Assembly (NCBI RefSeq): GCF_000526395.1
Contig: NZ_JAFZ01000001.1
Location: 124,001 to 188,000, forward strand
DNA length: 64,000 nt
DNA from: Aminobacterium mobile DSM 12262
GTDB lineage: Bacteria; Synergistota; Synergistia; Synergistales; Aminobacteriaceae
Direction of reading: 5' to 3'
In this document: one piece after another, positions 1-64,000 of the stretch
How positions within the stretch are numbered: position 1 is the stretch's first letter
Layout of the letters: each line of letters begins with the position of its first letter
Translations under genes and position numbers: made by a program
The notes under the pieces: model-generated
Seen by the model: the letters and a program-made list of their open reading frames with translations, nothing else
Databases searched by the model: none
Told to the model about the DNA's origin: nothing

Positions 1-808
1 CGCCGCCAAAAATCTTCACGGGAACAATGACGAGAGAACCTTCCACAACCTCATTCACGTCCATGTGGCCATCGGTACGATCCTTCAATGCCTCTTCAGT
101 TAAGGCATACTTATGAGAAGCACCTACAAGGAAACTTCCAAAATCACCTGCATTATGAGATGCTGGCATAGCCACTGCTGGGCAACTCCCCATATTCCCT
201 ACCATAGGGCGCAACGGAACAATAATACCCGGCAGATCTCCACGAGCAATAATATTTGCCGAGTACTGTCTGGATTCTGGAGGAAGAGCACTAAAATGCG
301 CCGCATCACAAGCTATCTCTGCTGCTACATCAGGAGGAACCGTTACCGCCACATTTCTGTCTTCGTCCATCACTACGGTATAAGCACTTTCAAGCTTAAA
401 GGGATGTACAGGAACACCACACTGTTTACAACGTATGGCATCTTCTCCTATTCCTTCTATATATGTTTCGGGATTTATGACTCCACAGGAAGGACATCGT
501 TTCGCTACAAAAGGATCCCCTTGAAAATGCCCTTCCTGAGGCTTATCGGTGCCAGATGTAGTGGCTAATGAAAGGACATGTATTTTTCGTACTTTTAACG
601 CAATGGCATCTCCAACCTCTGCTCCTTCCACAGCTATAGGCCGGGTCACCTCATGACCACTTGGGAAATCTGGAGTAATCATCGCTCCCCAGCATCCCGG
701 ACTTACACGAGCAACAATAACACCCCCATCTCTCACGGGACCATCAAAAGTTTCAGAAGGATCTAAGACCCACACCATATCTCTCGTATTTACAATACTC
801 CGAGTCAT
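1..808 (-). CDS. Acetamidase/formamidase family protein (partial, C-terminus beyond window)
   Basis: Translating the minus strand from an ATG at 808 gives 269 residues open to the window edge. The sequence matches the acetamidase/formamidase family, which hydrolyses short aliphatic amides to a carboxylate and ammonia. The N-terminus reads MTRSIVNTRD, followed by the usual beta-rich core with the stretch VSPGCWGAMITPDFPSGHEV. A zinc-ribbon-like insert is visible: CPSC near residues 105-108 and CKQC near 127-130. A strong ribosome site (AAGGAGG) lies just upstream. The start is 37 bases downstream of the receiver gene, so the two may be co-transcribed. The preferred amide cannot be told from sequence, and the C-terminal part is missing. 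Confidence 0.85.
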   Translation of the reverse strand, partial: MTRSIVNTRDMVWVLDPSETFDGPVRDGGVIVARVSPGCWGAMITPDFPSGHEVTRPIAVEGAEVGDAIALKVRKIHVLSLATTSGTDKPQEGHFQGDPFVAKRCPSCGVINPETYIEGIGEDAIRCKQCGVPVHPFKLESAYTVVMDEDRNVAVTVPPDVAAEIACDAAHFSALPPESRQYSANIIARGDLPGIIVPLRPMVGNMGSCPAVAMPASHNAGDFGSFLVGASHKYALTEEALKDRTDGHMDVNEVVEGSLVIVPVKIFGG

Positions 809-845
809 GATATACCTCCTTCTTTAGTCAATAGAGATCAAATTC

Positions 846-1283
846 TTAATACCCTTTTATAAGGGTCACAGCTATCCAAAAATTCTCAAAGGAAGTCAGA
901 GCTTCCAATAAAATTTTTCCAGAAAGAGGTTTCTCTACGAATCGAACCATATAATCAGCCGTTTCGAAAGGAATCATTTCACCAGGAGTGGAAATAAAAA
1001 TAATGGGGAGATAAAAAAAGGCTGGCTCACTTCGTATTTCCGACAAAAGCTCCTCACAGCCATGATTAGGCAACGCACAATCTGTAATCACCACATCAGG
1101 CTCGGAACGATCCCAATATTTACCTACTTGGCGAATATAATCGAGAGCCTCATATTGATTACAAACAATGTGTAAAGAGTTAACGATCTTTTCTTCTCTC
1201 AACAGTTTTCGCATTTCTTGGGCATACTGTTGATCCCTTTCCACCAAAAGAACTTCCACTACTTTTACACGTTTACCTCCCAT
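846..1283 (-). CDS. Stand-alone response-regulator receiver protein
   Basis: 145 residues forming a single CheY-like receiver domain with no output domain. Expected features are visible: an acidic pair near residues 15-17 (VERD), the probable phospho-acceptor Asp68 in VVITDCALP, a Thr at 99 (ISTP) and the conserved Lys118 in FVEKP. The length and the long loop before the phospho-site resemble small Rcp1-type receivers. No histidine kinase is encoded nearby, so the partner is unknown. A GGGGGAG ribosome site precedes the ATG. Acetamidase follows after 37 bases. The role is presumably phosphorelay or protein-protein signalling (inference). Confidence 0.85.
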   Translation of the reverse strand: MGGKRVKVVEVLLVERDQQYAQEMRKLLREEKIVNSLHIVCNQYEALDYIRQVGKYWDRSEPDVVITDCALPNHGCEELLSEIRSEPAFFYLPIIFISTPGEMIPFETADYMVRFVEKPLSGKILLEALTSFENFWIAVTLIKGY

Positions 1284-1392
1284 AAAAAATCTCCCCCTTT
1301 AAAAAACCGGGGGACGACGAAAGAATCAGGGTTTTTATATACTAGCATCCATTTCCGAATTTTGCGAATTTAAAAATAAAGAGAACCGCCAA

Positions 1393-1443
1393 TGTCCCAC
1401 CCTCCAAATGCTGGACAGAAAATCCAGCATTTGGAGGGGACAC
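1393..1443. terminator. Long inverted repeat, probable terminator
   Basis: A perfect 16-bp stem (1400-1415 with 1423-1438) closes a 7-base loop, and a few more pairs are possible outside it after a small bulge. It lies downstream of the CGGC gene (minus strand, ending at 1473) and upstream of the receiver gene. There is no clean U-run directly after the stem on the minus strand, so termination is inferred from position. It resembles the hairpin at 46399-46437. Confidence 0.55.
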
Positions 1444-1472
1444 GTCACGAAGGCAGCTCTTTTTATTTTTAA

Positions 1473-1919
1473 TTAATTATACGCTAAACGTATCTCTTCA
1501 TCGCCAATAACAGCGGAGATCAGGTCTTGCCACATTGGAGAGTTCCATGTGCCTAGAGCGGAGTGAACAGTGTAGTATTTCTCAGGAATGGGGTGAGTCC
1601 CCACTACAACGTCAAGGCCAAAAGCTTCTTTAATATATTTTTTAAAATAATCAATTCTCGGACATGGAGGATAGCCAACAACCATACCTGTAGCAAGATG
1701 CACAACATCCGCTCCATTTTTCTTCATCTCTGCCGGAGCATATTCCACATTTCCACCGGGACATCCATTACACGTCGTGTACCCCACAAGTTCTAATTCT
1801 CTGTCTTTGTAACGGGCGAATCCTCCCTCTCTGTTATGAAGGGCTCTGAGACATTTCCCTCCTGCGCAAGTTCCATATCTATTACAAATAATAATACCAA
1901 TGCGTACGACGTCTTTCAT
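1473..1919 (-). CDS. CGGC domain-containing protein
   Basis: 148 residues from the ATG at 1919, chosen because GGAGGGGG lies about ten bases upstream and the protein then begins MKDVVRIGIIICNRYGTC, as expected for the family. A longer reading from 1997 would add 26 residues that overlap the fur gene. Cysteine pairs that could bind metal or a cluster are visible: CNRYGTCAGGKC near the N-terminus, CNGCPGGN in the middle and PPCPRI further on. CGGC proteins are common in anaerobes and have no firmly established function. It sits 37 bases after fur on the same strand, so co-transcription with a metal regulator is likely. Confidence 0.8.
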   Translation of the reverse strand: MKDVVRIGIIICNRYGTCAGGKCLRALHNREGGFARYKDRELELVGYTTCNGCPGGNVEYAPAEMKKNGADVVHLATGMVVGYPPCPRIDYFKKYIKEAFGLDVVVGTHPIPEKYYTVHSALGTWNSPMWQDLISAVIGDEEIRLAYN

Positions 1920-1956
1920 TCCCAATTCCCCCTCCGTCTTTATATAGTATTGACTT

Positions 1957-2511
1957 CTATAGGTCATCATGACGGAAACAGCCTCGCCGACGGCCACAAT
2001 ACCGTCGCCTCCACCCTTTTCCTAAGAGAGTGCATGGAAGATCTTGTGTCTTTTTGCACTCTTTCACTTTAGATGCGCATTCACCACACATTCCAGCAAT
2101 TTCAAGACTCTGAGGAATAGGCTGAAAACCTGCCTCTTCAAGCCATTTCTTAATAATTTTTTCTTTTTCTTCTTCATTCTTGAGATGAAGAACCTTTCCA
2201 CAACAACGGCAATAAAGATGGAAATGAATAGACGAAGAAGGAAGTTCAAAGCGTTCAAAACCTTCATCAAGAGAAAAACGATAGAGCAACCCCATGTCAG
2301 AAAGAAGGCCTATTGTTCTATACACTGTAGCAATACCTATGGAGGGATCTTTTTCGTGGGCCTTTTCCCATATCAGTTGTATATTACCGTGTTCGGCTTC
2401 CCCTTCAATAAGCACATCTATAATTGTCTGTCGCTGGTTTGTTAAACGAAAACCAGCCTTTTTAAGAGCTTCAACATACTCCTCGCGTTTAGTCTGATCG
2501 TTTTGATCCAT
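1957..2511 (-). CDS. Fur-family transcriptional regulator
   Basis: 184 residues from the ATG at 2511, where AAGGAG lies ten bases upstream; a GTG at 2577 without a ribosome site is the alternative. The N-terminal winged helix includes FRLTNQRQTIIDVL and IGIATVYRTIGLL. The dimerisation half has HFHLY (His97, His99) and two structural Cys pairs, C101/C104 and C142/C145. The family senses Fe2+, peroxide, Zn or similar signals, and which applies here is not certain. A Fur box with 17 of 19 matches lies in its own promoter, favouring iron sensing with autoregulation. Unusually, about 35 residues follow the last Cys pair, basic and with Cys152, 160, 172 and 178. Confidence 0.9.
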   Translation of the reverse strand: MDQNDQTKREEYVEALKKAGFRLTNQRQTIIDVLIEGEAEHGNIQLIWEKAHEKDPSIGIATVYRTIGLLSDMGLLYRFSLDEGFERFELPSSSIHFHLYCRCCGKVLHLKNEEEKEKIIKKWLEEAGFQPIPQSLEIAGMCGECASKVKECKKTQDLPCTLLGKGWRRRYCGRRRGCFRHDDL

Positions 2512-2593
2512 AGAGTAAAAACTCCTTTTCAACATATCTACTAATGGGTAGGAAGAAACGCCTCTACCCCCTAACACTTTTTTACCATATAGC

Positions 2594-2622
2594 TTGACAA
2601 ATATCTTAACAGAGAATAGGAT
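2594..2622 (+). promoter_or_regulatory. Sigma70-type promoter of the MinD/NifX/Mrp operon
   Basis: TTGACA at 2594-2599 and TAGGAT at 2617-2622 are separated by 17 bases. Transcription would start near 2629, inside the Fur box and about 38 bases before the first start codon. Confidence 0.75.
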
Positions 2623-2649
2623 TTATATGCAAATGATAATCATTATCAA
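2622..2649 (-). promoter_or_regulatory. Divergent promoter of fur
   Basis: On the minus strand TTGATA (2649-2644) and TATAAA (2627-2622) are 16 bases apart. The -35 hexamer lies inside the Fur box. The -10 boxes of this promoter and of the plus-strand one touch at 2622, so the two polymerases would compete for the site. Confidence 0.6.
2629..2647. promoter_or_regulatory. Fur box
   Basis: The 19 bases match the classical Fur box GATAATGATAATCATTATC at 17 positions. The site covers the probable transcription start of the plus-strand operon and the -35 box of fur, so one bound regulator could repress both directions. Confidence 0.8.
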
Positions 2650-2666
2650 TAAGGAGGAAGAATAAC

Positions 2667-2969
2667 ATGCCTGGTTTTGATAGAACAGGACCGCGTGGTA
2701 TGGGACCAATGACAGGTGGTGGCAGAGGTTTATGTCACTTTGGATATGTGCGTAGACGATTCTCACGATGGGGTCGTTGCTTCTTCGGTTTCGGCCGTGG
2801 CATGGGGAGAGGTTGGGGTATTTATAATGCTCCAGTAGATTGGGATTATGCTCCTACGACTCCTACGATTGAAGAAGAACGAAATATGCTCAAGGAAGAA
2901 TTATCTTTGCTTGAAAACGAGATGGAAAATATTCGTAAACGCATGGCAGAAATTGAAGAAAATAAATAA
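2667..2969 (+). CDS. DUF5320-type Gly/Arg/Met-rich small protein
   Basis: 100 residues. It opens with MPGFDRTGPRGMGPMTGGGR, typical of the DUF5320 proteins that accompany NifX-like and MinD-like genes in anaerobes. A Gly/Arg/Phe-rich middle with two Cys is followed by an acidic-basic helical tail (about residues 70-100) that should form a coiled coil. The ribosome site AAGGAGG is ideal. It is the first gene of an operon with a Fur box at its transcription start. The family has no proven biochemical role; a scaffold or metal-cluster partner is only a guess from neighbours. Confidence 0.75.
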   Translation: MPGFDRTGPRGMGPMTGGGRGLCHFGYVRRRFSRWGRCFFGFGRGMGRGWGIYNAPVDWDYAPTTPTIEEERNMLKEELSLLENEMENIRKRMAEIEENK

Positions 2970-2983
2970 AAAGGAGCTTTCCC

Positions 2984-3334
2984 ATGAAGATAGCAATTGC
3001 TAAAAACGGAGATAACGTATCAGAACACTTTGGACACGCAAAAGAATTTCTCGTTGTTGACGTAGAGAATCAAAAAGAAATAGCACGGGAAATTGCAACG
3101 CCTCCGCAAGGAGAACATGTGCCAGGAGCTATGCCTCATTGGATCGCATCCCTAGGTGCCAATCTTGTCATCACTGGCGGTATTGGACAAAGGGCATCTC
3201 AAATGCTGAGAGATGGAGGAGTGAACGTAGCTTGCGTACCTCCTCTTTCCGTAGAAAAGACACTCAGAGCGTTTCTCGATAATTCTCTTGAGATTGTTGG
3301 CGACCAATGTAGTCACGATCATTCTTCTCTTTAG
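2984..3334 (+). CDS. NifX/NifB-like dinitrogenase cofactor biosynthesis domain protein
   Basis: 116 residues forming one Nitro_FeMo-Co domain. It begins MKIAIAKNGDNVSEHFGHAK, the conserved opening of small NifX/NifY-like proteins, and carries the family's central LVITGGIGQRA motif. In nitrogen fixers related domains carry FeMo-cofactor precursors, but no nif genes are visible here and such proteins are common in non-fixing anaerobes beside MinD/Mrp ATPases. A His-containing tail (CSHDHSS) could bind metal. It starts 14 bases after the DUF5320 gene and ends ten bases before the first ATPase. Probable role: carrier of an iron-sulfur or other metal cluster (inference). Confidence 0.85.
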   Translation: MKIAIAKNGDNVSEHFGHAKEFLVVDVENQKEIAREIATPPQGEHVPGAMPHWIASLGANLVITGGIGQRASQMLRDGGVNVACVPPLSVEKTLRAFLDNSLEIVGDQCSHDHSSL

Positions 3335-3343
3335 GAGGGGAAT

Positions 3344-4189
3344 ATGTTTCGATTAACCGTAGTTAGTGGCAAGGGAGGAACTGGTAAAACATGTGTTGCC
3401 TCCTCTCTTGCCTTTGCTATTCGAGGAGGAACAGTTATTGACCTTGATGTAGATGAACCTGATCTTGGTTTAGTTTTAAACATCCAAAATCCGGAAAGAG
3501 AATCTATTTACAAGGTCGTTCCACAAATAGATTCCAAACGATGCATAGGATGCGGAATATGTGCTGATCATTGTGTTTTTGGCGCCCTCAATCAGTTTGG
3601 TACAAACGTGCCGACAGTCAATATGAAATTATGTCATGGATGTGGCGTATGCGAGTATGTATGCCCTCAAAAGGCCATTAAAGACAGTCAAACACAAATA
3701 GGGGAATTGAATAGTAAGCGTACTGAGAATTGGTGGTTTCTTGAAGGCAGATTAGATATAGGAGAACCTAATCCAGTTCCTGTTATACATGCTGTTCTCG
3801 AAAAGGCAAATTCTTTGCCCTTTCCACAAATTGTAGACGGACCTCCTGGGACAGCATGCCCTATGGTTGCCGCCATTGAACAATCACATTTCGTCGTGCT
3901 GGTTACAGAGCCAACACCCTTTGGACTTTCTGACCTTGTCTTGGCCGCGGAAACTGTTCACGAACTTCAGATTCCCGCAGCTGTGGTTATCAATCGGTCT
4001 GACCTCGGTAATAGTAAAGAAACAGAAGTCTTTTGCAATAAAATAAATGTACCCATACTCGCTCGCTTGCCATTTTCAAAAGAAGTTGCACATGCTTATG
4101 CAGAAGGGATAGCCCCCTTTTGTGTTGATCGAAAATGGCGAGAAGCAACATACACTGTTCTTGACCATGTTAAAGAGGTGCTCTCATGA
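3344..4189 (+). CDS. MinD-superfamily ATPase with inserted double ferredoxin domain (first copy)
   Basis: 281 residues. A deviant Walker A (GKGGTGKT, residues 9-16) opens a SIMIBI/MinD fold, interrupted by two [4Fe-4S] motifs: C67-C70-C73-C77 and C97-C100-C103-C107. The switch region VDGPPGTACP and the later VTEPTPFGLSDL follow. This family resembles Mrp/NBP35 cluster-assembly ATPases, so ATP-dependent handling of iron-sulfur clusters is likely, though no substrate is established. The gene overlaps its paralogue by four bases (ATGA), implying translational coupling and perhaps a heterodimer. Both copies keep all eight ferredoxin cysteines. Confidence 0.88.
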   Translation: MFRLTVVSGKGGTGKTCVASSLAFAIRGGTVIDLDVDEPDLGLVLNIQNPERESIYKVVPQIDSKRCIGCGICADHCVFGALNQFGTNVPTVNMKLCHGCGVCEYVCPQKAIKDSQTQIGELNSKRTENWWFLEGRLDIGEPNPVPVIHAVLEKANSLPFPQIVDGPPGTACPMVAAIEQSHFVVLVTEPTPFGLSDLVLAAETVHELQIPAAVVINRSDLGNSKETEVFCNKINVPILARLPFSKEVAHAYAEGIAPFCVDRKWREATYTVLDHVKEVLS

Positions 4190-5064
4190 ACCCAAAAGAA
4201 ATTGTAATTGTCAGTGGAAAAGGAGGCACTGGTAAAACATCAATTGTGTCAGCTTTATGCGCTCTCTTCAGCAAAAAAGCCCTCTTTTGTGATGTAGATG
4301 TAGACGCGCCCAACCTCCAGATTTTGCTCCATCCTAACGATGAAGAGTCTTTTTCATTTAGTGGTAGAAAAATACCTCAAATAGACTCTGAACGTTGCAA
4401 TCTTTGCGGGAAATGTGTGAGTTTCTGTCGCTTTGATGCCCTCAAAAAAGAAATGGGTGGCATCTCCTCTCTATCGTGGAAATGTGAAGGATGTGGTGGC
4501 TGTGCTCTTATATGCCCTCAAAATGCCATTACTATGAATTCGTACGAACAGGGCCAATATTGGCGGGGGCAAACGTCTTTGGGCCCCCTCTGGCATGCTC
4601 GTCTTCATGCAGGAGAAGAAAATTCAGGAATGCTTGTTGCCAAGCTTCGCAACAAAGCTCGAGAAGAGGCTTGTAAGAAAGGGTACCCCTTTGTGATTGT
4701 TGACGGCCCCCCAGGAATCTCCTGCCCGACAATTTCGGCTCTTACAGGATCGACATTGGCTATAGCTGTTACAGAACCTTCTCTATCAGGTCTTCATGAT
4801 CTTCTTCGTCTTGGCGATCTGTGTTCCTCTTTGGAAGTTCCTTTAGCTGTCATTCTCAATAAAGCAGATCTTTCAGAAACAAGAAATGCGGAAATACAAG
4901 ATCGGGCTAAAAGCAAAAATTGGCAATTTTTGGGTTCTATTCCTTTTAGGCCTGATGTTGTAGAAGCGATATCAAATAAAGAAATTCCTTTAGACGCTTT
5001 ACATCCAGAAATAGAAACTATTTATACAAACTTGCTTCAAATAATCAATAGCATAAAAATGTGA
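4186..5064 (+). CDS. MinD-superfamily ATPase with inserted double ferredoxin domain (second copy)
   Basis: 292 residues, laid out like the preceding gene: Walker A GKGGTGKT (residues 11-18), ferredoxin cysteines C71-C74-C77-C81 and C100-C103-C106-C110, then VDGPPGISCP and VTEPSLSGLHDLL. The similar layout suggests an old tandem duplication, but the sequences have clearly diverged. The pair lies between two NifX-like genes and upstream of Mrp. I infer a paired ATPase that moves electrons or clusters to the NifX-like carriers. What it matures is unknown. Confidence 0.88.
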   Translation: MNPKEIVIVSGKGGTGKTSIVSALCALFSKKALFCDVDVDAPNLQILLHPNDEESFSFSGRKIPQIDSERCNLCGKCVSFCRFDALKKEMGGISSLSWKCEGCGGCALICPQNAITMNSYEQGQYWRGQTSLGPLWHARLHAGEENSGMLVAKLRNKAREEACKKGYPFVIVDGPPGISCPTISALTGSTLAIAVTEPSLSGLHDLLRLGDLCSSLEVPLAVILNKADLSETRNAEIQDRAKSKNWQFLGSIPFRPDVVEAISNKEIPLDALHPEIETIYTNLLQIINSIKM

Positions 5065-5075
5065 GGTGTGCACAT

Positions 5076-5393
5076 ATGCGTATTGCTGCAGCTGTCAATG
5101 AACCAACTATAAAAAGCCTTATAGCTGAACGTTTTGCCCGGGCTCCTTATTTTATAATTGTTGATGAAAATGGGAATCTCCTTGAAGCCATTGAAAACAC
5201 AAATGCAGAACAGGGACACGGAGCTGGGGGAGCTGCTGTTCGTCTGCTCTCAAAACATAATATAGATCTTGTAATTGTGCCCCGTTTAGGGCCAAATGCA
5301 GAAGAAGCTTTGGCACAAGCTGGAATTAAGCACTTTAAAGCAGAAGGTCTCACACTTGAAGAAGCTCTTAACAACGTAAAAAAAACTTTATAA
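5076..5393 (+). CDS. NifX/NifB-like cofactor-binding domain protein (second copy)
   Basis: 105 residues from the ATG at 5076, preceded by GAGGTG at a proper distance; a GTG at 5061 would overlap the upstream stop. The sequence starts MRIAAAVNEPTIKSLIAERF and keeps the GAGGAAVRLL and DLVIVPRLGPNAEEAL segments of the Nitro_FeMo-Co family. It differs from the copy at 2984 and lacks that protein's His-containing tail. It stands between the second MinD-type ATPase and Mrp in the same operon, so it probably carries the cluster or metal those ATPases handle (inference). Confidence 0.82.
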   Translation: MRIAAAVNEPTIKSLIAERFARAPYFIIVDENGNLLEAIENTNAEQGHGAGGAAVRLLSKHNIDLVIVPRLGPNAEEALAQAGIKHFKAEGLTLEEALNNVKKTL

Positions 5394-5413
5394 TAGTTGT
5401 GAAGGAGAAAAAA

Positions 5414-6202
5414 ATGGCAAAACCTGCTACAGAATTTGTGTCCAAAAATGTTAAATATGTTATTGCTGTAGGGAGTGGAAAAGGGGGAGTTGGTAAAAGT
5501 TCCGTCTCTTGCCTTCTTGCCATAGCTCTTGCCAAAAAAGGTTACTCTGTAGGTATTTTAGACGCAGATATTACAGGCCCTTCAATACCTAAACTTATGG
5601 GAGTTCATGACGCTCCTTATGGAACTTCAGAAGGGCTTATTCCGCTAGCTTCTCCTATTTTTAACATTAAGATTATTTCTATTAACCTGCTTCTTGACAA
5701 GCCGACAAAACCTGTTGTTTGGCGAGGACCAATAATAAGTAACGTAATAAAACAGTTTTGGAAAGATGTTGCTTGGGAAAATACTGATTTTGTTATCGTC
5801 GACCTACCTCCAGGAACAGCTGACGCTCCTCTTACTGTAATGCAAACAATCCATCTTGATGGATTCGTCGTTGTAACTTCACCTCAAGATCTTGCTGTTA
5901 TGATTGTTGAAAAAGCCCTTAATATGACTCAAATGATGGATGTTCCGCTCTTAGGTGCTATTGAAAATATGTGCTCTTTTACATGCCCTTATTGTGGCAA
6001 GGTTATGGAAATTTTTGGACCTAGCCATATTGATGAAATCAAAGAAAAATTTGCTATCCCTGTATTAATGCGCCTCCCAATTGATCCTAAATTAGGTCAA
6101 CTTGCAGATAGAAGCGAGATTGAAAGTTACAAAAATGATGAGATGTTTAAAAAACTTGCAGAAAGTGTTCTTGAACAACTGGGTACTACTGAAAAAAAAT
6201 AG
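5414..6202 (+). CDS. mrp: Mrp/NBP35-type iron-sulfur cluster carrier ATPase
   Basis: 262 residues from the ATG at 5414, with AAGGAG just upstream. The deviant P-loop GSGKGGVGKSS (about 20-30), DADITGPSIPKLMG, VDLPPGTADAPLT and the late CPYCGK motif mark it as an Mrp/ApbC ATPase. Members dimerise through the CxxC pair to hold a transferable [4Fe-4S] cluster and deliver it to apo-proteins. It is the last gene of the Fur-box operon and is followed by a strong hairpin. Iron-responsive control of a cluster carrier is sensible but is inferred from the upstream box. Confidence 0.93.
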   Translation: MAKPATEFVSKNVKYVIAVGSGKGGVGKSSVSCLLAIALAKKGYSVGILDADITGPSIPKLMGVHDAPYGTSEGLIPLASPIFNIKIISINLLLDKPTKPVVWRGPIISNVIKQFWKDVAWENTDFVIVDLPPGTADAPLTVMQTIHLDGFVVVTSPQDLAVMIVEKALNMTQMMDVPLLGAIENMCSFTCPYCGKVMEIFGPSHIDEIKEKFAIPVLMRLPIDPKLGQLADRSEIESYKNDEMFKKLAESVLEQLGTTEKK

Positions 6203-6232
6203 AGAAAGAGCCGCAAAAACGGCTCTTTCTTT
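6203..6232. terminator. Bidirectional terminator between mrp and the lysine operon
   Basis: An 11-bp stem (6203-6213 with 6220-6230) with a six-base loop stands between two convergent genes. It has A-rich sequence before and TTTAAAA after, so it can serve both strands; the last codons of the aminotransferase begin at its right edge. Confidence 0.8.
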
Positions 6233-7325
6233 AAAATGTAAGTCGATCTATAATTTCGTCGATGGTTTGATATGAGATATTCAAAGCAGGAAGGAGTCGA
6301 ATACTGCCACCAGCCACATTCAAGAGCACCTTTCGCTCTAACGCTTTTTGCTTCACGTCTTGAACATTCATTGTAGAAACACCAATCATGAGACCAAGCT
6401 GGCGGATATCCATGGACCACGAAAGTTTTTCCAATTTCTTCGCAAAATAGGCTCCTTTTTCCTTCACTTCTTCCAGAAATTCTTCTGTGAGGGCCTGTAG
6501 AACTACTGTCCCAGCCGCAAGAGAAATAGGGTTAGGGGCAAAGGTAGAACCATGATCCCCCTCTTGAAAAGGAGACCACCCACAGAAAATAGTGGCTCCT
6601 AAAGGCAACCCTCCACCAATGCCTTTTCCACAGGTAATAATATCAGGCTCTAACCCCCAATGTTGAAAAGAAAAAAAGCACCCCGTCCGTCCTAACCCTG
6701 CCTGAATTTCATCAGCTACAATGTAATATTTTTTGTCTTCCTTAAGTTCCGCTACCGCTTCGACTAAAGAATGAGGCAATGGCAATACTCCAGAGTTTCC
6801 CTGCACACACTCTAAAAATACACCTGCAATATCATGAGAAGCAGCATATTCTCGAAAGACTCTAACGTCTTTAGGCAAAAAAACTACGTCGGGCAATAGC
6901 GGCTCAAAAGGTTCTCTTATACTGGGACTCCATGTAACAGAGAGGGCCCCGCATGTCCTTCCATGGAAGTTCCCAATAAATGAAACAAGCATCCCTTTTT
7001 TTCGATATTTTCGAATAGCCTTCAATGCAGCCTCTGTAGCTTCGGCTCCTGAATTGGCGAAATAAACATCCCCTTCTCTTCCCGCCATCTGGCAGAGAAG
7101 CCTCGCCACTTCGACTCCATCAGGGTCAGAGAAATAGTTTGAGATGTGAGCATAACGCTTCATTTTCTCTGTCACAGCTTCTACGACAGCCGGATAGCTG
7201 TGACCTAAAGGAAGAACACCAATCCCAGCGAAGGTATCAAGAAAAACGCCCCTATTCGTTGTGATCTCCGAGCCCGATGCCGAAAGGATAGTGAGGTCAA
7301 AGGGGTGATAGACTGGGCACAGCAT
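6231..7325 (-). CDS. Class III aminotransferase, candidate N-acetyl-LL-diaminopimelate aminotransferase
   Basis: 364 residues of the acetylornithine/succinyl-DAP aminotransferase family. The fold-type I signature is clear: NSGAEATEAAL (91-101), DEIQAGLGRTG with Asp205, and the PLP lysine K234 in TCGKGIGGG. As the last gene of an asd-dapA-dapB-dapH-lysC operon it most likely supplies the amino-transfer step to N-acetyl-LL-diaminopimelate. In Bacillus that step is assigned to a class I enzyme (PatA), so a class III enzyme here resembles the E. coli ArgD solution. Arginine synthesis is the alternative, but no arg genes are nearby. The start overlaps the lysC stop by one base. Confidence 0.85.
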   Translation of the reverse strand: MLCPVYHPFDLTILSASGSEITTNRGVFLDTFAGIGVLPLGHSYPAVVEAVTEKMKRYAHISNYFSDPDGVEVARLLCQMAGREGDVYFANSGAEATEAALKAIRKYRKKGMLVSFIGNFHGRTCGALSVTWSPSIREPFEPLLPDVVFLPKDVRVFREYAASHDIAGVFLECVQGNSGVLPLPHSLVEAVAELKEDKKYYIVADEIQAGLGRTGCFFSFQHWGLEPDIITCGKGIGGGLPLGATIFCGWSPFQEGDHGSTFAPNPISLAAGTVVLQALTEEFLEEVKEKGAYFAKKLEKLSWSMDIRQLGLMIGVSTMNVQDVKQKALERKVLLNVAGGSIRLLPALNISYQTIDEIIDRLTF

Positions 7326-8539
7326 TATTTCTGATGCTCCGTTAAACCAAATTCCTCTACCAAAGCTTTTACTGCGCGGTCAGCATTTTCTTTGGTAACA
7401 AGAGTGGAAATTTTTATTTCAGATGTACTCGTCCCGAGCATAGAGATTTTTTCTCGGCATAAAGCAGAAAAAAAGCGAGCCGCCACGCCCGGCGCCGACT
7501 CCATACCCACACCTACGGCAGAAATTTTTGCCACTCTATCATCTTCCGTTAATCTCCATCCAGAATAGGAGGAAAAGACTTCCTCTACAGTGGATCGCAC
7601 AACTGCTCCCTTTCCTTCCACCACTGTAAATGTAAGATAAGAATGCCCGTTATCGTTTACTGTGGATATCATATCCACATTTACACTTTTTTCAGCCAAT
7701 GCCGTGAATAAAACACTCATGGCCTCATTACCTCCGGGCATGGGGCTAATAGTAACCTTTCTCTGGTTCGGGTCGGCCGTCACTCCTGTAACGACCGGTT
7801 GCTCCAACCATTCAGGCAATGTACTCACTACAAGGGTCCCCCTTTCATCAGAAAAAGTAGAGGCACAGTAAAGTTCGACGTTATATTTTTTTGCTATTTC
7901 CACGGCCCTCGAGTGGAGAACTTTCGCTCCCATGGACGAAAGTTCTAACACCTCACTGTATGTGACATAATCAAGTTTTTTAGCGGAAGGGCATATTTTC
8001 GGGTCGCACGTATAAATACCAGCTACATCACTGTAAATTTCACATCTGGCTTTTGCTTTAGCAGCAATAGCCACAGCTGAGGTATCAGAACCTCCTCGCC
8101 CTAAAGTCGTGACCTCTCCCTCAGGCGTAATCCCCTGAAAACCTGTTACGACCACTACATGCCGTCGTTCCAGCTCCCGTTCAAGTTTCGCCATATCAAG
8201 ATCCACAATACGAGCATTGCAAAAAGCACCTGTAGTGACCATCCCCAGCTGAAAAGCATTATAAGAAACTGCAGGAACGCCAATATCGTTTAAAGACATG
8301 GCCAAAAGAGCAGCCGAAACCTGCTCGCCTGTAGCTAAAAGCATATCGAGTTCCCGAGGAAGAGGCTCTTTCGAGACCTGCCCTGCCAATTCAATAAGGT
8401 TGTTTGTAGTTTTACCCATAGCAGAAACGACAACCACTAACTTTTCTCCAGTTTCTACTCGCTTCTTTATTTTTTCTGCAATACTTCGGATCTTCTCTGG
8501 TGTCGCTACTGAAGAACCACCGTATTTCTGCACAATCAC
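7325..8539 (-). CDS. lysC: Aspartate kinase
   Basis: 404 residues. It begins MIVQKYGGSSVATPEKI, the conserved nucleotide-binding opening, and contains FQGITPEGEVTTLGRGGSDT, part of the substrate site. Two C-terminal ACT domains follow (about 260-400; ISTVNDNGHSYL and the second at SAVGVGMESAPGVAARFF), so end-product inhibition by lysine or threonine is expected. The enzyme phosphorylates aspartate, the first step toward lysine, threonine and methionine. Gene order and tight spacing place it in the T-box-controlled operon. There is no fused homoserine dehydrogenase. Confidence 0.95.
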   Translation of the reverse strand: MIVQKYGGSSVATPEKIRSIAEKIKKRVETGEKLVVVVSAMGKTTNNLIELAGQVSKEPLPRELDMLLATGEQVSAALLAMSLNDIGVPAVSYNAFQLGMVTTGAFCNARIVDLDMAKLERELERRHVVVVTGFQGITPEGEVTTLGRGGSDTSAVAIAAKAKARCEIYSDVAGIYTCDPKICPSAKKLDYVTYSEVLELSSMGAKVLHSRAVEIAKKYNVELYCASTFSDERGTLVVSTLPEWLEQPVVTGVTADPNQRKVTISPMPGGNEAMSVLFTALAEKSVNVDMISTVNDNGHSYLTFTVVEGKGAVVRSTVEEVFSSYSGWRLTEDDRVAKISAVGVGMESAPGVAARFFSALCREKISMLGTSTSEIKISTLVTKENADRAVKALVEEFGLTEHQK

Positions 8540-8557
8540 TTGTCCAGACCTCCTGGA

Positions 8558-9256
8558 TCAGAGGTTTCTCAGGTCTTGTACGATCTGAGTTTTGTCAGCT
8601 GTTTTTTCATCCACCATTTTAATAACACGAGCAGGAGAACCTGCAACTACAGCGTTAGATGGAACATCCCTTGTTACAATGGCACCAGCAGCAACAACAG
8701 CCCCTTTCCCGATGTGCACCCCTTCGAGAATAACGGCATTAGCTCCCACCAAAACATTGTCTTCAATCATAACCGGGGTCGCGCTTGGCGGCTCAACAAC
8801 TCCTGCAACTACAGCCCCTGCGCCAATATGGCAATTGGAACCAATCATAGCCCGTCCACCAACTACAACGTTCATATCGATCATTGTGCCAGGCCCAATA
8901 ATAGCTCCGATATTGATAACGGCTCCCATCATAACAACCGCACCTTTACCGATGTCTACCATATCGCGGATAATGGCACCTGGTTCAATTCGAGCCTCAT
9001 ATTTGGTGAGATTGGCCAATGGAAGAGCAGAGTTACGGGCCTCAACCTCTATATGTACAGCATTGATTCGGCTGGCATTCGCCGACAGGGCGGACTCCAC
9101 TTCTTTGTAATCTCCAATGAGAAGACCGAAATGGTCGCCCCCAATAAAAGTAAGGGCTCCCCATGCGCAACCTTCAAAATGGCCAGAAATAAAGGCCTTT
9201 GTGGGGGTCCTTTTTTTAGATTCCTTAATCAACTTGATGATTTCTTCGGCGCGCAT
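8558..9256 (-). CDS. dapH: 2,3,4,5-tetrahydropyridine-2,6-dicarboxylate N-acetyltransferase
   Basis: 232 residues. The N-terminal helical part ([19 protein letters not shown]) and the left-handed beta-helix made of hexapeptide repeats (residues about 85-205, e.g. [19 protein letters not shown]) match DapH of Bacillus rather than succinyl-transferring DapD. It acetylates tetrahydrodipicolinate, committing the cell to the acetylated DAP branch. GGAGG precedes the ATG at 9256, which lies 28 bases inside dapB. A cognate deacetylase is not in this window. Confidence 0.93.
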
Positions 9257-9888
9257 GCAATAACCTCCTCAAAAGCATAGAATCCTGGTTCAGCTGTCAC
9301 AGCAAACTGAGCCGCCCGCAAGGCTCCAAGAGCAAAAACTGTCCTTGAAAGAGCCCGATGGGTCAGTTCCAGAACTTCTCCTTCATTGGAGAAAAAAACT
9401 GAGTGATCTCCAGGAACGCCTCCCATACGTAAGGAATGGGTAGGACAGTTCCGCCCTGTAGCTTCCTTCAAAAGGAGCGCCGTTCCGGAAGGGGCATCTT
9501 TTTTGCGATTATGATGAACCTCGACAATTTCAAGATCCCAGTCAGAGAGATAAGAAGAAAATTCTCTCAAGATCATTTTCAGAACATTCACTCCTACCGA
9601 AAAGTTAAAACTTTGAATAACAGGAACATCCTGTCCCAGAGAGCGAAGATGGTCTACGTCCTCTTTTGTAATGGCCGTAGTGCCAATGACCAAAGCTGCC
9701 CCATGCTCTCGACACAACTCTATGGTTCGAGGAAAAGCCGTACGACTGGAAAAATCCACAATTACTTGAGGCGTATCGTTGCACCACTCCCCATCAACAT
9801 CCACTGAGAGGCAAAGTGTATGATCAGCAAAAACTTTCTGAATCTCCTGCCCCATTCGGCCCGAGGCCCCAATCAATCCGTACCGCAT
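9229..9888 (-). CDS. dapB: 4-hydroxy-tetrahydrodipicolinate reductase
   Basis: 219 residues from the ATG at 9888, which overlaps the dapA stop (TGATG). A reading from 9903 is possible but its ribosome site is too close. The NAD(P)-binding opening [16 protein letters not shown], the FSVGVNVL segment and the catalytic [19 protein letters not shown] motif are all present. It reduces the DapA product to tetrahydrodipicolinate. At 219 residues it is shorter than the usual 250-270; the loss lies between the Rossmann opening and VIVDFSS. Start choice is the main uncertainty. Confidence 0.92.
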
Positions 9889-10775
9889 CACAGAATGCCA
9901 CATTCCTTCATAGCGCTATCCACAACAGCCATAGCTCGTTCCGATGCTGAAACTAAGGGCAAGCGAAGTTCGTTAGCGCACAATCCCAAGCTACTGACTC
10001 CATATTTCACAGGAACTGGGTTCGTTTCGCAGAATAGCCCTTTCATTAAGGGGAAAAGACGAAGGTGAAGCTCACGGGCTTTTTCTACATTATTGGCGAG
10101 AGCATATCGAATCATGTCAGATGTCTCTCGTGGCGCTACATTGGAAAGCACCGAAATAACTCCATCGCCTCCGGCATTGACAAGGTGAAAGGCTTGGTCG
10201 TCATTTCCTGATAATACAAGGAAATCAGGACGCTGTTTTCGAACCTTTCGAATGAGAAAATCCACCTGAGCTTCATCACCTGAAGCTTCTTTAATTCCTG
10301 CAATATTGTCTATCTCAGCAAGACGAAGGACTGTTTCAGGAAGAATATTGATCCCCGTTCTCCCTGGAACATTGTAAATAATCAGAGGCGTATCTCCAAT
10401 ACCCGAAGCAACAGCCCTAAAGTGCTGATAAAGCCCTTCCTGAGGAGGTTTATTGTAATAAGGCGTCACCACTAACACCCCATCAGCACCTAAAGAAACT
10501 GCTTGCTTCGATAATTCCAAAGCCACTGCCGTAGAGTTAGAACCTGTTCCAATCACAACAGGTATCCGTCCAGATCCCATTTTGACGGCAAAGCGAATGA
10601 TCTCTTCCCGCTCTTTCATCGTTACAGCTGGAGCTTCACCAGTCGTTCCCAGCACAACAAAAAAGTCCACGCCACCATCCATCTGAAAAGCAAGAAACCT
10701 CTCAAAACTCTCATAATCCACCTTGCCTTCTCTGAAAGGTGTAATCACTGCTGTTCCTGTTCCCCTAAAAATCAT
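9888..10775 (-). CDS. dapA: 4-hydroxy-tetrahydrodipicolinate synthase
   Basis: 295 residues from the ATG at 10775, with GGAGG eight bases upstream; a GTG at 10784 is less likely. A TIM-barrel of the DHDPS family: [19 protein letters not shown] near 43-62, the active-site tyrosine in [10 protein letters not shown], and the Schiff-base lysine in [10 protein letters not shown]. It condenses pyruvate with aspartate semialdehyde, the first step specific to lysine and diaminopimelate. It follows asd by 15 bases, so both are translated from the T-box-controlled message. Confidence 0.95.
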
Positions 10776-10790
10776 CTGGCACACCTCCTG

Positions 10791-11768
10791 CTATAGAGTA
10801 CGGGCATTAAGTGCCCGATGTTTCTGTAGAATGCGAACGGCATTTGTCGCCGCTCCCACTCGAATATTATCAGCAACATTCCACATTAAAAATCTAAATT
10901 CATCGAAAGCACGAAGACGAGAAATATAAACGAAGTCTGTTCCTGCAGCTTCAATGGGAGAAATAATATCGTCAGTAAGCACCACATTCTCACTCTCCAA
11001 CAATGCATCCCTCACTTGTTTCAAGGAAGCAGATCGACGAGTCTCGACAAGAACAGATTCAGAATGACCATAAAAGACAGGAACACGAACTGTGGTCGGC
11101 CATACAAGAATACTCTCGTCTCGAAAAATTTTTCGAGGTTCGTGAACCATTTTCATCTCTTCTTCGGAAAAACCATTCTCTAAAAGGGCGCCAATTTGAG
11201 GAATGACGTTAAGGTGAATTTGTCGAATAAACTTTTTAGGTTCAATATGACCTTCAATTTGATCTCGAAGCTCATCCATGCCTTTTTTACCAGCTCCAGA
11301 AACAGATTGATAGGTGCTGACAACTATTGATTTTATTCCAAAACGGCGATGAATTTCATAGAGCCCAAGAACCATTTGAATAGTTGAACAATTAGGGTTA
11401 GCTACAATACCCCGATATCCTTTTAATATATCTCCATTAATCTCAGGTACAACCAGGGGAACGTCTACATTCATGCGAAAAGCAGAAGAATTATCAATAA
11501 CGACAGAACCTGCTTCAGCCGCCGTCGGAGCGAAAATTTTAGACACACCTGAACCTGCAGAGAAAAGTACGTAGTCATAGCCAGCCTTGAGTTTTTCATG
11601 GGTCAGCTCCTCCACTTTGTATTCCTGGCCATAAAACATAAGGGTGGAACCTGCCGACTTTGACGATGCAAAGAAATGACATTCGTCAGGGTGGATATGT
11701 TGTTCTTCAAGCACACGAACCATCATGCGCCCTACTTCGCCTGTAGCTCCTGCTATCGCAATCCTCAT
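10791..11768 (-). CDS. asd: Aspartate-semialdehyde dehydrogenase
   Basis: 325 residues from the ATG at 11768, chosen because AAGGAGG lies just upstream and the Rossmann opening MRIAIAGATGEVGRMM follows at once. The catalytic cysteine is in IVANPNCSTIQMVLGL and the substrate-binding part in VSTYQSVSGAGKKGMDEL. It reduces aspartyl phosphate to the semialdehyde. It is the first gene of the lysine operon, 50 bases after the intrinsic terminator of the T-box leader, so its expression should depend on readthrough. Confidence 0.95.
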   Translation of the reverse strand: MRIAIAGATGEVGRMMVRVLEEQHIHPDECHFFASSKSAGSTLMFYGQEYKVEELTHEKLKAGYDYVLFSAGSGVSKIFAPTAAEAGSVVIDNSSAFRMNVDVPLVVPEINGDILKGYRGIVANPNCSTIQMVLGLYEIHRRFGIKSIVVSTYQSVSGAGKKGMDELRDQIEGHIEPKKFIRQIHLNVIPQIGALLENGFSEEEMKMVHEPRKIFRDESILVWPTTVRVPVFYGHSESVLVETRRSASLKQVRDALLESENVVLTDDIISPIEAAGTDFVYISRLRAFDEFRFLMWNVADNIRVGAATNAVRILQKHRALNARTL

Positions 11769-11817
11769 GGATCTATTCCTCCTTCTCATACCATTAACAA
11801 TCTCCATCAACACTATA

Positions 11818-11852
11818 TAAAAAAAGGCCCGTCCCCGAAGGGACGAGCCTTT
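11818..11852 (-). terminator. T-box intrinsic terminator
   Basis: A stem of about 13 bp with a TTCG tetraloop is followed by seven T residues on the minus strand. It is the regulated terminator of the leader, 50 bases before asd. Confidence 0.9.
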
Positions 11853-12127
11853 GATATATCAATGCCCGCGGTACCACCCTGCTTAGACACTATAACGTGC
11901 CCCGCCTCGACTTCCGTCACGTGGAAGCAATTCGTGAATGTACTCCAGCCTTCTTTTCAAAAGCCTTTCCACCCCAGCTCCACAGGTTTTAGGCCTTTTT
12001 CGCCACCTTAAGGATGTCTCTCAGCCGGTGAACATCCATCTCTGGTAAGGATTCGACAAAACGAGGCGCCCTGCTTCTTCGCCTTTACTATTATTTATCA
12101 TGGTAAAGTTCCAAATGGTACAGATTG
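11818..12127 (-). ncRNA. T-box leader (probable lysine specifier) of the asd-dap-lysC operon
   Basis: The minus strand contains the diagnostic T-box AGGGTGGTACCGCGGG (11880-11865), which pairs with the free tRNA acceptor end. An intrinsic terminator follows at 11852-11818: a GC-rich stem, TTCG loop and U-run. Upstream are an AGTA element (12089-12086), an AGAGA bulge with a GGATGT/ACATCC stem (about 12043-12012), and GAA followed by AAA at 12001-11996. In known T-boxes the loop-E GAA precedes the specifier codon, so AAA (or the overlapping AAG) means lysine. Uncharged tRNA-Lys would then favour the antiterminator and switch on lysine synthesis. The T-box is firm; specifier assignment is by motif position, not folding. 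Confidence 0.88.
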
Positions 12128-12133
12128 GGTCGG

Positions 12134-12162
12134 ATTATACGAAACAAATAGAAAGCTGTCAA
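12134..12162 (-). promoter_or_regulatory. Consensus sigma70 promoter of the T-box/lysine operon
   Basis: On the minus strand TTGACA (12162-12157) and TATAAT (12139-12134) are separated by exactly 17 bases, a full consensus match. Initiation would fall near 12127, giving a leader of about 310 bases before the terminator ends. Confidence 0.9.
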
Positions 12163-12188
12163 GAGATATGATCACTTTTCGTGTATCG

Positions 12189-13037
12189 CTATATATCCAC
12201 CACAACATTATCTATAAGCCGAGTTGAACCAAACCTCACTGCCAAAGCAATAAGGACCTTCCCTTGAAGAGGATCTACCGCTTCTAAATCCCCACAATCT
12301 ACAATCTCGATATAGTCAATATTCGCTTTTTCCTTCTCATGAATCATTTTTTCTATAGTCTCATAAATCGTTGCGTGACTTCTCTCGCCCTTCTCAATCA
12401 ACTGCACGGCTCTCTGTAACGAACGATAAAGAACTAGCGCTTGGTCTCGTTCTTCAGCAGTTAAATACACGTTACGAGAGCTCATGGCAAGACCGTCTTT
12501 TTCCCGTACAATAGGACATACACGAATTTGAATATCCTGATTCAAATCTTCAACCATACGCCGAACCACGATAGCCTGTTGGGCATCTTTCTGCCCAAAA
12601 TATGCTCGGCCGGGCCTGACTATATTAAAAAGTTTTGTCACTACTGTTGTCACTCCACAGAAATGTCCTGGCCTAGAGCGTCCACATAATCCCTTCGTCA
12701 GTTTCTCTACATTAACACGCGTCTGGAAGCCATCTGGATACATTTCAGTAACAGAAGGGTGAAAAATAATGGTGGCACCGGCATCCTTAGCCACAGCTTC
12801 ATCATGCAAAATATCCCGAGGATACGATGCATAATCTTCTTGAGGACCAAACTGGGTGGGATTTACAAAAATACTGACTACAACTATATCATTCTCTTGT
12901 GCCGCTTTTCGAATTAAAGAAATATGCCCATCATGGAGGAACCCCATAGTAGGGACTAAACCTATACTTTTACCTTCTTTACGATATTGACGTAACATAC
13001 CTCTCAGCGCTGTAATACTCGTGATACTACTATCCAT
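12189..13037 (-). CDS. panC: Pantothenate synthetase (pantoate-beta-alanine ligase)
   Basis: 282 residues. The nucleotidyltransferase HIGH-type motif appears as HDGH in LVPTMGFLHDGHISLIRKA (27-45). FVNPTQFGPQEDYASYPRD, GAYFGQKDAQQ-type and the KMSKS-like MSSRNVYLT region (about 195-203) are all present. It joins pantoate and beta-alanine with ATP in the cytoplasm for CoA synthesis. panB and panD are not adjacent. A GGAGG ribosome site precedes the ATG, and the YitT-type gene lies 23 bases upstream on the same strand. The next promoter (12134-12162) starts right after its stop. Confidence 0.95.
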   Translation of the reverse strand: MDSSITSITALRGMLRQYRKEGKSIGLVPTMGFLHDGHISLIRKAAQENDIVVVSIFVNPTQFGPQEDYASYPRDILHDEAVAKDAGATIIFHPSVTEMYPDGFQTRVNVEKLTKGLCGRSRPGHFCGVTTVVTKLFNIVRPGRAYFGQKDAQQAIVVRRMVEDLNQDIQIRVCPIVREKDGLAMSSRNVYLTAEERDQALVLYRSLQRAVQLIEKGERSHATIYETIEKMIHEKEKANIDYIEIVDCGDLEAVDPLQGKVLIALAVRFGSTRLIDNVVVDI

Positions 13038-13060
13038 TACCCTTCCATCCTCCTAGCAGT

Positions 13061-13960
13061 TCATATGTTCTTCCAATGCTTAAAGCCATACCCTACCACT
13101 TCAGAGACATCTGAAAGCACAATAAAAGTCTGTGGGTCAATAGAAACCACAAATCTTTTTAATTCCATGGCCTGCCGCCGCGTTAAGATAACCATAATCA
13201 TATTCTTGGGTTGACCCGAATAGGCTCCTCGCGCATCGATAAGAGTAGCACTTCGGTCAAGGTTCTCTATGATAAATCGTTTTATCTCTTCTGGTCGCTG
13301 CGTAATAATGAGAAGTTGTTTTCGTCGGTCAAAAGATTTTAATACACTATCGATAGTGAGGCTTTCAACATAAAGCAACACACCGCCCATGAGAAGCTGT
13401 TCTATATCCACAACAAACCAAGAGGCAATGAGTACGGCAATATTAATATAAAAAGAATACATACCTACATCAACACCGTACTTTTTTCTCGCTGCCATTA
13501 CTATTACATCAGTACCTCCCGTTGAGCCTCCCCCACGAAAAACCAACCCCATCCCAAGCCCGCCTAAAACGCCTCCTAAAATAGCTGCAAGGAAAGTGTT
13601 GTGAAGGACTGGGTAGTGAAAAAGCTCAAAAAACATAATAGAAAGGGTATTAAGAACCGTAACATATAATGTCCAAAGTACAAAACGAGGGGACAGCACT
13701 CTCCAGCCCCACATAAGCAAGAGGGGGTTCCCAAGGGCAAGAACCCATGCAGGCGATATACCCCAGGCATAATGAGTGATTAACGCAATGCCTGTCAATC
13801 CGGTACTTGCAAATTTATAAGGGGCGGTCAGGGCTATAATGGCAAAACTCATAATAATCGTCCCAATCGTAGTATACGCTAGAGTCCCCCATTCCTGCCG
13901 AATCCAGTTCTTTAAAACATTTCTCTGTTCTTTCCAATTTTTAGAACTTTCTGTGCCCAT
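13061..13960 (-). CDS. YitT family membrane protein (DUF161 plus DUF2179)
   Basis: 299 residues. A short cytosolic N-terminus is followed by five or six hydrophobic segments between about 25 and 205 (e.g. TIIMSFAIIALTAPYKFAS, ILGGVLGGLGMGLVFRGGG). A soluble C-terminal DUF2179 domain follows (about 215-295, KQLLIITQRPEEIKRFI). The GGGSTGGTDVI motif is typical of the YitT family, which is widespread and lacks a settled function. It could be co-transcribed with panC. The start is the ATG at 13960 with a GGGAG site about eleven bases upstream. Confidence 0.85.
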   Translation of the reverse strand: MGTESSKNWKEQRNVLKNWIRQEWGTLAYTTIGTIIMSFAIIALTAPYKFASTGLTGIALITHYAWGISPAWVLALGNPLLLMWGWRVLSPRFVLWTLYVTVLNTLSIMFFELFHYPVLHNTFLAAILGGVLGGLGMGLVFRGGGSTGGTDVIVMAARKKYGVDVGMYSFYINIAVLIASWFVVDIEQLLMGGVLLYVESLTIDSVLKSFDRRKQLLIITQRPEEIKRFIIENLDRSATLIDARGAYSGQPKNMIMVILTRRQAMELKRFVVSIDPQTFIVLSDVSEVVGYGFKHWKNI

Positions 13961-14040
13961 TTATCATCGTCGCTCCCTATAAAGTGAGAAGTGTAAACCC
14001 CTTGCCTAGAAAATTACATATAGGTAGTTTTTTTACTTTA

Positions 14041-14796
14041 TTAATCATTCCACGGGAAAAAAATTCTTCGATGATTCCAACGTGCAATCTCGTAAATTCC
14101 TCCCGTTTCTCGATCCCACGCATAAACCCCGTTTGCTGCGAGACGACCTACAGCGTCAAGAAAAAACATGTTACGAGAAAGAGCTTGTCCATAGCTAACA
14201 ACACCTTCAAAACGCCTTACAAGAGGAAGATGTCCTCTTCCTTTTATATCAATCCAATAATCCGGTACTGGAATATGACTCTTTTGAAGGTACCGTAGCG
14301 CTTCAATATACGCTTGAGGTGCTTCCTCTAAAAAAAGAAGTTTGCCTCTAGAAGATTGCCTTAAATTTTTCAAGAGAGAGAATGCCAACCAATGAGCTGA
14401 TGTATCAGGCATATAGCTCAAAGACACAACTGCAGAGTAAAATCCATCCATCAAGGCTAAAGATCTAGGAATAATGTGTGGATACCAAAATCCTTCTACA
14501 CTTTCCCATCTTTCGAGATGACCATCACAGAGCATCATCAATAACGAGAGACTATTCGCCGCTTTTTGGCGCAAGGAAAGAGGAGTAGAGAGGGATCTCC
14601 ATAAAAGTTCGGGCTCCAAAACATGGGCTTCTCTTATAAGATCTTGCTTCAATTGTTCTGCTTCTCTAAACATGCTTTTTTCAAGAGAATAAGATTGAAC
14701 AAGATCTTCCCATTCTGTAGCTCCAGCGATCTGAACCGTGCAAAACACGATAACCACACTCATAGCCCAGAGATACTTCCACTTTAACTTCCTCAT
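14041..14796 (-). CDS. Secreted hypothetical protein
   Basis: 251 residues from the ATG at 14796, preceded by GGAGGTG at eight bases; a GTG at 14805 overlaps that site and is unlikely. Residues 1-26 form a classical signal peptide (basic MRKLKWKYLW, hydrophobic core, likely cleavage after AGA). The mature part is mostly helical with many Leu and Trp residues. I recognise no family and no catalytic motif; there is no lipobox or later membrane segment, so a periplasmic location is expected. It lies between dciA and the yitT-like gene on the same strand but is about 130 bases from dciA. Confidence 0.65.
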   Translation of the reverse strand: MRKLKWKYLWAMSVVIVFCTVQIAGATEWEDLVQSYSLEKSMFREAEQLKQDLIREAHVLEPELLWRSLSTPLSLRQKAANSLSLLMMLCDGHLERWESVEGFWYPHIIPRSLALMDGFYSAVVSLSYMPDTSAHWLAFSLLKNLRQSSRGKLLFLEEAPQAYIEALRYLQKSHIPVPDYWIDIKGRGHLPLVRRFEGVVSYGQALSRNMFFLDAVGRLAANGVYAWDRETGGIYEIARWNHRRIFFPWND

Positions 14797-14927
14797 CTTT
14801 GCCACCTCCAGCCCTCGTTACATTGAGGGCTTCCCACCAGAAAGTCTATTTTGGTTGTAGAACTCTCATAGCATCAAATAAAGTGCGCTTCCAATAATCA
14901 ACGAGGCGCTTTGATCAAAAGAGGCCT

Positions 14928-15404
14928 TTATTTTTTGCCAAACCTTCGTGTCCATAAAGCCATAAGACGAGCAAGAGAAAGCGCCACATCGGGATCCCCA
15001 ACCCGTTCCCTTACGCGGTCTAGATTTTTCGCTATATCATTGGGTGCCGGAGTAATAATACGCCTCTGTCTTTCAATACTCTTCTGAGTCGATTTAGAGG
15101 AAATATGCCCAACTACAACTCGAACTCCTGAAACAGGGAGATCCCATTCTTCTCTCACCTTTCGAGCAATGCAAGCTCCCATCATAGAAATACGTTGAGC
15201 TGCAGCAGGACTATCGGCACGAATACAAAGCATAGTCTCTTCAAGGGAGTAAGGTTGGCTTCGCTTTGCTATACCTTCTCCCACCACATCTCCCCAACGT
15301 TTGGCTAGATGCGCGAGCAAAATTCGTTCTTTCGCTACTCGAGAAAAAGTACCCTCCAAAAGAGATGCTATAGAATTAGCCTGATTATGCCGTCGTACTC
15401 CCAC
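14928..15404 (-). CDS. dciA: DciA-like DUF721 protein, probable replicative helicase loader
   Basis: 158 residues from a GTG at 15404 with GGAGG ten bases upstream. The N-terminal half has the DUF721 pattern: LAKRWGDVVGEGIAKRSQPY (33-52), then LCIRADSPAAAQRISMMG. In bacteria without DnaC/DnaI loaders, DciA recruits the DnaB helicase; its place at the end of the dnaA-dnaN-recF-mnmG cluster supports that role. The C-terminal 60 residues are basic and predicted flexible. The gene overlaps the 3' end of mnmG by 20 bases, implying translational coupling. Family membership is by motif and context. Confidence 0.8.
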   Translation of the reverse strand: MGVRRHNQANSIASLLEGTFSRVAKERILLAHLAKRWGDVVGEGIAKRSQPYSLEETMLCIRADSPAAAQRISMMGACIARKVREEWDLPVSGVRVVVGHISSKSTQKSIERQRRIITPAPNDIAKNLDRVRERVGDPDVALSLARLMALWTRRFGKK

Positions 15405-17280
15405 TTCCTTTTCGCCTCCTTCGCGTTTCCAAATATATCGAAAGAAGTTGAATATCTGCCGGCGTCACTCCGGAAATTCTACTCGCCTGCCCAAGAGTAC
15501 GAGGTTGCACTTTTTTTAATTTCTGAAGACTTTCTGTTAATAGACCAGGAACATCTTCATAACAGAATTTTTCTGGTATATAAACCTTCTCAGACTTTTG
15601 AAGCTGCCGAACTTGCCGTTCCTGCCTCTCAATGTATCCCGCATACTTAATTTCAATCTCCACGCTTCTCCTCTCATCTTCAGTGAGAGGAGAACTCAAA
15701 GCAGGAAGGAATGTCTCAATTTCTTTATACGTAACTTCCGGCCGACATAACAAATCCCATGCCCGAAGAGCTTCTTGAACAGGAGAAGAACCTATTCGTC
15801 GTAACCATTGGTTTACTTCTTCAGAAGGGAGGACACGAAAGGAAGAAAGCCTTTCTTTCTCTTCATCCACATTTTTCCACTTTTTAAGGAGTCTTGTCCA
15901 TTTTTCGTCATCAATAAGTCCTAAACGTCGTCCAATTGGGGCAAGGCGACGATCAGCATTATCAAAGCGGAGAAGAAGGCGATATTCACATCGGCTCGTT
16001 AACATTCTATAGGGTTCTTCAGTACCCTTAGTCACAAGGTCGTCAATTAAAACCCCTATATAAGCATCTGACCTCTCTAAAACCAACGGCTCTTCCTTCC
16101 TGAGAGAAAGAACCGCATTGATGCCTGCCATAAGTCCTTGAGCCCCTGCCTCTTCGTAACCTGAAGTTCCGTTAATTTGTCCAGCACAGAAAAGTCCTCT
16201 GATTTTTTTCGTTTCAAGCCACGGCATCAATTGGGTAGGTTCTACATAATCATATTCAATGGCATAACCAGCACGGGTAATTTGTGCCTTTTCGCACCCC
16301 GGTAAGGCATGAACAATCTCTACCTGAACATCATAAGGCAAACTTGTTGAAAAATTCTGAAGATACACTTCTTTATTCCGCCGAGAAACTGGTTCTAAAA
16401 ACACGAGATGGCTATCTTTTTCAGGAAAACGAATAACCTTATCTTCTATTGAGGGACAATATCGCGGACCAAGCCCCTGCAAACGACCTGTCCACAAAGG
16501 GGATCGCTCAAGATTTTCACGAATGATATCGTGGAGGCGTCTATGGGTACGGGTAAGGTAACAGGAATAGCCGCTATAGATTTTCTTCTCTCCCCACAAA
16601 TCAAAACAAAGAGGTTCCTCTGCACTGTTCTGTTCCAAAAGAGATGCGGTGTCAATTGTATCGAGATGAATACGGGGAGTCGTATCAGTTCTCATGCGGT
16701 ACATTTCAAGGGCATGTTCTCTCATAGAACAACTAAGATCAGTAGCCGCCATCTGTCCCATAGGTCCAGATTCGTAATTTAAAAGCCCTATATGTACTCG
16801 CCCCTTAAGGTATGTCCCTGTTGTTAAGATGACAGCCCCTGCTTCGTATGTAAAACCATAACGAGTTTTTACACCGCGAATACGTCCTTCATCTACCCAT
16901 AAATCTGTAACAATATCTTGGTGAACCTCAAGATTTTTCGTCACCTCAAGAGCCCATATGAAATGATCTCGATAATCGTGGAGGTCACACTGAGCTCGAA
17001 GAGCCTGAACAGCAGGTCCCTTTGATGTATTCAGCCATCGGATCAGCATCGTTGAAGCATCTGCAGCTCGCGCCTGCTCGCCTCCTAAGGCATTCCCTTC
17101 CCTTACGAGATGCCCCTTAGCTGGTCCTCCAATAGAAGGATTACACGGCATTAAAGCCGTATTATCAAGATAGAGATTTAACATGAGAGTGCGAGCACCC
17201 ATACGAGCCGCAGCAAGAGCTGCCTCGCATCCTGCATGTCCACCTCCCACTACTATAACGTCAAAGGAAGTTTGTGACAT
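15385..17280 (-). CDS. mnmG: tRNA uridine-5-carboxymethylaminomethyl modification enzyme MnmG (GidA)
   Basis: 631 residues, the usual length. The FAD-binding Rossmann motif VVGGGHAGCEAALAAARMG lies at 11-29, followed by the family signature CNPSIGGPAKGHLVREGNAL (45-65) and the late GYEEAGAQGLMAGINAVLSL. With MnmE it builds the cmnm5 modification at U34 of several tRNAs, using FAD and methylene-tetrahydrofolate. Its position beside the origin genes is typical of many bacteria. GGTGAG lies just ahead of the ATG, and recF ends 32 bases upstream. Confidence 0.96.
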   Translation of the reverse strand: MSQTSFDVIVVGGGHAGCEAALAAARMGARTLMLNLYLDNTALMPCNPSIGGPAKGHLVREGNALGGEQARAADASTMLIRWLNTSKGPAVQALRAQCDLHDYRDHFIWALEVTKNLEVHQDIVTDLWVDEGRIRGVKTRYGFTYEAGAVILTTGTYLKGRVHIGLLNYESGPMGQMAATDLSCSMREHALEMYRMRTDTTPRIHLDTIDTASLLEQNSAEEPLCFDLWGEKKIYSGYSCYLTRTHRRLHDIIRENLERSPLWTGRLQGLGPRYCPSIEDKVIRFPEKDSHLVFLEPVSRRNKEVYLQNFSTSLPYDVQVEIVHALPGCEKAQITRAGYAIEYDYVEPTQLMPWLETKKIRGLFCAGQINGTSGYEEAGAQGLMAGINAVLSLRKEEPLVLERSDAYIGVLIDDLVTKGTEEPYRMLTSRCEYRLLLRFDNADRRLAPIGRRLGLIDDEKWTRLLKKWKNVDEEKERLSSFRVLPSEEVNQWLRRIGSSPVQEALRAWDLLCRPEVTYKEIETFLPALSSPLTEDERRSVEIEIKYAGYIERQERQVRQLQKSEKVYIPEKFCYEDVPGLLTESLQKLKKVQPRTLGQASRISGVTPADIQLLSIYLETRRRRKGSGSTTA

Positions 17281-17312
17281 ATTTCATCTCACCTTTACTC
17301 ATCTCTAAGATC

Positions 17313-18380
17313 CTATTTTGAAACTTTCCATATTTCGCCTCGATGCACTTTCCATATTGACCCAGGCCATTGATTCATAGAGCTTTCAGCTGTAGCAGCG
17401 AAAATTTGCCATGACGATGCCACGAGAGCATCTACAAGTGTTTTTCGTCCTTCTTCATCAAGTTCAGCAGCTATTTCATCAAGTATAAGTATGGGCTTAC
17501 GACGCATTTTTCGCTCTACAGCCCATCCAGCTGCTAACATTAGAGCCACTGCAGTTCGGCGACGTTGACCTCGACTCATAACAACAGAAGCTAATCTTTC
17601 TTCTGACAATACAGCAATATCATCCCTTTGAGGCCCCACTTGTGGAATAGCCGTCGTACGTTCTTTATCTCGCCATTTTCGCAGCGATTCCCAGTAATCG
17701 GCCATAGGATCCTCAAGACCTACTGTACCGCCTCTCAAAAAAAGAAGCTCTACTTTTGCAGGAAGGAGCACTTTAAATTCTGAAAGCCCTATATTTAATA
17801 AATCGATCGCAGCTGCACGTGTAGACCAGAGCCAAGCTACAAGGGGCGCAAGTACTTTTGAGGTCAGAGAAGGATCTCGCCTTTCTCGAAGAAGAATTGT
17901 ACGATGCCGAAGCACTTTACGACAATCATTAAGTTTCCGCACATAGAGAGGGAAAAGTAATGTACACAAACGGTCTAAAAACTGTCGCCTAACGGAAGGT
18001 GCTCCATCAACAATAGCCATATCTCCAGGCAAAAAAGCCAATGTAGGAAGATTGGACCGTATGGTGCTATAAGTCGTACGTTTTCCATCACATTGGATAA
18101 TGTTCTTTTCTCCCACTGTAGCTACGACGTCAAAATCTTCTTCTCCAGAAAAAAAGCCTCGAAGAAAAGCTTGTTTATCTTCTCCATTCCAATTCACTAA
18201 CACTGATTTCCGTAAAGGCCGAAACGGGCCCCAGCCAGTAAGTATATGAATAGCCTCTAGAGCATTTGTTTTTCCCGAACCATTGTCTCCTACAAGAAGA
18301 TTAAGCCCCGTAGCCCATTCAAGGCGACGAGGCACTAAATTCCTGAAACTTCGCCAGGATGTTAAATGACAGTAAACCAT
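17313..18380 (-). CDS. recF: DNA replication and repair protein RecF
   Basis: 355 residues. The SMC/ABC-like ATPase elements are clear: Walker A GDNGSGKTNALEAIH (32-46), LAFLPGDMAIVDGAP, the signature MSRGQRRRTAVAL and Walker B ILILDEIAAELDEEGR. RecF binds gapped DNA and helps load RecA with RecO and RecR. It lies between dnaN and mnmG on the minus strand with short spacers, in the common dnaA-dnaN-recF order. The family is somewhat divergent here, with an LRGG-containing insert in the middle. Confidence 0.93.
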   Translation of the reverse strand: MVYCHLTSWRSFRNLVPRRLEWATGLNLLVGDNGSGKTNALEAIHILTGWGPFRPLRKSVLVNWNGEDKQAFLRGFFSGEEDFDVVATVGEKNIIQCDGKRTTYSTIRSNLPTLAFLPGDMAIVDGAPSVRRQFLDRLCTLLFPLYVRKLNDCRKVLRHRTILLRERRDPSLTSKVLAPLVAWLWSTRAAAIDLLNIGLSEFKVLLPAKVELLFLRGGTVGLEDPMADYWESLRKWRDKERTTAIPQVGPQRDDIAVLSEERLASVVMSRGQRRRTAVALMLAAGWAVERKMRRKPILILDEIAAELDEEGRKTLVDALVASSWQIFAATAESSMNQWPGSIWKVHRGEIWKVSK

Positions 18381-18399
18381 CTATATTCAAAAAACATCT

Positions 18400-19578
18400 C
18401 TACAATGGATTCGTCTCACTGGCTATGTCACTCTCATTTAACTTTATAGGCATGAGCATATACAAGAAATCATTTACACCTGGTCGAAGCATGCTCATTT
18501 GCCCTTCTGGTCCATTAAAAGTCATATAAACCTGTTCTCCATACATAGCCTTCAAACCATCTAAAAGATATCCAACATTAAAAGCAATCAATAGTGGCTC
18601 GCCGTCTATTTGGGCATCCAATATTTCTTCTGCTTCGCCAATTTCAGGAGCGCGGCCAATCATCCGAAGGTCTCCATTAGGAGAAAGCTTAAGAATAACC
18701 ATGCGACTATAATCTCGAACTACCACATCTACACGTTCGAGGGCATTAATGAAGTTATTACGATCTATTTTTAGTGTTGTAGTGCTTTGCGGGTTGAGTA
18801 TCTTTTCGTAATTTGGAAAAGATGATTCAATTTTACGAACAGAAAACTCCATGTCTCCCATTTGAAAATAAGCTAAAGAATCATCGTAAAGAATATGTAT
18901 CGGATGATCTTCTTCCAGAGAGGATAGTTGTCGGAGTAATTCTTTCAATCCAGCAAGTGGAAGAAGTATTTCCTTCCCATTGCTATCAGTTCCTTCTTTA
19001 CCTGAAGAAATATTTTCTCCAACAATAGAGGATTTGGAAAGAGAGAGGCGTCGGCCGTCGGTAGAAACAACATGTAGGTCTTCAGCTTTGAGTTGAATAA
19101 GCGCAGCGCCTAAATACTTCGGAAACTCCTCTCCTAAAGTACTTGCGACTGTCCCTTCGCTTAGAATTTGGGAAAGCATTCCAGCTGTTACTGTGCAGAA
19201 GGGACGTCCGTTATCTGACGTTGGCAGGTGAGGAAATTCCTCTACTGCGAAAGTTGAAAAACGGTATGTATTTCGACCTGCAAAGATAATTCCCTTCCCG
19301 TCTTCTACAGAGACTGTAAATGTATCAGTAGGTGCTTTTTTAAAAAGTTCCCCTACGACTTTAACAGGAAGAATAGCCTCTCCTTCTTCTTCTATTTGGA
19401 CTCCAGCGGCATTACATTTTATAGATGTTTTAAGATCTGTTGCCTCAAGAGTCAGAGAGGTAGTGTGAGCTCGACATAGAATTCCGGCGAGAGAACTAAT
19501 AGTGCTTTTTGTGCTTGTAACTCGTTCAGTTGTTTGCCAGCTTTTCATAAAATCTGGCTTGCTCACCTGGAGTCTCAT
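18400..19578 (-). CDS. dnaN: DNA polymerase III beta sliding clamp
   Basis: 392 residues; three repeated clamp folds are expected. It begins MRLQVSKPDFMKSWQ. Mid-protein segments such as VVSTDGRRLSLSK and the terminal MYMTFNGPEGQMSMLRPG-like region ending in YMLMPIKLNE fit DnaN, where the last residues normally read MPMR(L). The clamp encircles DNA and tethers polymerase. GGAGGG lies before the ATG at 19578. recF follows 19 bases downstream, and dnaA lies 224 bases upstream across a DnaA-box-containing spacer. Confidence 0.94.
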   Translation of the reverse strand: MRLQVSKPDFMKSWQTTERVTSTKSTISSLAGILCRAHTTSLTLEATDLKTSIKCNAAGVQIEEEGEAILPVKVVGELFKKAPTDTFTVSVEDGKGIIFAGRNTYRFSTFAVEEFPHLPTSDNGRPFCTVTAGMLSQILSEGTVASTLGEEFPKYLGAALIQLKAEDLHVVSTDGRRLSLSKSSIVGENISSGKEGTDSNGKEILLPLAGLKELLRQLSSLEEDHPIHILYDDSLAYFQMGDMEFSVRKIESSFPNYEKILNPQSTTTLKIDRNNFINALERVDVVVRDYSRMVILKLSPNGDLRMIGRAPEIGEAEEILDAQIDGEPLLIAFNVGYLLDGLKAMYGEQVYMTFNGPEGQMSMLRPGVNDFLYMLMPIKLNESDIASETNPL

Positions 19579-19646
19579 GACTTATTCCCTCCTATAGCTA
19601 TTATCTCTATTATTTTAGTTTATATAGTAATGGTAGTAATAACCCC

Positions 19647-19830
19647 TGTGGATAATGTGGAAATCACAGCAAACCTTGATGAAGAGATGGTTTCTTAGGT
19701 GGATAAGTACTCACAACTTTTTACATACTTATGCACATTGTCCACATTAAAATTGTGAAAAACTTAGAAATAACTTTTATTCACAGTTTATCCAGAGCAT
19801 TTTCACAGCTTAGACTCAATGTTATCCACA
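19647..19830. promoter_or_regulatory. DnaA-box cluster between dnaA and dnaN
   Basis: A perfect DnaA box TTATCCACA lies at 19822-19830 inside the 3' end of dnaA and a perfect reverse copy at 19647-19655. One-mismatch copies lie at 19698-19706 and 19788-19796. The 224-base spacer is AT-rich and also has to hold the dnaN promoter. With the cluster upstream of dnaA this makes a bipartite arrangement. Confidence 0.75.
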
Positions 19831-21140
19831 ATTTCTTTCATTCGAGGTTGTTCTTCTATAAGCTTTGTTATTTTTCTTTGGGCGTGGAGAACTGTAGTAT
19901 GATCTTTTTTTCTAAAGGCTAATCCAACTTGTTGTAGACTGGATTCTGTAAGTTTTCGACAGAGGTACATTGCCACTTGTCTTGCTAAAGCAATGTCCGA
20001 AGTTCGACGATTTCCAGTCAAGTCTTCCACAGTAAGGCTAAAATTTTCTGCGACAATTTGTTGAATGGTGTCAATACTTATAGGCCCTCTTGCGTCGTGA
20101 CGAATAATATCTTTTAACCATAGTGCAGCATTGTCTTCCGTAATAGGTTCCTGGTTGAGTTCAGCACAGGCTACAACTCTATTTAAAGCTCCTTCAAGTT
20201 CACGAATATTACTGGGGACGTTTTGGGCCAAAAAGGAGAGAACATCTTCGGGAACCTCGTAATTTCGTATTTGGGCCTTCTTCTGAAGAATAGCGATGCG
20301 CGTTTCTAAATCGGGCATCTGAATATCAGTTACAAGTCCCCATTCAAAACGACTTACAAGACGATCTTCTATGTTTTGAATCTCTTTTGGAGGACGATCG
20401 GAACAGATGACGATCTGCTTTTTGCTGACATGAAGCTGATTAAACGTGTGAAAAAATTCCTCTTGGCTGCTACCTTTATTGCCGAGGAACTGAATGTCGT
20501 CGATAAGTAAAATATCTACATTTCTATATTTAGACTTAAATTCTTGAGTCCTGTTGTTTTTAATAGATTGAATAAATTCGTTAATAAATTTTTCTGAACT
20601 CACATATGTTACCTTCAGAGAACTATTTTTATTGAGCACGTAGTGCCCAATAGCGTGCATAAGGTGAGTTTTTCCAAGGCCAACTCCCCCCCATATAAAA
20701 AGAGGGTTATAAGCTTCACCAGGTGTTTCGGCGACAGCAAGACTAGCTGCATGAGCAAGGCGGTTTGATTTGCCCACAACAAATGTATTAAAAACATAAT
20801 TCGGATTCAATCCACTGTGAGAAATTGCGCTTGTCTGCTGAGCAGCCCTTTCTGCTCTTTGTTGCTCATCCTTTCTTGTTTCTGACGCTACTTTGAGATC
20901 AAGGTTATGTGCGTACCCATTATCTGTAAGAACATCTTCAATAATATTTTGGAAACGTTTTGAAATTTGTTCTTTTACAAATACATTAGGAACATCCACA
21001 ACAAGAACATCGTCAACGATAGAGAGAGGGACACATGTTTTAAGCCATAAGTCTGCTGTCCCTTCTGGTATAGTCTCTTCTATTTTGTTGATAACGTCAT
21101 CCCAAATGTCACTTATCCCTTTATCCACCAATTTATTCAC
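19803..21140 (-). CDS. dnaA: Chromosomal replication initiator protein DnaA
   Basis: 445 residues with all four DnaA domains: N-terminal helicase-contact domain (1-80), a short linker rich in Gln and Ala, the AAA+ core with Walker A GGVGLGKTHL (about 151-160) and Walker B ILLIDDIQFL, and the C-terminal DNA-binding domain with LTGNRRTSDIALARQVAMYL and KDHTTVLHAQRKI. It opens the origin in its ATP form. Flanking DnaA boxes on both sides support origin function and autoregulation. A possible promoter (TTGACA at 21282-21277) lies upstream. Confidence 0.97.
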   Translation of the reverse strand: MNKLVDKGISDIWDDVINKIEETIPEGTADLWLKTCVPLSIVDDVLVVDVPNVFVKEQISKRFQNIIEDVLTDNGYAHNLDLKVASETRKDEQQRAERAAQQTSAISHSGLNPNYVFNTFVVGKSNRLAHAASLAVAETPGEAYNPLFIWGGVGLGKTHLMHAIGHYVLNKNSSLKVTYVSSEKFINEFIQSIKNNRTQEFKSKYRNVDILLIDDIQFLGNKGSSQEEFFHTFNQLHVSKKQIVICSDRPPKEIQNIEDRLVSRFEWGLVTDIQMPDLETRIAILQKKAQIRNYEVPEDVLSFLAQNVPSNIRELEGALNRVVACAELNQEPITEDNAALWLKDIIRHDARGPISIDTIQQIVAENFSLTVEDLTGNRRTSDIALARQVAMYLCRKLTESSLQQVGLAFRKKDHTTVLHAQRKITKLIEEQPRMKEIVDNIESKL

Positions 21141-21174
21141 CTCGACCGATGGATTTACCTCATCTTACCACAGC

Positions 21175-21528
21175 TCATCCACAAAAGTTATCCACATATC
21201 CACTATATATCCACGATTTATTAACATTGCGCAAACCCGCGTGATATCTCTCATAGTGAAGTTTTTAGAAATTAAGTGTCAAAATGACTATTCCTTACCA
21301 TTCCCAGTTAAGGGGGGATACGAGCTTATCCACAACTTATGCACTTCTTGTGGATAAGTGTGGATAAATTACTTTCTTTTTCAAGAGAAAGCAGAACATT
21401 TTATATGCAGGTGGAATCATATCATATTTTTTGCCACTTCTTGTGGATAATTTTTACACATCTTTGGAAAAGACGGGTTACAATAATATATTCTAGATAA
21501 GATTATTATGATGCGGAGGAGGGATAAA
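21175..21528. other. oriC: oriC region: DnaA boxes and AT-rich unwinding segment
   Basis: Five perfect DnaA boxes lie upstream of dnaA: TTATCCACA at 21188-21196 and 21326-21334, and TGTGGATAA at 21349-21357, 21359-21367 and 21442-21450. A one-mismatch copy is at 21175-21183. Three boxes around 21326-21367 are packed tightly and in both orientations. An AT-rich stretch with ATA/TAG triplets (about 21480-21510) follows the last box and is the best candidate for the unwinding element. The segment separates the minus-strand dnaA cluster from a plus-strand gene. That it acts as the origin is inferred from boxes and gene order. Confidence 0.85.
21253..21282 (-). promoter_or_regulatory. Possible dnaA promoter
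   Basis: A perfect TTGACA on the minus strand (21282-21277) is followed 18 bases later by CACTAT, a weak -10. The site lies among DnaA boxes, so DnaA binding could repress it. The -10 is poor, so the call is tentative. Confidence 0.4.
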
Positions 21529-22527
21529 ATGACCGCCAATATTTGTCATATCATTAGTCATACAGACCTTGATGGAATTACTGCTGCTGCTGTAGCGTGG
21601 CATCATTATAGAGATATAATGCCCATAAAAGTTTCTCTCACAGGATACGGCGGTGTGGATGGACTTGTTCTGGAAAGTCTTAAAGCAGAAGAAGAGGTGG
21701 TTGTTTTAGATCTTTTCTGCCAAAAAGAACGCACCATTGAAGAAATTGACCGCCATTTCCGCGAGGACTCGTCCCCTTTTCTTTTTGATCATCATGAAAC
21801 GACAGCCCAACGATATGCCAACCGTCCATGGCTTGTTGTGGACACCTCTATGTGCGCCGCTCAAGTGTATTTTAACTGGATTATTCATAGATATCCCCAA
21901 ACGCCAGCCTCTTCTTTAGCCGATCTGGTCGTTATAGCTAATGATAGAGATTTATGGTTGAACGAGAAGGAAGAGAGCCGTCTTTGGCAAGCTATGATTA
22001 CTTTATGTGGCCCTGAAAGCATACTGATGCGCTTAACAGCGAACCCCTCCTCGAAGCTTCGGTCCTTTGAAGAAAAAGCGGCGCGTTATTTTATAGAGAG
22101 ACAGGAGAATCGTTTTACTCGAGCTCTGAACATTATAGGTCATTCCAAGGATATAGCTTTTGTGGAGGATGGAATATTGGAGTTTGGAGATGTATCGGAT
22201 TTTGGAGGCCTTGTGCTAGATCGTCTCGAAAATCCCCCTTTCCTCGTAGCTGTGGCGGCGCGAAGGGCTATAGGTGACTGGGTTCTTTCATTACGCAGTC
22301 GCAGTGGCATGGCTGGGAAAGTTGTAGGAATCTTGCGGGATGGTAAGAAAGTTCGAGGGGGAGGACATGATGATTCGGCTGCCCTTTATTTCCCTCCTTT
22401 TTACTCTCAAGATCAGATCAAAAATTCGCTCTATACTGCAGTGCAGACAATTCGGGAGCGGGAACGATCAGTGGGTACGAACTTGGGAGATTTGTTGAGG
22501 GCGGCAATGGGAGAGGATCATTCTTAA
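21529..22527 (+). CDS. DHH-family phosphoesterase
   Basis: 332 residues from the ATG at 21529, which has GGAGGAGGG upstream; earlier ATGs at 21508 and 21511 overlap that site. DHH motifs are visible: SHTDLDGITAAAVAWHHYR near the start, LDLF in the middle and FDHHET (about 85-90). The C-terminal part has GGGHDDSAALYF, resembling the GGGH motif of DHHA1. Relatives hydrolyse short RNA, cyclic dinucleotides or polyphosphate with Mn2+; which substrate applies is unclear. It starts at the edge of the origin region and is followed 23 bases later by an MFS transporter, probably in one operon. Confidence 0.85.
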   Translation: MTANICHIISHTDLDGITAAAVAWHHYRDIMPIKVSLTGYGGVDGLVLESLKAEEEVVVLDLFCQKERTIEEIDRHFREDSSPFLFDHHETTAQRYANRPWLVVDTSMCAAQVYFNWIIHRYPQTPASSLADLVVIANDRDLWLNEKEESRLWQAMITLCGPESILMRLTANPSSKLRSFEEKAARYFIERQENRFTRALNIIGHSKDIAFVEDGILEFGDVSDFGGLVLDRLENPPFLVAVAARRAIGDWVLSLRSRSGMAGKVVGILRDGKKVRGGGHDDSAALYFPPFYSQDQIKNSLYTAVQTIRERERSVGTNLGDLLRAAMGEDHS

Positions 22528-22550
22528 GAACGTAGTGCGGAGGTGAAAGC

Positions 22551-23765
22551 ATGAGCTTTTCCTCGAAACGTCTAAAAATTCTTCATTTTTTGGGGCTTCG
22601 ACGAAGTATGATTGGTCTTTTGTCGATGGTAATTTTTGTAGGGCTTGGAGAAAGATTGGCAGAGCGATTCCTTCCCATTTATCTCATCGCTTTAGGGGGG
22701 GGGTCTTTCTCTGTAGGAATCCTCAATGGACTTGATAATCTTCTTTCCGCTCTTTATTCCTACCCTGGTGGCTATTTAGCTGACCAACTTGGAACGAAAC
22801 AAGCGTTGGCTCTTTTTAATCTCTTAGCCATGTCAGGTTTCTTGATTGTGGTTTTAGTTCCCCATTGGTGGGCTGTTATTGGAGCATCTTTTCTTTTCCT
22901 TTCATGGTCGGCTGTCTCTCTTCCTGCTACGATGAAACTCATTTCGGAGGTACTTCCTCAAAATAAACGAACGATGGGTGTCTCTCTCCATTCTCTTGTA
23001 AGACGAATTCCTATGGCTTTAGGCCCTGTTATAGGGGGTATTATGATAGGCCTTTGGGGAGAAACGACAGGGGTTCGTGTCGCTTTTGCCGTAGCCTTAC
23101 TTTTTGCCGGAGTAGCCCTTGTTTTGCAGCAAAAACTTATTCAAGAGAATCAGAGTGCAATCGAGCGCCCTGAAAAAAACCCTCTTGTTGTTTTTCGTCT
23201 GATGAGTCCTGCACTGAAAAATTTATTAATTTCTGATATACTCGTGCGATTTTGTGAGCAGATTCCTTATGCTTTTGCCGTAGTCTGGGCTATGAAAGTA
23301 ATTGAGCATCCAGTATCGGCTTTTCAGTTTGGCATTTTAACCACTATTGAAATGGCGGTTGCTATGTTGATCTATATTCCAGTGGCTTGGCTAGCCGATA
23401 GAGGTGGAAAGAAAATTTTTGTAGTTATTACTTTTTGCTTTTTTACAATCTTTCCTCTTGTCCTTTATCATGCTCGCTCTTTCTGGCCTCTCGCAGGCGC
23501 TTTTGTCATAAGAGGATTGAAAGAGTTTGGGGAGCCGACGCGCAAATCTCTTATTCTTGATCTCGCCCCTGACGATAAAAAAGCGGCAATGTTTGGGCTT
23601 TACTACTTAATTCGGGATGTGATAGTGTCAATAGCGGCCTTTGGTGGCGCTTTTTTATGGATGGTCAGCCCAGCCTTGAACTTTTATGTCGCTTTTGCTT
23701 GTGGCGCGGCAGGAACTATATGGTTTGCCGTAAAAGGAAAGGATTTGAAAAGGAGCATCTTGTAG
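22551..23765 (+). CDS. Major facilitator superfamily transporter
   Basis: 404 residues with about twelve hydrophobic segments and the usual half-and-half layout. The loop between segments 2 and 3 reads GGYLADQLGTKQALALFN, an MFS A-motif (GxLaDrxGrr), and a similar PVAWLADRGGKKIFVVI lies in the second half. The substrate cannot be deduced. GGAGGTG precedes the ATG. The likely partner gene is the DHH phosphoesterase just upstream. A 65-base gap without a clear terminator separates it from the SPFH gene. Confidence 0.85.
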   Translation: MSFSSKRLKILHFLGLRRSMIGLLSMVIFVGLGERLAERFLPIYLIALGGGSFSVGILNGLDNLLSALYSYPGGYLADQLGTKQALALFNLLAMSGFLIVVLVPHWWAVIGASFLFLSWSAVSLPATMKLISEVLPQNKRTMGVSLHSLVRRIPMALGPVIGGIMIGLWGETTGVRVAFAVALLFAGVALVLQQKLIQENQSAIERPEKNPLVVFRLMSPALKNLLISDILVRFCEQIPYAFAVVWAMKVIEHPVSAFQFGILTTIEMAVAMLIYIPVAWLADRGGKKIFVVITFCFFTIFPLVLYHARSFWPLAGAFVIRGLKEFGEPTRKSLILDLAPDDKKAAMFGLYYLIRDVIVSIAAFGGAFLWMVSPALNFYVAFACGAAGTIWFAVKGKDLKRSIL

Positions 23766-23830
23766 AAGACAGAAGAAGCTGGTAAAAATAAGGCCGATAT
23801 AAGAATCTAAAAAGATTGGTGGGATCGAGG

Positions 23831-25045
23831 ATGGCAGTGGTCAAAATAGTAGAGTATCAGGGACCTGATCCCCATGAAACTTTTGCGTGGAAGTTTACTG
23901 ACGGAACAGGCCGATCTGATGAGCTTTCTACATGGACTCAATTAATTGTACGGGAAGCTCAGGAGGCGATTCTTTTTAAAAATGGCCAGGCCTTCGATCT
24001 CTTTACAGCTGGGCGACACACTCTTAGCACCCATAATATTCCCCTCCTGGCCACGTTTATGAACCTCCCTTCAGGTGGAAAATCTCCCTTTAAGGCAGAA
24101 ATATGGTTTGTAAATAAGCTTTATTCTCTCGATATAAAGTGGGGCACTCCAACTCCTATTCAAATTCAAGATCCTCGCTACGGAGCATGGCTCCCAGTTC
24201 GATCTCATGGTCAATTCGGTATCCGCATTGCTGATTCGAGGAAGTTCCTCATCAAACTTGTAGGAAGCGTAGCGGCTTTCAATAAGGAGAATCTCGTTCA
24301 ATTCTTTAGGGGAATCCTTACGACTCGCATTAAAGATCTTATTTCGAGCTATATAGTGCTAGAAAAGAAGAGCATTTTGGAATTAAATGCCTTCCTCAAC
24401 GAATTTTCCACTCACATGGAAGAAACTCTCCGTCCCATATTGCAAGATTTCGGCATTGAGATGGTGAATTTTTTTGTAAACTCTATTAACGTACCTGACG
24501 ATGACCCTGCTGTAATCCAGCTCAAAAATGCTTTAGCCAAACGAGCTGAAATGGATATCTTAGGATATTCGTATCAACAGCAAAGAAGTTTCGATACATT
24601 GGAAACAGCTGCTAGTAACGAGGGGGGCGGGGCGTTAACTATGCAGGCTGGTTTAGGACTAGGAATGGGAGTTGGACTAGGAAAAACATTTGGACAAGTC
24701 TCAGACCAGATGGGCAACCAAATGGCAGTAACAGACTCTGGATCATGTCCATCCTGTAGAGCAAGGCTTCCTCAGAACGCACGTTTTTGTCCTCAGTGTG
24801 GTTTCCAGATTAACAGATGCCCACTCTGCGGGAACCCCGTTCCTGAAGGGATATCTGAGTGCCCTCATTGCGGAGCCCTTTTATCTGTAGAGTGTCCTCA
24901 TTGTAAAAGGAAAATCAACCCAGGAATGAAATTCTGTCCTTTCTGCGGAGAGGCTTTATGTAAAGTTTGTTCTGCTTGCGGTGAAAAGATAGAACCACAG
25001 GCCCATTTTTGTCCCTCTTGCGGCAAAAAAATTGAAAGAGACTAG
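23831..25045 (+). CDS. SPFH-domain protein with four C-terminal zinc ribbons
   Basis: 404 residues from the ATG at 23831; an in-frame TTG at 23816 is less likely. Residues about 25-240 form an SPFH/band-7-like domain of the type once annotated as virion-core-like (Bacillus YdjI group): LIVREAQEAILFKNGQAFD, WGTPTPIQIQDPRYGAW and VNFFVNSINVPDDDP. A Gly-rich linker (about 268-295) leads to four consecutive zinc ribbons, eight CxxC pairs in all, e.g. CPSC...CPQC and CPLC...CPHC. There is no transmembrane helix, so it may attach to the membrane through partners. Two membrane-protein genes follow in the same operon. Role unknown; membrane-stress scaffolding is inferred from the Bacillus group. Confidence 0.83.
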   Translation: MAVVKIVEYQGPDPHETFAWKFTDGTGRSDELSTWTQLIVREAQEAILFKNGQAFDLFTAGRHTLSTHNIPLLATFMNLPSGGKSPFKAEIWFVNKLYSLDIKWGTPTPIQIQDPRYGAWLPVRSHGQFGIRIADSRKFLIKLVGSVAAFNKENLVQFFRGILTTRIKDLISSYIVLEKKSILELNAFLNEFSTHMEETLRPILQDFGIEMVNFFVNSINVPDDDPAVIQLKNALAKRAEMDILGYSYQQQRSFDTLETAASNEGGGALTMQAGLGLGMGVGLGKTFGQVSDQMGNQMAVTDSGSCPSCRARLPQNARFCPQCGFQINRCPLCGNPVPEGISECPHCGALLSVECPHCKRKINPGMKFCPFCGEALCKVCSACGEKIEPQAHFCPSCGKKIERD

Positions 25046-25069
25046 CTTTAGCTGGGAAAGGAGTCTCTC

Positions 25070-25819
25070 ATGAAGACGAAAAACCGTATAAGTCTTGTGT
25101 TACTTTTTGTCATGGCAGTTGTACTTGTAGTCCTTGTGTCCATATCTTTCTTGACAACTGATACAGCCAGCAGGACCGGGCATTTCTGGATGACCTTCGC
25201 TTTTCTTGTTCTGGGAATAGTTCTTTCTGGTGTTTTTGGTTTTTTGCAGATTCGGATTCATTTGGATCATGGCCTCCCAACTCCTGCATTTTTCAGTATT
25301 GGAACCCTTATTGTCCTCTATGACCTTTTTCTGGTGATAAACCCTGTCGCATCATGGAAAGGTTTTGAGTTTTCCCTTATCGCCTATAGTGTTACTCATA
25401 TCGTTGGTTTGGCTATGTTTTTATCTCTATCAGGAATGGCTCTTATGTCGGCCATGTCTATTACAGAGCGCGAGGGACGCGAAACAAAGGGGAGATATAC
25501 AATTCGCTTGTGGGATGATCAGATCAACCGCATGATTCGGCAAGGGAAAGCTAATCAACTCGATGAAGATCTTATAGAGATGCTCCAAAAGGCATTAGGA
25601 AAGGTACGTTATACAGACCCATTAGGTTCTGACGAATCAGCCGATTTAGAAGAAGATATAGTAGAGGATATACAGTGGCTGGCTCGACAGATAGATGAAA
25701 TCTCGGTAGATTTTGAGGATGAGAAGAAAAGCTCTATTGTTCAAGAAATGAAACAACGAGTACAAATATTAATGAGGCGACTCGAAGACAGAGAAGCTCT
25801 TCTCGCTCGTGTAAAGTAA
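25070..25819 (+). CDS. Four-helix membrane protein with cytosolic helical tail, unknown function
   Basis: 249 residues. Four hydrophobic segments are seen at about 8-30, 36-60, 68-86 and 97-127. The C-terminal 110 residues are highly charged and helical (EEDIVEDIQWLARQIDEIS and EMKQRVQILMRRLEDREAL), likely a cytosolic coiled coil. I recognise no family. It starts 24 bases after the SPFH/zinc-ribbon gene with a GGAG ribosome site and ends 21 bases before a zinc-ribbon membrane protein. The tail is a plausible docking site for the SPFH protein (inference). Confidence 0.75.
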   Translation: MKTKNRISLVLLFVMAVVLVVLVSISFLTTDTASRTGHFWMTFAFLVLGIVLSGVFGFLQIRIHLDHGLPTPAFFSIGTLIVLYDLFLVINPVASWKGFEFSLIAYSVTHIVGLAMFLSLSGMALMSAMSITEREGRETKGRYTIRLWDDQINRMIRQGKANQLDEDLIEMLQKALGKVRYTDPLGSDESADLEEDIVEDIQWLARQIDEISVDFEDEKKSSIVQEMKQRVQILMRRLEDREALLARVK

Positions 25820-25840
25820 TTTTTTCAAGGAGGAACGTAC

Positions 25841-26425
25841 ATGTCGTCGGAGAACGTGGAAAAGAGGCAGGTGTGCCCTTCCTGTGGAGCCAGAAATGAA
25901 GGAAAAACAGCATATTGTGCTTATTGCGGAACTATGCTTCCAAAAGTACAGAGTGTTGAAGGGGCAACAGAGGGTGTTATTGCTATAAAACTACCTGGGG
26001 AACGAATAGCGTTTAAAAGAATTAGTGTGGGGCTTGTATTATTTCTCTCCATCATTACGTTAGGAATGTATCCGGCTTTTTGGGTTTTTTTAAGGCGAAA
26101 TTCTTTTAATCAGTTGAAAGTAAGCGAAAAAATTCAAGACTGGCTCGCTCTCCTCCCCCTCATATTATGGGGTGTCTCTTTTGTTTTGGGAGCAAACGAA
26201 GGAGAAGGAGAACAAATTTTAGCCCTTCTGTCTTTCGTGACGTGGGTTTTCTTGTCCTTTAAAATGCGAAAAATGCTTCGTGAATATGTAGCTGGTTTTG
26301 CTGATGAGGAAGCATTGAAAAGTGTAGCGAGATCTGGCATTATGACCTTTTTCTTCTTGATTTTTTATATTCAGTACCATATAAATAGGCTTATTGACAT
26401 CGGCGTCTTTAAAAGAGCAAATTAA
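25841..26425 (+). CDS. Zinc-ribbon membrane protein, DUF4234-like
   Basis: 194 residues. An N-terminal zinc ribbon (CPSCGARNEGKTAYCAYCG, about 12-30) is followed by a short linker and four hydrophobic segments between about 62 and 185. The stretch SIITLGMYPAFWVFLRRNSF resembles the DUF4234 motif. The ribbon faces the cytosol if the usual positive-inside rule holds. The zinc-ribbon theme is shared with the SPFH gene two positions upstream, suggesting a common complex. AAGGAGG precedes the ATG, and a hairpin follows the stop, closing the operon. Confidence 0.78.
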   Translation: MSSENVEKRQVCPSCGARNEGKTAYCAYCGTMLPKVQSVEGATEGVIAIKLPGERIAFKRISVGLVLFLSIITLGMYPAFWVFLRRNSFNQLKVSEKIQDWLALLPLILWGVSFVLGANEGEGEQILALLSFVTWVFLSFKMRKMLREYVAGFADEEALKSVARSGIMTFFFLIFYIQYHINRLIDIGVFKRAN

Positions 26426-26436
26426 TGCAATTGGAG

Positions 26437-26477
26437 CAACGTGTAAAGGGTCCTCTTTAAGGGGGGACCTTTTTTAT
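26437..26477 (+). terminator. Terminator after the SPFH/zinc-ribbon operon
   Basis: An imperfect GC-rich hairpin (AAAGGGTCC...GGGGACC) is followed by six T residues, 12-50 bases after the stop codon of the last operon gene. Confidence 0.65.
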
Positions 26478-26527
26478 GTTTGGTGATAATATATATCTAT
26501 AAATCTTATAACGGATGGTGAAACAGT

Positions 26528-27703
26528 ATGTCCATCTATTTAAATAATGCAGCAACATCATGGCCGAAACCCCAAGTGGTTCCACAAGCTATGTACGATT
26601 TTATGGTGAATTCAGGAGCCAATTTAGCCAGGGGTACAGCAGCGAAACGAGATCTTGGCACTATGGATCTTGTGCTGGAATGTCGCGAAATCTTGTCAGA
26701 GTTTTTTCATGGATTTGAAGATGGAGATCCTCGTTATGTTACCTTTACTGCCAATGTAACTGAATCTATTAATGTAGTGCTTAAAGGTTATCTCAAACCA
26801 GGAATGAGAGTGCTTACAAGCAGTATGGAGCACAATGCTTCTATGCGCCCTCTCAGACGTCTGGAACAACGGGGCATAATCCTTTCTGTTCTTCCCTGCA
26901 CCCAAGAGGGAGATCTTCCTCTTCACGTTTTAACAGAGGCTTTAGAAAGTTCTTGTGATTTGGTTATGATCAATCATGCAAGTAACGTATGCGGCACAAT
27001 TCAAGATCTTGAGGGGATAGCAAAATTATGTAAAAGTCATAACGTTCCTCTTGTTGTGGATGCAGCTCAGACAGCAGGGATTCTCCCTATAGATGTAGCA
27101 GGTCTTGATATTGCTGCTCTTTGTTTTACAGGGCATAAAGGCCTTATGGGTCCCCAGGGTATTGGTGGCATTGTATGGCGCCCTGACTTTGCGGAACAAG
27201 TTGATTGTTTTATTGAAGGGGGAACAGGGAGCTTTTCTCACCTTGAGTATCAGCCAGATCTTCTTCCTGATAAGTTTGAAGCTGGGACCCCTAATTTGCC
27301 TGGCATTGCTGGCCTTCGGGCAGCAATGAAATGGCTTATAGCGGAGGGAATTCATAATATTCACGCCAAAGAAAAAGCTCTTGGATCTCGTTTCCTGAAG
27401 GGAATACAGCAAATTCCTGGAGTTCTTCTGGCAGGGAAAAAAACGATGGATAGGCGGCTCCCAGTCTTTCCTCTTAATTTTCAAGGTCTGGATCATGCTC
27501 TTGTGGCAGCCGATTTAGTAGAAAAAGCAGGTATCGAAACGAGGCCAGGCCTGCATTGCGCACCGACAGCCCACAAGACTCTTGGCACGGACAGCATGGG
27601 GGGAGCGCTGCGCATATCCATGGGCTACTTCAATACGGAGAAAGATATAGATTGTTGTCTTCAGGTCCTTCAAGCGCTTTTAACAGTACCTATGAAATTC
27701 TAA
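26528..27703 (+). CDS. Cysteine desulfurase-like aminotransferase class V protein
   Basis: 391 residues of fold-type I. It begins [16 protein letters not shown], has the His and Asp of [13 protein letters not shown] and VVDAAQTAG, the PLP lysine in [12 protein letters not shown], and a candidate persulfide cysteine in [16 protein letters not shown]. The last motif is typical of the EF2568-type group related to SufS/CsdA rather than IscS. It would release sulfur or selenium from cysteine or selenocysteine, but no suf, isc or sel gene is adjacent. It stands alone between the terminator of the previous operon and the convergent GGDEF gene, whose end is four bases away. Confidence 0.85.
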
Positions 27704-27707
27704 AGAG

Positions 27708-29585
27708 TTAATCGAAAAAATCCTGCTCCATGGTTCTGTCTTCAGGGGCAGGTTTTTCTTCTTTCCCTTCCTCAAAAATAACGGTTTGTTTTCCCCCCCT
27801 CCTCTTAGCCCTATAGAGAGCCTTATCCCCGTCTTGGAAGAGAGTATTTATAGAATGATATTGAAAAGAGTGGGCAACAATACCTATGCTGCACGATAGG
27901 TTACGTTCTGTTTTCCCTACTTTAAAAGGTGGTTCCATACTATTTTTTACCGCGTTACCGAAAGCAACGCCTTCCTCCCAGCTTCTTCCAGGAAGAAGTA
28001 AGGCAAATTCATCACCTCCCAATCGGGCTAGAATGTCTTGGCTTCGTAGAAGTTTTGAAACTCTTTTTCCCACTTCCCGCAGAACCCTGTCACCATTTAA
28101 GTGCCCAAAAGTGTCGTTAACGGATTTAAAGTTATCTACATCCAACATAACGAAGAGAAAAGGGACTCTTTTCCCTCGTTTATTGCCTTCAATCATGCGA
28201 TAAAGTTTTTCCATAAAACTGGCCCGATTGGGAAGCCCCGTTAAGGAATCTCGGTATGCCATATGGTACAGCTTGTTCTGTAGATTTTTTCTCTTCGAAA
28301 TATCTCTTGCAATGGCGAGGATTAAGTGGTTATTGCCAAGTATAAGCTTTTGGACATACATCTCTACTGGCAGTTTCTCCCCATTTTTTTTCGTTAAAAT
28401 TGTCTCTCTTGGGGCGAGGAGAGGGAAATGAGCTATTCCCATGAACGAGGATAGAGGCTGATTTACGAGCATATTGCTTTCATAACCAAGGGTATGATGA
28501 GCCAGTTCATTAGCGAGAACGATATTCCCTTCATAGTTGCAAAGAAAAAATAGGTCAGGGGCTTTATCTATAAGTTTATGAATGTTTTCAAGCATCGAGT
28601 TGATATTTTGAGAGAAAAAACCAATCTCGTCTTCCCCTTGATCATCCAATCGAAGGTGAAGGTCAGCGGTTTCGGATATGTTCTGGATCTGTTTTGCCAT
28701 AGATTGCAACCGAAATAAAATTGTAGTGTGGAAAAGTAACAGGAGAAGCATAGCGATAGCTCCTTGCGCTATAGTGAACCAGAGAAGAATAATACGTACG
28801 GTCATTTTCCCAGATTGAAAGAGAAGTCTGGGTTTTGAGGCTGTTAAACAGAAAAGAGGGGCTCCTGTAATGTCAGGAATCAATATTTTCCCCTCAACAC
28901 GGGCGTTTGTTTTTCCTAAAAGTACTGTTTCCCAGTTCCTATGAGAAGAAGACATCTTTTTATCAATAGGTTCGATGCGAAGAGAAAGACCAAGCAGCGA
29001 TCCGATGTTTTGAAGCCGTTCTTCTCCAAAAAATTCACCTACAACAAGTGTCCCCATGGGGGGACCGGAATAATCACTTTTAAGCACGGGTGCTACGGCT
29101 AAGATCATGTGTTCTCCTGTACTGAAGAACCCTGTTGTTTTCCCATCTTTCCCTACGTCAAGAGTGGAAAGCATATGTTGAATCTCTTGAACGCGGCCAT
29201 CACGAAGGGGTGTTTTCTGAACTTTTTTTAGGTCAAAAAGAGTACTATAAGCAAGCTTCCCCTCTCTATCGAATAACAAAAAGATGTTGAGGTGGAGGTT
29301 TTCGAAAGTTTCATTCATAAGATTATTTTTTATAAAAGAAGTGTTATTTCCCTGAAGAAAATTATACGTAGCATCCCACGGAGCCCAGTCTCCAGCAATA
29401 CTTTCTAGTCTCATACGAAGAGCGTTAAGGGATTGTAAGATTTTTTTGTTATCTTCTTCAAATGACGCTTCTTCTAATGCAATAAATTTCTGCAATACCA
29501 CATGGTCAGCTATAAAGAAGGCGACGAGAGTGCTGGCGATGAAAGCCAACAATATTATTAAGCAGGTTTTGACGCGTATGGACAT
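27708..29585 (-). CDS. Membrane diguanylate cyclase (CHASE4-HAMP-PAS-GGDEF)
   Basis: 625 residues from the ATG at 29585; a GTG at 29594 is the alternative. An N-terminal membrane helix (about 6-30), a periplasmic CHASE4-like sensor (about 45-260, with WAPWDATYNFL), a second helix (about 265-292), a HAMP-like linker, a PAS domain (about 345-430) and a GGDEF domain follow. The active site reads RLGGDEFALLLPG, and RSQD five residues before it is a complete product-inhibition I-site. It should make cyclic di-GMP in response to an external signal. No EAL domain is present. It converges with the gene at 26528 and diverges from the Rrf2 gene. Confidence 0.92.
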   Translation of the reverse strand: MSIRVKTCLIILLAFIASTLVAFFIADHVVLQKFIALEEASFEEDNKKILQSLNALRMRLESIAGDWAPWDATYNFLQGNNTSFIKNNLMNETFENLHLNIFLLFDREGKLAYSTLFDLKKVQKTPLRDGRVQEIQHMLSTLDVGKDGKTTGFFSTGEHMILAVAPVLKSDYSGPPMGTLVVGEFFGEERLQNIGSLLGLSLRIEPIDKKMSSSHRNWETVLLGKTNARVEGKILIPDITGAPLFCLTASKPRLLFQSGKMTVRIILLWFTIAQGAIAMLLLLLFHTTILFRLQSMAKQIQNISETADLHLRLDDQGEDEIGFFSQNINSMLENIHKLIDKAPDLFFLCNYEGNIVLANELAHHTLGYESNMLVNQPLSSFMGIAHFPLLAPRETILTKKNGEKLPVEMYVQKLILGNNHLILAIARDISKRKNLQNKLYHMAYRDSLTGLPNRASFMEKLYRMIEGNKRGKRVPFLFVMLDVDNFKSVNDTFGHLNGDRVLREVGKRVSKLLRSQDILARLGGDEFALLLPGRSWEEGVAFGNAVKNSMEPPFKVGKTERNLSCSIGIVAHSFQYHSINTLFQDGDKALYRAKRRGGKQTVIFEEGKEEKPAPEDRTMEQDFFD

Positions 29586-29698
29586 AAGGGGCACCTACTC
29601 TTTCTCTTGGTAAGCAAGATAGCTCCAAGATTTTCGCAAGTCAAAGAACGATATTGTTTAAAAGTTTAATCTCGAAATTGATAGCTGTCAAAAAGGCC

Positions 29699-29733
29699 TT
29701 GACAAGATAAGGAATTTAAGTACTATAATTCCT
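29699..29733 (+). promoter_or_regulatory. Promoter and inverted-repeat operator of the Rrf2-hcp operon
   Basis: TTGACA (29699-29704) and TATAAT (29724-29729) are 19 bases apart, longer than ideal. A seven-base inverted repeat, AGGAATT at 29710-29716 and AATTCCT at 29727-29733, straddles the -10. Regulators of the Rrf2 family often bind such sites in their own promoters, so autoregulation by the downstream gene is likely. Operator function is inferred. Confidence 0.6.
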
Positions 29734-29757
29734 GAATTGATTATTGGGGGTTATTTT

Positions 29758-30204
29758 ATGAATACTATTATTGCCATTTCAGAAGCTGCCTCTTTGGCTT
29801 TCCACGGTATGGGGCTTTTGGCGATTTCAGGGGAACGTATGAGTGCAAGAGAAATAGCGGAAAGAATAGGGGTTTCAGAAACACATCTTGCCAAGGTCTT
29901 TCAACGTCTTGTCAGAGCAGGGCTTGTCGTGTCATCTCGTGGTCCTGGGGGCGGCTTCCAACTTGCTCGTTTGGCGGATAGCATTTCGCTTTTTCAGATT
30001 TATGTGGAGATCGAAGGGGAACCTTCTGGAGAATACTGCCTTTTAAAAGCTGAGGAATGTCCCTTCGCTTCCTGTCTTTTTGGAGGGGTGTTACAAAAGA
30101 TGACACGAGAGTTTATAGAGTATTTGAAAGAAAAAAGTTTAGCTGATTTCATGAGAAGTGGAGGAGAGGAGACAGGGTATGAAACGGAAAATTATCAAAA
30201 TTGA
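29758..30204 (+). CDS. Rrf2-family transcriptional regulator with cluster-type cysteines
   Basis: 148 residues from the ATG at 29758. The winged helix contains MSAREIAERIGVSETHLAKV (28-47) and the RGPGGGFQLARLA wing typical of Rrf2. Three cysteines, C94, C101 and C106 (spacing CX6CX4C), fall where NsrR/IscR-type proteins hold their Fe-S cluster, so a cluster sensing NO, oxygen or redox state is likely. It is the first gene of an operon with a ferredoxin protein and hybrid-cluster protein, whose expression is under nitrosative-stress regulators in other bacteria. The gene overlaps the next one by 26 bases. Confidence 0.88.
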   Translation: MNTIIAISEAASLAFHGMGLLAISGERMSAREIAERIGVSETHLAKVFQRLVRAGLVVSSRGPGGGFQLARLADSISLFQIYVEIEGEPSGEYCLLKAEECPFASCLFGGVLQKMTREFIEYLKEKSLADFMRSGGEETGYETENYQN

Positions 30205-30934
30205 TGAAGAAAAGTGTAATGGGTGTGGAATATGTGCCCATGCTTGTCACGAAGGAGCCATTCAAATAGTGAATGGAAAGGCCCGTTTGGTAAGTGAATC
30301 GTATTGCGATGGTCTTGGAGACTGTATTGGAGAGTGTCCACAAGGAGCCATTACTTTTGAAGAAAGGGAAGCGGCTCCTTATGATGAGGAAGTGGTGAAA
30401 CTTCATTTGGTATCTAGAGTAAAAGATAATATGTCTCCTCTTCCTTGTGGCTGCCCAGGATCTATGGCAAGAGATTTGAGAAACGTTTCTTCTTCAAGTA
30501 AAATAAGAAACATAATAGAAAAAGAACCCATATCGTCTCGCCTCGGAAACTGGCCAGTTCAAATTCGTCTTATACCCGCTCATGCTTTATATCTTCAAAA
30601 TGCGAATCTCGTAGTAGCAGCAGATTGTACGGCCTATGCCTTTGCTGACTTTCACAGACATTTTCTTGAAAAAAAGGACACGGTGTGTCTTATAGGATGC
30701 CCTAAGCTCGATGATGCTCAAGAGTATGCCGAGAAAATGAGCCAAATTATTGCTGAGAATACCCCCCATGCCATTACGGTTATACATATGGAAGTTCCGT
30801 GTTGCAGTGGCCTGATTCATCTTATGGAAAAAGCTATTGAGAAAGCAAAAGTAAATCTTACTTTGAACGTAGTAAAGATAGGCATACGCGGAGATATTTT
30901 AAATCGCGAGTCTATAAAATATATATTTTCTTAA
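30179..30934 (+). CDS. 4Fe-4S ferredoxin-domain protein linked to hybrid-cluster protein
   Basis: 251 residues from the ATG at 30179, inside the end of the Rrf2 gene. Two [4Fe-4S] motifs lie in the first 60 residues: CNGCGICAHACHEGAI and a second with CDGLGDCIGECPQGAI, where spacing is unusual (C-x5-C-x3-C). The rest (about 80-250) contains PCGCPGSMARDL, CLIGCPKLDDAQEYA and MEVPCCSGLIHLM, a Cys-rich domain seen in proteins next to Hcp. It probably feeds electrons to Hcp (inference from position). Confidence 0.85.
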   Translation: MKRKIIKIDEEKCNGCGICAHACHEGAIQIVNGKARLVSESYCDGLGDCIGECPQGAITFEEREAAPYDEEVVKLHLVSRVKDNMSPLPCGCPGSMARDLRNVSSSSKIRNIIEKEPISSRLGNWPVQIRLIPAHALYLQNANLVVAADCTAYAFADFHRHFLEKKDTVCLIGCPKLDDAQEYAEKMSQIIAENTPHAITVIHMEVPCCSGLIHLMEKAIEKAKVNLTLNVVKIGIRGDILNRESIKYIFS

Positions 30935-30972
30935 TAGAGTCGATGAGAGAAGAAAAGGAGGGGAACGAAGAA

Positions 30973-32619
30973 ATGTACTGTTATCAATGCGAACAGACTG
31001 CGAAAGGGACGGGTTGTACTGCTTTTGGGGTATGTGGCAAATCGCCGGAAATTGCCGATCTTCAGGAATTGTTGATCCATATTACAAAAGGAATTTCCAT
31101 GTATGCTCACAGATTAAGGCTTCTCGGCTCTAGTGATCATGAATTGGACGTTTTTGTTGTAGAAGCTCTTTTTACAACAATTACGAATGTAAACTTCGAT
31201 GAAGAACGGATGGAGAGCATGCTTCGTTGGGCTGCTGCAATGAAAGACAGAGCCCGTCGTCTCTATGAGGTTGCCTGCTCTACTGCGGGGAAGACCCCAG
31301 AAATACTTGTTGGGCCAGCACGTTATGTACTGCCTCAAAACAGAGACGATATGATCAGAGATGGCGCTACTGTTACCCCTGAAGCGTGGAGCGCAAAATA
31401 TGGTGAGGTTATACAGGGCCTTCGGGACTTAATATTATTCGGTCTGAAGGGAAGTGCAGCCTATACTGATCATGCTCATGTTCTTGGAATGGAAGACCCG
31501 ACAATTTACGGCTTTTTCCATGAATTTTTGAGCTATCTCAGTGGTGAAACTTTTACCGTAGATGAATTGGTAGAGAAAGCTCTTGAGGCAGGGAAATGGA
31601 ATATTTCCGTTATGGAACTTCTCGACAAGGCAAATACGTCTACCTACGGCCATCCAGAGCCTACATCTGTTCGAGTAACCCCGCTTAAAGGCAAATCTAT
31701 AGTGGTATCAGGTCATGATTTGCGAGATTTAGAACTTCTTCTTCAGCAGACGGAAGGGAAGGGTATCAATATCTATACTCACGGCGAAATGTTACCATGT
31801 CTTGCCTATCCAAAGCTGAAAAAATATAAACACCTCGTGGGGAATTATGGTGGAGCCTGGCAAGATCAACGGGAAGAATTTGATCGTTTCCCGGGTGCGA
31901 TTCTTATGACCACAAATTGTATACAGAAGCCCAAGGACTCGTACAAAAATAGGATTTTTACTACAGGGCTTGTTGCTTGGCCTGGGGTAAAACATATTGG
32001 TCCTGAAAAAGATTTTACCCCTGTCATTGAAGCAGCCCTCGATGCTCCTGGATTTCTTGAGGATTCACCAGAACATCGAATTCCCATAGGATTTGCTAGA
32101 AATACAGTTCTTTCTGTTGCTAATAAAGTTATAGACCTTGTGAAAGCAGGTAAAATACGCCATTTCTTCCTTATTGGTGGATGCGATGGGGCGAAGCCTG
32201 GACGGAGTTACTATACTGATTTTGCTATGATGACACCTAAAGATACGGTAATTCTAACTCTTGCTTGTGGCAAATATCGTTTCAACAAGCTGGATTTCGG
32301 TGAAATCGAAGGAATCCCTCGTCTTCTCGATATGGGGCAATGCAACGATGCCTATTCGGCAGTACAAGTGGCGATGGCTCTTGCTGATGCCTTTAAGACA
32401 GACGTAAATAGCCTTCCCCTTTCCATGATACTTTCGTGGTATGAACAGAAAGCTGTTTGTATTCTCCTTTCCCTGCTCTATCTCGGTATTCGAGATATGC
32501 GACTTGGTCCAAGTCTACCGGCTTTTGTGAAAAAGCCTGCCTTCGATGTCCTTCATGAAAAGTTGAATCTCATGCCCATTACGACGCCGGAAGAAGATTT
32601 AAAAGCCATTCTGGGGTAA
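30973..32619 (+). CDS. hcp: Hybrid-cluster protein (hydroxylamine reductase / NO-detoxifying)
   Basis: 548 residues from the ATG at 30973, where GGAGG stands 11 bases upstream; an upstream start at 30943 would add ten charged residues. The N-terminal cluster ligands are C3, C6, C15 and C21, the spacing of the Desulfovibrio class. Later cysteines for the hybrid 4Fe-2O-2S cluster are in TTNCIQKP, GGCDGAKPGRSYY, LACGKYRFNK and GQCNDAYSAVQ. It is proposed to reduce hydroxylamine and, more likely in cells, nitric oxide. Operon partners are an Fe-S type Rrf2 regulator and a ferredoxin protein. A clear terminator follows. Confidence 0.95.
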   Translation: MYCYQCEQTAKGTGCTAFGVCGKSPEIADLQELLIHITKGISMYAHRLRLLGSSDHELDVFVVEALFTTITNVNFDEERMESMLRWAAAMKDRARRLYEVACSTAGKTPEILVGPARYVLPQNRDDMIRDGATVTPEAWSAKYGEVIQGLRDLILFGLKGSAAYTDHAHVLGMEDPTIYGFFHEFLSYLSGETFTVDELVEKALEAGKWNISVMELLDKANTSTYGHPEPTSVRVTPLKGKSIVVSGHDLRDLELLLQQTEGKGINIYTHGEMLPCLAYPKLKKYKHLVGNYGGAWQDQREEFDRFPGAILMTTNCIQKPKDSYKNRIFTTGLVAWPGVKHIGPEKDFTPVIEAALDAPGFLEDSPEHRIPIGFARNTVLSVANKVIDLVKAGKIRHFFLIGGCDGAKPGRSYYTDFAMMTPKDTVILTLACGKYRFNKLDFGEIEGIPRLLDMGQCNDAYSAVQVAMALADAFKTDVNSLPLSMILSWYEQKAVCILLSLLYLGIRDMRLGPSLPAFVKKPAFDVLHEKLNLMPITTPEEDLKAILG

Positions 32620-32660
32620 CGAATACTTTTAGAATTACCGAGCGTAAATATTTTTACAAG

Positions 32661-32696
32661 AAAGCCAGGAGAAATAAGGACTCCTGGCTTTTATTC
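32661..32696 (+). terminator. Intrinsic terminator after hcp
   Basis: An 11-bp stem (32661-32671 with 32681-32691) and nine-base loop, followed by TTTTATT, 41 bases after the hcp stop codon. Confidence 0.85.
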
Positions 32697-32744
32697 TAAA
32701 AAGAAAGAATTGCGAATTTTTTTCGTCCTTCCTGGGAAAAGTGA

Positions 32745-32772
32745 TTGCCAGAAGTGTGCTTTTAGGTATACA
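32745..32772 (+). promoter_or_regulatory. Candidate promoter of hutH
   Basis: TTGCCA (32745-32750) and TATACA (32767-32772) are 16 bases apart, about 42 bases before the hutH start codon and directly after the hcp terminator region. Confidence 0.5.
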
Positions 32773-32813
32773 CTAAATTAAGATATTACGATTATACCAG
32801 GAGGTGGCTCTTA

Positions 32814-34346
32814 ATGCATAATGGCGTCGTAAAACTCGACGGTTGCTCTCTTACTATTGAAGATGTCGTACGAGTTGCAAGGTATAATGCCAAAGTGGAA
32901 TTAGACGAAGGGGCTCTTGAGGCGGTTGAAAAAGCTTCTGCTCTTGTTGCTGAATGGGCTTCAGGAAACGACGTTATCTATGGGATCAATACCGGTTTTG
33001 GCGACTTGGCCACTGTTCCTATTTCGAGAAAAGATCGTCGCCAACTTCAAGAAAACCTTCTGAAAAGTCACGCTTGTGGCATAGGAGAACCCTTTGACGA
33101 AGAGACAGTTCGGGCCATTATGCTTCTTCGGATTAACACGTTGATTCGTGGGCACTCTGGCATTCGAGTGAGCACTTTACAACGCCTTACTGATTATCTA
33201 AATAGTGGAATTCATCCTGTTATACCTTCTCAAGGATCTGTTGGATCCAGCGGTGATTTGTGCCCTCTTTCACATCTCGCTATAACCCTCTTAGGCTTGG
33301 GGGAAGTTTTTCATCAGGGGCGCCGTCAGCCTGTCCGACGAGTTCTTCGTAAACTTGGCATGACACCTCTCTCCCTAGAAGCGAAGGAAGGACTTGCTCT
33401 TAATAATGGAACAACTGTCATGACAGCTATTGCTGCTCTTGCTGTATATGATGGGTACAATACGGCTAAAATAGCGGATATTGCGGCATGTATCTCTCTT
33501 GAGGCCCTTCATGGCGTTCCTTATGCTTTTGATGAAAGAACCCACGCTCTTCGTCCATACCATGGTCAGCTGACTGTTGCTTCGAATGTACGCCGAATAG
33601 TTTCAGGAAGCCAAATTATAGAGAAATTTAAGAAGAACAGGGTCCAAGATGCCTACTCGCTCCGATGTGTTCCTCAAGTTCATGGAGCAAGTAGAGATGC
33701 TCTTGACTATGTTCGAGATAAGGTTGCTGTAGAAATCAACGCTGTAACAGATAACCCTCTTATATTTGTAGATGACAGAGAAGCAATTAGTGGAGGGAAC
33801 TTTCATGGACAACCAATAGCATTAGCTATGGATTTCTTCGGCATCGCCATGGCCGAATTGGCTAATATTTCAGAACGTCGAGTTGCCCGTCTTGTAGACG
33901 GGTCTCTTTCAGGGTTACCTCCGTTCCTTATCAATGAAAGTGGACTTAACAGTGGTTTTATGATTCCCCAATACGCAGCAGCATCTGTAGTCTCTGAAAA
34001 CAAGGTCCTTGCGCATCCTTCCTCTGTGGATTCCATACCGACCTCTGCCAATCAGGAAGACCATGTTTCTATGGGAACGTATGGGGCAAGAAAAGGTCGA
34101 ATGATCTTGAATAATACCCGCAAGGTCTTAGCTATAGAACTTCTTACTGCTGCTCAAGCTTTGGACTTCAGCATTTTGTTGGAACCGGGAAAAGGAACGA
34201 GAGCTGCTTATGATTCTATTCGGAGTGCAGTCCCCTTCTTGAAGCATGACGACTATATTCACCCTCTTATTCGGAGAGTTATCGAGCTTATGGATCGCAG
34301 CGAAGTGCTTCATGCAGTTGAAGAAGCTGTGGGGGTATTGGACTGA
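32814..34346 (+). CDS. hutH: Histidine ammonia-lyase with an SSG cofactor triad
   Basis: 510 residues, the usual length. YGINTGFGDLA (56-66), KSHACGIGEP with His86, LALNNGTTVMTA and SVDSIPTSANQEDHVSMG, with the Glu that binds the substrate, all agree with histidine rather than phenylalanine or tyrosine lyases. The MIO-forming triad is normally Ala-Ser-Gly in ASGDLAPLSH; here it reads Ser145-Ser146-Gly147 in GSSGDLCPLSH. The cyclising Ser and Gly remain, so the electrophile could still form, but it is odd. It makes urocanate and ammonia. hutU and hutI are absent here; a cyclodeaminase-like gene follows 49 bases downstream. Confidence 0.9.
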   Translation: MHNGVVKLDGCSLTIEDVVRVARYNAKVELDEGALEAVEKASALVAEWASGNDVIYGINTGFGDLATVPISRKDRRQLQENLLKSHACGIGEPFDEETVRAIMLLRINTLIRGHSGIRVSTLQRLTDYLNSGIHPVIPSQGSVGSSGDLCPLSHLAITLLGLGEVFHQGRRQPVRRVLRKLGMTPLSLEAKEGLALNNGTTVMTAIAALAVYDGYNTAKIADIAACISLEALHGVPYAFDERTHALRPYHGQLTVASNVRRIVSGSQIIEKFKKNRVQDAYSLRCVPQVHGASRDALDYVRDKVAVEINAVTDNPLIFVDDREAISGGNFHGQPIALAMDFFGIAMAELANISERRVARLVDGSLSGLPPFLINESGLNSGFMIPQYAAASVVSENKVLAHPSSVDSIPTSANQEDHVSMGTYGARKGRMILNNTRKVLAIELLTAAQALDFSILLEPGKGTRAAYDSIRSAVPFLKHDDYIHPLIRRVIELMDRSEVLHAVEEAVGVLD

Positions 34347-34395
34347 CGTTTCGGAGAAAATTATGGTGTAAGATGATAAAAGGAGGTGAAGAAGT

Positions 34396-35049
34396 ATGAG
34401 GCTTCAACATATGACGGTAGCAAGTTTTGTGGATCAGCTCTCTGCGGGCACCTCATCGCCGGGAGGAGGCAGTGTTGCTGCTCTGTGTGGTGCTCTGGCA
34501 TCCGCGCTGGGAGGTTTGGTGGCCCGCCTTACTCGCTCGAAAGAGGGGTATAACCACGTGTGGCCTGACATGGAACATATTCGAGACAAAACAACAGTCT
34601 TTGCCGAACGATTCCTTTACCTTATGGAAGAGGACGTTCAAGCCTATGCTTCTTTTCTCGAGACAGGCCATCTTCCCACAGAAACTCCGGAAGAGGAGGA
34701 TATTCGAGATCATTTTCGAGAGCAGACCATGAAAAAAGCGGTAGTGGTGCCTCTGGAGGTCTTGCGATGTTGTCGTGACGTTGTCCCTTTGCTACGAGAT
34801 GTGGCAGCTTTGGGATGTAGAGTTGCGGTGAACGACGCCATAACAGGCCTTGCTTTAATTAGAGGGACTGTGGTGTCATCGTGTCTTACGGCCATAACAA
34901 ATCTTGCTTTACTTTCGGATGAAGAGTTTTGCGCATCTGTTCGAGATGAAGCCTTGTCTCTTATGTACGATCTCAACATGGAAATAGACAGAACTCTGGA
35001 GAATTATCTTAAAGCTCTTGTAGGGCACTCTCAAGAGACGTTACCATAG
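34396..35049 (+). CDS. Cyclodeaminase/cyclohydrolase family protein
   Basis: 217 residues, mostly helical. The opening MTVASFVDQLSAG and SSPGGGSVAALCGALASALG (about 20-39) are the signature of formimidoyl-tetrahydrofolate cyclodeaminase and of FchA methenyl-THF cyclohydrolase. Next to hutH it most likely releases ammonia from 5-formimino-THF made in histidine breakdown, yielding methenyl-THF. A pure cyclohydrolase role is the alternative. The formiminotransferase half seen in the fused mammalian enzyme is absent. AAAGGAGGTG precedes the ATG. Confidence 0.87.
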   Translation: MRLQHMTVASFVDQLSAGTSSPGGGSVAALCGALASALGGLVARLTRSKEGYNHVWPDMEHIRDKTTVFAERFLYLMEEDVQAYASFLETGHLPTETPEEEDIRDHFREQTMKKAVVVPLEVLRCCRDVVPLLRDVAALGCRVAVNDAITGLALIRGTVVSSCLTAITNLALLSDEEFCASVRDEALSLMYDLNMEIDRTLENYLKALVGHSQETLP

Positions 35050-35147
35050 CACTTGGAATGGGCCGACTATTCTGAAAAGTCTCACGGTCCTTGCGTTCTG
35101 TGAAAAAAAACGCATAATAGGAGCAAATTAATTTAGGGGGCTGTGAA

Positions 35148-36245
35148 ATGATAGATAATGCCCGCATGCTTCGTACTTTTTTGGAGCTTGTGCAAATAAA
35201 AGCAGAATCAGGTAGGGAAGAAGCTGTTGCTCGATATGTGTCTCCCCATCTCCATAGGCTTGGGCTTTCGGTAAAAAAGAATGGGGAAGACAGTACTGGT
35301 AATGTTATTGCGACTCTTTCTCCTACTCCTGGACGGAGTGGGTGGATTGCTATAGCTGCTCATATGGACACGGTCCCTTTGGGGAACCCTGTAAAACCTG
35401 TATTTCGAGACGGGGCGATTTATTCTTCCGGGGATACTATTCTTGGAGCTGATGATCGAGTTGGGATTGCTTCCATTCTTGAGGCCCTCGAAACGGTTAT
35501 AGAAAAGAGATTGCCCCATCCCGGTATCGAAGTGATTTTTACCGTGTCAGAGGAAGAAGGGCTTGTAGGGGCCAAGCGTCTAACAAGCGAAGATTTACAA
35601 GCTTCTATGGCTTTTATTGTAGATAGCTCTTCCGATCCAGGTCATATCGTAGTACAGGCGCCTTCTCATGTGAACCTCTCGTGGATTGTTGCCGGAAAAG
35701 CGGCTCATGCAGGAATTGCCCCTGAAAAAGGTGTGAATGCTATTGTAGCAGCAGCTGAAGGGATTGCTGCCATGAATATTGGCAGAATAGATCATGAGAC
35801 AACCTCGAATGTGGGTATTATTCGTGGGGGTACAGCCACAAATATTGTTTGCGATAGCGTTTATGTAGAAGGAGAAGCCCGTTCTTTCTGTGAAAAAAAG
35901 CTGGAAGACCTTGTAAAGAGCATGGTAGACGCTATGGAGGCAGGGGTAGCAAAACGTGAGGCTTCCGTCCAGACGAAAGTTCAAAAATCCTATACAGGTT
36001 TTTCTCTAAAAGAGACCTCTCCGGTGGTACAGTGGGCGACCTCTGCCGTTAGGAGAAGTGGGTTGCTTCCAGTGCTTATCTCCACTGGAGGGGGAAGCGA
36101 CGCTAATATCTTTAATGAAAAGGGTTTGCCGGCAGTGAACCTCGGAACTGGGGCTCAGAATGTCCACACCACAAAAGAATATATTTCCGAGCGGGATCTT
36201 TATACAATCGGAGATATTATTGTAGCTATTATGACGGGCGCATAG
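35148..36245 (+). CDS. M20-family peptidase, PepT-like
   Basis: 365 residues with the two-domain M20 architecture. Metal and catalytic residues are visible: AAHMDTVPLG (His-x-Asp), GADDRVGIAS, SEEEGLVGAKRL and a late GGGSDANIFNEKGLPAVNLG. A lid domain (about 175-285) contains GKAAHAGIAPEKGVNAI. The pattern is nearest to peptidase T, which removes N-terminal residues from tripeptides with two Zn2+. It follows the cyclodeaminase by about 100 bases and may be in the same transcription unit; amino-acid fermentation makes a peptidase fitting. Confidence 0.87.
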   Translation: MIDNARMLRTFLELVQIKAESGREEAVARYVSPHLHRLGLSVKKNGEDSTGNVIATLSPTPGRSGWIAIAAHMDTVPLGNPVKPVFRDGAIYSSGDTILGADDRVGIASILEALETVIEKRLPHPGIEVIFTVSEEEGLVGAKRLTSEDLQASMAFIVDSSSDPGHIVVQAPSHVNLSWIVAGKAAHAGIAPEKGVNAIVAAAEGIAAMNIGRIDHETTSNVGIIRGGTATNIVCDSVYVEGEARSFCEKKLEDLVKSMVDAMEAGVAKREASVQTKVQKSYTGFSLKETSPVVQWATSAVRRSGLLPVLISTGGGSDANIFNEKGLPAVNLGTGAQNVHTTKEYISERDLYTIGDIIVAIMTGA

Positions 36246-36312
36246 CGAGTTCTCTTAGTTACAATAGGAGCATCACCGTAGCGGGAACATGTAGCAGATC
36301 GAGAGGGCGTAG

Positions 36313-36837
36313 CTATTTTTTCTTGTTAAAATAGCCGCCCCATATGCTTCGAATATCGACCATGAAGACAAAGCCTCCGGCCTGACTTCCTATTTGCATT
36401 ACCTTTTGACGGTCATTCCTGTCGCAGATGACCTTAAGAATTAACCGGGGGCCGTCTTTCCCTTCTCCTTCAACAATAGTGGTTCCAAAGCCTTCATCTC
36501 TAAGTCTTTCCGCAAGATGGCGACTTTCTTCGGTATCGTTTAGAATAATTTCTACGATAGTATGTCCTTTTAAAAGCTTTTCTTCCAATAAAGAGCCTAG
36601 GAAATTTCCCGTAGAGAAACCAAGAGCATAGGCGATAAAGCTTAAAGGACTGTTTAAACCCGCGTCGAGAACATATTTTAAACTCACGAGGTAGAGAGAT
36701 ATTTCGACGAAACCAATGGCCGATGCCTTGAATCGCTGGCCTTTGACAAGAAGAAGCATACGCATTGTAGCCAGAGAAACATCAGTACACCGGGCAAAAA
36801 ATATTAATATAGTGGCAAGATTGAGTTCAAGGGACAT
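36313..36837 (-). CDS. UPF0316-type membrane protein (DUF5698 plus DUF2179)
   Basis: 174 residues. Two or three hydrophobic segments occupy residues 8-90, including FFARCTDVSLATMRMLLLVKG and IAYALGFSTGNFLGSLLEE. A soluble DUF2179 domain follows (about 92-165, TIVEIILNDTEESRHLAERL). UPF0316 proteins have no proven function; the shared DUF2179 domain links it to the YitT-type protein at 13061. AGGAGGGAG precedes the ATG. It lies 76 bases downstream of glyA on the same strand and may be read from its message. Confidence 0.85.
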   Translation of the reverse strand: MSLELNLATILIFFARCTDVSLATMRMLLLVKGQRFKASAIGFVEISLYLVSLKYVLDAGLNSPLSFIAYALGFSTGNFLGSLLEEKLLKGHTIVEIILNDTEESRHLAERLRDEGFGTTIVEGEGKDGPRLILKVICDRNDRQKVMQIGSQAGGFVFMVDIRSIWGGYFNKKK

Positions 36838-36913
36838 ATTTCTCCCTCCTCCGTTTGCCTATGACGAAACGTTCACTCCAGTCGGTGAATAGAAAAGCTT
36901 CTCACTCTCCTTC

Positions 36914-38179
36914 TCAGTTGTTGCGTTTTATAGCAAGCTCCGTGCGAGACATATATACTGGATGAGCTACACAGAGAGCTTCAACCTCTTCTCTGAATTC
37001 CTGGATTTTTGGGGGCTGGGAGTTTTCGAGAATTTTTATTATGAGCTGTGCCACAGCTTCTGTTTCTTCTTCCCTGAATCCGCGGCTTGTTACTCCGGCC
37101 AATCCAATGCGAATGCCGCTTGTTACGGTGGCCTTTTCTGGGTCGAAGGGAATGAGATTCATGTTTACTGTAATGCCAGCTTCTTCCAGTTTCTTTTCAG
37201 CCTCCCGACCTGTTATGTGTTTATTGCGCAGATCCACAAGCATGAGATGATTGTCCGTTCCCCCTGAGACAATGGTACAACCGTGAAGTCGAAGTATTTC
37301 AGCCATCTTTTTGGCATTTTTTAAAATTTGACGGGAATATAATTTGAACTCCTCTGTCATGGCGAGCTTAAAAGTAAGAGCTTTTGCTGCCATTATTTGG
37401 GGAATGGGACCACCCTGGATCCCAGGGAAAATAGCTTTATCTATACTGTCAGCATATTCCTTCCGGCAAAGAATGTTCCCTCCCCGTGCTCCTCGAAGAG
37501 TTTTAGTAGTGGTAAAAGTTATAAAATCAGCGTGTGGAACAGGGCTAGGATGGACGCCTGCAGCAACCAGCCCTGCAATGTGGGCCATATCCACCATAAA
37601 ATAAGCGCCAACTTCGTGAGCTATATGAGCGAACCGTTCAAAATCGATATATCGTGAGTAGGCGCTGCCGCCAGCAATAATGAGCTTAGGATGAAGGGTG
37701 TGGGCCATTTCTTCCACGTGCTCATAATCTATGAGGCCAGTTTCTTTTTTTACTCCATAAGAATGAGCTTTAAAAATTTTCCCCGAAATATTGACGGGCG
37801 TTCCATGAGAAAGGTGTCCTCCATGGCGGAGGTCCATCCCAAGGATAGTGTCCCCAGGCTCTAAAATAGCCATAAAAACTGCGAGGTTAGCATTAACGCC
37901 AGAATGAGGCTGAACATTGGCATGCTCAGCACCAAAAAGTTTTTTAGCCCTTTCGATGGCAAGATTTTCGACAATATCAATAAACTTGCACCCACCATGA
38001 TATCGCCTTCCAGGGTATCCTTCAGCGTATTTGTTCGTGAGGAGAGATCCCTGGGCTTCAAGAATAACTTCTGGAACAAAGTTTTCTGACGCTATGAGTT
38101 CAATGGTCAAATTTTGGCGCTGTTTTTCCCCTTCAATAGCAGCTCCCAACTCAGGATCAATAAAGTGGATCAGGTTCAT
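36914..38179 (-). CDS. glyA: Serine hydroxymethyltransferase
   Basis: 421 residues. Family hallmarks include ASENFVPEVILEAQGSLLTN, the YPGRRYHGG motif, HGGHLSHG, VDMAHIAGLVAAG and the PLP lysine in FTTTKTLRGARGG (about 225-237). It interconverts serine plus THF and glycine plus methylene-THF, feeding one-carbon metabolism. GGGAGGTATATAA precedes the ATG. A leader of about 125 bases separates it from a promoter with TTGCAA and TAGAAT. The leader does not match the glycine or tetrahydrofolate riboswitch classes that I can recognise. Confidence 0.96.
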   Translation of the reverse strand: MNLIHFIDPELGAAIEGEKQRQNLTIELIASENFVPEVILEAQGSLLTNKYAEGYPGRRYHGGCKFIDIVENLAIERAKKLFGAEHANVQPHSGVNANLAVFMAILEPGDTILGMDLRHGGHLSHGTPVNISGKIFKAHSYGVKKETGLIDYEHVEEMAHTLHPKLIIAGGSAYSRYIDFERFAHIAHEVGAYFMVDMAHIAGLVAAGVHPSPVPHADFITFTTTKTLRGARGGNILCRKEYADSIDKAIFPGIQGGPIPQIMAAKALTFKLAMTEEFKLYSRQILKNAKKMAEILRLHGCTIVSGGTDNHLMLVDLRNKHITGREAEKKLEEAGITVNMNLIPFDPEKATVTSGIRIGLAGVTSRGFREEETEAVAQLIIKILENSQPPKIQEFREEVEALCVAHPVYMSRTELAIKRNN

Positions 38180-38312
38180 TTATATACCTCCCTCTTTAGT
38201 GAGTAAAAAAGTGGCGCCGTGAAAAACAGCTTGAAGAGTGAGGCCATATAAAGAAGGGTGGAAGGAAAGAAAAAGGAACAACAAAATAAATCTCACCCCT
38301 TTAATCGCCCTT

Positions 38313-38342
38313 ATTCTACGCCAAAAGGACGAAAATTTGCAA
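38313..38342 (-). promoter_or_regulatory. Candidate promoter of glyA
   Basis: On the minus strand TTGCAA (38342-38337) and TAGAAT (38318-38313) are 18 bases apart. This predicts a leader of about 125 bases before glyA. Confidence 0.6.
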
Positions 38343-38464
38343 TTGTATATGACATAAGCTGATCTCCTACCTGGTATTTCCCCAATTGCAGTAGCGGGTT
38401 CTCCATAAAGTTGAGTTTTGTACTCAATATAGTACTCATTTTAAGAATTTTTCATGACAAAAAC

Positions 38465-38493
38465 TTTACAGAGATGGGTATTTAGACTATAAA
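38465..38493 (+). promoter_or_regulatory. Candidate promoter of the HMA chaperone gene
   Basis: TTTACA (38465-38470) and TATAAA (38488-38493) are 17 bases apart, some 65 bases before the chaperone start. Upstream, TTGAGT/ACTCAA (38411-38416 and 38422-38427) forms an inverted repeat, and GTACTCA occurs twice (38420-38426, 38432-38438); these could be operator sequence. Confidence 0.5.
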
Positions 38494-38557
38494 AGATACT
38501 AGTTTGAGAACTATATCATTGTGAATGCAACATAAAGAGAGGAGGAGAGTGATTTTC

Positions 38558-38755
38558 ATGAAGAAATATGTATTGAACATTCCAGATATGGCCTGTGGAC
38601 ATTGCGTAAAAAGAATTACAAAAGCTCTTGAAGAAAAGGGTTTTAGAAGCTTTGAGGTGATATTGGAAAATAAATCTGTCGTTATCGAGACCGATAACGT
38701 TGCTTTTGTTTTGGAAACTCTTGAAGAGGCAGGATACTCTGCTTCTGTGGCATAA
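38558..38755 (+). CDS. Heavy-metal-associated (HMA) domain protein, copper chaperone-like
   Basis: 65 residues from the ATG at 38558. A single ferredoxin-like HMA fold with the metal site MACGHC (about 10-15) in [17 protein letters not shown], and [11 protein letters not shown] at the end. Such proteins pass Cu+ to CopA-type pumps, and a CopA gene lies two positions downstream. The longer reading from 38525 lacks a proper ribosome site. It is 40 bases ahead of the chemoreceptor gene. MxCxxC proteins can also carry other soft metals, so copper is inferred from context. Confidence 0.85.
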
Positions 38756-38795
38756 AAGAGAAATAGAAAGTATAGAAAGGGAGCTTCGTTTTTAT

Positions 38796-40445
38796 ATGGT
38801 GCATAATCGTTCTTTTTTTTATTGCGTTGCAGCTTTTGTTTTTCTATGGGGACCCGTTCTTTACAAATGGTATGGAGGACCTGGTCGAGATATAGTCCTT
38901 CTTGTATGGGCTCTGCTTTTAGCTTGTGTTTGTCTTTTGAAGGATCGTTATGTTTTTGCTGTTCCTGCAGCAAAGATTCTTGCGTGGTTTCGTTCTGTTA
39001 ATTCGGGGGAAACAGTGGATTTGCGAAATTCCGCGCCAGATTCTATTACGAAGAAATCTTCTTTGATGGGACAGTTGGGATGTATGCTTGCAGATTTCAT
39101 AACGACATTCCGAAAAATTTTTTTAGAAATAATACAAAAATTACATTCTTTCACTTTTGCTTTTTTTCGGCTTGAAAGAAAGCTAGGTTCTTTTTCTCGT
39201 GCTTTTGAAGAGATGGCTCGAGAAGTAAACGAGGGGGTGCAAGCTGGGAATCAAGTTACAGATGCTATGCAGGCCCAATACGCTAGTTCAGAAGAGATTT
39301 CAACAACGGCTCAATCCCTTGCCCATCTAGCGGAGAATCTGAATGAGGTAGTAATCCGTGTTTCTGATCGGGCTGGCGATGGGCAAAAGAAGCTTGGCGA
39401 TGCAGAAAGTTCTATTCGAGAGCTTGGTAAAGATGTTTTAGGAGTGGCTCAACGATCGGCCTCTCTCTCTGAAAAAGTGGCTTTAATCCAATCTGTGGTT
39501 CAAGTTTTGACAGGCATTTCAGATCAGACAAACCTTTTGGCCTTAAATGCTTCCATAGAAGCGGCTAGGGCTGGAGAGGCAGGGCGAGGTTTTGCCGTAG
39601 TGGCTGAAGAAGTCCGTAAGCTGGCAGAGGGAAGTCGCAAAGCGGCTCGAGATATAGGGGATAATCTGGAAGAGCTAGTTTCTGAGGTCCAGGGAGCTTC
39701 TAACGATGCTTCTGCTATTGTAGAGCGAGTAGAACAAACGGTAGTTCATGTTTCTGATGCTCTACAAGGAGTGGGAGATATTTTGAGCGATATTACAAGT
39801 GTTACTGAATCCACTCATCAGGTAGCATCAAGCGCACAGGAGCTTTCTGCTTCATCGCAAGAGTTGGCGACCTCTGCAGAGACTGTTACCAAACTCACTG
39901 GTTGCATGAAGAATGGATTCCAGCTTTTAGGGAGGAATGTAGATTCTTTCACGGAATCAGTGGCAGAACTCCTTGCTTTTACTCAGGAAGGCTCAAGTCA
40001 AGCCTATACTCTTTTAAAAAATATGGCTCGTGTCCAAGTAATAGAACGATGCGATTTTGCCGAAATTGCCGATGGGGCTATTCAAGCACATAAAGGATGG
40101 ATCTCTCACCTTAAGGAGTATGTAGACGGAGGGAAATGGGATGTGGAAACAGATCCTACTCGATGTCAATTTGGGATATTCCTTTCCTTTATGGAGAAAC
40201 CAGAAGTTATTGATGAACACCAGTGGAACGATCTTATGAAATGCCATGAAGAGCTGCATCGTCTCGGACACAGCGTTTTTGATGCTATGGAAGCAGGAAA
40301 AATCCAAGATGCTAAAAATGTATGCGCTCAGGCGTTAAAGATAAGCCAGACATTGGTAAAAAGCTTGGAACATATGAGCGCTCTTTGTCGACAGGGAGAA
40401 GAGTGTCGAGACTATCGGACAGGTCTTGTTCCTGTCGGGAAATAA
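38796..40445 (+). CDS. Methyl-accepting chemotaxis protein with C-terminal CZB domain
   Basis: 549 residues from the ATG at 38796. Two membrane segments (about 5-22 and 29-47) are joined by only a few residues, so there is no periplasmic sensor. A long helical signalling region follows, with the hairpin tip [20 protein letters not shown] and [14 protein letters not shown]. The C-terminal part (about 440-525) is a chemoreceptor zinc-binding domain: His in AIQAHKGWI, Cys in TRCQFGIFL and two His in [14 protein letters not shown] domains sense zinc or oxidation of the Zn-bound Cys. Lying between a metal chaperone and CopA, it may report metal or redox stress to the flagellar or another Che pathway (inference). 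Confidence 0.9.
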
Positions 40446-40489
40446 GAAAATAAGTGTAAATTGGTAGATCTATAATAAAGTACCTTGGC

Positions 40490-40534
40490 AAGGGCCGATT
40501 TCTTTCTGAGACAGAGAGAGGTCGGCCCTTTTTA
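40490..40534 (+). terminator. Intrinsic terminator after the chemoreceptor gene
   Basis: A nine-base-pair GC-rich stem (40490-40498 with 40522-40530), with possible further pairing inside the loop, is followed by five T residues. Confidence 0.8.
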
Positions 40535-40624
40535 CATACATATAGAGGGTATTATGATATGATATTTATAAATCCTATCTTTTTAATAGTCTTTTTATAG
40601 AGAGAAAAAGGAGTGAAGGAAATA

Positions 40625-42781
40625 ATGGGAAATGAAGAAAGTGCTAAAAAAGTTTCTTTTTCTGTAACAGGTATGACATGCGCAACCTGTGCCAGAATGG
40701 TTGAACGATCTCTAAAAAAAGTGGATGGTGTCGTTTTTGCCGGCGTGAATCTTGCCACAGAGACGGCATTTGTTGTTCTTGAGAAGGATGTTCCCATGGA
40801 AATTTTAGAAGAAGCTGTTCGTAACGCTGGATATAATGTTTCCTACGAGGCACCGGAAGATCTGGATCGTCGTCGTTACCAGATTGCCCGCAAAAATTTA
40901 ATTCTCAGCTGGATTCTTACTGTTCCTCTAATGGCTTTCATGTTTGCTCATATGGCAGGTTTTCATATGCCGTGGTTCCCATTGGTCGAGATTTTAGGCG
41001 GTGCCATTGTCCTTTTTGGGGCGGGGCACTCTTCTATGCAAGGAGCTTGGATTGCTCTTACACATTCTCATGCGAATATGGATGTCCTCGTCTCTTTGGG
41101 AGCTCTCGCTGCATGGGCTACTTCTCTTCTCTCTTTGAGCGGTGTGCATGTAACCTCTTTTGGATCTATTGGAGCAATGATTATTGCTTTACATGTGACC
41201 GGTCGTTTTATCGAGTCTCACTTAAGAGATCGGGCTTCCAAGGAGATAAAGGCCTTATTGGAAATTCAAGCTCGAGAAGCACGGGTTCTTAACGAAAATG
41301 GTACGGAAATAGCCATTCCTATTGAAGCAGTAAAAGAAGGCTTTACCCTCATTGTTCGTCCAGGAGAAAGAATTCCTGCAGATGGGCGTATTACAGATGG
41401 AATCACATCAGTAGATGAATCTATGATTACTGGGGAGTCCTTACCTGTGCAGAAAAAACAAGGTGATAGCGTAACAGGAGGTTCTCTGAACCTTACAGGT
41501 CCTTTAAAAGTTCAGGCAACACACGTTGGAGAGGATAGCTTCCTTTCACAGATGATCTCTCTTATTCAGGAAGCCCAAGGGGCAAAAATTCCTATACAGG
41601 CCTTTGCCGATCGCGTTACGAACTATTTTGTCCCTGCCGTAGCAACTCTTGCCCTTATAAGTGCTTTTTTCTGGTATTTTGGGGTGGATCGGTTCGGCTT
41701 TTTTCTTGATACCGCTGCTCGCTACCTCCCATGGGTTACAACTGTCAGAGATCCCCTCTCTCTTGCCATTTTTGGCTTTATATCCACCATTGTCATTGCT
41801 TGTCCCTGTGCCTTGGGGCTTGCCACTCCTATGGCTCTTATTACGGGGACTGGCGCGGCTTCAAGGAAGGGACTTATTATTCGAAATGCTGAAGCCATCC
41901 AAACGGCGAAAGAAGTTGGGATTGTGCTCATGGATAAAACAGGGACCCTTACCCAAGGGCATCCTTCTGTTGTAGATATCCAGGTCTCCGAAGAGGATTT
42001 AGAGGCTGTTGCGGCATTGGAGCGGCATTCTCTCCATCCCTTGGCGAAAGCTGTAGCAGCAGTGAAAAGAACGGACATAGAACCTAATTCCGTGGAGGAG
42101 ATTATGGGAGAGGGAGTTAAAGGAACCATACGGGGAGAGGAATACTTTATTGGGAAACCTCAGGATCCTTCAAGGTACAATGAACAGCTTCTGTTGGGGC
42201 GTACGGTAGTAGAGGTTCAAAAGGGTGGCGTAGTTGTGGGGTTTCTTGCGATAGAAGATTCTCTTCGGGAGGATGGGGTTCGGGCAGTATCTCATCTGAA
42301 GAAGCTTGGCATTGTTCCTGTAATGGTGACAGGAGATAATGAAAGGACTGCGCAAGCGGTTGCCAAGCAAGTAGGAATTAATGAAGTTTATGCCGGAGTT
42401 CGGCCGGGAGAAAAATTGGATATATTGAGAAGATATCAAGCTATGGGGCGAAAGGTTCTTATGGTTGGAGATGGGATGAATGATGCGGCAGCATTAAAGG
42501 GCGCAGACATTGGCGTAGCTATTGGCTCTGGCACCGATCTTGCCATTGACAGCGCAGATATGGTAGTAGTGAAAGGTGGAGTTTCTGCTATTGTTGATGC
42601 CATCCATATCTCAAGGCAAACTTTTACGGTTATTCGTCAAAATCTTTTCTGGGCTTTCGCCTATAATATTATTGCTATTCCTTTAGCTATGGGGGCCCTG
42701 CTCCATCCTGCAATTGCTGAAACAGCTATGGCGTTTAGTTCCATCTCTGTTATTTTGAATTCCATGCGGATTCGTTCCTAA
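40625..42781 (+). CDS. copA: Copper-translocating P1B-type ATPase
   Basis: 718 residues from the ATG at 40625; a GTG at 40613 has no room for a ribosome site. One N-terminal HMA domain with [10 protein letters not shown], eight hydrophobic segments, the actuator TGES motif, [10 protein letters not shown] in the sixth membrane helix, the phosphorylation site DKTGTLT, an HP motif in HSLHPLAKA and [15 protein letters not shown] in helix 7 and MAFSSISV (MxxSS) in helix 8 are the Cu+ signature. It exports Cu+ with ATP. A separate terminator upstream suggests its own promoter. Confidence 0.94.
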
Positions 42782-42848
42782 AAGATCCCGTTACAAGAGT
42801 CAAAAGAATATATGGACAAAGCTTCCTTTGCCCACTTAAAAGTTAGAA

Positions 42849-42872
42849 GAGACCGCCTTTTTAGGCGGTCTC
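42849..42872. terminator. Bidirectional terminator between copA and the Cys-tailed protein
   Basis: A nine-bp stem (42849-42857 with 42864-42872) with a six-base loop separates two convergent genes. T-rich sequence follows on the plus side. Confidence 0.75.
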
Positions 42873-42885
42873 TGTATTTTCTACA

Positions 42886-43146
42886 CTAGCAATGACCGTG
42901 ACAGCCTGAACAGCCTCCGCCGCACCCGCTGCACCCACCATTACGGAGAGCATCGATAGCGGGTACGAATACATCAAGAATATCTTCCAGGTCATTCACC
43001 CCTTCATCAGCATCGGTGAGACCAAAAGCTTCTTTTATTGCAGGAACTGTATCGGCACCATCTACAATAGCCTGTACTATGTCACGGAGCGTAATGTCTT
43101 TCGACGTAATGACCACAGTTTCTCCAGGAACCATACCCCAGTCCAT
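42886..43146 (-). CDS. Small acidic protein with Cys-rich tail, unknown function
   Basis: 86 residues. The first 65 are acidic and helical (ITLRDIVQAIVDGADTVPA, then LEDILDVFVPAIDAL). The last 16 carry six cysteines and two histidines in CSGCGGGCSGCHGHC, a likely metal or cluster site. I do not recognise a named family; the first part vaguely recalls small [2Fe-2S] BFD-type domains. AAGGAGG precedes the ATG, so it is probably expressed. It converges with copA, which makes a copper or other soft-metal buffer conceivable but unproven. Confidence 0.7.
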   Translation of the reverse strand: MDWGMVPGETVVITSKDITLRDIVQAIVDGADTVPAIKEAFGLTDADEGVNDLEDILDVFVPAIDALRNGGCSGCGGGCSGCHGHC

Positions 43147-43370
43147 ATTCTTTACCTCCTTATAGAAAACATGGTGGTATTGTAAAGGAAAAGAAGGAAA
43201 AAATAAATAGAATATTTTCAGGCTCTCCTTTCCTGTATGACTCCTTTGTTTCCATGAATGTGAAGGGTTTTTAGGCTCGGTTGTTTTTATCTTTTTTATC
43301 TCAAAAATATTATTAATAAGGGATAATTTTTTATGAAAAAAAGAAAAATGCTTTTAAAAAATAAATTGTA

Positions 43371-43400
43371 TTGACTTTTTTGTCGAATAGAGTGTAAAGT
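43371..43400 (+). promoter_or_regulatory. Promoter of the cobalamin riboswitch transcript
   Basis: TTGACT (43371-43376) and TAAAGT (43395-43400) are 18 bases apart, placing the start near 43407, just ahead of the aptamer. The segment 43147-43370 before it is AT-rich and shows no gene. Confidence 0.65.
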
Positions 43401-43412
43401 AATAAATACAAT

Positions 43413-43580
43413 AAAACTTCAGCAGGTGTACGGGAAGTCCGGTGAAAAACCGGCGCGGACCCGCCACTGTGTGCTTGATGATGGGACCATATACCACTGG
43501 AAAGAGTTCTTTTCTGGGAAGGGGGGCCCAAAGAGTGAGAGCAAGCCAGGAGACCGGCCTGATGAAGAGATGCAAGTTCC
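43413..43580 (+). ncRNA. Cobalamin riboswitch aptamer
   Basis: The conserved elements of the AdoCbl/B12 class occur in order: AGGTGTACGGGAAGTCCGGT near 43422-43442, CCGGCGCGGACCCGCCACTG at about 43450-43469, and the B12 box AGCCAGGAGACCGGCC at 43544-43559. The length between them fits the class. Downstream a conditional terminator (43661-43691) stands just before the first gene, so B12 binding should reduce expression by termination. The regulated genes are not known B12 synthesis or uptake genes, which is unusual. Confidence 0.92.
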
Positions 43581-43660
43581 CGCGAGGATTCGGGAAGGCT
43601 TGTGGAAAAGCCTCTCTTAAAAGATAAAGGGGCAATTTCGCTTTTAAACTCTTAGCCTTT

Positions 43661-43691
43661 AATGGCCGTCCTCGGGGGACGGCCATTTTTT
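43661..43691 (+). terminator. Riboswitch expression-platform terminator
   Basis: An 11-bp stem (43661-43671 with 43677-43687) capped by TCGGG is followed by T residues and ends about 20 bases before the start codon of the first gene. Confidence 0.85.
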
Positions 43692-43711
43692 ATTATAGGA
43701 GGATGAGAGTT

Positions 43712-44206
43712 ATGAAGCGGGAGCACGTGGATTTGTTCCAGAACTCCGTAAACCCAAGTAGGTTTACTTTGCTTGAGCAGACGGTAAATGCGCTGGAAGC
43801 AAATGGCACATCTCTTCCAGAAGAATATACACGCAGCACCATCCTTTCTCCCATAGATCGATACATTTCCTATGTGAATGGATGTTTGAACAGGGACGGA
43901 AATATTGTGATTTCCGCAGATTTTCTTGAGAATTCGCGCTTACTCATTAACACATTGCGGAAAGATATTGAGGCTATTTCTGTTCCTCACGAAGAAGACC
44001 TCCAACTCAAGGGCAGAGAAAAGGCTCTCTTTGTTGAAGCTCACCTCAATCTTATCAATGCTGCTCGAGATTGGATGAGCGCTGTTGCTTCGGAGTCTTC
44101 AAGCGAGACAATAAAGATCTATCTTTTATATTGCCGAGCCTGCCTCCGTTCTTTGAGGCTTTTAGAACCTTTATGGTGTAGTCGTGAAAAGGAGGCCATC
44201 GCATAA
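43712..44206 (+). CDS. Small helical protein of unknown function under B12 riboswitch control
   Basis: 164 residues from the ATG at 43712, nine bases after AGGAGG; the ATG at 43703 is too close to that site. The sequence is predicted almost wholly helical, with SADFLENSRLLINTLRKDIE and LLYCRACLRSLRLLEPLW. I cannot place it in a family. A distant relation to cobalamin adenosyltransferases would suit the riboswitch, but I see none of their ATP-binding motifs and do not claim it. Its stop overlaps the start of the acyl-CoA synthetase (TAATG), so the two products are probably made in step. Confidence 0.7.
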   Translation: MKREHVDLFQNSVNPSRFTLLEQTVNALEANGTSLPEEYTRSTILSPIDRYISYVNGCLNRDGNIVISADFLENSRLLINTLRKDIEAISVPHEEDLQLKGREKALFVEAHLNLINAARDWMSAVASESSSETIKIYLLYCRACLRSLRLLEPLWCSREKEAIA

Positions 44207-46311
44207 TGAATTGTCAGAACCATCCCCTTTCTCCTCTTTTTGCTCCACGTAGCATTGCTATTGTAGGAGCGTCTGCCAATCTTGATAGCCTTACTGGGCG
44301 TACGGTTAAAGCGTTACAACGTTTCGGATATGATGGGACTATCTACCCCGTTAATCCCAAATACGACACGGTAGGAGGTCTCCCCTGCTATAAAGATTTA
44401 GCTCATATCCCTACTTCAACTGATGTGGCTCTTATTAGTGTCAAGGCCCATCTTGTCCCATCTATTCTTCGAACATGCGTTCAAAAAGATATTCATCATG
44501 TGATTATTTATTCCTCTGGTTTTGCTGAAGCTGGCGATGGGTCTCTCCAAAAAGAAATGATGGATGTTGCTCGTGGAGGAAATATCCGCATTCTGGGGCC
44601 TAACTGTCAAGGGCTTCTGAACCTCTCTGAAGGAATACCCCTCACTTTCTCGGGAGCTCTTTACAATGCAGAACCTCCAGCGCCTGGACACGTGGCCTTT
44701 GTTTCTCAAAGCGGAGCGTTTGGTTTTTCTTCTTTTGGTGTGGGGCTTGATTATGGCGTTCGATATCGATATGTGGTGACGACAGGGAATCAAGCTGACA
44801 TCGACGCTGTAGAGTGTGCCGGATATGTTATTACCGATCCGGAAGTTCGCCTTCTCATGATGTATCTTGAAGGCATTGAAAACGGGGAACGCTTTCTGGA
44901 ACTGGTTCGAGAAGCGAGAGAACGAGATATTGCAGTAGCCGTATTAAAGGCGGGGCGTTCCCCCTCTGCTCAAAAAGCTGCGCGTAGCCATACGGCAGCT
45001 CTTACGGGAGATGACGCTGTCTGGAACGCAATTTTTGCCCAATATGGTGTTATTCCCTTAAAAGACATGGACGATATTATTGGCATAGGGCAGCTTTTTG
45101 GTGCTGCTCCTCGTACTGCTGGTGATAAGGCTGCTATTCTTACTACTTCTGGTGGTGCTGGTATTGTTATGGCTGATTGTCTTAGTGATTTAAAAATGAA
45201 GGTCCCCGAGTTTTCAAATCAAACTCGTCAGGAAATTGGGGAGGCGATTCCCTCTTTTGGTGCCTCGAGAAACCCAGTGGATATGACAGTTCAGATTTCA
45301 GAAAAGCCGGATAATTTTCGTCACGTTCTTAATGCGGCTCTTCATGACCCTAATATAGACATGGTAATCACCGCTCTCTCCATGATTGTTGGCGATGCTG
45401 GGGCTCTGATGGCAGATGAGTTGATTAAGAGCTACCAGAACACAAATAAGCCTCAAGCAGCAGTATGGATGATTGACAACGATCATGGGGGAGCCTTTAT
45501 TGAGCGTCTCAAAGCATCTGGTTTCCCTATATTTCAAAGTTTCAGACAGTGTGCACGAGCTTTGAAGGCTTTAAGAAATTGGGAGAATCGACTCCCCTTC
45601 CCTGTCACGAAAGTAGCGTATCGAGATCCTATATTGCGCTCTTTCCCTCCTAAATTGACAGAGTACGATGCAAAGCGATTGCTGGATAGATATCATATTC
45701 CTGTAACAAAGGAACGGCTTTGTCGCGATATGGAGGAGGCTTTTGATGCGGCGGAAGAAATTGGTTTCCCCGTGGCGCTCAAAGGTATGTCTGCAGAAAT
45801 TTTTCATAAAACGGAAGCTGATATTGTTACATTGGATATTCGTTCTTTTGATGAAATGCGCCATGCTTTGAAACGGACGAGAGAAAATTTAAAAAAACAT
45901 GTTTCAGATCATGAGATACAAGGGTTTCTCGTTCAGGAAATGGTAAAAGGTGGCATGGAGTGTATTGTGGGAGTAAAGCGAGATCCGGTTTTTGGCCCTA
46001 TTGTAGCCGTAGGTTTAGGGGGTATTTATGTAGAGGTGCTCAGTGACGTATCTCTTCGTCATGCCCCGGTAGATGAAAAAGAAGCACTCTGTATGATAAA
46101 GAAGCTGAAAGGGTACGGTTTCCTCTCAGGAGCGAGGGGACAGCGGCATAGAGATGTGGAGGCGTTGGCGAAAATTGTAAGTAAGGTTTCCCAATTGGCA
46201 TGCATAGAAGAAGATTTACTAGAGCTCGATATCAATCCTGTTTTCGTCATGCCTGAAGGAGAAGGAGCAGTAGCCGCAGATGCTCTTGTAATTCGGCGAA
46301 ATGGATATTGA
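44206..46311 (+). CDS. ADP-forming acetyl/acyl-CoA synthetase, fused alpha and beta subunits
   Basis: 701 residues. A CoA-binding Rossmann domain (IAIVGASANLDSLTGRTVKA, about 17-36) and ligase domains follow, with the likely phospho-histidine His262 in ARSHTAALTGDD, then an ATP-grasp domain (about 475-695, FPVALKGMSAEIFHKTEAD). The enzyme converts acyl-CoA, ADP and phosphate to the acid, CoA and ATP, the energy-saving end step of amino-acid fermentation. A B12 riboswitch upstream suggests that its acyl-CoA comes from or feeds a B12-dependent route such as methylmalonyl-CoA to propionyl-CoA, or that it works when B12 is short; both are inference. Confidence 0.92.
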   Translation: MNCQNHPLSPLFAPRSIAIVGASANLDSLTGRTVKALQRFGYDGTIYPVNPKYDTVGGLPCYKDLAHIPTSTDVALISVKAHLVPSILRTCVQKDIHHVIIYSSGFAEAGDGSLQKEMMDVARGGNIRILGPNCQGLLNLSEGIPLTFSGALYNAEPPAPGHVAFVSQSGAFGFSSFGVGLDYGVRYRYVVTTGNQADIDAVECAGYVITDPEVRLLMMYLEGIENGERFLELVREARERDIAVAVLKAGRSPSAQKAARSHTAALTGDDAVWNAIFAQYGVIPLKDMDDIIGIGQLFGAAPRTAGDKAAILTTSGGAGIVMADCLSDLKMKVPEFSNQTRQEIGEAIPSFGASRNPVDMTVQISEKPDNFRHVLNAALHDPNIDMVITALSMIVGDAGALMADELIKSYQNTNKPQAAVWMIDNDHGGAFIERLKASGFPIFQSFRQCARALKALRNWENRLPFPVTKVAYRDPILRSFPPKLTEYDAKRLLDRYHIPVTKERLCRDMEEAFDAAEEIGFPVALKGMSAEIFHKTEADIVTLDIRSFDEMRHALKRTRENLKKHVSDHEIQGFLVQEMVKGGMECIVGVKRDPVFGPIVAVGLGGIYVEVLSDVSLRHAPVDEKEALCMIKKLKGYGFLSGARGQRHRDVEALAKIVSKVSQLACIEEDLLELDINPVFVMPEGEGAVAADALVIRRNGY

Positions 46312-46398
46312 AAGGAGGCCGCTTTCCCCTCAAGGCACGTAGACAATATAGTGTAGCTTGCAAGACTATGTAGTTGCCATCATTACCCATTTGTTCAG

Positions 46399-46437
46399 CA
46401 CCCCGAATGTTAGATTTCAAATCTAACATTTGGGGTG
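46399..46437 (+). terminator. Long hairpin after the acyl-CoA synthetase, probable terminator
   Basis: Two 19-base arms (46399-46417 and 46419-46437) pair with one G-T wobble and a minimal loop. TACTTTTCT follows. The hairpin lies about 90 bases after the stop codon and shares the outer pattern AATG...CATTTGG with the hairpin at 1400-1438. Confidence 0.65.
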
Positions 46438-46546
46438 TACTTTTCTAAAGATCCTGCCTTTTTTTGGTTTATCCGGGATTTAACGGTATAATATATTAAT
46501 GTCAAACTATATAAACAAATATAAATATATGAAGGAGGAATGATCA

Positions 46547-47809
46547 GTGGCCTGTGCTCCCGTTTACGAAACAAGGCCGGTACGTATTCAGCGCGATATA
46601 AAACACATTGCTTCATTGGGGAAAGACAAGGCCGGACGAACCTGTTTTACCTATAGTCAACAGGATAAAGACGTTCGTGATTTTTTGATTGAAACGCTTC
46701 AAGGTCTGAATCTCTCTATTGCAGTGGATGGGGTAGGGAATATTCGTGCTCGATATGAAGGAAAGAGTCCTGATGCTCCTATAGTGATGAGTGGTTCTCA
46801 CATTGATTCCGTGCGGCAGGGCGGGAAATTTGACGGTGTGGCCGGTGTTGTCGCGGCCCTTGAAGCGGTGCGAACAATGGTAGATGAAGGGCTTGTTCCG
46901 ATACATCCGGTGGAAGTTGTTATCTTCTCTGAGGAAGAAGGGGCGAACTTTGGGCCTTGCTGCGCTGGCAGCAAAGCTATGATTGGCCGATATACAGTGA
47001 AAGACTTGAAAAAACTGAAAACCCCAGCAGGTACGTCTATGTACACTATGGCTCAAGAGTGTGGTTATAATCCAGATTCCATGCCTAACAGTGTTTTACG
47101 TCCTGGAGATGTAAAAGCTTTTTTAGAGCTTCATATAGAACAGGGGCCATCTCTTGATGCAGCAGGTGTTCCAATAGGAATTGTGGAAGCTATTAACGGT
47201 CTTCGGCAGATGAGGGTAGACGTTCGAGGCGTGGCGAATCATGCAGGAGGAACTCTTATGGCCTTGCGGCAAGATAGTCTCCTTGCTGCTTCCCGTATGA
47301 TTCTAGCAGTAGAAGAAATCGTGCGGGAGGAAGGGGCTGATACTACAGTGGGAACTGTAGGACACATAGAGTGCAGCCCAAATGTATGGAATATTATTCC
47401 AGGGAGAGTAACTTTTTCTATTGATATTCGCGATGTCTGTGAGAAGACAATGGATAGAGTTGTAGAGAAAGTGAAAGAGCGCATCCAAGATATTGCAACA
47501 GCATGTCATGTAGAAAGCAGAGTCTCTTCCCTTGCTTCTTTGGAAGCGGTGCGTCTCTCCCCTCAAGTTATCGAAGTTTTGGAGAAAAAAGCTAAAGAGC
47601 TAGGTACCCCTTACAAAAAAATAAATAGTGGGGCTGTTCATGATGCGGTACTGCTTCGATCTATAACTGATGTAGGTATGATCTTTGTCCCAAGCATTGG
47701 GGGGCGAAGTCATTGTCCAGAGGAAGAGACAGATGTTGAAGATATTAAGAAGGGTGCAGATATTCTTCTTGCTTCTATTCTGGAATTAGCAGGTTTTGTA
47801 AAAGAATAG
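46547..47809 (+). CDS. M20-family amidohydrolase (N-carbamoyl-amino-acid hydrolase / allantoate amidohydrolase type)
   Basis: 420 residues from a GTG at 46547 with AAGGAGG upstream. Zinc-binding and catalytic motifs of the hydantoinase/carbamoylase group are present: GSHIDSVRQGGKFDGVAGV (about 83-101), FSEEEGANFG and ELHIEQGPSLDAAG, then a lid domain with VANHAGGTLMALRQD. The late GGRSHCPEEET supplies the last metal ligand. Substrates in this group include N-carbamoyl-L-amino acids, ureidopropionate and allantoate; the one used here is unknown. It stands alone between two hairpins. Confidence 0.88.
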   Translation: MACAPVYETRPVRIQRDIKHIASLGKDKAGRTCFTYSQQDKDVRDFLIETLQGLNLSIAVDGVGNIRARYEGKSPDAPIVMSGSHIDSVRQGGKFDGVAGVVAALEAVRTMVDEGLVPIHPVEVVIFSEEEGANFGPCCAGSKAMIGRYTVKDLKKLKTPAGTSMYTMAQECGYNPDSMPNSVLRPGDVKAFLELHIEQGPSLDAAGVPIGIVEAINGLRQMRVDVRGVANHAGGTLMALRQDSLLAASRMILAVEEIVREEGADTTVGTVGHIECSPNVWNIIPGRVTFSIDIRDVCEKTMDRVVEKVKERIQDIATACHVESRVSSLASLEAVRLSPQVIEVLEKKAKELGTPYKKINSGAVHDAVLLRSITDVGMIFVPSIGGRSHCPEEETDVEDIKKGADILLASILELAGFVKE

Positions 47810-47845
47810 CGTATTCGTTATGCCAGTTCTCTATTCCACAGCGCT

Positions 47846-47875
47846 AGACCTAGAAGGGATGCCCCTTCTAGGTCT
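47846..47875. terminator. Bidirectional terminator hairpin
   Basis: A 13-bp perfect stem (47846-47858 with 47863-47875) lies between the convergent amidohydrolase and activase genes. U-runs are short, so efficiency is uncertain. Confidence 0.6.
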
Positions 47876-47901
47876 GCGATAGAGTGTCTTTACAGAAAAA
47901 G

Positions 47902-50900
47902 TTAAGCGAGCCGTTTTTTCTCCTGCCCATGAATAAGAGCATCTTTTGCTGCCATAATTAAAAGTTGTAAACGGTTGTCGTTATTTGTTCGACTTGTACC
48001 GGGATCGAGGTCGAGGCAGAGCAAATCCAGCTCAGGGTAGAGTCGACGCAACACGCCTTCTACTCCTTTCCCTGTAATATGGTTGGCAAGACATCCAAAA
48101 GGCTGAAGGCATACGATATGGTTGATGCCCTTCTCTAACATATCAATCATTTCTGCGGGGAGTAACCACCCTTCTCCAGCTTGATTGGCCAGACTGGTGA
48201 CGCGAGTTACTTTCTTAGAGAGGGTTTTGAGAGTTTGACGAGGCAGTGCGAAACGGAAATTCTTTAAAACGGCCTCTAATTTACTTTCAAAATAACCTGT
48301 TAACGTTTCCATAAAAAGATTTCCTAGAACATCGAGTAATCCTGGTTCACATAGATACGCCTTCCAGTTATAGACATCGCTTCGGAATTTCATAAAGAAA
48401 AAGGACGAGAGAGGGGGCAGCACTGGTTCAACACCATGGGCGATAAGTTTATCTACAAGAAAATCTTGGGCGAACTCGTTATAATTTACAAATATCTCTC
48501 CCACAATTCCTATTCGCGGAATGTCCTCTTCTTTCATGGGAAGCCCATTAAATGTAGCGACTGCTTCTTCCATAAGGTCTATAAGTTCTGAAAAAGTCCC
48601 TCTATTTTTAAGGAAATCTCCAAGATGGCGAAGGTATTTCAGGTAAATAGTCTTTGCACTTCCACCTGAAAACTCTCTTGGGGCCGTAGAGAGAAAGAGA
48701 GAGGCTAAAAGATCAGCTCCGAGTAAGCCGTAGAGTAAGCCCTGTGCAGCATCTTTTTTAGAGACATAAAACCCCGCCGTTTCAAAATTTTCTACACCGA
48801 AAGTAGGGACTTCCACATCGGGGAAACCGGCGCTTGCTAAAGCTTTTCGGGCGAGTGGCACATAATTAGTTGCTCGACACTGTCCCCCAGTTTGAGTGAG
48901 AAGAACAGCGGCGTTTTTAGCTGTATATTGCTTTTCCATAAAGGCTTTGAGAATGTCACCAATAACTACAATAGCTGGATAACACATATCGTTATGAACA
49001 TATTCCAACCCGATATCTACAGATTGCTGCGTTTGCGGAGGAAGAATTTCTGCTTCGAGGCCTAATCCTTGTAGAAGAGAAGGTAACAAAGGTGAATAGA
49101 GAGCAGAAAACCAAGGCATAACGAGTTTCTTTCGTGAAATCTTTTGTTCCTCATGGAAGAAATTTTCATATTTTTGTGAAGGTGAAGGTCGATTGAATTC
49201 AAGAATGGAGCGGAGTCGAATCCTTGCTGCTCCAAGATTAGTGATCTCATCTATTTTTATGAGAGAGTAACTGCATCCTGCTTCTCGTACGATAGCTTCC
49301 AGCTCATCTCCTGTTACAGCGTCAACTCCACATCCGAATGATGATATGTGAACTAAATCGAGGCCTTCCTTGGCGGTAGCCTTGGCACCAGCATAAAGAC
49401 GGTTAGTATAGGCCCATTGAGTGACGACCTTGCAGTTACTGAGACTATGTCCTGGGAAATGTGCTGTTAGGAGGTCAGCCGGTATGGCATCAGCCCCGAG
49501 ATCAGCGATAAGGTCAAATATCCCATGATTAATGAGAGGGTCCATATGGTAAGGGCGACAGGCTATAGCCAATATATGTCGTTTCGCAGCTCTGCTTTCA
49601 TCGAGAGCTTTTTGGGCCTCCTCTCGTACCGTTTTTTCGTAATGTTGTTGAGCATGGAGAGCGATTTTAAAAGCAACTGCCACACGATGCCTGTTTATTC
49701 CCAAGAACTTCCCATACTCGTGGACTTGTTTATTGAAAAGGACGGGTTTTCTTAAAGAAAAAACAGGGCTATCCAAGGGGATGTGATATTGCCCTTCGGG
49801 GTCGAGAGCGCTTCTGATTACATCGGCGTAGCTACAGACGACAGGGCAGTTATAGCTGTTATTTGCTGTTCTAATTTCATTCCGCTCATGAACAATAATA
49901 GGCATAAAGATACGGTCTACTCCCATTTCCGTAAGGGCTACAATATGACCGTGAGCAAGTTTTGCCGGGAAGCAGATGTTTTCAGCCATAACGGACGATA
50001 CGCCTCGTTCATGAATGTTTTCATCGGAAGGGGGAGAAAGTACCACTTTATAACCACACTCTCTGAAGAACGTACACCAGAAAGGATAAAGCTCATACAT
50101 GCTTAATGCCCTGGGAATTCCAATGGTTCCCGCGGGGGAGCCTGTCGGCTCTGTGGGACAGTTGAAGAGAGTGTCGTAGCGAGTCTTGAAGAAATTATGC
50201 CCCCGCGCAACTCTTTGTCCATTATTGAAAATCTTTCTACATCTGTTTCCAGTATAAAATTTTTGCCCATTTGAAAAAGTAAGGCTCGTTACGGCACAAC
50301 TGTTGGTACATCCATGACAGCGGAAATTTTGGGCGGAAGGTTCTTCCCATGTCTCCAGAATATGGGAAATATCCTTATGTTCCCCTTCCACCGCCTCCTC
50401 CTGCCACTGCTTTGCTGTATAAATAGCTGCTCCCCATGCCCCCATAAGACCAGCTTCTACTGGCCTTACTACGCGGCGCTTGGTAATGACTTCGAGAGCT
50501 CTTAGGATTGCAGGATTTTGGAATGTCCCTCCTTGAACGACAATAACAGGTCCAAGTTCGCTATAGTCACGTATTTTAAGGACTTTATGGAGAGAATTTC
50601 GTATTACAGAGTATGCCAAGCCAGCGGCAATGTCTCGAATATCTCTTCCTTCGTTAAGAGCCTGCTTTACGCTTGAGTTCATAAAAACCGTACATCGAGT
50701 CCCAAGATCGCAAGGGTGTTTAGCTTCGCAAGCATATTGAGCAAAAGATTCCATAGAAAGCCCCAGAGACTCGGCAAATGTTTGGATAAAGCTTCCACAC
50801 CCAGAAGAACAGGCTTCATTGAGTTTTATAGTTTCTAGGTGGTTGTCTTTGATGCTCATGGCCTTCATGTCTTGTCCACCGATATCGAGAATAAAAGAGA

Positions 50901-52170
50901 CGTTGGGGCATAGGGTGCGAGCCGCAATGAAATGCGCCATAGTCTCTACAAGGCTATGGTGAAGTTCCAAAGCTTTCCTTATTAAATCTTCCCCGTAACC
51001 AGTACTGGCTCCTGCCACAATAGAGAGGTCTTCTCGATGGTTTTCCATGAGAGTTTTCTTAAAACTGGTCAGGGCACGATGGGTAATTTCCAGAACATCC
51101 CCTTTATTTGTTTCATAGTGGGAAAGAACCATCTTGTGATTTTTGTCTATGAGGACGAGTTTTGTAGTAGTGGAACCAGAATCTACACCAAGAAAAAGGG
51201 GGCCCTCCGCTTTTTGGACTGAGACGGAGGGAAGGGAGTATTGCTTGTGACGTTCTTCCCAAAAGCCTCTCTCTTTTTTGCTCTCGAATAGAGGAGGTAA
51301 ATCTGTCCTAATGATATGAATATGTCCTGATTTTTCTGACAAACGAGATATAAGTTTGCCCAAAGATAGGCTGTTTTCCTCGTTGCTTTCATGAAAAAGG
51401 GCAGTGCCGAGGGCTGGCAATAATCTGGGATGGTCATATGCAGCAATGTCCTGATTTTGATCGAGTCCCAGATAAGAGACGAAAGATTGGCGCAAGCCGG
51501 GGAAGAAAGAAAGGGGGCCGCCGGCAAAGAGTACTTGACCGCGAATGGTTCTCCCACGAGAGAGTGAGGAGAGAACATGAAGGGCAATGGACTTAAAGAC
51601 AGAGGCGACAATATCCTCCGGTTTAGCTCGTTGTGCCAGAAGAGACTGAATATCTGTTTTGGCAAAAACGCCACATCGAGAGGCAATAGTGTAAATAGCT
51701 TTCCCTTTGGAAGAGAGAGTGTTGAGAGAATCGAGACCAACACCTAACAACGATGCAATTTGATCGATAAAAGCTCCTGTCCCACCGGCGCAAGCTCCAT
51801 TCATGTTCATATCGGGGTTGAGGTTATCGTCGAAGAAGATCATTTTAGAATCTTCTCCGCCAAGTTCTATCATGGTTCGCACTTTCGGCATCCTGCGACG
51901 AATATAGCGAGCTGCCGCCACTACTTCCTGCACAAAGGGGAGGGAAAACTGTGAGGCCATATTCATTCCTGCCGAACCGGTGATAGCGACGTCAAGAGCC
52001 ATATCTCCTAATTTTTCAGCGCATAAGTGAAGAATGGAAAGAAGAGTTCCAGAAGGATCTGTGTTGTGTCGTTCATAAGCAGAAAAAAGCAACTGCCCCT
52101 CGGGATGACATACCACAACCTTCACTGTAGTTGAACCAAGATCAATGCCCATAGGAAAAACTGTTTCCAT
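47902..52170 (-). CDS. Giant fused acyl-CoA dehydratase activase/dehydratase-related protein
   Basis: 1422 residues from the ATG at 52170, where AGGTG lies six bases upstream. Two BadF/BadG/BcrA/BcrD ATPase domains come first. Numbered from an in-frame GTG three codons earlier, the first is GIDLGSTTVK at 11-20 with NGACAGGTGAFI near 128; the second is GVDSGSTTTK at 331-340 with NEACSSGCGSF near 454. The cluster-ligand Cys of 2-hydroxyglutaryl-CoA dehydratase activators is kept in both. A Cys motif CHGCTNSC and a DUF2229-type domain follow, then an HGD-D-like region (from about 1000). Such fusions accompany ATP-driven radical dehydration in anaerobes, but the substrate is unknown. No separate dehydratase subunits or CoA-transferase are nearby. 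Confidence 0.9.
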   Translation of the reverse strand: METVFPMGIDLGSTTVKVVVCHPEGQLLFSAYERHNTDPSGTLLSILHLCAEKLGDMALDVAITGSAGMNMASQFSLPFVQEVVAAARYIRRRMPKVRTMIELGGEDSKMIFFDDNLNPDMNMNGACAGGTGAFIDQIASLLGVGLDSLNTLSSKGKAIYTIASRCGVFAKTDIQSLLAQRAKPEDIVASVFKSIALHVLSSLSRGRTIRGQVLFAGGPLSFFPGLRQSFVSYLGLDQNQDIAAYDHPRLLPALGTALFHESNEENSLSLGKLISRLSEKSGHIHIIRTDLPPLFESKKERGFWEERHKQYSLPSVSVQKAEGPLFLGVDSGSTTTKLVLIDKNHKMVLSHYETNKGDVLEITHRALTSFKKTLMENHREDLSIVAGASTGYGEDLIRKALELHHSLVETMAHFIAARTLCPNVSFILDIGGQDMKAMSIKDNHLETIKLNEACSSGCGSFIQTFAESLGLSMESFAQYACEAKHPCDLGTRCTVFMNSSVKQALNEGRDIRDIAAGLAYSVIRNSLHKVLKIRDYSELGPVIVVQGGTFQNPAILRALEVITKRRVVRPVEAGLMGAWGAAIYTAKQWQEEAVEGEHKDISHILETWEEPSAQNFRCHGCTNSCAVTSLTFSNGQKFYTGNRCRKIFNNGQRVARGHNFFKTRYDTLFNCPTEPTGSPAGTIGIPRALSMYELYPFWCTFFRECGYKVVLSPPSDENIHERGVSSVMAENICFPAKLAHGHIVALTEMGVDRIFMPIIVHERNEIRTANNSYNCPVVCSYADVIRSALDPEGQYHIPLDSPVFSLRKPVLFNKQVHEYGKFLGINRHRVAVAFKIALHAQQHYEKTVREEAQKALDESRAAKRHILAIACRPYHMDPLINHGIFDLIADLGADAIPADLLTAHFPGHSLSNCKVVTQWAYTNRLYAGAKATAKEGLDLVHISSFGCGVDAVTGDELEAIVREAGCSYSLIKIDEITNLGAARIRLRSILEFNRPSPSQKYENFFHEEQKISRKKLVMPWFSALYSPLLPSLLQGLGLEAEILPPQTQQSVDIGLEYVHNDMCYPAIVVIGDILKAFMEKQYTAKNAAVLLTQTGGQCRATNYVPLARKALASAGFPDVEVPTFGVENFETAGFYVSKKDAAQGLLYGLLGADLLASLFLSTAPREFSGGSAKTIYLKYLRHLGDFLKNRGTFSELIDLMEEAVATFNGLPMKEEDIPRIGIVGEIFVNYNEFAQDFLVDKLIAHGVEPVLPPLSSFFFMKFRSDVYNWKAYLCEPGLLDVLGNLFMETLTGYFESKLEAVLKNFRFALPRQTLKTLSKKVTRVTSLANQAGEGWLLPAEMIDMLEKGINHIVCLQPFGCLANHITGKGVEGVLRRLYPELDLLCLDLDPGTSRTNNDNRLQLLIMAAKDALIHGQEKKRLA

Positions 52171-52214
52171 GAATATCACCTGCTTGGCACAGCTACGATG
52201 AAAACAATGCTATG

Positions 52215-52242
52215 CTTATAGTTCTTTAATTGTACCTTCCAA
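52215..52242 (-). promoter_or_regulatory. Tentative promoter of the activase fusion gene
   Basis: On the minus strand TTGGAA (52242-52237) and TATAAG (52220-52215) are 16 bases apart, about 45 bases before the ATG. The -35 is a weak match. Confidence 0.4.
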
Positions 52243-52292
52243 AAGGGTAAATGCACAAGGAATTAGAGATAATAGCATGAGGAAGAATGCAG

Positions 52293-53258
52293 TTAATCTC
52301 TTGTGAGAGGCATTTCGCTGCCTTTATTGAAAGAAATCTCTACTTTTTCCCCGTCACTTCTCTGGCGATCTTCCCGGCTTAAAATATCTACCTCAATGGT
52401 TTGTCCACTTACATCCACAAAATAGGTTGTTATGGCACCTTTAAACTGGCGTCCGCTAATATATCCTGAAAGGATGCCTTTCTCATAAGAGAAAGAAAGA
52501 TCTTCTGGGTGAATGGCTACTTTCTCTCCCCCCTTGAGGGTTATGATGTTGCTTCGTCCAATAAAATCGGCGACGAAGGAGTTTTCTGCGCGCCTATAGA
52601 TGTCTTGAGGGGTCCCAATTTGTATGATTTGTCCTTTTTCCATAACGACAATCCTATGGGAGAGAGCCAGCGCCTCTTCCTGATCGTGGGTAACGTAAAG
52701 AGTCGTAATTCCCAAACTACTTTGAATCTGGAAAATTTCGCGCCTCATACGCACCCGAAGCTTCGCATCAAGATTGCTAAGAGGTTCGTCAAGAAGAAGA
52801 ACTTTAGGTCTTGTTACAAGAGCTCTGGCAAGAGCAACTCGTTGCTGCTCTCCTCCGCTTAATTGCCCGATTGTTTTTGAGCCGGAGAGAGGGAGTCCTA
52901 CTTTCTCGAGCATCTCCATTCCCATAGTACAGGCTTTTTCCCGGGGAATTTTTCGAAACTTAAGTCCGTATATTACATTTTCAAGTACTGTCATATGAGG
53001 GAAAAGAGCATAGCTTTGAAAAACAGTAGCTGTTGGTCGTTTTTCCGGAGGAAGAGCTGTAATATCGTCCCCTTCGAGAATAATGTGTCCATTGTCTGGC
53101 TTAAGAAACCCTCCCACCATGCGGAGCGTTGTGGTTTTTCCACAGCCACTTGGACCAAGAAGAGCTACAAGTTCCCCTTCTTCTATATCAATAGAAAAAT
53201 TGTGCACAGCATAAAGGTGCCCAAATTTTTTATCGAGTCGCTTCAATTGAAGGTACAT
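52293..53258 (-). CDS. ABC importer ATPase, Fe3+/spermidine type
   Basis: 321 residues. Walker A GPSGCGKTTTLRMVGG (about 34-49), the Q-loop FQSYALFPHMTV, signature LSGGEQQRVALARAL, Walker B VLLLDEPLSNLDA and the switch histidine in YVTHDQEEAL are complete. A TOBE-like domain fills the C-terminal 90 residues. It energises the permease encoded directly upstream, whose end it overlaps by 29 bases. GAGGAG precedes the ATG. FbpC-type iron importers, AfuC and 2-aminoethylphosphonate or polyamine systems share this layout. Confidence 0.92.
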   Translation of the reverse strand: MYLQLKRLDKKFGHLYAVHNFSIDIEEGELVALLGPSGCGKTTTLRMVGGFLKPDNGHIILEGDDITALPPEKRPTATVFQSYALFPHMTVLENVIYGLKFRKIPREKACTMGMEMLEKVGLPLSGSKTIGQLSGGEQQRVALARALVTRPKVLLLDEPLSNLDAKLRVRMRREIFQIQSSLGITTLYVTHDQEEALALSHRIVVMEKGQIIQIGTPQDIYRRAENSFVADFIGRSNIITLKGGEKVAIHPEDLSFSYEKGILSGYISGRQFKGAITTYFVDVSGQTIEVDILSREDRQRSDGEKVEISFNKGSEMPLTRD

Positions 53259-54942
53259 GGCTTCTCCTCACTTTTTTAGACGAATTCTTTCCCTTGTGAA
53301 GCAAAACATAAGAGAAAGCAGCGTTAATGATCATTACCACAATAATAATAACGGAGGCCATAACAGACCCTACTCCTATATCCCCTTGTTGTATGGCATC
53401 GAACATTTCGACGGTGGCAACTTTTGTATAAGGGGTAATTAAGAAAATAATGCCACCAATAGTAGTCATAGTAAAAGTAAAGGTGTTAATGAAACTTACC
53501 AGAAAAGTAGATTTTAAGAGAGGCAGAATAACATCTTTTAACACGTAAATATCGCTCCCACCCTGGTCTTTCACGGCATCTTCAAGCTCTGTGTTGATTT
53601 GATTGAGCACAGAAATTCCACTTTTTATGCCCAGAGTCAACTGGCGGTAAATACAGTTCGTGATAACAAGGAAGCCAGTTCCTAGAAAAAACTCTGGTAA
53701 CCAGTTAAAGGCGAGAAGGTAGGCAATCCCGAAAAATGGACCCGGTAAAATAAAAGGGAGGTCGGCGATGAAATCAATGACTCTTGCCATAGGCCTATTC
53801 TTTCTTCCTAAAAACCAGGCGAGAAGAACTCCCATAATGCCTGCTGTCAGCGCTGCTATTACAGAGTATTGGATGCTACGAATAAGGCTGCTGAGTTTGG
53901 TGAGCTTCAAGATTTTTATATGCTGAAGGGTGAAAGAAAAGTTCACTCCCCAGGTTTTTGTAAAAGCACCACAGAAAATAGTTCCATACTTCATAAGTTC
54001 AAAGAAAACAAATCCCCATGTACCAATAAAGACTATACAGTTGACCCATAAAGGCAATCCAAGTAAGTCCTCATCTACGCTTGCTGTTTTTGAAGAAAGC
54101 ATGGGAACTTTTCCCAGAATCTTCCTGTACAGAAGGAAGACGATGAAAGCAGGGATTAAAAGAAGCGTGGAAATAGCAGAGGCCTTCGGGAAATCGTAGC
54201 TCCCGATGGCAGTCATATATGCTTGCGTAGCCAAAACATTATAATTCCCGCCAATGAACATAGGAGTTCCGAAGTCAGAAAGGGAACGAATAAAAACAAT
54301 AAGAGCTGCCGTGATAATTCCGGGCTTTGCTAAAGGAAGGGTAATGCGCCAAAGAGTATGCCAACGACTGGCCCCCAAGTCAAGAGAAGCCTGTTCCAGA
54401 CTTTGATCAACTCCCTGAAGAACAGCAATAATCAGGAAGGCAGCAATGGTGGCAAAACTGATGGATTCAATAAGAATGACGCCATGGGGTCCATAAGGAC
54501 TCCAATGCAAGCCCAGCAGTTTCCATGTAACGAGCCCACGCCGGCCAAAAAGCATGATATATGCTAATGACGATACGAAAGGGGGAGAAATAAGAGAAAG
54601 AAGCAGAACCGCAAGCACTACCTTTTTACCCTTATTTTTTGAATGGGTAACATAAAGAGCACAGCAAAGGCCGATAAAAAGGGCGAAAAAAGTAGTCCAT
54701 AATCCTACAAAAAGGCTGTTGCGCACAAGGGACTGATTGATAGTAAAAAGATCTCTGTAGTGTTCAAGGCTGAAAACACCATGAACAAAAACGCTCTCTT
54801 TCAATACAGCTAAAGTGGGCCAGAGAATGAAGATAAAAACATTAACGGCTAAAAAAAGATAAAGACAAAAGGGGGCATCAAAAGATGCCCCGCAAAGTTT
54901 ACTGCTCCGCTTTACTGCCAAATTCCTTCTGCCACCTTTCAA
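53230..54942 (-). CDS. ABC importer permease, fused FbpB-type
   Basis: 570 residues if the TTG at 54942 is used; a TTG at 54921 would be seven residues shorter. Both lie inside the binding-protein gene and neither has a strong ribosome site, so translational coupling is likely. About twelve membrane segments form two BPD_transp_1 domains. Each has an EAA-type loop contacting the ATPase: LEQASLDLGASRWHTLWRIT in the first half and LEDAVKDQGGSDIYVLKDVI in the second. Two fused permease halves are typical of Fe3+ importers (FbpB/SfuB). Confidence 0.9.
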   Translation of the reverse strand: MKGGRRNLAVKRSSKLCGASFDAPFCLYLFLAVNVFIFILWPTLAVLKESVFVHGVFSLEHYRDLFTINQSLVRNSLFVGLWTTFFALFIGLCCALYVTHSKNKGKKVVLAVLLLSLISPPFVSSLAYIMLFGRRGLVTWKLLGLHWSPYGPHGVILIESISFATIAAFLIIAVLQGVDQSLEQASLDLGASRWHTLWRITLPLAKPGIITAALIVFIRSLSDFGTPMFIGGNYNVLATQAYMTAIGSYDFPKASAISTLLLIPAFIVFLLYRKILGKVPMLSSKTASVDEDLLGLPLWVNCIVFIGTWGFVFFELMKYGTIFCGAFTKTWGVNFSFTLQHIKILKLTKLSSLIRSIQYSVIAALTAGIMGVLLAWFLGRKNRPMARVIDFIADLPFILPGPFFGIAYLLAFNWLPEFFLGTGFLVITNCIYRQLTLGIKSGISVLNQINTELEDAVKDQGGSDIYVLKDVILPLLKSTFLVSFINTFTFTMTTIGGIIFLITPYTKVATVEMFDAIQQGDIGVGSVMASVIIIVVMIINAAFSYVLLHKGKNSSKKVRRSHVPSIEATR

Positions 54943-55921
54943 TGATGCTCTTTCTCATTTCACCGGACTTTACAGCATCGACAACAACAATCTTGGCCTC
55001 TTTAAGCCCCCGCAAATATTCTGGGACATCTGCGTCAGGTCTTGTCCCGACTTTGGCAGTGTGAGCCATTTGGACTTCTTGTCCTCGCTTTGAAAGGCAC
55101 CAGTCGACGAAAGCTTTAGCTGCTTCCATATTTTTTGCGCCCTTCATGATAGCAATGGGTGAAATAAAGCCAGGTGTTCCTTCTTCTGGAAAAATTGATA
55201 CTACAGGGTACCCTTGTTCAATAAGCTTTACGCCACAGTCATAGGGATCGATGCCAATGGCGACTTCTCCAAGAGAAGCTTTATTAGGAGGGGCAGCTCC
55301 TCTTTTAGTATAAAAGGGGATGTTAGAATCGAGTTTATTGATATACTCCCAACCTTGTTCTTCTCCAAAAATTTGAATAAGGTGAAAAAGGACAGAGTAA
55401 TTTGTACCGGAGATAGCAGGATTGCTCATAAGAATCTCCCCTTTATACTCTGGTTTCCCAAGGTCTGCCCAGCTCTTTGGCATAGGGAGTCCTTTTTCTT
55501 TCATAACGTCTTTATTGATAAGAAAATCCACTGCGCATACAGATAAACCAGTCCAATATCCGTCGGGATCCTTATATTCCGCAGGGATTTTTTCTGATTC
55601 TGGGGATATATAAGGTTCAAGGAACCCCTCTCGTGCTGCTTCCACGTAGCTATCGACCCCACCACTAAACCAGGCATCAGCAAGAACTTTACCTTTAGCG
55701 GCTCTAAGACGAGTGAGCACTTCGCCAGAAGACATGTTCAAGTAGTTTACCTTAATGCCAGTATCTTTAGTAAACTCTGCCATAATTTCATCAATACCAG
55801 TAGCTGCAATAAAAATACTGATAGTCTGTCCAGCCAAGGGTTTATCGGCACTGGCAAAAGCCATAGGGCCAGAAAACATAACAAGACAGGCGAGTAAAAG
55901 GGCTGCAAGTACTTTTTTCAC
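54899..55921 (-). CDS. ABC importer periplasmic binding protein, Fe3+/FbpA-like family
   Basis: 340 residues from a GTG at 55921 with AAGGAGG upstream. A signal peptide (1-24, basic MKKVLAALLLACLV, cleavage near AFA-SADK) directs it to the periplasm. The two-lobed type II binding-protein fold is indicated by ISIFIAATGIDEIMAEFTKD, ADAWFSGGVDSYVEAAREG and GEVAIGIDPYDCGVKLIEQG. Relatives bind Fe3+, phosphonates or polyamines. The Tyr pair that grips iron in FbpA is not evident to me, and there is no Fur box upstream, so iron is not proved. Its promoter is TTGACT-17-TAATAT at 56004-55976. Confidence 0.88.
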   Translation of the reverse strand: MKKVLAALLLACLVMFSGPMAFASADKPLAGQTISIFIAATGIDEIMAEFTKDTGIKVNYLNMSSGEVLTRLRAAKGKVLADAWFSGGVDSYVEAAREGFLEPYISPESEKIPAEYKDPDGYWTGLSVCAVDFLINKDVMKEKGLPMPKSWADLGKPEYKGEILMSNPAISGTNYSVLFHLIQIFGEEQGWEYINKLDSNIPFYTKRGAAPPNKASLGEVAIGIDPYDCGVKLIEQGYPVVSIFPEEGTPGFISPIAIMKGAKNMEAAKAFVDWCLSKRGQEVQMAHTAKVGTRPDADVPEYLRGLKEAKIVVVDAVKSGEMRKSIIERWQKEFGSKAEQ

Positions 55922-55975
55922 GGTGTGTCCTCCTTAGTTTATTTGTTTAAGTAATATGCATTATTCCGAGGACTC

Positions 55976-56004
55976 ATATTAAGTGAAAGGGAGGTAGTAG
56001 TCAA
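55976..56004 (-). promoter_or_regulatory. Promoter of the ABC importer operon
   Basis: TTGACT (56004-55999) and TAATAT (55981-55976) on the minus strand are 17 bases apart. I see no Fur-box-like sequence around it. Confidence 0.65.
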
Positions 56005-56143
56005 TATTGCCATGAGTATTATTCCTATATTTATTATGTGAGTTTTTGGCAGCAACTTTAAATTGCTTCTCTTCCTTTTTTTGGGGGGAGTTTATGTGTC
56101 GTAATTTGGAATTTCTTATCATATAGAATTGAATTATAAATAT

Positions 56144-56179
56144 AGAACAAGAGCTGTCTTGTAAGACAGCTCTTGTTCT
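56144..56179 (-). terminator. Terminator of the TTT-transporter catabolic operon
   Basis: A perfect 17-bp stem (56144-56160 with 56163-56179) closes only two bases and lies 37 bases after the stop codon of the last operon gene. The following sequence is AT-rich but lacks a long U-run. Confidence 0.7.
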
Positions 56180-56215
56180 AGCGTGTATTGGGAGGTGTGG
56201 TGCTTTTGTGTTTCC

Positions 56216-57409
56216 CTATTGCAATTCTTTTGATGCGATAGCTTTGAACTCTTCGTCTGTAAGAAGGCGACGGTTCTTTATGCCAAAATCCTTAACTTCA
56301 GCAAGAATATTCCGCATCTGGTCTTCTGTTGCCTTTATACCGAGTTTCTCAAGATTGACTTCAACAGATTTGACGCCGCTTTTCTTCCCAAGTACTATCT
56401 GAGGCTCATTTCCCACAAATTCCGGATTCAGAGAGAACATGGCAAGAGGTTTTTCTCTCAACATCTCAATGCCGATGCCAGATTCTCTGGTGAAGATGCG
56501 ATCGCCAATAATAGGTTCATTCCCTGCAAGAGGGACGTTGCACATAGCAGATATTTCATCGGCAATTTTTTTGAAGGCTCCAAAGTCTGTGCCATAGTCC
56601 ATATTAAACATAACTTTTAGTGCCATGAGCACCTGGAAAAGGGATGTGTTTCCAGTACGTTCGCCTAAACTATTCAAGCATGTGTGGATAACGTCTGCTC
56701 CTCCTTCTACAGCAGCGAGGCTGTTGGCTAGGGCCATACCAAAATCGTTATGTGTGTGGACTTCAACAGAAAGTCCGGTAAGGTTTTTGACCCTGCGTAC
56801 AAGTTGGAACATGGCTCCCGGAAGGATACATCCTGTAGTGTCAACAACTCCCACACTGTCGGGAGCACAATAGTCGCAAACGGAGCCTAGAAGGTTCTTA
56901 AGATCTTCCCAATCAGCTCGGGTTGTATCGTAAGGGAAAAGCACCGTATATAAGCCAGCATCTTTCGATGCTTTGACTGCTTCTTTCGTTTTTTTTGCCA
57001 CGTCTTCCCATGTCCAGCCAAATTGATAGAGGAGCTTGGGCTTTCCTATAGGAACCTCAATGACGACTCCATGAGCCCCACATTCCGTAGCCATCTCTAT
57101 ATCTTTGACCATAGCTCGGGCAAATGTGAATATTTTTGCTGGAAGATTGTCTTTTACAATAGATTTAATGGCTTCCTTATCTGCCTCGGATACGGCAGGC
57201 ATACCGGCTTCAATACGTTCAACACCCATATTGGCAAGAATACGAGCGATTTTCAGCTTGTCTTCAGGAGTGAAGACAACTCCTGGAGTTTGCTCCCCAT
57301 CTCGAAGGGTTGCGTCATGAATTTGAACATGCTCAGGTAGAGCCAATGTTTGACGATATTCTTCGTTGAACGGGCTTGTCCACCAGTTCTCTGTTTGGTA
57401 GTGTGTCAT
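56216..57409 (-). CDS. LeuA/HMG-CoA-lyase-type pyruvate carboxyltransferase family enzyme
   Basis: 397 residues. A TIM-barrel of the 2-isopropylmalate/homocitrate synthase family: IHDATLRDGEQTPGVVFTPE (30-49), the metal-binding histidines in EVHTHNDFGMALANSLAAVE and the GERTGNTSL motif. A helical C-terminal domain follows without the leucine-sensing LeuA allosteric domain. Members make or break C-C bonds between a 2-oxo acid and acetyl-CoA. The setting is catabolic (transporter, dehydratase, two dehydrogenases), not leucine synthesis, so either homocitrate-synthase-like condensation or aldol-type cleavage is possible. It begins one base after the dehydrogenase stop. Confidence 0.85.
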   Translation of the reverse strand: MTHYQTENWWTSPFNEEYRQTLALPEHVQIHDATLRDGEQTPGVVFTPEDKLKIARILANMGVERIEAGMPAVSEADKEAIKSIVKDNLPAKIFTFARAMVKDIEMATECGAHGVVIEVPIGKPKLLYQFGWTWEDVAKKTKEAVKASKDAGLYTVLFPYDTTRADWEDLKNLLGSVCDYCAPDSVGVVDTTGCILPGAMFQLVRRVKNLTGLSVEVHTHNDFGMALANSLAAVEGGADVIHTCLNSLGERTGNTSLFQVLMALKVMFNMDYGTDFGAFKKIADEISAMCNVPLAGNEPIIGDRIFTRESGIGIEMLREKPLAMFSLNPEFVGNEPQIVLGKKSGVKSVEVNLEKLGIKATEDQMRNILAEVKDFGIKNRRLLTDEEFKAIASKELQ

Positions 57410-57410
57410 T

Positions 57411-58361
57411 TTATTTTTTCCCCTCCTTTAAAACTTCCGGGTTGACAATATAATCTGGTTTTTCTCCACGTAACACGCGAACAACGGCTTCTGCAGCACC
57501 TGTCGCCATTCTATAGATGGCTTCATACGTTAGAGCTGCGCTGTGAGGTGTCATAAGAACATGAGGAGCTGTGAGGATGGGGGAATCGGGACGAGGTGGT
57601 TCCTCTGGAAAAACGTCTACTGCTAATCCCCCAAGATGTCCATCACGAAGAGATTGAGCTACAGCATCTACATTAATGACAGGGCCACGGGCTGCGTTGA
57701 TGAGGATAGCGCCTTTTTTCATAAGAGAGAGCTCTTTTGTGTCGATCATGCAATGTGTTTCTTCTGTGAGAGGGGTATGAATTGTTACGAAATCAGAACT
57801 CTTCAGGAGCTCTTCAAGTTTTTCAACGCGATGAACATCCTTGGGCATCTCTATGTATGGGTCATAGACGACAACATTCATTGCAAAGCCATCATGGGCA
57901 ATACGATACACGGCCTTGCCGACCTTTCCAAAACCAATAATGCCAAGGGTTTTTCCATTTAGCTCTGAGAGCCCTATATGGTCTCTTTCTCTAAATTTCC
58001 CCTCTCTGATAAGGGAGTCGCTCAGAGTATATTTTTTAATGAAATAGAGCATCATACCAAGAACATGTTCTGCCACAGAGACAGCATTGGCATAAGGGGT
58101 GTTCCCCACGAGAATGCCTGCTTGTGTAGCGTAGTCGAGATCGATGTTATCAACTCCTACACCATGACGACCAATAACTTTAAGGTGTGGAAGTTGAGAA
58201 AGGAAGTCTCCTTTCAAAGGGGATGTTCGGATAACAAGCCCTTCAATAGAGTCTTTATTTTTTTCATTGAGTTCTTGCCGTGTAATAAGGGTGTGACCAG
58301 CTTTTCGAAGAATGTTGAGTCCATCTTCAGATATAGGGTCATATATTAATACAGTGCTCAT
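57411..58361 (-). CDS. D-2-hydroxyacid dehydrogenase (phosphoglycerate dehydrogenase-like)
   Basis: 316 residues. The NAD-binding domain reads LGIIGFGKVGKAVYRIAHDG (about 138-157). Catalytic Arg, Glu and His are in LINAARGPVI, VDVFPEEPP and MTPHSAALTYEA, and IGRHGVGVDNIDLDYATQAG is the conserved substrate-side segment. It interconverts a 2-hydroxy acid and its 2-oxo acid with NAD(H). No ACT or regulatory domain follows, so biosynthetic SerA is unlikely. It lies between the SDR and LeuA-like genes, suggesting it handles an intermediate of the imported acid. Confidence 0.88.
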   Translation of the reverse strand: MSTVLIYDPISEDGLNILRKAGHTLITRQELNEKNKDSIEGLVIRTSPLKGDFLSQLPHLKVIGRHGVGVDNIDLDYATQAGILVGNTPYANAVSVAEHVLGMMLYFIKKYTLSDSLIREGKFRERDHIGLSELNGKTLGIIGFGKVGKAVYRIAHDGFAMNVVVYDPYIEMPKDVHRVEKLEELLKSSDFVTIHTPLTEETHCMIDTKELSLMKKGAILINAARGPVINVDAVAQSLRDGHLGGLAVDVFPEEPPRPDSPILTAPHVLMTPHSAALTYEAIYRMATGAAEAVVRVLRGEKPDYIVNPEVLKEGKK

Positions 58362-58387
58362 AATAGGCTTCCTTTCTGCTAAAAAAT

Positions 58388-59143
58388 CTAATCGATGGTT
58401 CGTCCGCCATCAATGAGGATAAGCTGGCCTGTAATATAGCTTGAACAGTCGGAGGCGAGGAAAAGAACAGGGCCAACAATATCTTTCGTTTTCCCAAGAC
58501 GTTTCATGGGAATTTTTGAAGTCATTTCTTCTCGAACGCCAGGTCCATTGATTAGTTTCGATGTGAGCGGAGTTTCAACAAAACCAGGTCCGATAGCGTT
58601 GACATTTACATTATATTGCCCCCACTCATGGGCGAGTACTTTGGTCATTTGATATACTCCGCCTTTGGCGCTGGCGTAAGGTGCTCGTTTCAGGTGCCCT
58701 CTTACAGCAGAAACAGAAGCGGTATTAATGATTTTCCCTGATTTTTGCTGAACCATAATCCGACCTACAGCTTGTGCGCAATAAAACATCCCGGAAAGGT
58801 TCACATTAATGACTTTTTGCCACTCTTCAGGGGATATATCGAGAGCAAACTTCCTGACGTTAATACCGGCATTGTTGCAGAGGACATCTATCTTCCCATG
58901 TTTTTTAAACACGGAATCGATTGCAGTATTTACCTGCTCTGCATCGCTGACGTCGAGAAAAAGGAAATCTGCCTGTTTCCCTTGAGATGAGAGATCGCTG
59001 GCAAACTGAAGACCATCTGCTTTGTTTACATCTGCAATAACTACAGTGGCTCCTTCTTCTGCAAAGGCCTCTACCATGGCTTTGCCTAAGCCGCTGGCAC
59101 CTCCTGTGACGATGACAACTTTCGATTCAAGTCCCAGGTCCAT
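58388..59143 (-). CDS. Short-chain dehydrogenase/reductase
   Basis: 251 residues, classical SDR length. The TGGASGLGKAMVEAFAEEG cofactor motif (14-32) and Asp in VVIADVNKA suggest NAD(H). NNAGIN, the catalytic Ser in NTASVSAVRGHL and the YxxxK pair in YASAKGGV are all visible. It oxidises or reduces a hydroxyl group of the pathway substrate, likely a sugar acid or polyol-derived acid. AAGGAG lies ahead of the ATG, and tctA ends 31 bases upstream on the same strand. Confidence 0.9.
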   Translation of the reverse strand: MDLGLESKVVIVTGGASGLGKAMVEAFAEEGATVVIADVNKADGLQFASDLSSQGKQADFLFLDVSDAEQVNTAIDSVFKKHGKIDVLCNNAGINVRKFALDISPEEWQKVINVNLSGMFYCAQAVGRIMVQQKSGKIINTASVSAVRGHLKRAPYASAKGGVYQMTKVLAHEWGQYNVNVNAIGPGFVETPLTSKLINGPGVREEMTSKIPMKRLGKTKDIVGPVLFLASDCSSYITGQLILIDGGRTID

Positions 59144-59174
59144 AATAAAACCACTCCTTCGTAAATCTAACTTT

Positions 59175-60671
59175 TTATGCAGCAGTCAAGTTTTCCTTGC
59201 TCTGCTTATGATTCCTGATAATTGGAATGGCTATCAACAACAGACTAAGAACGAGTAAAAGAAGGGTTACAGGGCGGGTTACAAAAACGCCCAGATCTCC
59301 TCTGTACATAAAAAATGCTCGCCTAAAGTGAGTTTCTGCCATACCACCAAGAATGAAACCAAGTACCACAGGGGCCACACCATAATGCAATTTATTAAAG
59401 ATATATCCAATTACACCAAAGACCATCATGACAAATACATCGAATAAACTTCCGCCAACACCGTACGCACCTATAGTGCACATTACAAGAATAAAGGGTG
59501 TCAGCATGTATCTGGGTATTTTGAGCATTTTTACGAAGAGCCTGATCCCGAAATATTGGAAAGCAAACATGAATACGTTGGCCAATAGCAACATAGCAAA
59601 AATGCCATAAATAATTTCAGGGGTATCTTTAAAAAGCAAAGGGCCAGGGCGAAGTCCGTGAATAAGAAGGCCTCCAAGCATAACAGCAGTAGTAGAGTCT
59701 CCGGGAATGCCAAGAGTGAGCATGGGCACAAGGGCTCCCCCTGTTACCGCATTGTTGCTTGTTTCTGAAGCAATAACGCCATCTATACAGCCCTTCCCAA
59801 ATTCCTCTGGAGTCTTAGAGAGCCGCTTGGCCTGATCGTAAGACACAAAGGAAGCAATGCTACAACCAGCGCCGGGCAAAATTCCTACAATTGTCCCAAT
59901 AACAGCAGAAGAGAGAATGATCCATTTCCTTTCCAGAAGGGTAATAAAAGAGGGGAACTCTCCTTTGAGTCCCTTATTGCTCGTTAGTTTAACAGAACTT
60001 CCAATGGTTTCAGCGTCTTCCAGCGCTTTTGACACGGCGAAAAGTCCAATAAGAACCGGCAAAAGATTGAGGCCGCTGAGAAGATTAGGAATTCCGAAAC
60101 TATAACGTACCATTCCTGTAACAGGATCTGTCCCAATAAATGAGATAAAAACGCCAATAAACCCGGCGATAACCCCTTTGAGAAGAGATTTAGAGGAGAC
60201 GCTGGCAATAACGGTAAGACCAAGTACTGCAAGAGAAAAGTACTCTGTTGGTCCGAATCCGAGAGCAAAACGAGCTAGTTTAGGAGCAATAAACATGAGG
60301 ATTCCCGCACTGAAAAGACCTCCAATGAGGGAGACGAGAATGGATGTCCCCAATGCTAGCCCCGCTTGCCCTTTTTGAGCCATGGGATACGCATCGAAAG
60401 TTGTGCAAATGGAAGCCGGCGTCCCAGGAATGCGAAGGAGAGTGGAGGAAATGGATCCCCCGGCTGTCCCACCGCAGAAAGCCCCCATAAGCATGCCCAT
60501 CCCCGCTACAGGAGAGAGCCCGAATGTTACAGGAATCAGCAGGGCTACGGCCATGGTGGACGTTAACCCTGGCAGTGCTCCGAAAATAATGCCAAGGACA
60601 GTTCCTGCTGCAGTAAAAAGAATTGCTTCTGGTTGAAAGGCACCAATAAGGCCTTGAATAAGTGCCGTCAT
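59175..60671 (-). CDS. tctA: Tripartite tricarboxylate transporter large membrane subunit TctA
   Basis: 498 residues with about twelve hydrophobic segments. The TctA signature is clear near the start: GIIFGALPGLTSTMAVALLI and FCGGTAGGSISSTLLRIPGT (about 65-85), then SETSNNAVTGGALVPMLTLG in the second half. It forms the Na+- or H+-coupled channel of TTT importers for carboxylates such as citrate, tartrate and aromatic or sugar acids. TctB and TctC genes lie just upstream in the same operon. Confidence 0.95.
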   Translation of the reverse strand: MTALIQGLIGAFQPEAILFTAAGTVLGIIFGALPGLTSTMAVALLIPVTFGLSPVAGMGMLMGAFCGGTAGGSISSTLLRIPGTPASICTTFDAYPMAQKGQAGLALGTSILVSLIGGLFSAGILMFIAPKLARFALGFGPTEYFSLAVLGLTVIASVSSKSLLKGVIAGFIGVFISFIGTDPVTGMVRYSFGIPNLLSGLNLLPVLIGLFAVSKALEDAETIGSSVKLTSNKGLKGEFPSFITLLERKWIILSSAVIGTIVGILPGAGCSIASFVSYDQAKRLSKTPEEFGKGCIDGVIASETSNNAVTGGALVPMLTLGIPGDSTTAVMLGGLLIHGLRPGPLLFKDTPEIIYGIFAMLLLANVFMFAFQYFGIRLFVKMLKIPRYMLTPFILVMCTIGAYGVGGSLFDVFVMMVFGVIGYIFNKLHYGVAPVVLGFILGGMAETHFRRAFFMYRGDLGVFVTRPVTLLLLVLSLLLIAIPIIRNHKQSKENLTAA

Positions 60672-60693
60672 TTTTTATATCCCCCCCGCTTCC

Positions 60694-61143
60694 TTATGGA
60701 AGTAATGTGTGGAAAAATTTTGTGAAGAGAAAGAACAGAGCCACTGGAGCGACAGCGGAAAAGAGAAAGATATTTAATACTTTCTTCTTGTCAAATTTCC
60801 CATAAAAGAAAAGCCCCAAAGCGCTCATAAACAGAACGGAAGCAAATACAAATCCGAGTTTCTCTAAAAGTGCAACGTAGATAAAAGCGATAAGAAGCGT
60901 AACGAGTACCTTGGCTTTTCCCTGAAAATCCAAGGTGACCTCCTTAGAAGAAGTTTCCTCTTTCCTACAGGAATAAAAAAGCACCAGAAGGGAGAGCAAA
61001 ATTATGCCTGTAAGAACTACATATGGGAAAAAACGAGGACCAAGTATAGCCCCGGAAGCATCTTTGATTTTTGTTGTTTGGATTAGAAAAAAGCCAGATA
61101 CACATATCATGGTAAGGGATGTTGCTATATCGGCCTTACGCAT
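60694..61143 (-). CDS. tctB: Tripartite tricarboxylate transporter small membrane subunit TctB
   Basis: 149 residues with four hydrophobic segments (about 8-22, 35-57, 80-110 and 120-145). Small size, place between tctC and tctA and DASGAILGPRFFPYVVLTGI near the start identify the poorly conserved TctB subunit, needed for full transport activity. AAGGAGG precedes the ATG. An RNA hairpin with a U-run lies between tctC and this gene and may lower its expression. Confidence 0.88.
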   Translation of the reverse strand: MRKADIATSLTMICVSGFFLIQTTKIKDASGAILGPRFFPYVVLTGIILLSLLVLFYSCRKEETSSKEVTLDFQGKAKVLVTLLIAFIYVALLEKLGFVFASVLFMSALGLFFYGKFDKKKVLNIFLFSAVAPVALFFLFTKFFHTLLP

Positions 61144-61169
61144 AATTACATTCCTCCTTGGTTCTCAAA

Positions 61170-61213
61170 AAGGGGCGAGCCTTAGATAGGTTACAAGAGA
61201 GGCGTCGCCCCTT
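61170..61213 (-). terminator. Hairpin between tctC and tctB, probable partial terminator
   Basis: Arms at 61170-61178 and 61205-61213 pair over nine bases, with more pairing inside, and are followed on the minus strand by TTTTTGAG (61169 downward). It lies inside the operon, where partial readthrough would make more binding protein than membrane subunits. Confidence 0.6.
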
Positions 61214-61226
61214 AAAAAGTGCTATT

Positions 61227-62210
61227 CTATTTCTGTTTTAAGCCGAGCTCATCAATGAGAGGATAAATCCAGTCCGCTTCTTTCTTGAGCCAGTTTTCGA
61301 AATCATCCCCACCTATGAAGCTTGTTCCAGCGCAAAGGATCTCGGTGATGTCTTTTCTAAATGCCTCAGACTGCTGCACTTTGTCGAGAGCATCTATCCA
61401 TGCGGCTTTGATATCTTCAGGCATATTTTTAGGACCAGAAATTCCTCGCCACTGGAAAAGTTTCAGATTCAAACCCTGCTCTTCGCATGTCATAATATCT
61501 GGGAAGAGTACGTGGCGAACCTCACCCATGGTGCCGAGAATCTTTACTTCACCGCCCTGCCAGTGAGAGAAAATTTCTCCAGGTTGCTGAACAATAACAT
61601 CGACGAAACCGCCAAGGAGACCTGCGACTGCTTCTGCTCCGCTGGAATATCCGATTCCGTCAATCTCGATCCCAGCCGTTTTGATGAACTGGTTAGCGGC
61701 AAGATAGGTAAATCCGCCAATTCCAGCAAATCCGATACGAAGCTTACCGGGGTTCTCTTTTGAATAGGCAATGAGCTCTGCAACGTTGTTCCAGGGAGCG
61801 TCTTTTCCTACGCAAATGGTTTCGTCTTCAACAATGACACGTCCTAAGTTCGTAAAATCGCTATACTGAAAGTCTACATTCCCAATGCCACCTAAGGTGA
61901 GAAGGGAACCGTTGGAAACGACAACGGTATAGCCATCTGGTTTACTTGTCATAGTTTTGACATATCCCACAGCGCCGCCGCCGCCAGGGACGTTCTGAAC
62001 CACTACAGGATGACCGAAAACAGGCTCAAGATGTTTGGCGAGAAGGCGGGCAAACGTATCTGTGGAACCGCCGGGGTTGTACCCTACAATAATGTTGACA
62101 GTGGTTTTGGGCCAACCTTCCTTGGCTAGTGCTTGGTTGGAAAAGCCAAGACAGAAAACGAATACAGCGATAAAGCACATAACAATGGATAAAGAAAAAC
62201 GTTTTTTCAT
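61227..62210 (-). CDS. tctC: Tripartite tricarboxylate transporter substrate-binding protein TctC
   Basis: 327 residues. A signal peptide (1-29, cleavage near ALA-KEGW) is followed by the TctC fold: VNIIVGYNPGGSTDTFARLL (38-57) and the VVVQNVPGGGGAVGYVKT loop that binds the carboxylate. A later GGFVDVIVQQPGEI and FPDIMTCEEQGLN are typical. The protein captures the substrate in the periplasm. Its ligand cannot be read from sequence; downstream enzymes suggest a hydroxylated acid. AAGGGGG precedes the ATG, and ilvD-like ends 51 bases upstream. Confidence 0.94.
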   Translation of the reverse strand: MKKRFSLSIVMCFIAVFVFCLGFSNQALAKEGWPKTTVNIIVGYNPGGSTDTFARLLAKHLEPVFGHPVVVQNVPGGGGAVGYVKTMTSKPDGYTVVVSNGSLLTLGGIGNVDFQYSDFTNLGRVIVEDETICVGKDAPWNNVAELIAYSKENPGKLRIGFAGIGGFTYLAANQFIKTAGIEIDGIGYSSGAEAVAGLLGGFVDVIVQQPGEIFSHWQGGEVKILGTMGEVRHVLFPDIMTCEEQGLNLKLFQWRGISGPKNMPEDIKAAWIDALDKVQQSEAFRKDITEILCAGTSFIGGDDFENWLKKEADWIYPLIDELGLKQK

Positions 62211-62261
62211 ACCTGAATCCCCCTTAATTGTAAAAAATGCTGTGTTTATATCTTTTCTGGG

Positions 62262-63992
62262 TTATGCCTCATCCCGCAGGATGGCACCCTTCCAGACGCT
62301 CTCAACTTCTCTGCTGTATCGACGTAAGTATTTGCTGTCTACTTTGCAGGGAATGGGTTTCCAGTTCTTTTTCCTTTCTGCAAGCTCTTCTTCGGAGACG
62401 TGTAGCTCTAAAGAACGATTCGGAATGTCAATAGTGATCATGTCTCCGTCGTGAACCAAAGCAATTGCTCCGCCCTTGGCCGCTTCAGGAGCCACATGCC
62501 CTACGCATGGTCCATGAGTACAGCCGGAAAATCTACCGTCAGTAACAAGAGCGGTGCTCTCTCCGAGACCTGCTCCCATTAAAATAGCGGTTGCACCAAG
62601 CATCTCTCGCATCCCAGGGCCACCTTTGGGGCCTTCGTAGCGGATAACGACAACATCTCCTTCTTTTATGTCGCCATTGAGCATTGCGGTGATAGCGTCT
62701 TCCTGGGAATCAAAAACTTTGGCTGGTCCAGTATGTTTTTTCATTTTGTCTGAAACGGCTGTTTGTTTTATTACGGAGCCTTCAGGAGCAAGGTTTCCTT
62801 TCAGTATGGCAAGACTCCCTTCTTTGTGAAGAGCTGTTTCGAGGGTTCGGATCACATCCGTATTTGTTATTTTTGCATCTTTACATAGCGTTTCCCATGA
62901 TTCACCCATGATAGTTTGGGCATTAAGGTGAAGGTGCGATTCCCCAAGTTCTTTTATGACAGCAGGAATTCCACCAGCAAAATCGAAATCCTCGAGGGAG
63001 TAATGTCCTGACGGTTTTACGTTTACGAGATGAGGAGTTTTTTTACAAAGACGCTCGAAGTCGTCGGAATCAAGATGGAGACCAAATTCTTGAGCGATAG
63101 CGGGGAGGTGTAAAACAGAGTTTGTGGACCCGCCAATAGCCATATTTACAATAACTGCATTCTCAATGGAGTCCTGGGTCACAACATCTCGAGGGCGAAT
63201 ATTTTTTTTCACGAGGTCTACAACAATTTCCCCGCTCAGCTTGGCTTGACGAAGTTTTTTAGAGTACACTGCAGGAGTTGTTGTCGAACCCGGGACAGAG
63301 AGACCTATGACTTCTGTAAGACATGACATAGTGTTTGCAGTTCCCATCATGGAACATGAACCGGAGGTGGGGCATACATTGTTTTCGAATTCCTTGAATT
63401 CTAATTCAGAGAGAAGTCCCTGCTTTACTTTCGCCCCGGCTTCGCGTATTTCGTAAATAGCAACATCTTTACCTTGGAATTTGCCCGCTAACATAGGCCC
63501 ACCAGTAACAATAACAGTGGGGAGGTTCAAGCGGCCAGCTGCCATCATCATGGCAGGCACAATTTTATCGCAAGAGGCGATTAACACGAGGCCATCAAGT
63601 CTTTGAGCTTCTGCAATGACTTCGACAGAATCGGCTATAATCTCGCGGCTTGGGAGAACATAACACATTCCAAAGTTACTCTGGGTGATTCCATCGCAAA
63701 TAGAAATAGTGTTAACTTCAAAGGGAATGCCACCTGCGGTGTAGACTCCCCGTTTAACCGCCTCTGAAATTTCCCGGAGATGTTTATGCCCGGGATGCAT
63801 TTCATTGAATGTATTAATAACACCTATAAAAGGTTTGTGCAGATCTTCTTCTAAGAGACCAATGCACTTAAGATGGCTTCTGTTACCGGCATGGTCGAGT
63901 CCATCAACAACATCTTTGGTACTTCGCAACATATTCAACGCGCCCCCTCCATTACTATTGGTGAAATTTTCTGAGTCCTTCAAAGTATCCAT
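62262..63992 (-). CDS. IlvD/Edd-family dehydratase, likely for a sugar acid or other dihydroxy acid
   Basis: 576 residues. The family is clear from [17 protein letters not shown] (140-156), [19 protein letters not shown] (207-225) and [20 protein letters not shown] near the C-terminus with VTDGRFSG. Cysteines C141 and C213 remain, while the N-terminal ligand of [2Fe-2S] sugar-acid dehydratases (in NPCH) is replaced by HPGH as in the E. coli [4Fe-4S] type. The substrate loop reads [11 protein letters not shown] instead of the usual DGIAMGHEGM, pointing to a changed substrate. As first gene of the TctCBA operon it is probably catabolic. The start codon lies eight bases from the window edge, so no promoter can be seen. 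Confidence 0.9.
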
Positions 63993-64000
63993 TTTTTAAT

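Follow-up and report, generated by a model that had tools for sequence, protein, structure and literature searches.

Why should a cobalamin riboswitch stand before an ADP-forming acyl-CoA synthetase? The usual targets of cobalamin riboswitches are B12 uptake, B12 synthesis, cobalt transport and isozymes of B12 enzymes (PMC3766115). An earlier note on this DNA had described a well-formed B12 aptamer and terminator ahead of a two-gene unit, and had proposed either a B12-independent energy route used when B12 is scarce or a small protein that itself handles B12. We analyzed the window, a stretch of 64,000 nucleotides from the 2.1-Mb genome (G000) of an amino-acid-fermenting member of Synergistota, together with two close relatives in the same genus (G001 and G002) and, more broadly, a search set of 183 genomes of the class. 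The locus consists of the following features.

43371 to 43400, plus strand: sigma-70-like promoter (TTGACT-18 nt-TAAAGT), a consensus match only, directly 5' of the aptamer
43407 to 43576, plus strand: cobalamin riboswitch aptamer (RF00174, by covariance model), with the B12 box AGCCAGGAGACCGGCC on its 3' side
43661 to 43687, plus strand: intrinsic terminator within the expression platform, 12 pairs (AATGGCCGTCCTCGGGGGACGGCCATT and then a T-rich tail)
43712 to 44206, plus strand: gene for an orphan helical protein of 164 amino acids, ATG at 43712, 164 codons
44206 to 46311, plus strand: ADP-forming acyl-CoA synthetase, fused alpha-beta, 701 amino acids, ATG at 44206-44208
46398 to 46438, plus strand: terminator-like hairpin closing the transcription unit, 19 pairs, loop of 3

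The aptamer and terminator proved as well formed as the earlier note had held. The match to RF00174 covers the full model (1-189) with a score of 98.5 bits (E 2.2e-23; gathering score, 31.5); it is the sole gathering-level Rfam match within the 64 kb, and its score together with its conservation rules out a chance match. A match to suhB (RF00519) at 43625-43700 fell under its gathering score and is accounted for by the terminator hairpin. Promoter-like sites are weak alone, with 8 found and 6.5 expected in shuffles, yet this one adjoins the aptamer. The two-gene unit also held up: the stop codon of the small gene and the start codon of the synthetase gene overlap as TAATG. An alternative ATG for the small gene at 43703 overlaps the AGGAGG Shine-Dalgarno sequence and is a less likely start. 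The next gene, of the M20/hydantoinase family, begins at 46547, beyond the closing hairpin. We looked for a third B12 gene that might be the real target and found none within the unit; because the strong terminator at 46398-46438 closes it, no third gene is hidden there. The order of promoter, riboswitch, small gene and synthetase is kept in both G001 and G002 and is thus not a chance reading. G000 has one other cobalamin riboswitch, for a total of two, and it lies upstream of a gene for a TonB-dependent receptor, among whose family matches is, below cut-off, a vitamin B12 receptor model.

Which of the two genes is the target of the riboswitch? Of the 183 genomes, 40 encode a close synthetase relative (E up to 1e-200). 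One group, with 66-79% identity to the window copy, comprises eight genomes (G000, G001, G002, G007, G014, G038, G070 and G071), and a riboswitch lies upstream of the synthetase in all eight. The pairing spans five genera and includes Fretibacterium fastidiosum (G007). In five of these genomes (G007, G014, G038, G070 and G071) the small gene is absent and the synthetase is the first gene behind the riboswitch. In a maximum-likelihood tree, which left out G001 because of its split reading frame and represented G070 and G071 by L048 and L049, the riboswitch-linked synthetases form one clade with support of 100/100. Thus, comparison of these genomes indicates that the synthetase is the conserved target of the riboswitch, since the riboswitch precedes it in every genome of the group, five of which lack the small gene. 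The reading frame of G001 (L031 700-1700, minus strand) is broken by a frameshift that falls in the linker joining the alpha and beta halves, with the beta half conserved downstream; the cause may be a sequencing error or a recent mutation, or the enzyme may be split.

The nearest relatives of the riboswitch clade lie mostly beside plsY and share 48-55% identity with it where both are intact. Unlike the window copy, the plsY-linked orthologues that we inspected have no riboswitch upstream. The genus of the window and G038 also keep a plsY-linked copy, in which the CoA-binding motifs VGAS and GPNCQG are replaced, while the riboswitch-linked copy keeps every catalytic motif that we looked at. 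Because the plsY-linked copy is degenerate, it is the B12-controlled gene that has its catalytic motifs intact. In G000 the plsY-linked copy (L193 8183-10231, minus strand, on G000:C2) has lost its CoA-binding motifs but has kept its frame and much of its beta domain, and the plsY-linked copy of the genus is possibly a pseudoenzyme with a new role. A similar loss of CoA-binding motifs occurs in Dethiosulfovibrio and other lineages.

The leaders of the eight genomes suggest how the switch would work. The 5' arm of the terminator is GGCCGTCC in seven of them and GGCTGTCC in G002, where the 3' arm has changed to match. In all eight, the arm could pair with CGGCC and AGGA in the B12 box, and the complementarity persists where much of the surrounding leader has diverged. 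Judged by sequence, the expression platform is mutually exclusive with the aptamer core. This layout is that of the classical OFF design, in which the aptamer core without ligand acts as an antiterminator, and predicts that the switch is OFF with cobalamin. With adenosylcobalamin (AdoCbl) bound, the B12 box would be held in the aptamer, the terminator would form and transcription would stop before both genes. With AdoCbl scarce, the B12 box would be free to form an antiterminator with the terminator's 5' arm, and both genes would be made, the small protein and the synthetase probably by translational coupling. Most cobalamin riboswitches repress upon binding (PMC11575231). The high-GC leaders of G007 and G014 have no clear U-run after the hairpin, so their platforms may act on translation.

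What would such a switch achieve by controlling this enzyme? Enzymes of this family convert acyl-CoA, ADP and phosphate to the free acid, CoA and ATP. The three domains of the window synthetase (PF13380, PF13607 and PF13549; CoA-binding, Succ_CoA_lig and ATP-grasp_5) are all over cut-off, and its catalytic motifs are present: the SHTAALTG phosphohistidine loop (H262), GPNCQG, TSGGAGI, HKTE and GLGG. It matches the 4-hydroxybutyryl-CoA synthetase of N. maritimus (PDB 8wzu) over its full length (3.4e-117) and shares the domain order, SHTAALTG, HKTE and GLGG with that enzyme, with ACS1-5 of P. furiosus and with ACS3 of T. kodakarensis. Unlike these enzymes, it is a fused alpha-beta protein under riboswitch control, it belongs to a separate Synergistota clade and it falls below all equivalog cut-offs. 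The curated equivalogs for acetate-, 4-hydroxybutyrate- and 3-hydroxypropionate-CoA ligases gave 353-446 bits against cut-offs of 567-1300, the best matches being far below cut-off (e.g., 446 versus 1300 bits). The sequence thus does not fix the substrate, and acetyl-CoA would fit as well as succinyl-CoA or propionyl-CoA.

We therefore considered the metabolism of the host. G000 carries a cluster at about G000:C1:1244170-1250880 with the following genes.

Methylmalonyl-CoA mutase, two subunits (TIGR00641 and TIGR00640)
MeaB (TIGR00750)
Methylmalonyl-CoA decarboxylase alpha and gamma subunits (best matches TIGR01117 and NF047903-like, below cut-off)
Na+-pump beta subunit (TIGR01109)

The cluster has no riboswitch; the two of the genome lie elsewhere. 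In G000, PF02310 gave one strong match, to the B12-binding domain of the mutase. Three others are weak; the frame that holds one of these reads as IMP dehydrogenase by its sequence, which makes a chance match likely. All six of the riboswitch-synthetase genomes that we examined encode a mutase. Family searches, on which the genome-wide absences in G000 rest, detected no CobS in G000, G001 or G002, the three members of the genus, against 41 of 61 relatives with it, and found no SucC-type ATP-grasp over cut-off in G000. The host probably cannot complete its own B12 synthesis, the absence of CobS being one marker of auxotrophy and not a proof of it. With an AdoCbl-dependent mutase and no CobS found, a shortage of B12 is expected to stall the mutase.

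The reading that we favor, to which we give slightly less than an even chance, is that the OFF riboswitch and the synthetase form a bypass at the succinyl-CoA node under B12 scarcity. We infer the sign of the switch, the substrate and the physiological role within this reading. The main substrate would be succinyl-CoA or, also at this node, propionyl-CoA. Lack of AdoCbl would stop methylmalonyl-CoA mutase and, with it, the conversion of succinyl-CoA via methylmalonyl-CoA to propionyl-CoA by way of the Na+-pumping decarboxylase. The synthetase would then recover CoA and ATP by releasing succinate. CoA-transferases could also dispose of succinyl-CoA. Against this reading, acetate kinase is present, so the synthetase need not be the source of ATP made from acetyl-CoA; as an anticorrelated marker acetate kinase was uninformative, being present in 61 of 61 genomes. 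Xylanibacter ruminicola without cobalamin accumulates succinate instead of propionate (PMC11575231).

Such a bypass would differ from the closest known case. B12-independent isozymes are a recognized class of cobalamin riboswitch targets (PMC3766115; PMC9600662). With metE-class control the window locus shares a full aptamer, a terminator-type platform, complementarity between the B12 box and the terminator arm and a B12-independent target. Unlike that class, its target is no isozyme of a B12 enzyme but would act as a bypass at succinyl-CoA, the substrate of such an enzyme. Conserved B12 control of an acyl-CoA synthetase, an energy-conserving enzyme, would therefore add a target at the substrate node of a B12 enzyme and not at its reaction. 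In the open-access literature that we searched, we found no report that links a cobalamin riboswitch to an ADP-forming synthetase or places one in Synergistetes, and the main text of one riboswitch survey names neither Synergistota nor Aminobacterium (PMC3766115). By sequence, the synthetase is confirmed as a target, and a conserved one, of a riboswitch class that is well known, and the proposed physiological role is plausible. The bypass would also give a testable molecular reason for shifts from propionate to succinate in B12-limited anaerobic communities, such as those of digesters, the gut and the mouth; F. fastidiosum carries this riboswitch-synthetase pair.

How does this reading fare against the other riboswitches of the phylum? 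A cobalamin riboswitch lies directly upstream of the mutA-mutB operon in 11 other Synergistota genomes (G014, G018, G020, G024, G027, G033, G047, G049, G055, G057 and G058; loci L179, L159, L160, L162 and L224-L230), and several of these leaders have terminators. Such switches in Synergistota are thus not confined to B12-independent alternatives. One genome, G014, holds both the mutase riboswitch and the synthetase riboswitch, and a mutase gene of Veillonella has likewise been reported to lie behind a cobalamin riboswitch (PMC7160235). If the mutA switches are OFF switches as well, then the phylum raises genes of the mutase pathway at B12 shortage, and the synthetase may share that response instead of forming a bypass. 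These observations speak for an explanation that we regard as fairly unlikely, namely, that the methylmalonyl-CoA route normally ends with the synthetase, or has it as the propionate-activating step, and that the enzyme is raised at B12 shortage to offset a slow mutase. However, the mutase-decarboxylase cluster in the genus of the window is without a riboswitch, and more of a terminal enzyme does not relieve a mutase starved of its cofactor. The interpretation offered in the earlier note stands in part. The riboswitch does precede the synthetase, a pairing kept in five genera, and the B12-independent energy route is plausible because an AdoCbl-dependent mutase is present and CobS and SucC were not found, but a simple either/or switch leaves the mutA riboswitches of the relatives unexplained. 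G014 has a further cobalamin riboswitch (L178 324-2080), which lies before a gene resembling the large subunit of ethanolamine ammonia-lyase (eutB) by its N-terminal sequence.

The choice of substrate bears on a second alternative, a general energy backup. Here acetyl-CoA or branched acyl-CoA would be converted by the synthetase to acetate or branched-chain acids with a gain of ATP, and B12 control would be part of a broad shift in amino-acid fermentation. The family commonly serves acetyl-CoA and branched acyl-CoA in peptide-fermenting archaea (PMC3942289), and the best NCBIfam matches of the window synthetase include acetate- and hydroxybutyrate-CoA ligases. We nevertheless consider this explanation unlikely; it gives no reason for control by B12, since the mutase was the sole B12 enzyme found to have a strong B12-binding domain.

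Finally, we asked what the small protein contributes. It is coding and constrained, as shown by a dN of 0.08 and a dS of 0.41 between G000 and G001 (NG86), and it is predicted to be helical (AlphaFold2 mean pLDDT of 72 from three sequences). Its identity is 84% between G000 and G001 and 40% to G002. It was found in these three genomes of one genus only, always between the riboswitch and the synthetase, and it had no relatives outside the genus among the 183 genomes. Searches by sequence and profile of Pfam, NCBIfam, PHROGs and PDB gave no convincing family, and those of viral contigs and plasmids placed it on no mobile element. Matches to YqeY (E 0.014) and to PHROG families were weak and partial, the latter scattered over single members, and we rejected both. 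Foldseek with the AlphaFold2 model gave no fold match with E below 0.29, and there was no corrinoid adenosyltransferase or other B12 protein among the fold matches listed. Nor did any adenosyltransferase, B12-binding or B12-transport family match it by sequence or fold.

It is thus very improbable that the small protein is the functional target, binding or salvaging corrinoid with the synthetase as a passenger: its gene directly follows the riboswitch in three genomes, is under constraint and has probably been exchanged between species together with the riboswitch, but it is missing where the riboswitch directly precedes the synthetase in five of the eight genomes, which also excludes it as a conserved target, and the searches found no relatives outside the genus and, among the fold matches listed, no B12 protein. 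The suggestion that it handles B12 was accordingly not borne out. The protein is most simply an accessory of the synthetase, added within the genus.

The exchange is visible in the divergence of the locus. Between G000 (window 43360-44240) and G001 (L234), identity is 86-94% across the promoter, the riboswitch and the small gene, whereas it is near 70% for the flanking copper ATPase and the synthetase, both of which group G001 with G002 (L235). Informative sites in the small gene number 183 joining G000 and G001 versus 17 joining G001 and G002; in the synthetase the counts are 165 and 269, respectively. By this pattern, a block of about 43360-44240, with the promoter at one edge and the synthetase start at the other, has probably been exchanged by recombination between the G000 and G001 lineages. 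The composition of the small gene is not foreign: its codon fit is ordinary, and its GC3 of 0.445 is somewhat high against about 0.35 for the neighbors. It is conceivable, though we hold it doubtful, that AdoCbl supply decides the end product, either propionate via the mutase and the Na+-pumping decarboxylase or succinate and ATP via the induced synthetase, and that the fast-evolving, recombining small protein would be a new accessory of the enzyme.

Upstream in the window, the minus strand encodes a protein of 86 amino acids (42886-43146) with a Cys/Gly/His-rich tail, NGGCSGCGGGCSGCHGHC. It adjoins a heavy-metal ATPase (40613-42781) and is perhaps a metal-binding partner.
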